A stretch of DNA of 38,355 nt, taken from Spirochaetota bacterium. GTDB taxonomy: Bacteria; Spirochaetota; Brachyspiria; Brachyspirales; JACRPF01. Each line of letters starts with the position of its first letter. Positions within the stretch are counted from its first letter, which is position 1. Of the stretch, positions 1 through 38,355 are shown piece after piece. The position numbers and the translations under genes are program-made. The notes below the pieces were generated by a model that was not told the DNA's origin, searched no databases, and saw only the letters and a program-made list of their open reading frames with translations. Location of the stretch: positions 1-38,355 of the forward strand of contig JBBTBY010000092.1 of NCBI GenBank assembly GCA_038043445.1, written 5' to 3'.

Positions 1-2
1 CC

Positions 3-1229
3 GGGCTCGGCATCGGGGATGACCGCTCCGGAGAGCCGGTGGAATCGTTCAGCGGCGGCTGGAAAATGCGCATCGCGCTTGCCCGCATACTCCTCCTTGC
101 GCCGGACGTGCTTCTCATGGACGAGCCGACCAATCACCTCGATATCGAATCGATACTCTGGCTCGAGGACTGGCTTCGTAATTTCAAGGGCGCGCTCTTC
201 ATGACATGCCATGACCGCGAATTCATGAATCGCCTGTGCACACGCACGATAGAGGTCGCGGCAAAAACAATAACGACATACGGCGGCGATTATGACTTCT
301 ACATGCGTGAGCGCGAAGTGCGCCGCACGCAGCTCATGTCCGCGTATAAACGTCAGCAGGACATGCTCGCCAAAGAGGAAGAGTTCATCGCGAAGTTCGC
401 CGCGCGTGCATCGCATGCCGCGCAGGTGCAGTCGCGCGTAAAAATGATCGAAAAAATAGAGCGCATCGAAATACCCCCCGGGCAAAAGCGCATCCATTTC
501 GAATTCGCACCCTCGCAGAGAAGCGGTGATATCGTCGTGTCGATGGATGGTCTCGCGAAATCATGGCCGCTCCCCGATGGAAAGGTACGGCCTGTGTTCA
601 GCGGTATCACCGCGCAGGTGAAGCGTTTGAACAAGATAGCCGTAACCGGCGTGAACGGCGCGGGGAAATCGACGCTCCTTAAGGTCATCGCAGAGCAGAC
701 GGAGCCGACCGCGGGCATGTGCACGCTCGGGGCAAGCGTGAAGCTCGGGTATTTCAGCCAGTATTCGTCTGACATACTCGATCCCAACCGCACTGTCATC
801 GAAGAGGTGTCATCGCATCTGAACACACAGACCGTGGGCTATATCAAGAATCTCCTCGGCGCCTTCCTTTTCTCGGGCGACGATGTCGAAAAGAAGATAT
901 CGGTGCTCTCCGGCGGCGAGAAGACACGCGTGATGCTTGCGCTCCTCCTTGCCGAACCGCTCAATTTCCTCATACTCGACGAACCGACGAATCATCTGGA
1001 CATCGAAAGCCGCGAGATACTACTCAACGCGCTCAAGGAATTCGACGGCACAGTGATGATCGTAAGCCACGACCGATATTTTCTCAGACATATCGTCGAC
1101 ACGGTATTTGAGATAGACCACGGCGCGATGCGGCGCTATGACGGTGACTATACGTACTATCTTGAGAAGAAGGCGGAGATGGCCGGCAGCGCACACGAAG
1201 CGGGCGACATCACTCCCCGAAGATACTGA
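3..1229 (+). CDS. ABC-F family ATPase, 5' end cut by window edge
   Basis: Cytosolic duplicated ATP-binding-cassette protein without membrane segments, the layout of ABC-F proteins that act on ribosomes (translation factors or antibiotic-resistance proteins). The frame is open from base 3, so the true start and the first Walker A lie outside the window. A GTG at 39 is an internal valine just before the first signature motif (SGGWKMR), not a start. Visible in order are the first Walker B (LLMDEPTNHLD), the first switch His (CHDRE), a charged linker, the second Walker A (GVNGAGKST, near visible residue 216), the second signature (LSGGEKTR), the second Walker B (LILDEPTNHLD) and the second switch His (SHDRYF). 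Both DEPTNHLD motifs are typical of ABC-F. The subfamily cannot be set without the N-terminus. It converges on the exporter genes, 24 bases away. Confidence 0.93.
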   Translation, partial: GLGIGDDRSGEPVESFSGGWKMRIALARILLLAPDVLLMDEPTNHLDIESILWLEDWLRNFKGALFMTCHDREFMNRLCTRTIEVAAKTITTYGGDYDFYMREREVRRTQLMSAYKRQQDMLAKEEEFIAKFAARASHAAQVQSRVKMIEKIERIEIPPGQKRIHFEFAPSQRSGDIVVSMDGLAKSWPLPDGKVRPVFSGITAQVKRLNKIAVTGVNGAGKSTLLKVIAEQTEPTAGMCTLGASVKLGYFSQYSSDILDPNRTVIEEVSSHLNTQTVGYIKNLLGAFLFSGDDVEKKISVLSGGEKTRVMLALLLAEPLNFLILDEPTNHLDIESREILLNALKEFDGTVMIVSHDRYFLRHIVDTVFEIDHGAMRRYDGDYTYYLEKKAEMAGSAHEAGDITPRRY

Positions 1230-1253
1230 GTACAGAGCTCGAGCGAGGACCGA

Positions 1254-2048
1254 TCACTTGATCGCTGAATGAAACAGGTACCCCGCGGCGGTCCCGTGAT
1301 AGATGACGATGTCCGCTGTCCCGGTATATCCTTCCACGACAGGCAGCGAATTCGAGACGATCGTGAGGTTCACCGTATACGATATCTCGCCATTCGTATC
1401 GATCACCGATGAGATGTCCTCGACCAACGCCGGTATCTTTCCATGTGTCTGGTATGAGAAATTATCGAGACGAATGAACGCCCGAGAGCCGATGGCGATG
1501 TCCGGCCGCGAACTCTGGGTGATGCGCGCTCTGAAGATGTATCGTGCATTGTCGGCGAAGAGCATGACAACGCTGTTCGCCTCGACACTGTCGAAGGGCC
1601 GCACGTAGGTGCCGATCACCTTCCCGGCGAACGGCGCGGTGAACGTCTTTTGCGTTATCGTCCCTTCGAGGGCAAGGATGTCCTGCATGGTCGATTCGAA
1701 ATCCCGGCGAAGCGTATACAGCCGCTGCGGCGTCCCGTACGGCGTCGCTTCCTTGCGGATCTCGGATTCGATGAGCGCTTTTGCCCGGATCGAGTGTTCG
1801 AGCCGTTTCTTCTCATGTTCCGAATCGAGGGCGATGACGGTATCCCCGGCGTTCATCACCCGGTTCGTTGCGATGAACGATACGGTGCCGGCGACGGGGA
1901 AACGTACTTTTATCATCTGCCGCTGTTCCATGCGTCCCGATGCAGCGGTGGAAAAATCGATGCGCACCGTGAGCGCGGCGATGAGGAGCACCAGCATGAG
2001 GCCCCCGAGCACGCTCAGGAACACTGTCGCTATGCGAATGAGCTTCAT
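1254..2048 (-). CDS. HlyD-type membrane-fusion (periplasmic adaptor) protein
   Basis: A 264-residue protein with one N-terminal membrane anchor (about residues 6-27) and a split lipoyl/barrel-sandwich domain: the first half near FPVAGTVSF (residues 50-75) and the second near FTAPFAGKVIG (135-165). A short helical hairpin lies between them, and a beta-barrel region follows. This is the layout of adaptors that link an inner-membrane pump to the cell surface. The hairpin is much shorter than in classical HlyD or MacA. Its ATG overlaps the stop of the ABC exporter by one base (TAATG), so the two are translationally coupled and probably form one export system. The substrate is unknown. No TolC-like partner is present in the window. 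Confidence 0.8.
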   Translation of the reverse strand: MKLIRIATVFLSVLGGLMLVLLIAALTVRIDFSTAASGRMEQRQMIKVRFPVAGTVSFIATNRVMNAGDTVIALDSEHEKKRLEHSIRAKALIESEIRKEATPYGTPQRLYTLRRDFESTMQDILALEGTITQKTFTAPFAGKVIGTYVRPFDSVEANSVVMLFADNARYIFRARITQSSRPDIAIGSRAFIRLDNFSYQTHGKIPALVEDISSVIDTNGEISYTVNLTIVSNSLPVVEGYTGTADIVIYHGTAAGYLFHSAIK

Positions 2049-4009
2049 TACGCCTCCTTCGGTTCGGCTTTCTTGTCGGTGTCTTCCCAGCGCAGCACCG
2101 TCGGCACCGATTTTTTCATCTGTGTCATGTACAGCTTATGATAACGGCCTTTGCGCTTAAGCAGTCCGCGATGCGTCCCCTCCTCGACCTTTTTCCCTTT
2201 TTCAAGCACCACGATATTGTCGGCGTCCATGATCGTTGACAGGCGATGGGCGATGACGATGATCGTACGCCCGGCGAATATCTTCTTCATCGCGTCCTGG
2301 ATAAGCTCCTCGCTTTCCGAGTCCAGATTGCTCGTCGCCTCATCGAGGATGAGAAGCTCAGGGTCGGTGAGTATCGCGCGCGCGAGCGCAAGCCGCTGAC
2401 GCTGCCCGCCGGAAAGCTTCACGCCGCGTTCGCCGATGACAGTCTCGTATTTCTTCTCGAGCGTATCGACGAACTCGTGGCAATGCGCCGTCTTCGCCGC
2501 GGCGATGACCTCTGCGAGCGTCGCATCGGGTTTTCCATATGCGATATTGTCGATCACCGTGCCGTCGAACAGGAAGGTGTCCTGCAGCACAAGGCTTGAA
2601 AGCCCGCGGTAGGCACCGAGCGTGCAGTTGCGAATATCCTCACCGTCGATGAGTATCCGTCCGCCGGTGACGTCGTAGAAGCGCATCACAAGATTGGTGA
2701 TCGTGCTTTTTCCCGCGCCGCTCGGACCCACGAGCGCGGTGATGCGCCCGCGGGGGATGGTGAGATCGAGATCGGTTATCGCCTTCGTCCCGTTGGGGTA
2801 GGCGAACTCGACCTTCTCGAACACGATGGCCTTCGCTATCGTGCGGACGCTCTTCGCATTCGCCGCATCGGTTATGGTGAGCGGTTCATCAAGGAGCTCG
2901 AACACATGCTCGACACAGGCGAGCGAGACCTGCATCTCGGCGAACGATGACATGATCATGAAAATAGGCTGGAACAGCCAGTCGATGAACGATATGAACA
3001 CGACGAGCCCGCCTATCGACATGCGGTTGGTGATGACATGGTAGCCGCCGTAGAGATAGACCGCCACGAGCATGCACCAGTATATGACCCAGATAACGCG
3101 GTGAACGACCATGCTGATGCTGTTGCCGTGCAGATATTTCCGGTAGATGAACTGATTATCGACGACAAAATTGAACGACTCCGACCGCTCGCGGCGGAAC
3201 GCGCGCACCACCTGTATCCCGGAGAATGTCTCCGAGAGGCGCGCAGTGAGCGCGGACACCTCCTCGCGAAGCTTCTTATGGAAGCGGCGCATGGTATTGA
3301 AGATGAAATAGGCGGCGACGACGACGACAGCGGCGAAGACGAGGCAGACGAGGGTAAGCCGCCAGTTGAGGAAGAAGAGCGATCCTAATCCGACCGTGAG
3401 CATGAGAATCGCGCGAAAGGGGCTGAAGAGGCCCATCTGCAGGAGCGCCGACATGCGCTCCGCATCGTTCTGCAGACGCGAGATGATGCCGCCGACCTTA
3501 AGCTCCTGCACCTTTTCCAGCGGCATGACCTGCAGGTGCTGCATCATTTTTCTTTTTATATTCGTCACGATAGTGCCGAGAAAGGTATTGATGATGTAGT
3601 CCTGCATGAAGTTGAGCGCTACGTTGGAAACGCCGATGCACAGGAGCACGGCGCAGAACGCCACGAGCACGCTGAGATCGCGCAGCGAGAGTATATTGTC
3701 GATGATGAATTTGCCCGACCACGGCATGACCGCCTGCAGGAGCGTATTCACGAGTATCATCACGAGTATGAACACGATACGCGAACGGCGCATTTTCAGT
3801 TCCGCGAAGTATCGCAGAAGCGTTGTCTTTATCGGCTTTTTCGGCTTATCCTGGGGTTTATCGTCCGACGCCGCGGCATCCGGTTTTCCCTTGTCCGCAG
3901 GAGGGGCGTCTTTTTTCTCGTCTTCGGGACCGTCCTTGTCCCCGAACAGACCCTTCTCCTTGATGAACGCGCGGTAGCGTTTACGGCTGGCCTCTTTCTC
4001 TTTCGGCAT
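2048..4009 (-). CDS. ABC exporter, fused membrane and ATPase domains (MsbA-like)
   Basis: Half-transporter of 653 residues: a charged, low-complexity N-terminal segment rich in Lys, Asp and Pro (about residues 20-75), a six-helix type-1 exporter domain, then a nucleotide-binding domain. The latter has Walker A GPSGAGKST (near 430), signature LSGGQRQRLALA (near 531), Walker B LLILDEATSNLD (near 555) and the H-loop AHRLST. It probably works as a homodimer in the inner membrane and exports a lipid, peptide or drug with the adaptor encoded next. An upstream in-frame ATG at 4054 was rejected: the predicted -10 box (4060-4055) overlaps it, while the ATG at 4009 has AGGAAA in good position. The charged N-terminal tail is unusual for the family. 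Confidence 0.9.
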   Translation of the reverse strand: MPKEKEASRKRYRAFIKEKGLFGDKDGPEDEKKDAPPADKGKPDAAASDDKPQDKPKKPIKTTLLRYFAELKMRRSRIVFILVMILVNTLLQAVMPWSGKFIIDNILSLRDLSVLVAFCAVLLCIGVSNVALNFMQDYIINTFLGTIVTNIKRKMMQHLQVMPLEKVQELKVGGIISRLQNDAERMSALLQMGLFSPFRAILMLTVGLGSLFFLNWRLTLVCLVFAAVVVVAAYFIFNTMRRFHKKLREEVSALTARLSETFSGIQVVRAFRRERSESFNFVVDNQFIYRKYLHGNSISMVVHRVIWVIYWCMLVAVYLYGGYHVITNRMSIGGLVVFISFIDWLFQPIFMIMSSFAEMQVSLACVEHVFELLDEPLTITDAANAKSVRTIAKAIVFEKVEFAYPNGTKAITDLDLTIPRGRITALVGPSGAGKSTITNLVMRFYDVTGGRILIDGEDIRNCTLGAYRGLSSLVLQDTFLFDGTVIDNIAYGKPDATLAEVIAAAKTAHCHEFVDTLEKKYETVIGERGVKLSGGQRQRLALARAILTDPELLILDEATSNLDSESEELIQDAMKKIFAGRTIIVIAHRLSTIMDADNIVVLEKGKKVEEGTHRGLLKRKGRYHKLYMTQMKKSVPTVLRWEDTDKKAEPKEA

Positions 4010-4025
4010 TCGATTTCCTGTACTT

Positions 4026-4043
4026 GCCGCCGTAAGCGGCGGC
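4026..4043 (-). promoter_or_regulatory. GC-rich hairpin in leader of the ABC exporter gene
   Basis: Perfect 7-bp inverted repeat (GCCGCCG / CGGCGGC) around a 4-base loop. It lies in the predicted untranslated leader between the -10 box and the Shine-Dalgarno of the exporter gene starting at 4009. It has no U-run, so it is not an intrinsic terminator. A role in mRNA stability or in ribosome access is possible but unproven. Confidence 0.4.
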
Positions 4044-4054
4044 TCGGTACGCAT

Positions 4055-4083
4055 ACTATACTGCTCAACGCGCCAATAATCCA
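4055..4083 (-). promoter_or_regulatory. Putative promoter of the ABC exporter operon
   Basis: On the reverse strand a -10 box TATAGT (4060-4055) sits 17 bases from a weak -35 (TGGATT, 4083-4078). The start site would be near 4048, which excludes the ATG at 4054 as start codon. Confidence 0.4.
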
Positions 4084-4108
4084 GTACTTATTTGACAACG
4101 ATACTATT

Positions 4109-4137
4109 TTGACCGCAGTGTATTTCACTATTACACT
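4109..4137 (+). promoter_or_regulatory. Putative sigma-70 promoter of the lipoprotein/lyase operon
   Basis: TTGACC (4109-4114), 17-base spacer, TACACT (4132-4137). Expected transcription start is near 4144, about 34 bases before the ATG at 4178. Confidence 0.5.
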
Positions 4138-4177
4138 GAGCGATGGTTACATATGCCACAAATAAAAGGATGCTGTC

Positions 4178-5170
4178 ATGTTCTATCGACTCGTACTCGC
4201 ACTATCAGTACTGATAGCTGCCGTTTCGTGCAGCGTGTTTCAGCCGCCGACCGTGCCCTTCAGTTCCTCTGCGGTGCCGATGTTCTTTTTCACCCCGACG
4301 AATTCTATTTTCTGGTATCAGCCGATCCCTGCAGTAACGAACATCGATGCCAATTCCGCTGTCATGATCGCGGATATGGTGAGGAACCGACCGCAGGGAA
4401 CGCCGACCGCCAATCCGCATACCGCCGTATGCTATGCCGATGCATCGACAGCGCGATATAATGTGCCGGTCAATGCCGTCTATCCGCCGAACACCGGCAT
4501 ACGCAATGTCCCGATACCGGCATACATGCTCCCGCACAATGAATCCGACAGTCATGTTGCCATTATCGATGCCGCGGGAGGGTATTCGTATGAGTTCTGG
4601 CAGATGCGAATTCTCAACGGACGCTGGGTGGCAGGGAATGCTGCGATATTCAGTCTTGCCGGGAACGGGGTCAATCCGTTCATAAGTGCACGAGCCTCAG
4701 GGTTTTCGCTCCTCGCAGGGCTCATCTGGCCGCAGGAACTGTTCGCAACGAACATTCGGCATGCGCTCGTCATATCCTGGGCGAACACAAAAAAGGGAGG
4801 CCCCGTCGCGCCTGCCACATATTCGGATGGGCGAAGCGATGAAACCGGCGCAATACCGATGGGTGCGCTCATACGCCTCAAACCGGCATTTGTCATTACG
4901 TCCCTCTCCAATACGGATATGTATCAGCGCGCGATAATGGCAGCATTGCAGACCTACGGCGGTTATGTCTGCGATTCCGGCGGATTCAGCATTTACTGCG
5001 TAAGCCCGCAAAGTTATTCTTCCAATCCATATGTGGACGTGCCAAGCTACAATAAAGAGTTCAATACCATAGACCTGTCAATGCTTCCGATCGACCAGTT
5101 GGAAGTGATACACATGGGGCCGGTACTGGCGACATCGAACGGGTACACATACCCGGGGATGTACTACTAG
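4178..5170 (+). CDS. Exported lipoprotein of a conserved uncharacterised family
   Basis: A 330-residue protein with a lipoprotein signal (hydrophobic residues 5-16, lipobox A-V-S-C with Cys18). The -3 residue is Ala rather than Leu, a relaxed lipobox like those of spirochaetes. AAAAGGA precedes the ATG by 8 bases. After a Pro-rich stretch comes a block with many Gly, Trp, Asp and Tyr residues: NVPIPAYM, DSHVAIIDAAGGYSYEFWQ, GLIWPQEL, PATYSDGR, AIPMGALIRLKP and ALQTYGGYVCDSGG. From memory these match a family of secreted bacterial proteins of unknown function, where the Asp/Glu/Trp-rich core looks like a carbohydrate-active or beta-rich fold. First gene of an operon with a barrel-like protein and an alginate-lyase-like enzyme, which hints at a cell-surface role on polysaccharide. 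No catalytic residues can be assigned. Confidence 0.75.
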   Translation: MFYRLVLALSVLIAAVSCSVFQPPTVPFSSSAVPMFFFTPTNSIFWYQPIPAVTNIDANSAVMIADMVRNRPQGTPTANPHTAVCYADASTARYNVPVNAVYPPNTGIRNVPIPAYMLPHNESDSHVAIIDAAGGYSYEFWQMRILNGRWVAGNAAIFSLAGNGVNPFISARASGFSLLAGLIWPQELFATNIRHALVISWANTKKGGPVAPATYSDGRSDETGAIPMGALIRLKPAFVITSLSNTDMYQRAIMAALQTYGGYVCDSGGFSIYCVSPQSYSSNPYVDVPSYNKEFNTIDLSMLPIDQLEVIHMGPVLATSNGYTYPGMYY

Positions 5171-5171
5171 C

Positions 5172-6023
5172 ATGAGAGCGCTCATCGCAGCACTGTTCGC
5201 TTTTACTGCAGTCGCCATGTACGGCTCGGCAGGAACGAATGCTTCCGCAACGGACACGTGCGTCGAATGGCTGTACACCGAGGCGGCTGTTGCGGTCGAG
5301 GCCCGGCATATGTGGCGCGGCATCGAGATGTACGGGAACGGTGAGCCGGCGCTTATCGCCTATCTCGCAGCCGGGTTTTTGCCGCTGAACATCTATGCAT
5401 CGGCGACCGGATCCTGGGCGCTCTGGGACCGCGGCGACCCGTATTACACATCGCTCTACGATCAGATCGCCTGGCGGCTTCACACCGACTGGACATTCTT
5501 CGATCGCTATCTCAATGTCGTCCTCGGAGCAACGCTCTATCAGAACACCGCATGGGAAGTCTCGCGCTACGGCGCAATGACATTCGAGATATTCTGGCGC
5601 ATCGGCTGTCCTGCGATCTTCACGCACCCATCGCTTGAAGTGTATCACGATCTTACGCCGAATCAGACCGGCGCATACTGGGTCATCGATCTCAGGGAGA
5701 CGTTCATCATATTTGCCCAGCCGGTAGAGGTGATTTTTGATTATGGGCATGCGGTCGGTTTCCAAAAGCAGATGTCATATAACTTTTTCAGCACCATTTT
5801 CGTGAACCCGCTGTACGCATTGCAGGATATCATCCCCACTGATCTTTCGCTCAGCGTGCGTGTCCCGTTCGCGCCGCATCCATTGGTGCGAATCACGCCG
5901 CAGGTAAAGCTTACGGTTACCGTCGATAAATTCCTCACGCGCGATCAGCTGTCATTCACCGGCGGCTGTTCAGCGCATTTCCTTCTGGGAATGTCGAATA
6001 CAACGATGCAGCGCATGCATTGA
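5172..6023 (+). CDS. Probable outer-membrane beta-barrel protein, function unknown
   Basis: A 283-residue protein starting one base after the lipoprotein stop. It has an N-terminal signal peptide (residues 1 to about 22, ending near GSAGTNASA). The rest is rich in alternating aromatic and polar residues (for example YASATGSWALW and HTDWTFFDRYLNVVLGATLY), as in amphipathic strands of a small porin-like barrel. It contains a WRG segment after the first strand (HMWRGIEMYGNGEP), as often seen in uncharacterised barrel proteins of 250-300 residues. It lacks the usual C-terminal aromatic residue of classical barrels. A role in passing or sensing glycan products for the operon is inference. No enzyme motif was seen. 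Confidence 0.6.
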   Translation: MRALIAALFAFTAVAMYGSAGTNASATDTCVEWLYTEAAVAVEARHMWRGIEMYGNGEPALIAYLAAGFLPLNIYASATGSWALWDRGDPYYTSLYDQIAWRLHTDWTFFDRYLNVVLGATLYQNTAWEVSRYGAMTFEIFWRIGCPAIFTHPSLEVYHDLTPNQTGAYWVIDLRETFIIFAQPVEVIFDYGHAVGFQKQMSYNFFSTIFVNPLYALQDIIPTDLSLSVRVPFAPHPLVRITPQVKLTVTVDKFLTRDQLSFTGGCSAHFLLGMSNTTMQRMH

Positions 6024-6047
6024 CGGCGGCAGGGAGAATGCATCAGT

Positions 6048-7184
6048 ATGCGTAATGTCGCGATCATTGTTGTCATTGCATGCGGCATTGTGCCGGCATT
6101 GTCGGCGCCGCCGGACCTCGCCGCGGGATATATGTTCTTCTCGCCGGGTATTATCTCAAATCTTCAGTGCCGCAGGATGAAGGATACGGCAGCAGGCGAT
6201 TTTTTTACTGCGGTGTTCCGGCTTGCGAACGATTCGAAAAACAAAAAACCGGCGGCTCAAACGATGCTCAGGATAGAAGGGCATCTGGGGTCAGAGGACG
6301 CCCGCATAGTCAACGACGACATGCTCGCCATCAATGCGTTCGGGCTGGATCATCAATTGAACCGCGACAACTCTTCGCGGGAACACGCGGAGCGATACCT
6401 GCTTGCCTGGGCGCGGACGTATCTGCCCACCGGCAATCCGATCGATGAGGAATATTTTCTCAAATACGCCGGCGGGTATGATCTGGTCCGGCACAGCATC
6501 GATACGGAGAACAAAGCTGTCATTGAGGAATTCCTGCGTCTCTTGTTCGAAACGGGTAAAGCATTCATTGCTGCGAAAAAAGGTTTTATCCCGAACGGGA
6601 ATTTCGACAGCCGGCATCTGGCCCTATCCGCCGCGATCGCGTTCTGTCTTGATGATGCGGTGATGAAGCGCTATTGCGAGAACACATATAGAAGGCTCAT
6701 CGATCACAACATCCTGCCCGGCGGCACCGTCCGGGAATTGTTCCCGGAGGCACTGTCCGATCTGCATGTGCGGAGGCGGGCGGATGAAGTGGTACCGAGG
6801 GGTGCGACCATCGACTTCGTTCAGCGGGATGCGATGGAGTATCATTGCGCAAGTGCAGCGGGATTGCTCACCGCGGTGCTGATCGCCCGCCGTCATCGTC
6901 TCGATTGGGGGGACATGAAAGCGGCGAACGGGCAGACTATCTTTGACGCGCTCGATTTCACCATTCCCTACGCCGCCGGCAGAAAAACGCATGCGGAATT
7001 CGCACGATCGCTTGCGGCCTTCGACGCAGAACATCATCGCGGGGGCATGTTCGATGCAGCGCGGGCCAGACAGCTGTTAGCCATGGCTGCCGTGCTGTCT
7101 GCCAGATACCGGGATTTTGCCGATCCGTCCGTTCTCCCGCCATTCGAACGCCTGCTATACTATGGGTTCTCCGACGCACCGTAG
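6048..7184 (+). CDS. Secreted alginate-lyase-like enzyme (alpha/alpha toroid)
   Basis: A 378-residue protein with a signal peptide (cleavage probably after ALS-A, near residue 20). The body resembles the alginate_lyase domain: NPIDEEYFLKYAGGYDLVR (near 130-150), an Arg-His-Leu-Ala-Leu helix (residues 187-200), DHNILPGGTVREL, and the family-typical FVQRDAMEYHCASA region (near 260), where Arg, Asp, Tyr and His are conserved. These enzymes cleave uronic-acid polymers by beta-elimination in the periplasm or outside the cell. The NNH(x)W motif of well-studied PL5 alginate lyases is replaced by NFDSRHLAL, so the exact substrate, and even activity, is uncertain. Last gene of the operon; it converges on the GH/CBM9 gene with only 35 bases between and no visible terminator. 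Confidence 0.75.
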   Translation: MRNVAIIVVIACGIVPALSAPPDLAAGYMFFSPGIISNLQCRRMKDTAAGDFFTAVFRLANDSKNKKPAAQTMLRIEGHLGSEDARIVNDDMLAINAFGLDHQLNRDNSSREHAERYLLAWARTYLPTGNPIDEEYFLKYAGGYDLVRHSIDTENKAVIEEFLRLLFETGKAFIAAKKGFIPNGNFDSRHLALSAAIAFCLDDAVMKRYCENTYRRLIDHNILPGGTVRELFPEALSDLHVRRRADEVVPRGATIDFVQRDAMEYHCASAAGLLTAVLIARRHRLDWGDMKAANGQTIFDALDFTIPYAAGRKTHAEFARSLAAFDAEHHRGGMFDAARARQLLAMAAVLSARYRDFADPSVLPPFERLLYYGFSDAP

Positions 7185-7219
7185 ATTGCGTATGACGATC
7201 CATGATTGAGCGGACGCCG

Positions 7220-10200
7220 TCAGGGAAGGAAGATCAAAAGTCCGAACCGCGATGTGTCTTTATAATTATTATCATTCCCGCTCCAGAACGCCCGGCCCCG
7301 TTCTTGAAAATTCTTATCCATATCCCGTATCGCCGCCGAAAACCCGATGCTGCTTTTCCGCTCGACACCCATCGCGGCGAACGCATCCCACGGAATACCT
7401 ATCTCCATGATATAGCCGTCAGCTGAACGCGTTGTTTTCATGGCAACGTGTTCAGCGGGAAATGCTTTATTCCCGGCGAATGACAGCGGTCCTTTGAGGA
7501 CCTCGCCTTTTGACGAGGTCCCTTTCACGGTACAGACAAGCTGCAGATCATCGCGGTCAAAAATCGGTTTTGTAATATCCCCTTCGCGGTCAAGATCGAA
7601 AAAAAGCTCGACCGCATCCGTCTGCCAGCTTTCAAGCGGTTTTGTGCCGGTGAACTCGCGGAAATTCACGATCTCATTGTCTTTTACGGTAAAGAGGAAA
7701 TAGACGGCCTTGTCATCATAGGCAGCGCTCATTGCCGCCAATGTTCCGACAGTATACCGCCGCTGCCACACGGGTTCATTCGCCTGTCCGTCGACCGTGA
7801 TCGGTTCCGCCGTTCGATCCGCACCGATCATCGCAAGGGGGACAGTGACGAACAGCGTGTCTTTCAGCGTTTCAACGGATAGTATCATTCCGTTATCATC
7901 GTCGGGAATGCTGACGGGAAACGTGAACGCAATATCCTTGCTGCCGAATGACGGTATCGTGAATTCTTCTTCCGCTGGCCAGGATGGTATCCACGAAGGC
8001 TTGCGCTGTACGGATGCAACGCATAGCTGATGCTGCTGCCCGGCGTTTTTTACCGAAGCGAGGAGCACCGGTGTCGGCCCTGACAACGACAGTATCGTCC
8101 GCTCAATTTTGATCGGGCTGAGGCCTTTCACGGTCATTTTTGAAACGGCGAGCGCACATGCCTCTGCACTGACGCCTTTTGCAAAGATGTATCGCGGTCT
8201 CCTGTCGATCTTTATGGTCGTCCCTCCCGCGGCCGTCTGCACATCAATTTCACCGCCCATCATGTCGGCAACGCGTATTCCCGTGAGTGGAAGCGTACCC
8301 TCGGTATCCAATGCATCGTTCCAGTATACGGCGAACGGTCCCTTCGGCCGATCGAACACATAGGCGACGGTATTCCCTTCCACCGGTACTTCACGGAATA
8401 TTTTTGCGGTATCGTAGATCTCTATCATGAAATTCTGGCCCATCATAGCGGCGTTCGGCGAGCCGTCGAAATTGATGAGCCCGAATTGCGGCGAACCCAG
8501 CCAGATACCGTAGGCGTCCAGATTGAACCAGCTCTGCCGTTCTATGCCGTTGGCCAGTTCATTCGCAAAATGCTTTGACATGAATATGATGCTGTGGTCG
8601 AACGGATGATCACTGCGGGACCCGGATTCCGGTCTGAAATAGTTCGGATAGCCGTAATCATCGAACATGGTCTTGCCGGATTCCGAATCCCATATCCGGA
8701 AGTCCTTGCCGGATATTTTTTTCGCCATCGCCTGCACCTGTCCGACATAGTCGCGGTCTTTCGTGTGATAGCCGTGCACTGCGATCGCGTCCATGAAATC
8801 GCCCGCGCCGATCTTCAGGCAGTTCTTAACCCAGCCGTACAGATCCCCGCCGATATCCCACGTGCCGGTCAGTCCCAGCACGGTCGCGGAGGGGTTCGCT
8901 TTTTTAATGTTTGTGTAGCACGCTTTCAGAAGCGTCAGATATTCGGCTTCGCGCATCTTCACACCGGGCTCATTCCAGCATTCCCAGTGATCTATCTTCC
9001 CTTTGTACCGCAGTGCGGCATCGTAGCAGAATTTCCCGAATGCATCGGGGTCCATGCGCGGCTTGTCTTTACCCCCGCTCGTGCCGCCGAGACTTTTCGG
9101 TCCGGTAAGCGTCCATTGCGGTCCAAAATACCACTGGTGATAATCGCCCTGCCCCGTGGGGAGGGCCATGAGTTCGAAGCCGTACCTGCGGTAGAGGTCG
9201 ACGCAAAAGTCCGCATCATCCCACTGATATACGCCCTTGACATCATTGATCATTTTCATTTCCACCTGACCGTAGAAATGTATCCATTGCCAGCCGATGC
9301 TTTTCGCGAGTTTGGCATACACGTCCGGATGCACCCGCCATGCCGCCATCCGATAGCTGGGATCGGCCGGTGCCATGTACCATGACCGTGCAACTTCCAT
9401 TGTTTCAATGCTTCCGCCGAAACGCTTCGATGTGAGACCGGTACTCAGGTCCTTTATACCGCCGTACATACGCTGCGCTTTTGCTTTTTCCGTCCCCGCG
9501 GTAACGACAGCTTCAATACGGTATTGTCTTCGTTCAACGGCAGGAAGGTCTATGCGCGCGCTGCCGAGTCCCTTCGCATCGAGCTGCATTGCCGCACGCA
9601 TGCGCGACACGACAGTGCCGTTCAGCATATCGGTCACGGTTATCACGGCATCGGCCGTACTGCCGCCCCCGTACACCGCAGCGGAAATATCCGCCTGCGG
9701 TATTTCACCGACGGTATAGATGAGTGTCTGCCGGCTGGCGAAGTCGGACATATCTATGGAGGCATCGATCCGTACTGCCGGTGCATATTCGGCGAGCACG
9801 TTCTTTTCGATCTGGATGCCGTCGAGCCACACCGTCTCGAACACCGGTTTGGACGAGGAAAACAGGTCGAATCCGAGTGCATACATGCCATGCGTGCCGC
9901 CCTGCGTTTCCTTCACAACATCAGCGGCGACATCGAATTCAGCGACCATCCTTGTCCATTGCGTGGGAACCAACATCGTTTTTTGAAAAACATTCTTCCA
10001 CCCGGACTTCAACGCCACAAGTACCGGAGTGTTCGCGACACTTGCTTTCGCGTAGAATGAAATGACTATGTGCGTTTTTTCCTTGAACGAGAGCGCCGGA
10101 AAGAACACCTGTACTGCATCCATGCCGGACGGATTCATGATCTTAAGCGACTTTGCGCCGTGCGCCGCCGTTTCTCCGGTCACCGCCGGCATGACAAAAC

Positions 10201-10354
10201 GGTCCCAGTTACGGATAAATACGCCGGGGTTCGCGTCGTATCCCGCACGCCCGACCTCGAACGATGAATTCTCAATGATGAGATTTTCGGCACCGAGCGA
10301 AAGCACGCCGGCGATGACGATGAACGCTGCCCGGATAATGTTCCTCATGGTCAT
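7220..10354 (-). CDS. Secreted GH-A clan glycoside hydrolase with CBM9-like C-terminus
   Basis: About 1044 residues: signal peptide (MRNIIRAAFIVIAG), an N-terminal carbohydrate-binding-like beta domain (starting ENSSFEVG, to about 210), a TIM-barrel hydrolase, then a C-terminal domain resembling CBM9/DOMON (about 850-1042; PITVDGQANEPVW, then WQTDAVELFFDLD). Catalytic candidates are the Glu in WECWNEPG (near 457, acid/base) and the Glu in WDSESGK (near 553, nucleophile), the pattern of retaining clan GH-A enzymes such as GH39 or GH5 relatives. The exact family is not certain. The frame is open up to 10549, but that stretch overlaps the preceding gene. The ATG at 10354 has AAGG nearby, and the ATG at 10348 is an equal alternative. 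Last gene of the reverse operon. Confidence 0.85.
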   Translation of the reverse strand: MTMRNIIRAAFIVIAGVLSLGAENLIIENSSFEVGRAGYDANPGVFIRNWDRFVMPAVTGETAAHGAKSLKIMNPSGMDAVQVFFPALSFKEKTHIVISFYAKASVANTPVLVALKSGWKNVFQKTMLVPTQWTRMVAEFDVAADVVKETQGGTHGMYALGFDLFSSSKPVFETVWLDGIQIEKNVLAEYAPAVRIDASIDMSDFASRQTLIYTVGEIPQADISAAVYGGGSTADAVITVTDMLNGTVVSRMRAAMQLDAKGLGSARIDLPAVERRQYRIEAVVTAGTEKAKAQRMYGGIKDLSTGLTSKRFGGSIETMEVARSWYMAPADPSYRMAAWRVHPDVYAKLAKSIGWQWIHFYGQVEMKMINDVKGVYQWDDADFCVDLYRRYGFELMALPTGQGDYHQWYFGPQWTLTGPKSLGGTSGGKDKPRMDPDAFGKFCYDAALRYKGKIDHWECWNEPGVKMREAEYLTLLKACYTNIKKANPSATVLGLTGTWDIGGDLYGWVKNCLKIGAGDFMDAIAVHGYHTKDRDYVGQVQAMAKKISGKDFRIWDSESGKTMFDDYGYPNYFRPESGSRSDHPFDHSIIFMSKHFANELANGIERQSWFNLDAYGIWLGSPQFGLINFDGSPNAAMMGQNFMIEIYDTAKIFREVPVEGNTVAYVFDRPKGPFAVYWNDALDTEGTLPLTGIRVADMMGGEIDVQTAAGGTTIKIDRRPRYIFAKGVSAEACALAVSKMTVKGLSPIKIERTILSLSGPTPVLLASVKNAGQQHQLCVASVQRKPSWIPSWPAEEEFTIPSFGSKDIAFTFPVSIPDDDNGMILSVETLKDTLFVTVPLAMIGADRTAEPITVDGQANEPVWQRRYTVGTLAAMSAAYDDKAVYFLFTVKDNEIVNFREFTGTKPLESWQTDAVELFFDLDREGDITKPIFDRDDLQLVCTVKGTSSKGEVLKGPLSFAGNKAFPAEHVAMKTTRSADGYIMEIGIPWDAFAAMGVERKSSIGFSAAIRDMDKNFQERGRAFWSGNDNNYKDTSRFGLLIFLP

Positions 10355-10370
10355 TCCGCCTTTCGCTGAT

Positions 10371-11096
10371 CTATTTCTGCTGCGCATAGGAACGGGGGAA
10401 ATCGTATATCTTGACATCATCGATGCATCCGGCATGTTTTTTTGTGTACACGCTTCCGACGCGGACACTGTACCTGTCATGCGCTTGTATATCCGTCGGC
10501 TCGACCGCCATGACCGCTTTCCATGCATCATCATCCTGCTCAATGGCAACGTCCTTTACGATGCCCGCAGGCGAGCCATCCACATAGAACGCGATGGACG
10601 ATCTTCCCGGATTATCTATCTTCCACGTGAACGCGATATGATGCCACTCATTCGTCTGCCATGCTGTTATTTTTGTGTACTTTATCATCTGTCGAACGCC
10701 CGCTTTATCGCTCACAAGCAGAAAAAGACCCGCGCCCCACCCGTTGATGACACTGAACGAATGCGCGAACGAATCTTTTTCGCTTATCCCGGCGATCGGG
10801 GCAGTTGCGCGGAACATCGCCCAATTGTCTACGGCGGGATCGGTTGACGGGGCAAGCAGCTTTATCCTGAACTCGACGGTGCCCTGTTTCGGGTTCCAGT
10901 ATTTCGACATCGGAAAATAGGCGAGCATGCCGCCGCTCATGCATTTCCCGCCGCGGTCGTCGTCCGCGAGCCCTTCGCCGCGAAGGAGCGCCCCGGCCGT
11001 CTCGATCTTTCCGCCGTTGAAATTCTCTTTTACCAGGCGCGACTCCGCTGCCAGCGGGAGACACATCAGAATAAGCATCATTATCCGTTGTAGCAT
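10371..11096 (-). CDS. Secreted LamG/concanavalin-like carbohydrate-binding protein
   Basis: A 241-residue protein with a signal peptide (MLQRIMMLILMCLPLAAES). It is a single laminin-G-like (concanavalin A-like) jelly roll: QGTVEFRIKLLAP, then NEWHHIAFTWKI, then SIAFYVDGSPAGIV, and near the end the typical GCIDDVKIYDFPRS. Nearly the whole mature protein is this one domain and no catalytic motif is visible, so it may bind glycan for the neighbouring enzymes or be a small hydrolase of the 3-keto-glycoside type. Start chosen at 11096 because AAAGGAA lies just upstream and the longer frame runs into the next gene. The spacing of 16 bases to the GH/CBM9 gene supports one operon. Confidence 0.8.
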   Translation of the reverse strand: MLQRIMMLILMCLPLAAESRLVKENFNGGKIETAGALLRGEGLADDDRGGKCMSGGMLAYFPMSKYWNPKQGTVEFRIKLLAPSTDPAVDNWAMFRATAPIAGISEKDSFAHSFSVINGWGAGLFLLVSDKAGVRQMIKYTKITAWQTNEWHHIAFTWKIDNPGRSSIAFYVDGSPAGIVKDVAIEQDDDAWKAVMAVEPTDIQAHDRYSVRVGSVYTKKHAGCIDDVKIYDFPRSYAQQK

Positions 11097-11176
11097 ACGA
11101 ATTCCTTTGCCGGATTTTATTGTTGATGCAATGTACATCGCATTGTCCTTGAAGTAAATACGGCACATCATTGGGC

Positions 11177-14100
11177 TCATCGTACGGACGCCGTGAACGG
11201 AGAGCGCGCATCGATCCTGCAGGTAACGACGATGCCGTCCTTCGATGATGTTGCGCCCGCAGAACCGTATTTCATGCATCCGCCGGAAAGCGAATAATTC
11301 TTTCCTTTTACAATGCCGTGATCACTTTCACTGAGCGTGAATGAGACGTTCTGCGCCGCGGGGCTTATGTTGTACAATGCGATGCCGAGCTCGCCCTCGG
11401 GCGAACGCCATGCCGAAGCAAGCACGGCGGGCATTTCGATATCATAGCACTGATCGCTCCACCCGCGATACCATTTCACATCGACGGCGGGAGTTCCCCC
11501 CAGCGCCGGTTCACGAAGCATATCGCCGTAGAGAAGGAATTGCTTCGATGCTGCGTATGCCTCATATCTGCGCCGTGAGGATTCATACGCGATATCGCTG
11601 TTTTTATAGGTGAGGAACAGGTTTGGGATGTTCCAGCCGGCCTTTACGCCCCAGACGAATATCTGACCGAACTTTGCGACATAGCCCATCGCGTCCTTTT
11701 GCTCAACGTCCTGCCTGTTCACCCACGCGGAATACAATATTGTGCGGTCATGATACACGGCATGCGCGAGCGGAATGGGGAACGCATGGTCCTTGTGAAG
11801 ATACTGGAACGTCGTATTGCATGACATGTAGGCATCAAGCTCCGCCATATTCCCTTCCCAAAAACTTTCCGCGGTAAAGCATACATCCGGATCTATACTC
11901 CGCGCCGCGTTCTTGAGCTCGCGTATGAGCTTTCGCTGTCCGTGAATGTAGCCGGTACCGCCGCCGCTGTCGGTGCTCTCAAGCGGATTGAAGTTAAGAT
12001 ACGTGCCGCCGTGATTCCCGGAATCAAGATATATCGACTTGAAACCGGCCGCCGCCATTTTTTCCACCGCAGCCTTGAGGCGTTTTGTCCACGTCTCTCC
12101 CGGATATGCTATCGCTGGCGTCAATTTCCCGAGTGGCCAGACAACACGCTGATCGTACAGATTACGCACGGTATGGTCCATGCCGTTGTCTTCCTGAAAG
12201 CTCGCTGCATTCGTGTCCCAGCAAATGCCCTGCAGATATCCCATGAGCGGATAGTGCGCTGCTTTCGCTTTCGCCATGTACGTTTCGGTCGCCGCATCGA
12301 TGGGGAAAACATCCGGCGTCTCTTTTTCAAGCTCATGCGTCCTCGACCAATTGTAGGTGATAAGCCCCGTGTTCATGCCGCTGACGAGCGCTTTCATTTT
12401 ATCGCCGTATATCTGCGATTGATCCTTGTTCACGCCCCAGAGCAGCCATTCGTCGATATCCTTGAACCACTTCGGTATCGTCCGTGTTGCGAGCGGTCCT
12501 TCGGCAGTCCATGTCTGCGTAAGCGCCCATGTACGATAGATGCGCGCCGCATCGTACCAATCCCCTGAAAAACATCGGATAACGGTTTCGTATGGAGTCG
12601 ACCACTCCTGGGGGACCTTCTTCATGTTATTCGGCACATGAACGACGGCCCATGAGATCCCGCCCTCGTCCGCGGCGAGCACATAGCGTTTCGCGTTCTC
12701 CGCTCCGTCGAAGCAGCCGAGATACAGCCCCTCGCCGTTGTGATAGTACGCATCGAACTGCATGCTGTGGCCGGAGCGGTTGGGCTGAAATCGCCGCTTC
12801 TGACCGAGCACGCCGTTGTGTATCGGATCATGGATGAGACGCCCGTCGGAAGCCGGTGTTGCAAGTCTGTCGCGCGAGGTATCCTTATCGGATGGATATA
12901 CCCCCCCGACGATGGGCGCTGTCAGATAGAACACGGTATAGTTCTTGCTGCGATTGATGATGCCCGCTGTGCTCCTGAGGAATGCATCGCCCGGAGCGAG
13001 CGATATCGATACCCACACATCGAGAACGCCGCTTTCAGCGCCGACAGCCATATTATTCCAATGATACGTTATCGAACCTTTCGATGTCTCGCTTGAACAG
13101 TCCGCCTTGAGCGCGCCAGCCCGCATGGTGAGGGTATCGCCGCCCGCATCATCCTTTGATGCCACGCGGTCATCCTGCTCGGGGTCGAGCGAGAGGGCCA
13201 CCGTCGATGCGGCAGGGCGTGAATGTATGCTGCGGAGTTCGATCTCCCAGAGCGGCGGCACCTTCGCATTGATGAATTCGACGCCGTTCGCGCTGCGAAT
13301 GCTCGCAATGCTGCCCCCCTCGGCTGGCGGCAGGAGCGCGATGCGGATATGCTCGTTCGCAAGTTCGGCACGCGATGTGCTTACCTCAGCGTTCACCAGG
13401 CGCGATAGATACGCCGGATACGCATCACCGGTTATCGTGCCTTCGCCTTTCATGCCGGCGCCGAAGGTGAGACTGTCGCCGAAGCAGACGATGATATCGC
13501 CTTTTTTTATTGTACCGATCGCCCTAGCGACTTCCGCCGCAAAGAGCGCATACCCCTCCGGCATATAGTGCACACCGTCGGCCGCCGAGTTCGCCTTGTT
13601 GCGGAGAAGCGATGTTTTGTCCTCTTTCGGTTCGCCGCGCGAACGAAAGACCGCGTTCAGATCGACAAGCGCCGCTTTTTGTTCAGCCGCCACTTCGCGC
13701 ACGATGTTGTTGTATGCGTCTATCTTCGCGTTCGGCGACCCATCGGCAAAGAATTCTTTCTTATGACGGGAGAGCAGATATGCCTCGATGACCGGCGTGA
13801 TGGTGACGAGCACGGGAAGCGCGCCTTTCTCCCGCACACGAGCGATCATCGTCGTCAGATTTTCACGATACGTTTGCGGCGCTACTGCATTGCCCGAGTT
13901 CACGCTGTCATTCATGCCGAAATACAGAACGACATGGGTCGGATCGAGCGCAAGCACATCGCTCTCCATGCGGGATAGCCCCTGCTTTGTATTGTTCCCG
14001 CCGATGCCTTTGTTGTGAACGGTTATACCTGCACTTTTCTGTACACTGTCCATGGTCCTATCTCCAGCAGAAACATTTATCGCCGAAATATCGCTGAAAC

Positions 14101-14674
14101 GAACGCCCGGTTCATATGACCAGACGCCTGCTCCGCGCCCGGTGAACGAGGCGTCCTTCACCTCGAATTTTTTAACACCGTCGACGAATGCGGATGCAAT
14201 GCCGCTCCTGATCGTTATCGTAAGTTCATATGAAGTATCCATTGCATGCGTTTCGCTCAAGCGCGCAACGATATCCGAGCGCACGCCGTTCTCCATTTTC
14301 TGCAGCGCCGTCTGCTTTGCGCTGATGAAAAACACGTAGCCGTTCCTCCCGTCGAGCATGCCGGCGGCCACACCGCTTCCGGACATTTTTCCTTCGACCG
14401 CTTTTACCTTTGCCGAGAATGAATATCCGCCGGAACCGGGAAGTTCGCGCCAGAGAAGGGCATCGAGTCCCTTGACTGACGTACATGCTCCGCTCCCGAC
14501 GCTCCATGTTCCTTTCGCCGTCCGCCATTCCGGAGCACCATCGCTATCGTCCGCGTACTTTTGCAGGTCGTCCTTAAGAAGGACCGGATCATTTCCGGCA
14601 ATGAGAAACATCGACATGACGGCCAGTGACAATGCAGCGCCAATGCGGTGCATCGGTCTCGATAGGTATGTCAT
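11177..14674 (-). CDS. Secreted fusion: binding domain, permuted SGNH esterase, glycosidase-like barrel (DUF6259-like)
   Basis: 1165 residues with a signal peptide (hydrophobic core about residues 12-27). Domain 1 (about 30-210) is a jelly-roll binding domain. Domain 2 (about 215-430) carries all four SGNH/GDSL esterase blocks in the wrong order: block II (KGIGGNNT, near 223), block III (FGMNDS, near 253), block V (DGVHY, near 366), then block I (CFGDSLTFGAG, near 399). Domain 3 (about 440-1165) is a beta-sandwich plus TIM-barrel with the SMQFDAYYHNGEGLY and GDWYDAARIYRTWAL segments I associate with DUF6259 proteins. Candidate acids are YLDSGNHGG and FTAESFWEG. It would deacetylate and cut an acetylated polysaccharide outside the cytoplasm. 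A TTG at 14716 gives a longer frame, but the ATG at 14674 has AAGGAG at ideal spacing. Confidence 0.85.
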   Translation of the reverse strand: MTYLSRPMHRIGAALSLAVMSMFLIAGNDPVLLKDDLQKYADDSDGAPEWRTAKGTWSVGSGACTSVKGLDALLWRELPGSGGYSFSAKVKAVEGKMSGSGVAAGMLDGRNGYVFFISAKQTALQKMENGVRSDIVARLSETHAMDTSYELTITIRSGIASAFVDGVKKFEVKDASFTGRGAGVWSYEPGVRFSDISAINVSAGDRTMDSVQKSAGITVHNKGIGGNNTKQGLSRMESDVLALDPTHVVLYFGMNDSVNSGNAVAPQTYRENLTTMIARVREKGALPVLVTITPVIEAYLLSRHKKEFFADGSPNAKIDAYNNIVREVAAEQKAALVDLNAVFRSRGEPKEDKTSLLRNKANSAADGVHYMPEGYALFAAEVARAIGTIKKGDIIVCFGDSLTFGAGMKGEGTITGDAYPAYLSRLVNAEVSTSRAELANEHIRIALLPPAEGGSIASIRSANGVEFINAKVPPLWEIELRSIHSRPAASTVALSLDPEQDDRVASKDDAGGDTLTMRAGALKADCSSETSKGSITYHWNNMAVGAESGVLDVWVSISLAPGDAFLRSTAGIINRSKNYTVFYLTAPIVGGVYPSDKDTSRDRLATPASDGRLIHDPIHNGVLGQKRRFQPNRSGHSMQFDAYYHNGEGLYLGCFDGAENAKRYVLAADEGGISWAVVHVPNNMKKVPQEWSTPYETVIRCFSGDWYDAARIYRTWALTQTWTAEGPLATRTIPKWFKDIDEWLLWGVNKDQSQIYGDKMKALVSGMNTGLITYNWSRTHELEKETPDVFPIDAATETYMAKAKAAHYPLMGYLQGICWDTNAASFQEDNGMDHTVRNLYDQRVVWPLGKLTPAIAYPGETWTKRLKAAVEKMAAAGFKSIYLDSGNHGGTYLNFNPLESTDSGGGTGYIHGQRKLIRELKNAARSIDPDVCFTAESFWEGNMAELDAYMSCNTTFQYLHKDHAFPIPLAHAVYHDRTILYSAWVNRQDVEQKDAMGYVAKFGQIFVWGVKAGWNIPNLFLTYKNSDIAYESSRRRYEAYAASKQFLLYGDMLREPALGGTPAVDVKWYRGWSDQCYDIEMPAVLASAWRSPEGELGIALYNISPAAQNVSFTLSESDHGIVKGKNYSLSGGCMKYGSAGATSSKDGIVVTCRIDARSPFTASVR

Positions 14675-14712
14675 TGCACTGCTCCTTGCCGGTCTTTCTA
14701 GGGACTCTTCGT

Positions 14713-16791
14713 TCAATGAATATACACCGCGGAATCAAATGGGGCAATCTCGATAAGCCCTCTTCGCTTCCGATCGCCGCCCGCTGGTGAACATACGTCA
14801 GCCCCCTCCGGCAGCCGTGCACGCTGCCGCTTCGCGGTGCGATTGAATACGAACGTCATCGTACGCTCGCCGCCGGTCAAGTCCCGCGTATACACACCGT
14901 TCCTGGCGGATCGTCCGGATGCGATCCCGTATCCGGAGAGTATACGCATGAGCATTACGGCATGCGGCGAAGCGTTCGTATCGCCGGCCGGTCTGTCGCC
15001 GAGCCAGTCGATGAATGATGCCCCGAACGCCGTACCGATGATGGTGTTCTGTCCCGATACACCCGCCGATCGTCCGTCGCACCAGGAAGCGAACGATCTC
15101 CCATGCTTCGGGATAAGCGAGCTTACAAAACCGTACGCGGGAACACGGACGCCGTGAGCGTTCATGCATGCGCCCCCTTTTTCAGCACGCACTCGTTCGA
15201 CTATTTCTGCGCCGAACAGCTTCTTGCAGCGGTCCGACGGCCAATTGGAATGAAGCCAGGTGTTCTTCTGTCTGAGCCCGACGCCCTCCTCGGCGATGAT
15301 ATGCCCGCCGCGCGCGGAAAACGCTTCAAGCGCGGCGAGTGTTCTTTCGGAAGCCATGTACATCTGCGGTAGATAGAGGACGTTCACGCCAGCGGACTTT
15401 TCCGCAAGCGATCGGCTGTCGATGAAACGAGGTACATAGCCCATCTCCCGGAGCAGCGCGTATATCCCCATGAGCGACTTTTTATACAGGTACGGATATC
15501 CGCCGCACAGTTCGAACGACCAGAACCCGCGCGGTCCGGCATTATTGCCGGTATTCTCGATGCGGCTTATCATATCGCTGTCAAGATCGTAGACGATGCC
15601 GATGGGGTCATCGACGACATTCGCCCGCATGAGAAGATCGCCGTGCTTTTTTATGACACTTGAAATGTGCGCACACTCATGGGTAATGCCGCGAAAGCTT
15701 CCATCGATGTTCACGAGGCCGGAAAGATCATCCTCATTGCCGAGCCGCTCCGAGCGGTACTGCCAATACAAGAGCCCCTTGCTCCCGCCCGCTAATGCCG
15801 ACAAGACCTTGAACCGGTAGTCTTCTATTGAACAGGGCTTGCCCCAATTGCGCCAATCGGGATACAGTTCATACGCCCAGAAATACGGCGATACCGAACG
15901 CATCCAATCGCACAGCATGAACGGTATCGCCTGCGATCGCACGGACCCGACGGAATACACCGTGTATGACATGCCGTAGAAATCGACGGCTGCCGAGTTC
16001 TGAACGTCATCGGAGCCCTGCGCCACATCCTGTACGACACTGCAGGCTCCGACATGCGACATTATCGGATGTCCGCTGTCCGCCGACTTCACCGCGGCGT
16101 ACATGAACGACAGACGTGCGGCTACCGCGGAAAGCGACCAGGTGCGCCACAGGAAAAGTTCCGCATAATCGTACGCCATCCCCGGAGGATCGATGGTGTC
16201 GAACGAGCCCCAGCATTTACCGAACGTGTCATTGAGCGATTCTATCGTCCCGTAGCGCTTCGTAAGCCATGCACGATACGCGCTGCGTGAATGCTCGCAG
16301 CTGCATTCACCGATGGGGCGACTCACCGGTTCGTTCCAGATGTTCCAGAAAAGGAGGTTTTTCCTGCTCTTATACCGTTCTGCAAAAACGCGGACGAACC
16401 GTTCTGCGAACCGGATCACGTCAGGATTATCGAAACAGGGCCACCAGCCGCCGACATAGTATGCGCCGTGCGCCCCGGGGGAGAGCGGTATGCCGTCAAG
16501 GCCGATGCGTGTGCCGCCGTAATTTTTGAATATATAATCCGGCGCCGTTTCCATGAGGAATTTCACGATGACGGAATGTCCGTTCTTCTCGGCAAGGTCA
16601 AAAAGTTCGTCAACATCATCAAAGCGGTATTGACCTTCGGTGCGCTCATTCCACCGCCACTGTATGCGTATCTGGAACGCATCGAGACCAGCGGCTTTCA
16701 TCCCGTCCATATCAGTCGACCATTCCGACGGGAGCGGCGTCGGAGCGCGGTAGTACTGCGTGCCGTAAATGAATCGTGACAGTCCAGCCAT
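14713..16791 (-). CDS. GH42-type beta-galactosidase family enzyme, cytosolic
   Basis: A 692-residue enzyme without a signal peptide. It begins with SRFIYGTQYYRAPTPLPSEW, then DMDGMKAAGLDAFQIRIQWRWNE, a GH42/GH-A barrel start. The acid/base Glu is in NIWNEPV (near 154) and the likely nucleophile Glu is in FWAYELYP (near 308). A Rossmann-like region (about 400-580; PIGIVYDLDSD, LREMGYVPRFID, GGHIIAEEG) matches the GH42 trimerisation domain, followed by a small beta domain. It would hydrolyse galactosides or similar oligosaccharides after import. The start at 16791 has AGGAG six bases upstream; the frame is open further but overlaps the AraC gene. First enzyme gene after its regulator; its stop lies 38 bases before the next gene. 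Confidence 0.88.
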   Translation of the reverse strand: MAGLSRFIYGTQYYRAPTPLPSEWSTDMDGMKAAGLDAFQIRIQWRWNERTEGQYRFDDVDELFDLAEKNGHSVIVKFLMETAPDYIFKNYGGTRIGLDGIPLSPGAHGAYYVGGWWPCFDNPDVIRFAERFVRVFAERYKSRKNLLFWNIWNEPVSRPIGECSCEHSRSAYRAWLTKRYGTIESLNDTFGKCWGSFDTIDPPGMAYDYAELFLWRTWSLSAVAARLSFMYAAVKSADSGHPIMSHVGACSVVQDVAQGSDDVQNSAAVDFYGMSYTVYSVGSVRSQAIPFMLCDWMRSVSPYFWAYELYPDWRNWGKPCSIEDYRFKVLSALAGGSKGLLYWQYRSERLGNEDDLSGLVNIDGSFRGITHECAHISSVIKKHGDLLMRANVVDDPIGIVYDLDSDMISRIENTGNNAGPRGFWSFELCGGYPYLYKKSLMGIYALLREMGYVPRFIDSRSLAEKSAGVNVLYLPQMYMASERTLAALEAFSARGGHIIAEEGVGLRQKNTWLHSNWPSDRCKKLFGAEIVERVRAEKGGACMNAHGVRVPAYGFVSSLIPKHGRSFASWCDGRSAGVSGQNTIIGTAFGASFIDWLGDRPAGDTNASPHAVMLMRILSGYGIASGRSARNGVYTRDLTGGERTMTFVFNRTAKRQRARLPEGADVCSPAGGDRKRRGLIEIAPFDSAVYIH

Positions 16792-16874
16792 GGGAGCTCC
16801 TAACGATCGCATACGGTCAAATATAGCCGAACCAGTTCCGAAGACGATATACGATCCCGCTATTTGTTTGTTCG

Positions 16875-17747
16875 TTACCGCTTTCGTGATTTTTGCTGTG
16901 CTCTGCCGGCCCAGACGGTGGGTGAACACTGTGCGTATTGTTTGAATTTCCTTGATAAGTGGAACACGCTGCTGAATCCGAGCGCGTGCGCCGCTTCGGA
17001 TACGCTCAGACCGGATACGCCGATGAGACGCTTCGCCTCTTCGATCCGTACGCTCATCGCATACTTGAGCGGCGACGCACCGACATGCTCCTTGAAAAGG
17101 TGGCCGAGATAATCGGGTGATACTGCACAGGCGTCGGCTATCTCATCGAGCCGTATCGTCCGCGAACGGTTCTCTGCGGCATATTCACGCGCGGCTTCGA
17201 CGATAGCGAGCTGGCGCATCGTCCCTTCCGTGCTGTCAATGGCCTTTACGGCTCTACGTATATGCCAGATAAGCGCCAGTATCTCGGCATCGATGATATC
17301 CTTCGCGCCCGGCTTATCTTCCTGCGCTTCCTTTGCGATACACGCGAACAGCTCTGCGATCTTTGCAGGAGTACTCGGGATGAACTGCTTTTTTACAGGC
17401 AGCCCGGATACGAGCGGTTCACCGCTGCCGGAGACACCTCTGCTGTCGAATTTCATATAGTGGAACGAGAGCGGCGTACGTATGCTTCGTTCGGCATGCG
17501 TCTGCCCTGTCATGACAAAATACATGCCTCCGGCATTCACCGGATATTCTTCACCGTCGATGGAAACAAGAGCGGAACCCTCGATCGCGAGGAAGCATTC
17601 ATTGCATCGATGCATGTGCGCCGGATACGACCATGCGCTGCGATGACGCATTTTTCCGATATGAATGAAACGGGGAACGAGCATGCGTGATGCATTACTA
17701 CGGGCCGTACGGTAAAAATGATCGCTGGTGTCTGCGCGGTATTTCAT
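16875..17747 (-). CDS. AraC-family transcriptional regulator with cupin sensor
   Basis: A 290-residue regulator. The N-terminal half is a cupin-type sensor (WSYPAHMHRCNECFLAIEGSALVSIDGEEY, read as two parts near residues 40-68), whose His/Glu residues usually line the ligand pocket. The C-terminal ~100 residues hold two helix-turn-helix motifs (IRLDEIADACAVSPDYLGHLFKE and VSEAAHALGFSSVFHLSRKFKQY). It lies 83 bases upstream of the GH42 gene on the same strand and most likely controls that cluster in response to a sugar. There is no clear Shine-Dalgarno at 17747. The promoter upstream is strong, and a 12-base sequence shared with the sulfatase promoter overlaps its -10 box, suggesting self-control. 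Confidence 0.9.
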   Translation of the reverse strand: MKYRADTSDHFYRTARSNASRMLVPRFIHIGKMRHRSAWSYPAHMHRCNECFLAIEGSALVSIDGEEYPVNAGGMYFVMTGQTHAERSIRTPLSFHYMKFDSRGVSGSGEPLVSGLPVKKQFIPSTPAKIAELFACIAKEAQEDKPGAKDIIDAEILALIWHIRRAVKAIDSTEGTMRQLAIVEAAREYAAENRSRTIRLDEIADACAVSPDYLGHLFKEHVGASPLKYAMSVRIEEAKRLIGVSGLSVSEAAHALGFSSVFHLSRKFKQYAQCSPTVWAGRAQQKSRKR

Positions 17748-17772
17748 GTTCTATGCGGGGTGTCTTGCTGTC

Positions 17773-17797
17773 ATGTATGCAAGTATATTCCTGCAAG
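17773..17797. promoter_or_regulatory. Possible AraC-type operator (direct repeat TGCAAG)
   Basis: Contains ATGTATGCAAGT (17773-17784), found identically at 29370-29381, and a second TGCAAG at 17792-17797, 14 bases further on. It overlaps the -10 box of the AraC gene 16875-17747. Which regulator binds here is unknown. Confidence 0.35.
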
Positions 17798-17810
17798 CAG
17801 AAACCGTCAA
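17782..17810 (-). promoter_or_regulatory. Sigma-70 promoter of the AraC gene 16875-17747
   Basis: Reverse strand: TTGACG (17810-17805), 17-base spacer, TATACT (17787-17782). Start expected near 17775, leaving a leader of about 28 bases. Confidence 0.6.
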
Positions 17811-17829
17811 TCCCGGAGGAGTAACGTTA

Positions 17830-17866
17830 TCCATTATTTTCGTGTCCTTCGTTATTTTCGCAGTTC
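17830..17866. repeat. Low-complexity sequence resembling a dispersed extragenic repeat
   Basis: Between the AraC gene and ileS lies a T-rich stretch of short near-repeats (TTTTCG, TCCTTCG, TTTTCG). On the other strand it reads as A-rich ACGAAx units, similar in style to short extragenic elements seen in many bacterial genomes. Only one copy is in the window, so repeat status is unproven. Confidence 0.25.
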
Positions 17867-17897
17867 GATCTTCATTTTTGGGTGGTCGGGGATGAGG

Positions 17898-17926
17898 TTG
17901 AAAAAAACACCTGTCACGCGTATAAT
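17898..17926 (+). promoter_or_regulatory. Consensus sigma-70 promoter of ileS
   Basis: TTGAAA (17898-17903), 17-base spacer, perfect TATAAT (17921-17926). Start expected near 17933, giving a leader of about 33 bases, too short for a T-box riboswitch. Confidence 0.75.
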
Positions 17927-17965
17927 CATACCGCTTTTCCACACTGACACGAAGAAGGTTATCCC

Positions 17966-20731
17966 ATGGCCGGCGATTACAGCAGCACGATAAATCTCCC
18001 GGATACGAAATTCCCTATGAAGGCGAACCTCGCCCAGCGTGAGCCCGAGATCCTCGCTGAGTGGCAGAAAAGCGGCATCTATCAGGCCATGCGCGATGCC
18101 CGCAAAGGCAAGCCGAAATTCATACTCCACGACGGTCCTCCATACGCCAACAGCGACATACACATGGGCACCGCACTCAATAAAATATTGAAGGATGTGA
18201 TAGTCCGCTACAAGAATCTCCGCGGTTTCGACACGCCGTTCGTCCCCGGCTGGGACTGCCATGGTCTTCCGATAGAACATCATGTGGTGAAGAAGCTCAA
18301 AGAAAAGAACAAGACCGTCCCGCAGGAAGTACTGCGCAAGATGTGCCGCGAATATGCGGAGAAATATGTCGCCATACAGCGCAAGCAGTTCGAGCGGCTC
18401 CTGTGCATCGGCGATTGGGAGAAGCCCTATCTCACGATGAGCCATGAATATGAAGCGGCTATCGTCGATGCGTTCGCCCGCCTTGTCGACACGGGCTATG
18501 TGTACAAGGGGCTTAAGCCCATACATTGGTGTCCGGACTGCGAAACGGCGCTCGCCGAAGCGGAAGTGGAATATGCCGATCATTCCTCTCCGTCGGTGTA
18601 CGTGAAATTCCCGATGACGAAGCCGGTGAACGATAAGACCAAGGATGCGCCGAATTATGTCCTCATATGGACGACAACGCCGTGGACGCTTCCCGCAAAT
18701 ACCGCCTGCGCGTTCAACACGAACTTCGAATACGTGGCGGCAAAATTCGAGGGCGCATGGTGCGTGCTCGCCAAAGGTCTTCTCGAGACCGTGCTCGCAA
18801 AAAAGGAGATCGATAAAGCATCGGTGCCGACGGTCGATCTTTCCGTCAAAGAGATAGAATCGCTTTCGATCCGCCATCCGTTCATAGACCGCGCATCGGC
18901 CGTTGTCTTCGCCGACTATGTTACGCTCGATACCGGTACCGGCATAGTGCATACTGCGCCCGGCCATGGACAGGAAGATTATCAGACCGGCCTCATGTAC
19001 GGGCTCCCCGTGCTCTCGCCTGTAGACAGACAGGGAAAATTCACCGACGAATTCCCCGAGATGAAAGGCGTTCTGGTGTGGGATGCGAACCAAAAGGTCA
19101 TCGATATTCTCACGTCCAAAGGGATACTGTACTTTACGGAAAAGATATCGCACTCGTATCCGCATTGCTGGCGATGCAAGTCGCCGCTCATATTCCGCGC
19201 CACCGAGCAATGGTTCATGAAGATAGATCACGAGGGGCTCCGCGAAAAAACGCTTGCCACGCTTGACGGCATAACATGGTATCCGAAATGGGGCAATGTG
19301 CGCATGGGCAATATGCTTTCCGGCCGTCCGGACTGGTGTCTCTCGCGTCAGCGCGCCTGGGGCGTACCGATACCGGCTATGTACTGCACGAAATGCGGAA
19401 AGACGCTCCTGACGAGAGAAACCGCATTGCATGTAGCCGCCATCGTCAAACAAAAAGGCGTCGATGTGTGGTTCAGCGCACCGGTCAGCGAGCTTCTCCC
19501 TGCCGGGACGAAATGCGAATGCGGCGGTACCGATTTTCAGAAAGAGAACGACATACTCGATGTGTGGTTCGATTCCGGCGTTTCCAGTTTCGCCGTCCTC
19601 GAGAAGCACCCCGATCTCTCCGTGCCTGCCGATGTGTACATAGAAGGGAACGACCAATACCGCGGCTGGTTCCAGGCATCGATATGGCCGTCGATGGCGC
19701 TTCGCGGTGAGCCGCCGTATCGCACGCTCATCACGAGCGGCTGGATGCTCGATGAAACGGGCAAGCCCATGCATAAGAGCGCGGGGAATGCCGTCGCCCC
19801 CGACGAAGTAACGAAGGTATACGGCGCGGATATACTGCGTCTGTGGGTGATGAGCGAGGATTTCAAGGAAGATCTCCGTCTCGGCAAGAATCTTCTCGAT
19901 AAGACCGCCGACGCATACCGGAAGATAAGGAATACGTTCCGCTATCTCCTCGGCAATCTCAACGATTTCGATACGGCCAGGGACGCGATGCCGGTCAGGG
20001 AATTGACCGAGGTCGATCGGCTGGAGCTTTCACGGCTTCATTCGTTCGTCAAGGATGTGACGGAAAAACTCGACACGTACGAATTCCATGTCTATTTCCA
20101 GCGGCTCGTTAATTACTGCAACACCGAGCTTTCGAGCACGTACTTCGACATACTCAAAGACCGCTTGTACTGCGACGGAAAGAGATCGGCGACACGCCGA
20201 AGCGCACAGACGGTGCTCTTTGCGATACTGGAGGCGCTCGTGCGCATCTGCGCCCCGGTGCTTCCGTTCACCGCCGAAGAGATATACCGCTCATACCGGA
20301 AGACCGATACGCCGGTGCAGCTTACCACGTGGGTGGATGCGGACGAAAAGCTCATCGATGCGGCGCTCGAGAAGAAATGGGATGCCGTGTTCGAACTGAG
20401 AAGCGAGGCGCTCAAGGCGCTTGAACTTGCGCGCGAGAAAGGTGTTGTCGGTAAATCGCTCGAGGGAGAGCTTTTCGTGCACCCGAAACATCCGGAGACG
20501 AAGGATGCGCTGGCTGCAGTTAAGGACGCGCTCAATGAAGTGTTCATCGTGAGCGCGGTCACCCTTGTCGACACGCACGATGCATCATATCACGAAGGCG
20601 AGAACACGTTCATGCTCGTCAAGGAAAGTACCAAGCCCAAATGCCCGCGCTGCTGGGGCAGGCGTGACGATGTCGGGAAGAACGCGAAGCATCCTGAGCT
20701 CTGTGCGCGCTGCGCGGATGCCATAGGATAA
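17966..20731 (+). CDS. ileS: Isoleucine--tRNA ligase
   Basis: A 921-residue class I aminoacyl-tRNA synthetase that charges tRNA-Ile with isoleucine in the cytosol. Visible are the HIGH-type motif HMGT (residues 66-69, in the block LHDGPPYANSDIHMGTALNK), the binding segment PGWDCHGLPIE, a large editing insertion (WTTTPWTLPAN), the second catalytic motif MHKS (602-605, a common variant of KMSKS), an anticodon-binding helical domain (about 650-800), and a C-terminal zinc ribbon CPRCW...CARC. The length and the C-terminal zinc ribbon fit the usual bacterial form. The ATG is preceded by GAAGG and a consensus promoter. It is a good phylogenetic marker for the window. It seems to be transcribed alone or with the small gene that follows. 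Confidence 0.97.
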   Translation: MAGDYSSTINLPDTKFPMKANLAQREPEILAEWQKSGIYQAMRDARKGKPKFILHDGPPYANSDIHMGTALNKILKDVIVRYKNLRGFDTPFVPGWDCHGLPIEHHVVKKLKEKNKTVPQEVLRKMCREYAEKYVAIQRKQFERLLCIGDWEKPYLTMSHEYEAAIVDAFARLVDTGYVYKGLKPIHWCPDCETALAEAEVEYADHSSPSVYVKFPMTKPVNDKTKDAPNYVLIWTTTPWTLPANTACAFNTNFEYVAAKFEGAWCVLAKGLLETVLAKKEIDKASVPTVDLSVKEIESLSIRHPFIDRASAVVFADYVTLDTGTGIVHTAPGHGQEDYQTGLMYGLPVLSPVDRQGKFTDEFPEMKGVLVWDANQKVIDILTSKGILYFTEKISHSYPHCWRCKSPLIFRATEQWFMKIDHEGLREKTLATLDGITWYPKWGNVRMGNMLSGRPDWCLSRQRAWGVPIPAMYCTKCGKTLLTRETALHVAAIVKQKGVDVWFSAPVSELLPAGTKCECGGTDFQKENDILDVWFDSGVSSFAVLEKHPDLSVPADVYIEGNDQYRGWFQASIWPSMALRGEPPYRTLITSGWMLDETGKPMHKSAGNAVAPDEVTKVYGADILRLWVMSEDFKEDLRLGKNLLDKTADAYRKIRNTFRYLLGNLNDFDTARDAMPVRELTEVDRLELSRLHSFVKDVTEKLDTYEFHVYFQRLVNYCNTELSSTYFDILKDRLYCDGKRSATRRSAQTVLFAILEALVRICAPVLPFTAEEIYRSYRKTDTPVQLTTWVDADEKLIDAALEKKWDAVFELRSEALKALELAREKGVVGKSLEGELFVHPKHPETKDALAAVKDALNEVFIVSAVTLVDTHDASYHEGENTFMLVKESTKPKCPRCWGRRDDVGKNAKHPELCARCADAIG

Positions 20732-20848
20732 CGGACACTGCCGGAATATTCATTTGCCGCAGTCGCGTAGATTCGTACATTATCGATAGCATGATGCATT
20801 CGCTTGGCGGTGGTGTCCCCGCGTACAACAGGTGATGAGGAGGCTGTC

Positions 20849-21262
20849 ATGGGAACGAAAAAAGCAGTGCGGAGCGATCCTGTCATCGCGTATTCGAAGA
20901 GGCAACCGGCGGAATTCAAGAAGATATGCGAGATGCTCAGAGCGGAGATCGAGAAACAGTTCAAACGCTCGATGATATTCTATGCAAATCCGGCCTGGTT
21001 CATCGATGACAACCCCGTTGTGGGCTACAATGTCGGCAAGACGTACGTTAATCTGCTTTTCTGGAGCGGGCAGTCCCTGCCGGAACCGGGGCTCACACCC
21101 GCAGGAAAATTCAAGGCGGCACAGATCAAATATACAGCGGCCGACGAGGTGGATACGAAGAAGCTCCGCGTATGGCTGACACAGGCGAAGCGTTTCGTGT
21201 GGGATTATGCGCGTATACGGGAAAGAAAAGGGCGGCTCACGAAATATATCTGGAAGAAATGA
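20849..21262 (+). CDS. DUF1801 (YdhG-like) domain protein
   Basis: A 137-residue soluble protein. The segment KKICEMLRAEIEKQFKRSMIFYANPAWFIDDNPVVGY, read as helix then strand, and the aromatic YVNLLFWSGQSL strand match the small alpha/beta DUF1801/YdhG fold. The function of this fold is not settled, and proteins of this kind are often found singly. The start at 20849 is supported by a strong GAGGAGG six bases upstream; the open frame before it has no such signal. It sits 117 bases after ileS without an obvious terminator, so co-transcription is possible but need not mean a shared function. Confidence 0.75.
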   Translation: MGTKKAVRSDPVIAYSKRQPAEFKKICEMLRAEIEKQFKRSMIFYANPAWFIDDNPVVGYNVGKTYVNLLFWSGQSLPEPGLTPAGKFKAAQIKYTAADEVDTKKLRVWLTQAKRFVWDYARIRERKGRLTKYIWKK

Positions 21263-21554
21263 CCGCATCGCCCGCTGCAGGTGCGTTGGATGTAATTACT
21301 GCATGGGCAGAAATATAGCGTGGATTGAATTCGATTCGAGACACGCTCTTCTTTTCACGAAACGTGCAGCAGGAAATAAACATAGAAGACATCTCGCAAA
21401 GCCGTAAAGACCGCAAAGGAAATATCAACGTAATCCCCCGCCGTCCGCTTGTAAGACGCCATTGAGTAACATCTATCCCGTCAAATTACTTCATCTCACT
21501 CCAAGAATTTTGTCGACTCCCCTTTCCCCTTTTGAAGGGGAAAGGGGTCGGGGG
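21263..21554. other. Intergenic region with repeat-like elements
   Basis: 292 bases between two converging genes. No coding frame with gene-like content was seen. The first two thirds hold A-rich sequence with spaced AAAG units (21392-21421), and the end holds a 13-bp perfect hairpin (21519-21547) followed by a G-rich tract and T-rich sequence (21548-21572). Both elements look like dispersed extragenic sequences. Confidence 0.5.
21519..21547. terminator. 13-bp perfect hairpin between converging genes (possible terminator or extragenic repeat)
   Basis: CCCCTTTCCCCTT pairs exactly with AAGGGGAAAGGGG around a 3-base loop. A T-run follows only about 17 bases later on the + strand, so it is not a textbook intrinsic terminator. 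Its place between converging genes would suit a two-way transcription block. The sequence style also fits a dispersed palindromic element. Confidence 0.45.
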
Positions 21555-24476
21555 TTAGGGGTTATTTTTCTTTATGAAATATATATTACGCAGAAGTATC
21601 CCCTGCGGCGGATTCTTTCCCCCGTACTGGAATAGCACCTCTCTTACCTCAGCCGGCCCCGTGAACTCGCCGTGCGTCATGCGCTGCCATGTCGACGCAT
21701 CGCCGTCTATGGGCATCATAAGCCTCGCCTGATTCTTCTGCTTCGTATCGGTCACGGCGGTTATCTGCACCCCCGGCGGCGGAAGCGGTTTCCCGAATTC
21801 GTCGACGCCGGTAAAGTTTATCTCATAGACCATGCGCCATACGCCGTCGGGAAGCTGAAGACCGCGGCCGTTTTTACCCCGGATATTCACGCCGCCCCAT
21901 TGATTTTTTCCGTCTGACGGCACGGTTATAACGCACGGGTCCTCAGTGCCGACTGACGCCGTGAGCGTTCCGACATTGAACGCGACCGCCTCAAAGCCGA
22001 CAAGCGAAGGTCCCGCGATGACGGGGTCGCCCGGAAAGGGGTCGGGTATCGATGCCGTATTCCCCTTGGGCTTTTCTTCGAGCGATGCAAGATATGCATT
22101 GTTCTTCATAATGAGCTGTGCGGTACGTTCGCGTACCGAGACATCGGTGATCACGCCGCCTCCCCATGCGCGCTTCTTCGCGCTCACGAGAATGAGCACA
22201 CGCTCCTGCGCGGGAAGCGTGAGCGTAATGCCTGAGGCGAGATCTTCTGCCGACCAGGTATCGCCCGCCGATATATAGCGGTCACCGCTTACGCCGTCGC
22301 ATACATGCCATGCCCGGTTCCCCACGCGCATTTTGAGCGCTGCGGTCTTCGATACCGCGCCCCAATTGATGATGCAGGCAAGAATGGCATCGCCCCGATC
22401 GATGACATCGATGGTTACACCCGTATCGATCACATTGCCGTCGAATACCGCGAAGGAGCGTTTTACACCGGCAGTTTTGAGGAGCGCGGCATACGCCCCC
22501 GCGAGCGTATTATCCCCGCTTGAGAACATCGGCGTGTAAACTTTTCCTTTGCCGATAGTATGCGCGTACACCGCAGTACCGCCGCTGGTCCAGGTTGCGA
22601 ACGCCTCCGCTTTCGGCGCGCGTGCTGAAACGGCATGCGCATATCTCCCGGTGAACACAGCGTCGGCGAGTCCGTCCGGGAATACAACGCTGTCGACACC
22701 CGAAGCCTTCTCGAACGCAAGCCCGGTGATCTCGGATGGATCAAGAGGCCTGCCGTATTCATTCATCGTGAACGCATTGGGTGATGCGATGATAACGCCG
22801 CCGTTCCCGGCATACGACAGGAGCATGCGGCGCACGGACGCCGGGGCGAATTCTGCCGCTGGACAGATGACAACGCGGTAGCGCGCGAGCTCTTCTGCCT
22901 TCGTCATCTCCGCAATAATGAAATCGAACGGCATCTGCATGCGCCGAAGCGATTCATACGCGGATGCATATGCTTCATATTCGCGTCCTTTGAGCTGCCA
23001 TGTCTGATGATCGATGACAAGCACGCCGACGTCGGCCTTCACGCGCGTTGACGGGAGCACGATGTCCGCAAGACGGTCCATCTCCTCGCGGAAGCGTTTC
23101 AATCCAAGGAGCGCCTCCGGGGGGTAATTGTATGGATTGAGGAGATATGCTTCCTTGTATCCCGCACTCTGCGCCGATTTTTTCGCTTCTTCGTACGTTT
23201 TCCATTCCCAGCCGCGATGCCCCCAGGTATAGACGATGCTCCCGGAATGTCCCGCGAACGCCTGATGCCAGAGCGTCGTTTCGAAATCGTGCTCCCATGA
23301 CGGCACGCGGACGCCGTTCACATAGCGGCAGGTGCGCATCTCGAAATCGACCACGGGGCGGCCTTTCGCATAGGCGCGTGCGAGTGCGGCGCCGGTGAAC
23401 ATTGTCCTGTTGCCGACGCCGAAGCCCGCTTCCATCATGTCCTTGCCGTCAAAGCTCTTCTTGCTCCCTATTGAAAAATGGATGCCCGTGTATTCAACAC
23501 CGATGACATCGAGGAAATCGCTCCACGTATAGTTGTACGCGGTGTTGTATGCCATTACCGGCACCTGATGCATGGGCTGCAGCGAGAAATATTTCGGTAC
23601 CGGGCGCTTATCCGCAGAAAGGACCGTGTTCTTGAACTCGCGAAGATAGCCGGCAAGGAGCTCGGACTGAAAATACATCCAGTCATACCACAGGCCGCGG
23701 TCATTGTCTTGCACGCTCTCCACGGACGCCGCGGCGGCATCGAACGACGCATGGGATGTTCCCCAGGCCTTGTTCGCAGCATCGATGATGCTGTGCTTCT
23801 TTTTCAGGTATGACACAAAAAGCGTGATGTTTTCCGGCGAGAAGCTGTTATAGAACGGCTCATTGACGAGCTCGTAGAGGAACGGCTTCGCACCATTATC
23901 GATGACGAATTTCGTGGCGTCATGGAACATCGTCTTGTAGAGCTCCATGCTTTTGGGATAGCTCGGATCGAGCGGAAAGAAATCGCACCACCATTTACTT
24001 TTCTGGAAATGATCTGCCGGGAGATTCTTCCGTGCCCGTGCGCCAAAGCCCAAATGGAGTCCCATATCCGAGTATTCGAGCATGACCGGCATATCGCTCA
24101 TGCGTCCGATGACGTTCTTCGCCACCCGTTCCGCGCTGCCGAAATAATCCTCAACGCCCCGTTCGGTGAATTTGGTCAGCATCGACGGATAATGCTTTTT
24201 CATGATGAAATAGCTCATGAAGTTGATCGGGTGCCAGGTGTTGAAGCCGAGGTCTTCGCACATCGTCTTGTCGATGACCTCGGCATAACGGCGATCGCTC
24301 GACCATGCCCCGCGGCGGTCGTACTGCGTGTCCTCCTCCCAGTACATGAAGGGTCCCGTGTAAAAAACGGGTCTGCCGTCCTGGTAGAACGTACCGTTCG
24401 AGATGACGATGGCGCTTTCGGATGCGAGCGGTATGGCGATGAACACGACAAGGAGAATTGCGCGGTTCAATTTCAT
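21555..24476 (-). CDS. Secreted GH-A clan glycoside hydrolase (beta-galactosidase-like)
   Basis: 973 residues with a signal peptide (MKLNRAILLVVFIAIPLASES). The N-terminal TIM barrel starts NGTFYQDGRPVFYTGPFMYW and carries the acid/base Glu in YELVNEPF (near 205) and a likely nucleophile Glu in VVDFEMRTC (near 378), as in clan GH-A. A Rossmann-like domain follows (about 500-640; VKADVGVLVIDHQTW, YRVVICPAAEFA, GNGGVIIASPNAF), similar to the GH42 trimerisation domain. The C-terminal part (about 780-973) is beta-rich, perhaps carbohydrate-binding. It would act on a galactan or similar polymer outside the cytoplasm. The start at 24476 has GGAG upstream; the longer frame to 24656 overlaps the divergent AraC gene. 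It is probably controlled by that regulator. Confidence 0.85.
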   Translation of the reverse strand: MKLNRAILLVVFIAIPLASESAIVISNGTFYQDGRPVFYTGPFMYWEEDTQYDRRGAWSSDRRYAEVIDKTMCEDLGFNTWHPINFMSYFIMKKHYPSMLTKFTERGVEDYFGSAERVAKNVIGRMSDMPVMLEYSDMGLHLGFGARARKNLPADHFQKSKWWCDFFPLDPSYPKSMELYKTMFHDATKFVIDNGAKPFLYELVNEPFYNSFSPENITLFVSYLKKKHSIIDAANKAWGTSHASFDAAAASVESVQDNDRGLWYDWMYFQSELLAGYLREFKNTVLSADKRPVPKYFSLQPMHQVPVMAYNTAYNYTWSDFLDVIGVEYTGIHFSIGSKKSFDGKDMMEAGFGVGNRTMFTGAALARAYAKGRPVVDFEMRTCRYVNGVRVPSWEHDFETTLWHQAFAGHSGSIVYTWGHRGWEWKTYEEAKKSAQSAGYKEAYLLNPYNYPPEALLGLKRFREEMDRLADIVLPSTRVKADVGVLVIDHQTWQLKGREYEAYASAYESLRRMQMPFDFIIAEMTKAEELARYRVVICPAAEFAPASVRRMLLSYAGNGGVIIASPNAFTMNEYGRPLDPSEITGLAFEKASGVDSVVFPDGLADAVFTGRYAHAVSARAPKAEAFATWTSGGTAVYAHTIGKGKVYTPMFSSGDNTLAGAYAALLKTAGVKRSFAVFDGNVIDTGVTIDVIDRGDAILACIINWGAVSKTAALKMRVGNRAWHVCDGVSGDRYISAGDTWSAEDLASGITLTLPAQERVLILVSAKKRAWGGGVITDVSVRERTAQLIMKNNAYLASLEEKPKGNTASIPDPFPGDPVIAGPSLVGFEAVAFNVGTLTASVGTEDPCVITVPSDGKNQWGGVNIRGKNGRGLQLPDGVWRMVYEINFTGVDEFGKPLPPPGVQITAVTDTKQKNQARLMMPIDGDASTWQRMTHGEFTGPAEVREVLFQYGGKNPPQGILLRNIYFIKKNNP

Positions 24477-24529
24477 GGCGTGACACTCCGGCATCGTTGC
24501 GTTACGGCTTTCGCGAAGGGCGCATACGG

Positions 24530-24537
24530 TGTATAAT
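24530..24537. promoter_or_regulatory. Overlapping divergent -10 boxes
   Basis: On the + strand TATAAT (24532-24537) suits the AraC gene at 24561. On the - strand TATACA (24535-24530) suits the hydrolase gene at 24476. Neither has a good -35 box, which fits promoters that need an activator. The ten bases CGCATACGGT just beside them (24521-24530) also occur at 16808-16817, upstream of the GH42 gene. Confidence 0.4.
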
Positions 24538-24560
24538 AATCGATAATCGCATAAAATGGA

Positions 24561-25439
24561 ATGGAAACAATGCGCATACAATTGGACAAAAGAAGCATCG
24601 AGACCATCGAGGGTTTCCGCATGTCCACGATGCTCGATCTCCCGCTCGTGGTCCACTGCTTCGGCTCATCGCGCTGGTATGCACCGTTTTCCGTGAGCAA
24701 TGACCGGTACGATGCGTTCAGTATAGAATACGTTACTGCCGGGGAGGGTGAGCTTACCGCTGACGGAAAGCGATACCCCCTCAGACCCGGCGATGTATTT
24801 CTCCTCCATCGCGGGGGGACGCATGCATACCGTGCGCTCGGGGATGCCGCGTTCCGCAAGATCTGGATGCGTCTTTCGGGACCGCTCGCGGAATACCTCA
24901 TCAAGATACACGGTCTTTCGGATGTGCATCATGTTCCCGCGTGTATGCACATGAAGGATATCTTTACCCGCATGCGATCGTTCGGTGTCCGCGCGCATCA
25001 CACGAACGCCCCCGGGCGGTATATCGCCGACGGCTTTTCGCTCATCCTGCATGAGATGCTTCTTATGCTCGCGGCGCGTCTCGATGTTCGCACCGTATCG
25101 TTCTCCGCCGATGTCGTACGCATGAAGAATTATCTCGATGCGATGATTGAAAAGGATGTCCGCCTCGCTGATGTGGCGTCGCGGGCGGGCAAATCCGCAT
25201 CGCAGACGATACGGAAATTCAAGCGCGAGCTCGGCACCACGCCGTATCAGTATCTCCTCAGCCGGAAAATGGAATTGGCGGAATATCTCCTCGCCAATAC
25301 CGGCATGAACGTCCGCGAGGTGGCGCGTGAGACCGGCTTTGCCGACGAGCAGTATTTCTCCCGTGCGTTCAAGGCGCGAACGCGCCGTCGCCCGAGCGAA
25401 GTGAAAAGCCGACGTATTGAACATACGCCCGGCGTGTGA
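24561..25439 (+). CDS. AraC-family transcriptional regulator
   Basis: A 292-residue regulator divergent from the secreted hydrolase. The N-terminal sensor half is cupin-like (FSIEYVTAGEGELTADGKRY, then PLRPGDVFLLHRGGTHAYR). The C-terminal DNA-binding half has two helix-turn-helix motifs (DVRLADVASRAGKSASQTIRKFKRE and NVREVARETGFADEQYFSRAFKA). The intergenic gap is only 84 bases, so it very likely controls the hydrolase gene and itself. An ATG at 24570 is an equal start, with GGAA nearby. The predicted promoter of the next gene begins inside its last codons. Confidence 0.9.
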   Translation: METMRIQLDKRSIETIEGFRMSTMLDLPLVVHCFGSSRWYAPFSVSNDRYDAFSIEYVTAGEGELTADGKRYPLRPGDVFLLHRGGTHAYRALGDAAFRKIWMRLSGPLAEYLIKIHGLSDVHHVPACMHMKDIFTRMRSFGVRAHHTNAPGRYIADGFSLILHEMLLMLAARLDVRTVSFSADVVRMKNYLDAMIEKDVRLADVASRAGKSASQTIRKFKRELGTTPYQYLLSRKMELAEYLLANTGMNVREVARETGFADEQYFSRAFKARTRRRPSEVKSRRIEHTPGV

Positions 25440-25445
25440 TACTAT
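25417..25445 (+). promoter_or_regulatory. Putative promoter of the OmpA-like gene
   Basis: TTGAAC (25417-25422), 17-base spacer, TACTAT (25440-25445). The -35 lies inside the end of the AraC gene. Start expected near 25452, just before GGAGG and the ATG at 25474. Confidence 0.45.
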
Positions 25446-25473
25446 AGGAGCCATCGAACGCGGAGGTATATCC

Positions 25474-26709
25474 ATGAAATTATTCATCGCCCTGTACACG
25501 ATAGCGATCGTCGCCGGAACGCCTGCATACACCCAGCTGTCCGGGAACATCATCGAGAGGAAGGCCGCCGCACGCGGTATGCTCGTTGATGTGAAGAACG
25601 CCATGAAGCGCAAGGATTATGAGAAGGCGCGGGCCTACATCATCAAGGCCTACGAGGTCATGCCCAATGACAGCGAGATAAAAAAGAATTATTTTCTCCT
25701 CGCCGCACCGGTCATGCGCATTGAGACGGAATCCGAGATATTCTACTATAGCAAAACGAAGGAATGCCCCCTTTCCGTACGCGTCGTCGATGCCGGGGCG
25801 GGAACGCAATGGGTGAAGTCGTTCAAGCTCGAGATAGCGGATGAGAACGGGCAGACGATACGTACGATCATCACGAACAGCGCTCCGGATAAAATATCAT
25901 GGAACGGCATGAACGACAACGGCACGCGCGTTGCGGACGGACAGTATATCCTGCGGGCGTTCATCACCGGTGAGCTCGGGTTCAGCGTGCCGGTCACCGA
26001 GAACCGCATACTTGCGCTCGGGAAAGAGCTTGCCGTCGCCATCGCCATCAAGGAAACGCTTTTTCCGGCGGGGAAGACCACTGTCGCGATACAGACGTTC
26101 TACCCTGACCGCTCACGTATGGCATCGTGGACACTCTCTGTCGTCAATAACAGCGGCAGGGTCGTGCGATCGATGAAAGGAGCCAACGGGCTTCCTTCGG
26201 TGATAACCTGGGACGGCCGCGATGATAACGGCGATGTCGTTCCCGGCGGCGATATATTTTCGGTATCGCTTATCGGTATGGACAACGGCAAAAAGCAGGA
26301 GAGCAATCGCGATACGATAGAGTCCGAGATAGAGATCATCACGGTCGGTGACACACTCACGTTCAAGATGTCCACGCTTCAGTTCGATGTCGGCAAAGCC
26401 GCGGTGCAGCCGAAGTCCTTCATACTCCTCGACCGTGTCGCCGCTATTCTAAAGAAATACAGTTGGTACAGCGTGCTCATCGAAGGGCATACGGATGATG
26501 TGGGGGCGGATGATAAGAATATGACGCTCTCAAAGGAACGCGCTGAAGCGGTGCGCGATTATCTCCTGAAGAAACATTCATTATCGGCGGGCCGTTTCAC
26601 CGTAAGCGGTATGGGAAAGACGAAGCCAGTGGTGCCGAACACGAGCGAGGCGAACCGGGCGAAGAACCGGCGTGTGGAGTTCATACTTACCGAGACGAAG
26701 GAAAAATAG
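25474..26709 (+). CDS. OmpA-family protein with FlgD-like repeats
   Basis: A 411-residue exported protein: signal peptide (MKLFIALYTIAIVAGTPAYT), a short helical repeat-like region (about 25-75; DYEKARAYIIKAYEVMPND, TPR-like), two FlgD-like immunoglobulin repeats (ending KISWNGMNDNGTRVADGQY and VITWDGRDDNGDVVPGGDI), and a C-terminal OmpA domain (about 300-411). The latter has LQFDVGKAAVQP, the peptidoglycan-contact region EGHTDDVGADDKNMTLSKER and the end NRAKNRRVEFIL. It should sit in the periplasm or outer membrane and bind peptidoglycan. FlgD-like plus OmpA combinations are common in spirochaetes, which supports the guess at lineage. The start at 25474 has GGAGG seven bases upstream, preferred over 25417. 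It converges on the thioredoxin gene. Confidence 0.88.
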   Translation: MKLFIALYTIAIVAGTPAYTQLSGNIIERKAAARGMLVDVKNAMKRKDYEKARAYIIKAYEVMPNDSEIKKNYFLLAAPVMRIETESEIFYYSKTKECPLSVRVVDAGAGTQWVKSFKLEIADENGQTIRTIITNSAPDKISWNGMNDNGTRVADGQYILRAFITGELGFSVPVTENRILALGKELAVAIAIKETLFPAGKTTVAIQTFYPDRSRMASWTLSVVNNSGRVVRSMKGANGLPSVITWDGRDDNGDVVPGGDIFSVSLIGMDNGKKQESNRDTIESEIEIITVGDTLTFKMSTLQFDVGKAAVQPKSFILLDRVAAILKKYSWYSVLIEGHTDDVGADDKNMTLSKERAEAVRDYLLKKHSLSAGRFTVSGMGKTKPVVPNTSEANRAKNRRVEFILTETKEK

Positions 26710-26720
26710 GACCGGGACTC

Positions 26721-27092
26721 TTACGACGCGACTGCAACGCCGAGCACTTCCTGGATAATGCGCTTCAGTTCCGCCTTCGGGAGGGCGCCGGCGGCCATCT
26801 GCGGCTTACCGTCCATCGGTATGAACAATATGCTCGGTATGCTCTGAATGCCGAACATGCCGGCAAGCTGTTGCTCCGCCTCGGTATCGATCTTGTATAT
26901 ATCGACCTTGCCTTCGAATTCCTTTGAAAGCTCCTCAAGCACCGGCGCCACCATTTTGCAGGGACCGCACCAGTCCGCGTAGAAATCGATGACGGCCGGG
27001 CGTGTGCCCTTGAATTTCCATTCGGCGTTCTCGCCGTCTATGCCGCATTCGCAGACCTTTTCCTTGAACGTGTCGAGTGTGAGATGTTCCAT
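26721..27092 (-). CDS. Thioredoxin
   Basis: A 123-residue cytosolic thioredoxin with the classic active site WCGPC (Cys42, Cys45) in VIDFYADWCGPCKMVAP and the cis-proline segment GIQSIPSILF. It reduces disulfides in cytosolic proteins. It has an N-terminal extension of about 15 residues with two extra cysteines (VCECG, residues 13-17), which is unusual and might bind metal or form a regulatory disulfide. It follows an exported thioredoxin-fold protein by 14 bases, probably in one operon. Confidence 0.93.
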   Translation of the reverse strand: MEHLTLDTFKEKVCECGIDGENAEWKFKGTRPAVIDFYADWCGPCKMVAPVLEELSKEFEGKVDIYKIDTEAEQQLAGMFGIQSIPSILFIPMDGKPQMAAGALPKAELKRIIQEVLGVAVAS

Positions 27093-27106
27093 TGTCGGCT
27101 CCTTCT

Positions 27107-27565
27107 TTATTTCGCTTTTCCTGAAAGTATATCCGTAAGATGATCGATGTACGCGTCAGCGCCGCCCTGCCGGTAGCCGGTCGTCGCTTTCAATCCGCCG
27201 TTGGGCGTAAGCAGCACCACGGTTGGGAAACCCTGTACGCCGTATTTCTCCGCAAGTTCACGGTTCTGTTTCACAAGGGCATCGCTTTGCTTTTTGCCCC
27301 GCGGGAAATCGACCACAACGCAGATGAGGTTCTTCTCCGCATACTGCTCGAATTCCCTGGTCGCAAACACTTCATCCCGCAGACGGAAGCACCACGGGCA
27401 CCAGTCTGAACCGGTGAAATTCAAGAGAAGATGCTTTGACGACTTTTTTGCGTCCGCAAGCGCTTTGCTCATATCGGTTTCCCATCGCGCCGTGGCAGCT
27501 GAGACAGCAAATGCTATCGACGCCATGATGGTTAATGCGAATAATGGTCTTCGGAAATCAATCAT
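27107..27565 (-). CDS. Exported thioredoxin-fold protein (CPWC active site)
   Basis: A 152-residue protein with a signal peptide (about residues 1-23; MIDFRRPLFALTIMASIAFA). The thioredoxin-like domain begins LLLNFTGSDWCPWCFRLRDEVF with the redox pair Cys56-Pro-Trp-Cys59, and the cis-proline segment is VQGFPTVVLLTPNGG. This resembles the thioredoxin_7/DsbD-gamma-like group of periplasmic thiol reductases. It likely keeps exported proteins reduced or passes electrons, perhaps together with the cytosolic thioredoxin encoded next. No membrane electron carrier of the DsbD or CcdA type is nearby. The ATG has AAGGAGAG upstream. Confidence 0.85.
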   Translation of the reverse strand: MIDFRRPLFALTIMASIAFAVSAATARWETDMSKALADAKKSSKHLLLNFTGSDWCPWCFRLRDEVFATREFEQYAEKNLICVVVDFPRGKKQSDALVKQNRELAEKYGVQGFPTVVLLTPNGGLKATTGYRQGGADAYIDHLTDILSGKAK

Positions 27566-27607
27566 GTTGCTCTCCTTAAATGATCGACATAGATCATACG
27601 ATCACAT

Positions 27608-27613
27608 ATTATA
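27608..27613 (-). promoter_or_regulatory. -10 box (TATAAT) of the thioredoxin operon
   Basis: Perfect TATAAT on the reverse strand, with a poor -35 (TTGTTG) 17 bases upstream. Start expected near 27601. It lies in an AT-rich stretch (about 27590-27765) with no gene that I can see. Confidence 0.5.
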
Positions 27614-27774
27614 ACATACAAATACTATGCCAACAAATGAATTGAAATTTGATAAGATATCGATATGAGAGTGTTAAGCGGAAGGGATCGATTAATATCT
27701 TAACGTAAAGTTGTGTTTTACAATTTAATGCGAGATTAAATGATCATCATGCGATGACTGTCGCTTATTGCAGG

Positions 27775-29313
27775 CTATGCACCCCATACGCGCGGCATCC
27801 ACATCGGCTCTTTCTTCATCTCCGCATGGACCAGTTTCAGGAGCAGCTCTTTCTTGAGCTCCTGCGATGATGCGTCATCCCAGAGATTGCGCGCTTCGCC
27901 GGGGTCTTTCTCGAGATCGAAAAGCTCTCCATAGGGGCGATCGCAGTACACGGTTATCTTATAGCGCGTATCGACGCGTGTTTTCACGTGTATCGTCGTC
28001 GGCTGATGATGGTTCTCCACGATGATATGATCGCGTGCGGACGGTGATGAACCGTTCCACACCGCTTTCTGGCTGACGCCTGTCATGGTGCGCGGGGCGT
28101 CGATACCGGCGTAATCGAGGAAGGTTTGCGGAAGATCGACAAGGGACTGCATGGCATCGCTTTTCCTTCCCGCGGGAACGACGGACGGATAGCGCACGAT
28201 GAACGGTATCTTTATCATGTCTTCATAATGGAATGGCCCCTTGGCAATGAGCCCATGATGACCGAAGAAGTGCCCGTGATCGGTGGTGAAAACGACGAGC
28301 GTGTCCTTCTCAAGCCCGAGCGCTTTGAGCTTTGCGAGTATATCGCCGATGCATGTGTCGGTAAAGCTCATCATGCCATAGTAGAGCGCGATGTCGCGCG
28401 CGAGTTTCTCATCATCATGCAGATGCGATTGGAAGCCATGCATGCCGTTGCCGTCCTTCTCCTGCCACGGCTTGAAGTCAGGCCTCTCTGTCTGCGTGAG
28501 CTTGAAATGCGGCGGATTCGCGTCATGCTCGCCCGCATGCGCTTTCGGCACGGTCAATTTTTTCGGATCATACATCGATGCCCAGGGTTCGGGAACTATA
28601 TATGGCGGATGCGGATCGGGAAAGCTCGCCCAGAGAAAGAACGGCTCATCGTTCTTGGCATGCTCGGCAAGACGCGCATTCGTCCGCTCGGCGATAAAAT
28701 TATTGTAGTGATACTCCTCCGGGAGCGTCCATGATCCGCGGCCGGGAGCATCGCCCGGGCGAAGATGCGTGTTCTTCTGCGGCTTACCGTATTCCTGGAA
28801 ATAGTCACGCCAGTTCGTAAGCCCCTTCTCTTCCATCCACAGGCCATAATGCTGTCCGGCATGCATCTCATCGGTGTGATTTCGCAGAAGCTCGATATGC
28901 TCAAAGCCGTAGAACGGCCCGGTGAAATTGCGCCAGAATGCAAGGTCCTGCTGGAGGGGATTGGACTCTATCGACGGATACGCGCCGGTAGTAAGGAGCT
29001 GCTGGAAATGCGCCTTGCCGATAAGTGAGGTGCGATACCCCGCTTTCTGGAAGTCATCGCCGACGGTGTGCGCATTATCCGGGAGTTTCGTCCCGAGCGA
29101 CCATGCCCCGTGCTGGCTCGGGTACTGGCCGGTTATCATCGAGGCGCGCGTGGGAGTGCAGGTCGGGTTCGGGCAATAGGCGCGGGTGAACATCACGCCT
29201 TCTGCGGCGAGCGAATCGAGCACAGGAGTCCGTATCTCGGGGTTGAGGCAGCCGAGCGTATTCCAGTGCTGCTGGTCCGTGGTGATAAGAAGGATGTTCG
29301 GACGTTTTGCCAT
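27775..29313 (-). CDS. S1-family sulfatase, cytosolic
   Basis: A 512-residue sulfatase. The start RPNILLITTDQQ holds the metal-binding Asp. The modification motif C-T-P-T-R (residues 52-56) is followed by ASMITGQYPSQHG, and the Cys would be converted to formylglycine. Other alkaline-phosphatase-fold motifs are FTTDHGHFFGHHG and GPFHYEDMIKIPFIVRYP. It would remove sulfate esters from sugars. No signal peptide is seen, unlike most glycan sulfatases of marine bacteria, so it should act on imported fragments. No formylglycine-forming or anSME maturase is in the window. GGGAG precedes the ATG. It is divergent from an AraC regulator, 119 bases apart, which probably controls it. Confidence 0.93.
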   Translation of the reverse strand: MAKRPNILLITTDQQHWNTLGCLNPEIRTPVLDSLAAEGVMFTRAYCPNPTCTPTRASMITGQYPSQHGAWSLGTKLPDNAHTVGDDFQKAGYRTSLIGKAHFQQLLTTGAYPSIESNPLQQDLAFWRNFTGPFYGFEHIELLRNHTDEMHAGQHYGLWMEEKGLTNWRDYFQEYGKPQKNTHLRPGDAPGRGSWTLPEEYHYNNFIAERTNARLAEHAKNDEPFFLWASFPDPHPPYIVPEPWASMYDPKKLTVPKAHAGEHDANPPHFKLTQTERPDFKPWQEKDGNGMHGFQSHLHDDEKLARDIALYYGMMSFTDTCIGDILAKLKALGLEKDTLVVFTTDHGHFFGHHGLIAKGPFHYEDMIKIPFIVRYPSVVPAGRKSDAMQSLVDLPQTFLDYAGIDAPRTMTGVSQKAVWNGSSPSARDHIIVENHHQPTTIHVKTRVDTRYKITVYCDRPYGELFDLEKDPGEARNLWDDASSQELKKELLLKLVHAEMKKEPMWMPRVWGA

Positions 29314-29341
29314 GGGGAGCTCCCGTATCGATGTCGTCTAT

Positions 29342-29370
29342 ACCATACACCGCGAAGGGCCGATGGTCAA
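29342..29370 (-). promoter_or_regulatory. Putative promoter of the sulfatase gene
   Basis: Reverse strand: TTGACC (29370-29365), 17-base spacer, TATGGT (29347-29342). Start expected near 29335. Confidence 0.5.
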
Positions 29371-29381
29371 TGTATGCAAGT
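29370..29381. promoter_or_regulatory. Possible AraC-type operator shared with the GH42 regulator region
   Basis: ATGTATGCAAGT, identical to 17773-17784. It lies directly upstream of the sulfatase -35 box (about -36 to -47 from the predicted start), a usual place for an AraC-type activator. It also lies upstream of the divergent AraC promoter. Confidence 0.35.
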
Positions 29382-29398
29382 GTCGGCATTGTACGAAA

Positions 29399-29426
29399 TT
29401 GACAGCATTCGCCGGCGCGATATACT
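29399..29426 (+). promoter_or_regulatory. Sigma-70 promoter of the AraC gene 29433-30191
   Basis: TTGACA (29399-29404), 16-base spacer, TATACT (29421-29426). Only six bases separate the -10 from the ATG, so the mRNA would start at or next to the start codon. Confidence 0.6.
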
Positions 29427-29432
29427 CGGCAC

Positions 29433-30191
29433 ATGAGAATACTAAGCGTCGGATTCCATGAGACCTATCACGCCATGCCCGTGCATCAGGACCGTGCTGC
29501 CGAACTCCATTACATCATCGAGGGGGAAGCCGATTTTGAATGCGCGGGCAAACGCACACAGGTAAAGCCGGGGCATTTCTTCGCTGTCTTCCCGAATGAA
29601 TCCCATCGTATCATCCCCGCCGGAAAAGAGCCGTATGTGCGGCAGTATATCATTGCAGCAGAGCTCGGCGATGAGCTGGCCCGTGATCTCAGAACGGCAA
29701 TGCGTTCCCGCCGCTACTTCTTCATCGGCACGAACCGCCGCTATTTCTTCGAGGACATCCGGCGCAAGTGGCGCGCGAACCGCCATCTCGCCTTGTCCGC
29801 AGTATGTGCCCTCTCATCGCTTATTCACGACTGCCTCGGCGGGATATCCGCATCCATGGATGATACGCTCGAACATGCGCTTGCCTGTCTCCAGACATCG
29901 GTATACGGTTCGATATCGCTTGCCGAGATAGCCCGACGCATCGGTGTTCCGCGGGAACGGGCGATACGCCTTTTCAAGGAGCGCACCGGCATGCCGCCGC
30001 TCAAATATTTCTCGCTCATAAAAGTGGAGACCGCTGCGGGGATGCTTGCGGGCACAGGGCGTTCGCTTGAGGACATCGCCGAAGCGCTGTCATTCACCGA
30101 CACCGCACATTTCAGCCGTGTGTTCAAGCGGTATAAGGGTGTGACGCCCGGTGCATACCGGTCACGCCTGACACAGGATCGATATGCGTGA
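29433..30191 (+). CDS. AraC-family transcriptional regulator, probably leaderless
   Basis: A 252-residue regulator, short for the family. The compact N-terminal cupin-like sensor has AAELHYIIEGEADFECAGK, then KPGHFFAVFPNESHRI. The C-terminal part has two helix-turn-helix motifs (SISLAEIARRIGVPRERAIRLFKE and SLEDIAEALSFTDTAHFSRVFKR) and the closing GVTPGAYR. It is divergent from the sulfatase gene and probably its activator. There is no Shine-Dalgarno before 29433, and the consensus promoter places transcription start at the ATG itself. A later ATG (29475) lacks a ribosome site too and would cut into the sensor domain. Confidence 0.88.
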   Translation: MRILSVGFHETYHAMPVHQDRAAELHYIIEGEADFECAGKRTQVKPGHFFAVFPNESHRIIPAGKEPYVRQYIIAAELGDELARDLRTAMRSRRYFFIGTNRRYFFEDIRRKWRANRHLALSAVCALSSLIHDCLGGISASMDDTLEHALACLQTSVYGSISLAEIARRIGVPRERAIRLFKERTGMPPLKYFSLIKVETAAGMLAGTGRSLEDIAEALSFTDTAHFSRVFKRYKGVTPGAYRSRLTQDRYA

Positions 30192-30196
30192 CAGCA

Positions 30197-30679
30197 TCAG
30201 CGCAATGATCTCGCCGCGGCCTTGAACGCGTCGAATTGCGCCCGATAATTATTGGATGCATATACGAACGTTCGTTCCGAAGCGAGTACCCCGTTCGTAT
30301 AGAGAAAATATCCTACGCCGTTCTCAGGCACGCCGAAGGGAAGCGCCGCTTTCCCATCGAAGTCGAGGTAGCAGGCATTGCTCGGCTCGCTCGTGCGAAG
30401 CGAACCCGTTATAAGCCCGTGCACGAAGAACGGTGCCCGTGATATATCGACCAGGCGGATGACGGTACTGCCGCGGCAGGCGGCGATACACTCCCGTTCC
30501 TGCGGCAGTGAGCTGTCTGATGCCTCGCGGCTGCGGTAGACAAGCATGGCGACGGAAGAACGCATGAAAGGTGCGGTCGATAGAGGACGGTCGAATTGAT
30601 CCTTGATGGAAATGACCGGGAGCGCCCTCGGGGCGCCGAATATTGCCGCAGCGAACAAAAAAACGAGCGCGTATCGCAT
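30197..30679 (-). CDS. Small exported protein, possibly an inactive thioredoxin/peroxiredoxin-like fold
   Basis: A 160-residue protein with a signal peptide (MRYALVFLFAAAIFGAPRAL). The mature start ISIKDQFDRPLS is like the opening of peroxiredoxin/YtfJ-type thioredoxin folds, followed by a strand VAMLVYRSREAS where the redox Cys would normally lie. Later segments (TVIRLVDISRAPFF, LDFDGKAALPFGVPENGVGYFLYTNG) fit the same fold. No CxxC pair is present, so a redox role is unlikely. The start at 30679 is fixed by a promoter whose -10 box lies just upstream (30703-30698) and by GAGG before the ATG. It converges on the AraC gene with 5 bases between. Confidence 0.65.
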   Translation of the reverse strand: MRYALVFLFAAAIFGAPRALPVISIKDQFDRPLSTAPFMRSSVAMLVYRSREASDSSLPQERECIAACRGSTVIRLVDISRAPFFVHGLITGSLRTSEPSNACYLDFDGKAALPFGVPENGVGYFLYTNGVLASERTFVYASNNYRAQFDAFKAAARSLR

Positions 30680-30697
30680 GGATGACCTCTGGTTCGG

Positions 30698-30725
30698 AGT
30701 ATACGTATAGGGCATCAGTCGTCAA
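30698..30725 (-). promoter_or_regulatory. Sigma-70 promoter of the small exported protein gene
   Basis: Reverse strand: TTGACG (30725-30720), 16-base spacer, TATACT (30703-30698). Start expected near 30691. This rules out an upstream ATG at 30715 as start codon. Confidence 0.6.
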
Positions 30726-30747
30726 TAGCGTGGGATCGTGGCGGTAG

Positions 30748-30777
30748 TTGACATAATAATGAAAGTAGTGTACTAAT
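30748..30777 (+). promoter_or_regulatory. Putative promoter of topA
   Basis: Perfect TTGACA (30748-30753), then after 17-18 bases a -10 box read as TACTAA or ACTAAT, preceded by TG. Start expected near 30783-30785, the first base of the hairpin. Confidence 0.5.
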
Positions 30778-30782
30778 CATCT

Positions 30783-30809
30783 ATCCGCGCATTACCGTGC
30801 GGATTTTTT
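30783..30809 (+). terminator. Terminator-like hairpin in the topA leader
   Basis: ATCCGCGC pairs with GTGCGGAT (one G-U pair) around the 6-base loop ATTACC, directly followed by a run of six T. It has the form of an intrinsic terminator, yet no forward gene ends upstream. It lies between the topA promoter and the topA start (30851), so it may attenuate topA or protect the mRNA 5' end. Confidence 0.6.
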
Positions 30810-30850
30810 GTATCCTAATATGGAAGATTTCTGAAAAAGGCAAGGCATGC

Positions 30851-33061
30851 ATGGCTGAAGCGGCAGAAGGTACTACCGACAAGGTAGTGAAGAAGAAGCG
30901 AACGAGGATCACGGAGAAGAAGAAGCTTGTCATAGTCGAGTCGCCGGCGAAGGCGAAGACGATAAACCGCTATCTGGGCAACGACTATTTTGTGACCTCA
31001 TCCATGGGGCATTTGATCGATCTCCCGAAATCCCGCATGGCCGTTGATTTCAACAACAATTTCGAACCGGAATACATAACGATTCGAGGACGGGCGAAGG
31101 TGCTCAATGCGCTCAAGAAGCAGGCAAAGAACGCTTCGGTGATCCTCCTCGCATCCGACGATGACAGGGAGGGGGAATCGATAGCCTGGCATATCAGCAA
31201 TGAGATGAAAAAGGTTGCCGCCGACGTTCCCATCCAGCGCATCGTGTTCGAGGAGATCACGAAGGACGCGCTCATCGAAGCGGTCAATCATCCGCGCGCG
31301 ATCGATGTCAACAAAGTGAATGCACAGAAGGCGCGGCGCGTGCTCGATCGTGTCGTCGGCTATAACTTAAGCCCGCTCCTCTGGGAGAAAGTGAAAAAGG
31401 GGCTTTCCGCCGGGCGCGTGCAGTCCGTGGCGCTGCGTCTCGTCGTCGAACGCGAGAACGAGATACTTGAATTCAATCCCGTGGAATATTGGTCCATCGA
31501 TGCTGAAGTGAAGCATAAGACGAAAGCGTTCACCATTGCCATGACGAAGTTCAACGGCGAGAAGCCCGACCTTAAGGATAAGGCATCCGTGGACGCGGTC
31601 ATCGCATCGATCAACGGCAAGGAATTTACCGTCGCGGATATCGATGTGAAGGAGAAATTCAGGAATCCGCTCCCGCCGTATACCACGAGCAAACTGCAGC
31701 AGGCGGCATCCACCGCGCTCGGCTACAATGCGCCGAAGACCATGCAGATAGCACAGATGCTCTATGAGGGGGTCGAGATCGACGGGCAGCCGTTCGGTCT
31801 TATCACCTATATGAGAACGGATTCGACGCGTGTGTCGGAATACGCGCAGGGGCAGACGCGAGAATTCATCACAAAGGAATACGGCCCGGAATACGTGCCT
31901 GAGAAGCCGCCGGTGTACGCGGTGAAGAAAAACGCGCAGGACGCGCACGAGGCGATACGCCCGACCGACGTCAACTTCACGCCGGAGAAGATAAAGCAGC
32001 ATCTCTCGCGCGATCTTTTCCGTCTCTACAAGCTCATCTGGGAACGCTTCGTGTCGTCGCAGATGCCCCCGGCGCGCTTTGAGGCGAAGCGGGTGACGAT
32101 ACGCTCCGGCGACGCGGAGTTCACCGCGTCATCATCGAAACCGCTTTTTGACGGATATCTCAAGCCGCTTTCCATCGATGAGGAGGCGGAAGAGGGGAGC
32201 AAGATCCCGCATCTATCGGTCGGCGAGATTCTGGCGCTTGAACGCATGCTCCCCGAACAGCATTTCACCGCGCCCCCGCCGCGCTTTACCGATGCGACGC
32301 TCGTGAAGATACTCGAAGAATCCGGCATCGGACGCCCGTCCACCTATGCCCCGACGATCAAGACGATCATCGGACGCCATTATGTCGTACGCAAGGGGAA
32401 GCAGCTCGTGCCCACCGAGATAGGCAAGCTCGTCAATGAGCTTATCACCGAGAATTTCCCGAAGCTTGTTGACGCAGCGTTCACCGCGAACATGGAGCTT
32501 GCGCTCGATAAGGTGGAGGATGCATCCACCGAATGGCATGCCGTGCTGAGCGATTTCTACCCCGAGTTCATGCAGACGCTGGCCACCGCAACGGAAACGA
32601 TAAAGAACATGAAGAATTTCTTCGATCAGGCGACCGAGTTCGTCTGCGAGAAATGCGGCAAGCCCATGATAAAGCGCCTCGGGCGCTACGGCTATTTCCT
32701 CGCCTGCAGCGGATTCCCCGACTGCCGCAACGCGAAGAGCATACCGCTCGGCAAATGCCCGAAATGCGCGGGTGTCATCACGCTCAAGCGTTCGAAGCGC
32801 GGACGGGAATTCTACGGCTGTTCGAAATATCCCACCTGCGATTTCGTCACCTGGGACCGCCCCTCCGGCAAGGATTGCCCGAAATGTACGTCCATGCTCG
32901 TACAGAAGAACATTCGCGCCAAGGGCATGACGCTCGCCTGCATCAATGCGGAATGCGATTACACCGAAGCGGTCGATGAGAACGGGGAATCGTTCCCTGC
33001 CGATAAGGCCGTTGCGGGCATCCCCGACGCTGCGGATAAGACCGATACACCCGTATCATGA
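30851..33061 (+). CDS. topA: DNA topoisomerase I
   Basis: A 736-residue type IA topoisomerase that relaxes negatively supercoiled DNA. It has a Lys-rich N-terminal tail, the Toprim domain (KLVIVESPAKAKTINRYLG near residues 30-50 and DDDREGESIAWH), the four-domain toroid, and the active-site Tyr320 in FGLITYMRTDSTRVS. The SGIGRPSTYAPT motif follows, then three C-terminal four-Cys zinc ribbons (about 598-625, 635-663 and 675-702), each of the CxxC...C...C type. Length and domains are as expected for the bacterial enzyme. The start is ATG 30851 with AAGG upstream; a GTG at 30797 opens the frame earlier but lies inside the leader hairpin. Its stop overlaps the end of the converging AraC gene by 6 bases. 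Confidence 0.97.
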   Translation: MAEAAEGTTDKVVKKKRTRITEKKKLVIVESPAKAKTINRYLGNDYFVTSSMGHLIDLPKSRMAVDFNNNFEPEYITIRGRAKVLNALKKQAKNASVILLASDDDREGESIAWHISNEMKKVAADVPIQRIVFEEITKDALIEAVNHPRAIDVNKVNAQKARRVLDRVVGYNLSPLLWEKVKKGLSAGRVQSVALRLVVERENEILEFNPVEYWSIDAEVKHKTKAFTIAMTKFNGEKPDLKDKASVDAVIASINGKEFTVADIDVKEKFRNPLPPYTTSKLQQAASTALGYNAPKTMQIAQMLYEGVEIDGQPFGLITYMRTDSTRVSEYAQGQTREFITKEYGPEYVPEKPPVYAVKKNAQDAHEAIRPTDVNFTPEKIKQHLSRDLFRLYKLIWERFVSSQMPPARFEAKRVTIRSGDAEFTASSSKPLFDGYLKPLSIDEEAEEGSKIPHLSVGEILALERMLPEQHFTAPPPRFTDATLVKILEESGIGRPSTYAPTIKTIIGRHYVVRKGKQLVPTEIGKLVNELITENFPKLVDAAFTANMELALDKVEDASTEWHAVLSDFYPEFMQTLATATETIKNMKNFFDQATEFVCEKCGKPMIKRLGRYGYFLACSGFPDCRNAKSIPLGKCPKCAGVITLKRSKRGREFYGCSKYPTCDFVTWDRPSGKDCPKCTSMLVQKNIRAKGMTLACINAECDYTEAVDENGESFPADKAVAGIPDAADKTDTPVS

Positions 33062-33892
33062 GAAGCGCTTGAACGCCTCCGGCGGCCGCCCCTCATAGCG
33101 CTTGAAGAGCCTGCTGAAATACAGCTCATCCTCGTATCCCACGGCGCGCGATGCCTCGCGAACCGTGGCGCCCGCATAGAGCATGTCTTTCGCACGCGCG
33201 ATGCGCGCGGTCAGGCAGTATTTTTTCGGTGTCATACCGACCGTTTTCTTGAAGAGCGCCGCCGTGTACCGCGGGCCGAACGGCGAACGCGCGAGCGCCG
33301 TTTCGACGACGTTCGTCCCGGCGATGTCCTTATCGATGATGGAAAGCATTTCGACGATGAATGAGTGTTCGCCGCCCGTCGAGGCATCGGCGACCGATGC
33401 GTCCGAAAAATAATCGGACAGTATCGCAAGGAAAAGTCCGTAGCGTTTCAGCGCATCGCTCCCCGAGCGTTTCAGGGCGATATAGGATTCAACGGCCGCT
33501 TTCGTTTCGGCCCAGCGCGAGAAGCGCACGAGCACGCTGCAATCGATGAGCGAAAAGAGATCGATAGTGCCGAAAAGCTTTATTTCGAAATGCTGTGCGA
33601 AGACACGGAAATGCTTCCGTGCGGTATGGACCGCCGTAAGGTTGAGACCCTTGCGCATGAGAAAAGCCATGCCCTCGCTAAGGAGGTGCTCTTTGCCGTT
33701 GACGATACAGAGCGCTTCGCCCTCAAAGCAGATGAAGAGGTCATAATCGGCAAAGAGCTGGTCATCGATGGACCAGTGCGGTGTTACCGTATCGAAGTAG
33801 AACCAATCCGCCGCTTCGATGCGCAGTGTCTCGGGGCGTATCGTATCGATGATGCGTTTCTTTTCGTCCATGCCGTTTTGCATTTTGTCCAT
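33056..33892 (-). CDS. AraC-family transcriptional regulator
   Basis: A 278-residue regulator with an N-terminal sensor of cupin type (HWSIDDQLFADYDLFICFEG, then EHLLSEGMAFLMRKG) and two C-terminal helix-turn-helix motifs (GMTPKKYCLTARIARAKDML and ATVREASRAVGYEDELYFSRLFKR, the second followed by the usual PPEAF). A longer frame starts at 33955, but that ATG would face the ATG of the next gene base for base, and a -10 box (33922-33917, TATACT) lies downstream of it. The ATG at 33892, preceded by GGAACGGAC, is therefore preferred. Divergent from the URO-D-like operon, which it probably regulates. Confidence 0.87.
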   Translation of the reverse strand: MDKMQNGMDEKKRIIDTIRPETLRIEAADWFYFDTVTPHWSIDDQLFADYDLFICFEGEALCIVNGKEHLLSEGMAFLMRKGLNLTAVHTARKHFRVFAQHFEIKLFGTIDLFSLIDCSVLVRFSRWAETKAAVESYIALKRSGSDALKRYGLFLAILSDYFSDASVADASTGGEHSFIVEMLSIIDKDIAGTNVVETALARSPFGPRYTAALFKKTVGMTPKKYCLTARIARAKDMLYAGATVREASRAVGYEDELYFSRLFKRYEGRPPEAFKRFS

Positions 33893-33916
33893 GTCCGTTC
33901 CGACGGGGATGGCGAT

Positions 33917-33922
33917 AGTATA
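33917..33922 (-). promoter_or_regulatory. -10 box of the AraC gene 33056-33892
   Basis: TATACT on the reverse strand, with a weak -35 (TTTATC) 16 bases upstream. It overlaps a possible + strand -10 (TATACC, 33920-33925) for the divergent URO-D-like gene, within a gap of 61 bases. Confidence 0.4.
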
Positions 33923-33953
33923 TACCGTATCCGAAAATGATAAAGGACGGACC

Positions 33954-35180
33954 ATGAGTGATAAGGATATCCTCCGAGGACTTGCACAGCGCTACCGGGA
34001 CATCTCTGCAATGCCGGTGCAGCAGGAACGCCGCGACCTCTGGCGGCGGCACAATTCGCTCAAGGAGACGCGTCCGCTCATCTATGTGCGAGAGGGTACC
34101 GCATGGAACGAGATACCGGAGATAACGGGACTTACCTGTGCCGACCCGCTGTTCCAGAGGCACGAGCGCTTCTTCCGCGCCATGCTTTTCCAGGAGACCA
34201 TCGGCGATGATTATATATTCGAACCATATGTCGTCGTGCAGGCATCGTATGTACTCCCCGGGAACGGCGTGTGGGGGCTTACAACGCATGTCGAACAGAG
34301 CGACAGCGATGAAGGCGGCAGGAATTTCTATCACAATGCACCCATCAAGGACCATGCCGATGCAGGGCGGATGACCGTGCCGGTGCATCGCATCGACGAA
34401 CGGAGAACGGCAGATGATCTTGAGCGCATTTCCGACGCGATAGGCGATATCATTCCCGTCGTACTTTCGCGCGCGCCGGTATGGCGGCACTGGAACGCCG
34501 ATATCTCGACCGAGCTTACCAAGCTCCGCGGCATGGAAGCGCTCATGATGGACATGTATGACGATCCTGCGTGGCTTCACGGTGTGCTCGGTTTCATGCG
34601 CGACGGCATACTCAAGGCGCAGGATGAGGCTGAGCGCGCCGGCGACTGGCATCTCTATGATAATAATAATCAGGCGATGAGCTATGCGGAGGGATTGCCC
34701 GATCCTTCGGCAAACGCGCAATCGGTGCCGCGCGCAAAGCTCTGGGCGCATGTTGCCGCGCAGGAATTGACGCTCATCTCTCCCGCCATGCATGATGAAT
34801 TCATGCTCCGGTATCAGCTGCCCATTATGGAGAAATTCGGTCTTGTCGCATACGGCTGCTGCGAGGACCTTACACAGAAGATCGATATCCTCCGTACGGT
34901 GAAGAACCTTCGCCGCATCGCGGTCGCGCCGCGTGCGAACGTGCGCGTTTGTGCGGAAGCGATCGGCAGGGACTACGTGTTCTCCTGGCGCCCGAACCCC
35001 GCGGAAATGGTGTGCTGCGGGTATGACGAAGCGAAGGTGAAGCGCATCGTGAAAAAAGCGCTTGCCGATGCGAAGGGGTGCCACATCGACATTACGCTCA
35101 AGGACATTCAGACCGTCGAGCGCGATCCGACGCGTCTTGCACGATGGGTCAATGCGGTACGGGAGGTCATTGCCGCCTGA
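33954..35180 (+). CDS. Uroporphyrinogen-decarboxylase-like protein (not haem synthesis)
   Basis: A 408-residue cytosolic TIM-barrel protein related to the URO-D/MtaA superfamily. The C-terminal half has the subgroup pattern FGLVAYGCCEDLTQKIDILR, then LRRIAVAPRANV, then DYVFSWRPNPAEMV. Here a Cys-Cys-Glu segment (near residue 303) may bind zinc, as in corrinoid methyltransferases. Such proteins are common in sugar-degrading operons of spirochaetes and PVC bacteria, where their reaction is unknown; they are not true HemE. AAAGGA precedes the ATG by six bases. It is divergent from an AraC regulator and followed by a toroid-type protein, so a role in breakdown of a sugar derivative is inferred. 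Confidence 0.85.
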   Translation: MSDKDILRGLAQRYRDISAMPVQQERRDLWRRHNSLKETRPLIYVREGTAWNEIPEITGLTCADPLFQRHERFFRAMLFQETIGDDYIFEPYVVVQASYVLPGNGVWGLTTHVEQSDSDEGGRNFYHNAPIKDHADAGRMTVPVHRIDERRTADDLERISDAIGDIIPVVLSRAPVWRHWNADISTELTKLRGMEALMMDMYDDPAWLHGVLGFMRDGILKAQDEAERAGDWHLYDNNNQAMSYAEGLPDPSANAQSVPRAKLWAHVAAQELTLISPAMHDEFMLRYQLPIMEKFGLVAYGCCEDLTQKIDILRTVKNLRRIAVAPRANVRVCAEAIGRDYVFSWRPNPAEMVCCGYDEAKVKRIVKKALADAKGCHIDITLKDIQTVERDPTRLARWVNAVREVIAA

Positions 35181-35275
35181 AACGTCGCTTTTTTCGGCGC
35201 AAAAATGTCTTTTTTCTCCAAGACCATCCCCGTCCGCATAACTACCTTTGCACTACACGCATCGGCAGGGACAGT
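35181..35275 (+). other. Spacer between the URO-D-like and toroid genes
   Basis: 95 bases with two T-runs (35190-35194 and 35209-35216) but no hairpin that I can pair. An ATG at 35205 opens a 26-codon frame that ends at TAG (35283-35285), right where the toroid frame begins. It has no ribosome site. Confidence 0.4.
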
Positions 35276-36910
35276 ATTAAAATAGATGCTTCGATCATCG
35301 ACTATATCGCATCGCGGGAGAAGGATTTCGACACATCGTGGTCGCTTCCCGGCATGCCGTTCAAAAGCCCTGGGTATCATTCGAAAGTACCCGATGGTGC
35401 GTATGCGCATCCGACGCGCGATGCGCTCATGTATGCGTATCTGCTCCTCGCAAGCGGCGTTCCCTCATATCGCACCCGTGCGGTGAAGGTCGTTCGCGCG
35501 GTGCTCGCCCTTCAGGATACCGATCCGACATCGAAGACCTACGGGATATGGCCGTGGCTCGCCGAGGAGCCGCTTACGAAGATGTCGCCGCCGGATTGGA
35601 ACTGGGCGGATTTCATCGGTGCGGCGCTCCTTATGATATATCACGATCACCGCACGCGTCTGCCGAAAGCGCTCGTTTCGGGTATGCGAGCAAGCATTAC
35701 GCATGCGGCATATTCGATATTCCGACGGAACATCCGGTCCGATTATACGAATATCGCGATAATGGGCGCGGGGGTGACGCTTGCTGCCGGCGAGATGTTC
35801 GATCTGCCGGATATGTTCGCGTATGGGAAAAAGCGTCTGCGTGATCTTATCTCGCATACGGAGCATCACGGCGGGTTCAATGAGTATAACAGTCCGACAT
35901 ACACCATCGTTGCCGTTGAAGAGCTCAACCGCATTCGCCATCTCGTCAAGGACGCTTCGATACGCGCCTTGGTGCGAACGCTCCACCTGCATGCATGGAC
36001 GATGATCGCGGAACATTGGCACCCCGCAACGATGCAGTGGAGCGGTCCGCACAGCCGCGCCTATGCCGATACGCTTTCTCCGGAGACGCTCGATCTCCTT
36101 GCGCGATCGGGGGCGATATCGTTTACACCATCGCGGACGATCCCGCCGCGGGTGGTGCCGTGTTACCCGCTGCCTGCAGTGCTGAAGGAACGCTTCGCAT
36201 CGCTCCCGAAAAAGGAATTCTCGATACGTCGGCGTTTCATCCGGCATGATGATGACAGCCGCTCGGTGTACGGCACAACGTGGTTCTCTCCCGAGGCGAC
36301 GATCGGTTCATCCAATCACGACTTCTGTTGGACGCAGCGGCGCACGCTTATCGGATACTGGAAGAACGGCGATGGTGTCGCAGTACTCCGCCTGCGCTTC
36401 CTGCATAACGGCCGGGATTTCTCGACGGGGCATATCGTGAGCACGCAACACGACAACCGCATACTGAGCATTGCAGGCGTATTCCGCAACAACGGCGATT
36501 TCCATCCGTCACTGGACAAGCCGGCGAACAATATTTTCCGGGCAAGCGATCTGAGGCTTCGTTTCGAATTGACCGCCGACGGCGCAGAAGCAGGGGCTGT
36601 CGGCAGCGTGTTCTCACTTTCAGCCGGCATGCACAAAGCCCGGATCCATACATCCGCCGGGAAATTCCATGGTGCGGGGGTATCGTGGACGGCGAACGGG
36701 ATGAATGCGATAGACTGTATACTTTACAGCGGCACAGAAAAGGAATTCCTGTTCACTGCAGAGGAAGAGTATTATATTCCCCTTGGCGTTGAGCTTACGC
36801 CGAGCGATGCTCCAGCGACAGATGTCCCCGTGTCGGCGGAATGTGCGGATGGGATATGCCGCGCAGCATGGGACGGCCTTGCCGCAGAGGCTTCGATACG
36901 GCCGTATTAG
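35276..36910 (+). CDS. Lyase-like alpha/alpha-toroid protein, start codon unclear (ATT?)
   Basis: About 544 residues, cytosolic as read. The first part is helical, with conserved-looking blocks GIWPWLAEEPLTKMSPPDWNWADFIG (read as two pieces), RRNIRSDYTNIAIMGAGV, HHGGFNEYNSPTY and QWSGPHSRAY. A beta-rich C-terminal half follows (about 330-544). This resembles heparinase/chondroitin-AC-type polysaccharide lyases and related uncharacterised proteins; His, Asn, Tyr and Arg in the listed blocks are likely active-site residues. No ATG, GTG or TTG lies in frame between 35144 and the start of conserved sequence. Reading from ATT at 35276 gives a natural N-terminus (KIDASIIDYIASREKDF) with AGGGAC just upstream. 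A frameshift from the ATG at 35205 is the other option. Its stop overlaps the end of the converging TfoX-like frame. Confidence 0.7.
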   Translation: MKIDASIIDYIASREKDFDTSWSLPGMPFKSPGYHSKVPDGAYAHPTRDALMYAYLLLASGVPSYRTRAVKVVRAVLALQDTDPTSKTYGIWPWLAEEPLTKMSPPDWNWADFIGAALLMIYHDHRTRLPKALVSGMRASITHAAYSIFRRNIRSDYTNIAIMGAGVTLAAGEMFDLPDMFAYGKKRLRDLISHTEHHGGFNEYNSPTYTIVAVEELNRIRHLVKDASIRALVRTLHLHAWTMIAEHWHPATMQWSGPHSRAYADTLSPETLDLLARSGAISFTPSRTIPPRVVPCYPLPAVLKERFASLPKKEFSIRRRFIRHDDDSRSVYGTTWFSPEATIGSSNHDFCWTQRRTLIGYWKNGDGVAVLRLRFLHNGRDFSTGHIVSTQHDNRILSIAGVFRNNGDFHPSLDKPANNIFRASDLRLRFELTADGAEAGAVGSVFSLSAGMHKARIHTSAGKFHGAGVSWTANGMNAIDCILYSGTEKEFLFTAEEEYYIPLGVELTPSDAPATDVPVSAECADGICRAAWDGLAAEASIRPY

Positions 36911-36999
36911 TGCAGCTTTCTTTTCGGCGCCTTTACGGCCTTTCTTGGCAGCCCCGACGCATATGCAAAGGCGCGCTTCACGTATTTCGAGAGTTCTCA
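36907..36999 (-). pseudogene. Continuation of the TfoX-like frame beyond the TGA
   Basis: After the TGA the same frame runs 29 codons to TAA (36909-36907): ELSKYVKRAFAYASGLPRK and a Lys-rich tail. This is what a complete TfoX_N domain of about 117 residues should have at its end. The stop at 36909-36907 overlaps the stop of the converging toroid gene. Readthrough, a nonsense mutation or a sequence error could explain it. Confidence 0.6.
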
Positions 37000-37260
37000 G
37001 GCATCGGCGGTGATCGTTTCCGACAGGGCCACGTGTTCTTTCATCACCCGTTCCTTCATCGGCTCGAACGGCCTGGCATCCCCGGCATCCATGAGGGCAG
37101 AGCGCTCCTGCTCGGAGAGCCGTACGAAGAGCCTCGCACCGTGCACGCCGGCGAACATGCTGCCGTTCACGAACGAGGCCGGGCAGCCGAACATCTTCTT
37201 ATTATCGCAATTGATGCCGCGTACCGCTTCCGCGAAAACGCGGGATCGGTCTTCTTCCAT
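36997..37260 (-). CDS. TfoX N-terminal-domain-like protein, cut by an in-frame TGA
   Basis: 87 codons up to TGA (36999-36997). The blocks KKMFGCPASFVNGSMFAGVHG and ARPFEPMKERVMKEHVAL are typical of the small TfoX_N/YjbR-like domain, a family linked to competence regulation in some bacteria but mostly uncharacterised. The family normally ends with a helix and a Leu-Pro-x-Lys segment. Exactly that sequence follows the TGA in the same frame (see next entry), so the stop seems to interrupt the gene. GGATGGA precedes the ATG. It is translated after a zinc-ribbon gene ending six bases upstream. Confidence 0.75.
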   Translation of the reverse strand: MEEDRSRVFAEAVRGINCDNKKMFGCPASFVNGSMFAGVHGARLFVRLSEQERSALMDAGDARPFEPMKERVMKEHVALSETITADA

Positions 37261-37266
37261 TCCATC

Positions 37267-37410
37267 CTATTGCTGTTTCTGGCAGTTCGTACACACTTTC
37301 GCGCCGTCATCGCGTCTGGTCACGCAGTCGGTGCATATCGCATGGCCGCAGATGTCGCATTCTTCGGCGATGATATCCTCGATGTCCTTGCTGCAGATGG
37401 GGCATTTCAT
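37267..37410 (-). CDS. Small zinc-finger protein (47 residues)
   Basis: A 47-codon gene with eight Cys and one His in metal-binding order: C3-P-I-C6, C18-D-I-C21-G-H23, C26-T-D-C29, C40-T-N-C43. The spacing could hold two zinc ions, RING- or B-box-like. GAGGAG lies ten bases before the ATG, and a near-perfect promoter (TTGACA-16-TATAAT) lies upstream, so the gene is well supported despite its size. It is probably co-transcribed with the TfoX-like gene, which starts six bases after its stop. The partner (nucleic acid or protein) is unknown. Confidence 0.8.
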   Translation of the reverse strand: MKCPICSKDIEDIIAEECDICGHAICTDCVTRRDDGAKVCTNCQKQQ

Positions 37411-37440
37411 ACCAGGTTTCTCCTCACGTGTGCTCACGGA

Positions 37441-37468
37441 ATTATACGCGGTGAAGACGAAATGTCAA
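37441..37468 (-). promoter_or_regulatory. Consensus sigma-70 promoter of the zinc-finger/TfoX-like operon
   Basis: Reverse strand: TTGACA (37468-37463), 16-base spacer, TATAAT (37446-37441). Start expected near 37433. Confidence 0.75.
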
Positions 37469-37485
37469 ATCCGGCATCCGCATCC

Positions 37486-37514
37486 TTTACAAATACACCT
37501 CTTCTGTATACAAT
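37486..37514 (+). promoter_or_regulatory. Sigma-70 promoter of the PrsW-like gene
   Basis: TTTACA (37486-37491), 17-base spacer, TACAAT (37509-37514), each 5 of 6 consensus bases. Start expected near 37521. It overlaps codons that still read like PrsW in the same frame. Confidence 0.6.
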
Positions 37515-37550
37515 GTCGCCGGTCTCGGTTTTGCCTGTGTGGAGAATATC

Positions 37551-37886
37551 ATGTATGTGATGAACCATGGGATGTCTACGGCGCTCATTCGGGCGTTCAC
37601 TGCCGTTCCGATGCATGCCCTTGTGCCCGGCATCATGGGGTATTTCATAGGCCGCTCGAATACGATGCGAGGCGCCCCTGTGATCGGGATCTCTGCGGGA
37701 TTGTTCATCGCGATGGCACTGCATGGGCTTTACGACTTCATCCTGTTCCATTATGCGGGCCGTTCGGTCGAGGATGGCGGACCCATCGCGTACTCGATAA
37801 TCCCGCTCGTTATCATACTCTGGTTCGTCCTGCGCTGGCTCATGCGCCGGCATGTGGCGGACGATCGTGCGTCGGGGCGTGCATGA
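37551..37886 (+). CDS. PrsW-like membrane protein lacking the N-terminal half
   Basis: A 111-residue membrane protein with three hydrophobic segments. LIRAFTAVPMHALVPGIMGYFIG and GLFIAMALHGLYDFILF match the C-terminal half of the PrsW intramembrane metalloprotease family, including its two conserved His regions. The family's EExxK motif and first helices are missing. In-frame sequence just upstream (from about 37506, VYNVAGLGFACVEN) still matches PrsW but has no start codon before a TGA at 37452. The ATG at 37551 has GGAG six bases upstream and a promoter before it, so a short protein is probably made; GTG at 37539 is an alternative. Without the N-terminal motif, protease activity is doubtful. 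Its stop overlaps the next ATG (ATGA). Confidence 0.7.
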   Translation: MYVMNHGMSTALIRAFTAVPMHALVPGIMGYFIGRSNTMRGAPVIGISAGLFIAMALHGLYDFILFHYAGRSVEDGGPIAYSIIPLVIILWFVLRWLMRRHVADDRASGRA

Positions 37887-38355
37887 AAGTGTTCGTCATT
37901 GAACAGCGGCGCGAGACGCTTGAGCGCATCGTGCGTCTCCTCAAGGACATGCGCCATGAGGTGACGACGTTCACGGACGGGCGTGAGGGTGCGGAAAGCG
38001 TTACGACGCTCAAGCCCGACCTCATACTCATCGATGCGGATATCAATCAGGGGCTCGGGCTCAAGATCGCGGAACGCCTGAAACGCGAAGAATCGACGAT
38101 GCTCATCCCCGTCATCCTCCTGACCACGCCCTATAAATCGAAGGAATTCATCGAGGGGGCAATGGCGGCACGCATCGACGGTTTCCTTTTTCTCCCGTTC
38201 GACGAGATGGATTTCCATACCAAGGTGCACGTCGGCATGCGGCTTAAGGCGTATGCCGATGAAACGGTCGCGCAGAAGGATACTTTGAGCGAGCTTTCCG
38301 ACACCATAGCCGAGCGCGATGAGGAATTGCGCGCCAAGGACGATCATATCGCGGA
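37883..38355 (+). CDS. Receiver-domain protein with coiled coil, 3' end beyond window
   Basis: 157 codons visible and still open at the window edge. Residues 1-120 form a CheY-like receiver: VFVIEQR, phosphoacceptor candidate Asp51 in LILIDAD, and Thr81 in ILLTT. Two usual active-site residues are changed. The acidic pair at the first strand is a single Glu7, and the conserved Lys before Pro-Phe is Leu104 (FLFLPFD). From about residue 125 a charged helix begins (EELRAKDDH), probably a coiled coil leading to an output domain outside the window. It overlaps the PrsW-like gene by four bases, so the two are translationally coupled. It may respond to something other than ordinary phosphorylation. 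Confidence 0.85.
   Translation, partial: MKVFVIEQRRETLERIVRLLKDMRHEVTTFTDGREGAESVTTLKPDLILIDADINQGLGLKIAERLKREESTMLIPVILLTTPYKSKEFIEGAMAARIDGFLFLPFDEMDFHTKVHVGMRLKAYADETVAQKDTLSELSDTIAERDEELRAKDDHIA

Follow-up and report, generated by a model that had tools for sequence, protein, structure and literature searches.

A putative circularly permuted SGNH hydrolase domain joined to a DUF6259 barrel in a Spirochaetota bacterium

The locus and its three-domain protein

The window (the whole stretch of DNA analysed here, 38,355 nucleotides of a Spirochaetota genome) includes a cluster of co-directional, nearly overlapping genes, all on the minus strand. At its head is an AraC-family regulator (16875..17747), followed by a GH42-type glycosidase with a trimerisation domain (14713..16929), the gene that concerns us here (11177..14716) and, downstream, genes with a LamG/concanavalin-like domain (10371..11279) and a CBM9-like domain (7220..10549). 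The cluster looks like a glycan-use operon. An alginate-lyase-family protein (PF05426; 6048-7184, plus strand) and a second, divergent GH42-like protein (21555-24656, minus strand) are encoded nearby.

The gene of interest is an open reading frame of 1179 amino acids with a TTG start, in which residue i begins at base 14716-3(i-1). The true start is likely to be the ATG at 14674 (residue 15), which would provide the protein with the signal peptide MTYLSRPMHRIGAALSLAVMSMFLIAGN. The original prediction described a three-domain secreted enzyme, and this layout holds. The N-terminal domain is a beta-sandwich (residues 42-215; 14072..14593, minus strand) with no Pfam family and a weak match to a levanase CBM66 (E 0.005); from this resemblance, it is probably a carbohydrate-binding domain. 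The central SGNH domain (residues 215-445; 13382..14074, minus strand) scores well above the curated cut-offs of both PF13472 (92.6 bits against 32.9) and PF00657 (72.6 bits against 23.6). The C-terminal part carries a DUF6259 domain (PF19773; residues 706-996; 11729..12601, minus strand; 119.5 bits against a cut-off of 28.7), a probable glycoside hydrolase barrel. The fusion of these last two domains recurs in other genomes (see below).

Order of the catalytic blocks

Canonical SGNH hydrolases present their catalytic blocks in the order I-II-III-V. The window domain runs II-III-V-I. Block II (KGIGGNNT, residues 236-243; 13988..14011) includes the predicted oxyanion residue Gly240 and is followed by block III (FGMNDS, residues 266-271; 13904..13921), with Asn269 in the same predicted role, and by block V (DGVHY, residues 380-384; 13565..13579), with Asp380 and His383. 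Block I (FGDSLTFGAG, residues 412-421; 13454..13483), carrying the predicted nucleophile Ser415, comes only then, at the C-terminal end of the domain. It is followed by YPAYLSRLVN (13391..13420), which corresponds to the first helix of the canonical fold and is where standalone members of the family end. All five segments are read from the minus strand. The order and positions given in the original prediction are all correct by motif positions in the 1179-residue frame, and its estimate of about 30 residues between blocks V and I compares with 27 between the motifs. The entire protein contains a single GDS/GNS motif (residues 413-415), with none upstream of block II. A cysteine at residue 411 (13484-13486), four residues ahead of the catalytic serine (C-x-G-D-S), is found in every one of the 63 permuted proteins described below.

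The Pfam Lipase_GDSL_2 profile aligns to the protein only from profile position 25 to 178 (residues 223-391), leaving block I outside the match. If the tail is rotated to the front, the same profile aligns from position 1 to 178 and scores rise by 1.4 to 10.6 bits. Scored with an SGNH profile derived from 39 canonical relatives, rotated members improve by a mean of 24.5 bits (minimum 7.4) over 31 rows, some of which represent the same protein twice. A control with a shuffled tail placed in front gains a mean of 1.8 bits (maximum 3.6). Since the rotated tail both extends the Pfam alignment and adds far more than its shuffled counterpart, the permuted order goes beyond what chance would give.

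AlphaFold2 models were built from an input of seven permuted sequences. The window domain is modelled as one compact domain (pLDDT 89.5, pTM 0.88), and a Chitinophaga protein gives similar values (pLDDT 83.1, pTM 0.86). In both models block I forms a strand, followed by a C-terminal helix. Foldseek retrieves canonical SGNH esterases aligned chiefly over the II-V part, as expected when a permuted protein is compared sequentially, and the top-ranking PDB structures are acetylxylan esterases or GDSL esterases. No PDB chain in which block I follows block V was seen by either sequence or fold search; among the sequence matches listed, all end by position 187 of the 224-position profile.

Members, distribution and origin of the permuted family

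Profile searches identified 63 distinct permuted members in Spirochaetota, Bacteroidota, Kiritimatiellae, Verrucomicrobiota, Lentisphaeria and Planctomycetota. Homologues with the same block order, which the original prediction proposed looking for, thus occur in several phyla. Conservation of the catalytic residues is almost complete: Ser, Asn and His are present in 63/63 members, Gly and Asp each in 62/63, and the distance from His to Ser varies only between 31 and 35. An ordinary block I upstream of the domain would have contradicted the proposed permutation, and a GDS-like block I within the preceding 90 residues was found in 0/63. In the loci scanned with a permuted-order profile, members score 238-306 bits with matches running to the profile end. 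Canonical SGNHs in these loci reach at most 132 bits, stop by position 182 of 219 and have block I upstream wherever the search pattern could recognise a block I.

The closest view of the domain on its own is given by a standalone secreted homologue of 253 amino acids, 58% identical to the window domain, from the one further genome of this Spirochaetota family in the set. It opens with a signal peptide and block II and ends right behind block I, with the helix YPAVLFRLLNH as its last element. Such proteins bear on whether the window domain is merely a truncated SGNH domain (blocks II-V) followed by the start of a second incomplete one, that is, inactive debris of a tandem duplication. Circular permutations usually arise via tandem duplication and Pfam detects only an N-terminally incomplete GDSL domain here, both of which suit such an origin. 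This explanation is nevertheless very unlikely, given that the 63 members conserve their catalytic residues and keep the His-to-Ser distance nearly constant, that standalone proteins are composed of the permuted domain alone and that the AlphaFold2 model shows a single confident domain. The model and the standalone proteins also bear out the original prediction of one domain rather than two incomplete ones.

Among about 85,000 species genomes scanned, whole-domain matches turned up in Chitinophaga varians, C. qingshengii, Cerasicoccus frondis (all three isolates), a Kiritimatiellae metagenome-assembled genome (MAG) and a Verrucomicrobiia MAG. In Lentisphaeria, 49 of 198 genomes have members (70 places). 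The family was found in 11 of 149 Chitinophagaceae, 4 of 395 Bacteroidota and, within the planctomycete phylum, 8 of 294 genomes. In the Kiritimatiellae class, 6 of 193 genomes have a member and three more matches are canonical; in the Cerasicoccus class, 2 of 286 have one and two more matches are canonical. Only 2 of 247 Spirochaetota genomes carry a member, and both belong to the window's own family, which suggests that this lineage acquired the gene horizontally. Viral contigs contained canonical SGNHs only, with no permuted member and no DUF6259 match. Plasmids gave partial matches, those annotated being named as ordinary SGNH/GDSL proteins or rhamnogalacturonan acetylesterases.

The window comes from an assembly of 178 contigs, and an assembly or frameshift error in a metagenome-assembled genome could in principle mimic a permutation. 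We give this practically no weight: independent genomes from several phyla, isolates as well as MAGs, show the same block order without a break in the reading frame. Four members do contain one in-frame stop (L139 at 1384-2070 in G1527; L128 at 23-631 in G1455; G1451:C111; and G1454:C51). In L139 a TAA directly follows GDSLT, where its near relative L140 reads through. These four may be pseudogenes or sequencing errors.

The nearest canonical sequences are five cousins from Kiritimatiellae and Verrucomicrobiia (L078-L080, L092 and L093). Among canonical sequences they score highest against the permuted profile (107-132 bits), and they resemble permuted members in the RHxxxxY region, but their block I stands immediately ahead of block II, as is usual. 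When a tree was built from the block II-V core without block I, the 23 permuted members separated from the canonical sequences at a single branch (support 90/81; recovered in 90% of bootstrap trees); the canonical rows were picked by similarity, and several lie on long branches. This topology fits a permutation that arose once, although it falls short of proof.

Known relatives, fusion partners and the proposed enzyme

The window domain shares with canonical SGNH/GDSL proteins (PF13472) the four blocks with their consensus residues and the core strands and helices from II to V. The nearest solved examples are AlAXEase (7ddy), 3p94, 4iyj, 1yzf and Axe2. What sets the window domain apart is the place of block I behind block V, which no canonical or solved relative found shares.

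Block order marks out the canonical subgroup, to which the window domain does not belong, but not the superfamily as a whole, where permuted SGNH-like folds are already known. AlgJ, AlgX and PatB1 have the order V-I-II-III (PMC9487903; PMC4148444). The original prediction that SGNH/GDSL hydrolases always start with block I was therefore too strong (PMC9487903). These proteins (the alginate O-acetyltransferases AlgJ/AlgX and PatB1 of the DHHW family) are permuted like the window family, but the cut lies between III and V instead of between I and II. They also have degenerate motifs (GTSYS, DxH, Tyr for Asn) and extra cap features, whereas the window family keeps canonical GDS, GN, ND and DxxH. 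The window domain has neither the order nor the degenerate motifs that define the AlgX and DHHW groups. In the open-access literature searched, we found no description of the order II-III-V-I, the only permuted SGNHs there being of the AlgX/AlgJ/PatB1 kind. Similarly, no assayed or crystallised member of the II-III-V-I family was found in the PDB or the open-access literature searched.

AlgX and PatB1 represent the two characterised permuted SGNH groups and both are O-acetyltransferases (PMC9487903). By this precedent, the window domain could be an acyltransferase, or else an esterase for another acyl group, instead of a deacetylase. We consider this rather unlikely. Here the Gly of block II and the Asn of block III conform to the canonical motifs, from which AlgX, AlgJ and PatB1 deviate, and the nearest solved relatives are acetylxylan esterases. 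In addition, the genes sit among glycan-degrading genes (other members have genes for a SusC-like receptor, sulfatase, GH38 and alpha-L-fucosidase as neighbours), and the domain recurs in fusions with glycosidase-type domains. Relatives, gene context and fusions point indirectly to a putative glycan esterase.

Thirteen proteins, including that of the window, combine the permuted SGNH domain with a DUF6259 barrel. Two of the 12 others (L145-L148, L150, L151, L153-L155, L157, L158 and L160) end inside the barrel at a contig or reading-frame end. A protein from the Kiritimatiellae class carries NPCBM, melibiase and GH36C domains together with the permuted domain on one chain. With thirteen DUF6259 fusions and one GH36 fusion, the original idea of a deacetylase plus glycosidase gains support. 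Further partners are a ceramidase-like domain (L021), an FAD oxidoreductase (L163) and CBM4_9. Because of the ceramidase-like and FAD oxidoreductase fusions, not every member need act with a glycosidase. The window's nearest relative (L018) is without the DUF6259 fusion.

The C-terminal barrel of the window protein belongs with the DUF6259 proteins (PF19773), but sits behind a permuted SGNH domain. Its residues Asp898, Glu950 and Glu954 are invariant among 11 fused proteins and are candidate catalytic acids. No characterised DUF6259 member was found in the literature searched. The domain is strongly expanded in the Kiritimatiellae class, with 11-14 matches per genome in three genomes (G063, G252 and G164), which suggests a large uncharacterised glycosidase family.

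We consider it highly probable that residues 215-445 form a complete, circularly permuted SGNH hydrolase, with a putative role as a secreted glycan deacetylase working together with the DUF6259 barrel. The first strand, the nucleophile elbow and the first helix (block I and YPAYLSRL) have moved to its C terminus, where a linker of about 10 residues connects them to what was formerly the last helix, and the domain now begins at the strand leading into block II. The four blocks would come together in one site. Ser415 would attack the ester carbonyl with help from His383 and Asp380, the oxyanion being stabilised by Gly240, Asn269 and the Ser415 amide, and the acyl-enzyme would then be hydrolysed. 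The secreted enzyme would strip acetyl (or other short acyl) esters from a glycan to which the N-terminal beta-sandwich binds, and the DUF6259 barrel would cut the glycosidic bond thus exposed. What the comparisons described above show directly is the permutation, the family with its invariant motifs, a confident single-domain model, recurrent fusion to glycosidase-type domains and a glycan-use gene context; esterase activity, the acetyl substrate, the geometry of the active site and the cooperation of the two catalytic domains are what we infer.

More broadly, and with moderate confidence, we favour the view that these proteins constitute an undescribed carbohydrate esterase family, in which a canonical SGNH site underwent a permutation, apparently a single one, with the break between blocks I and II, and that the enzyme then spread among PVC bacteria, Bacteroidota and one Spirochaetota lineage, where repeated fusion to glycosidases placed a deacetylase and a glycosidase on one chain. 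Standard annotation conceals the permutation: Pfam calls an N-terminally incomplete GDSL domain with the catalytic serine outside the match. The family is common in Lentisphaeria, where a quarter of the sampled genomes carry it. It represents a natural permutation of a much-studied esterase fold with every catalytic motif intact, unlike the known permuted SGNH acetyltransferases, and is a ready case for examining the effects of permutation on folding and catalysis. In the window protein, a single polypeptide links putative deacetylation with an uncharacterised DUF6259 barrel.
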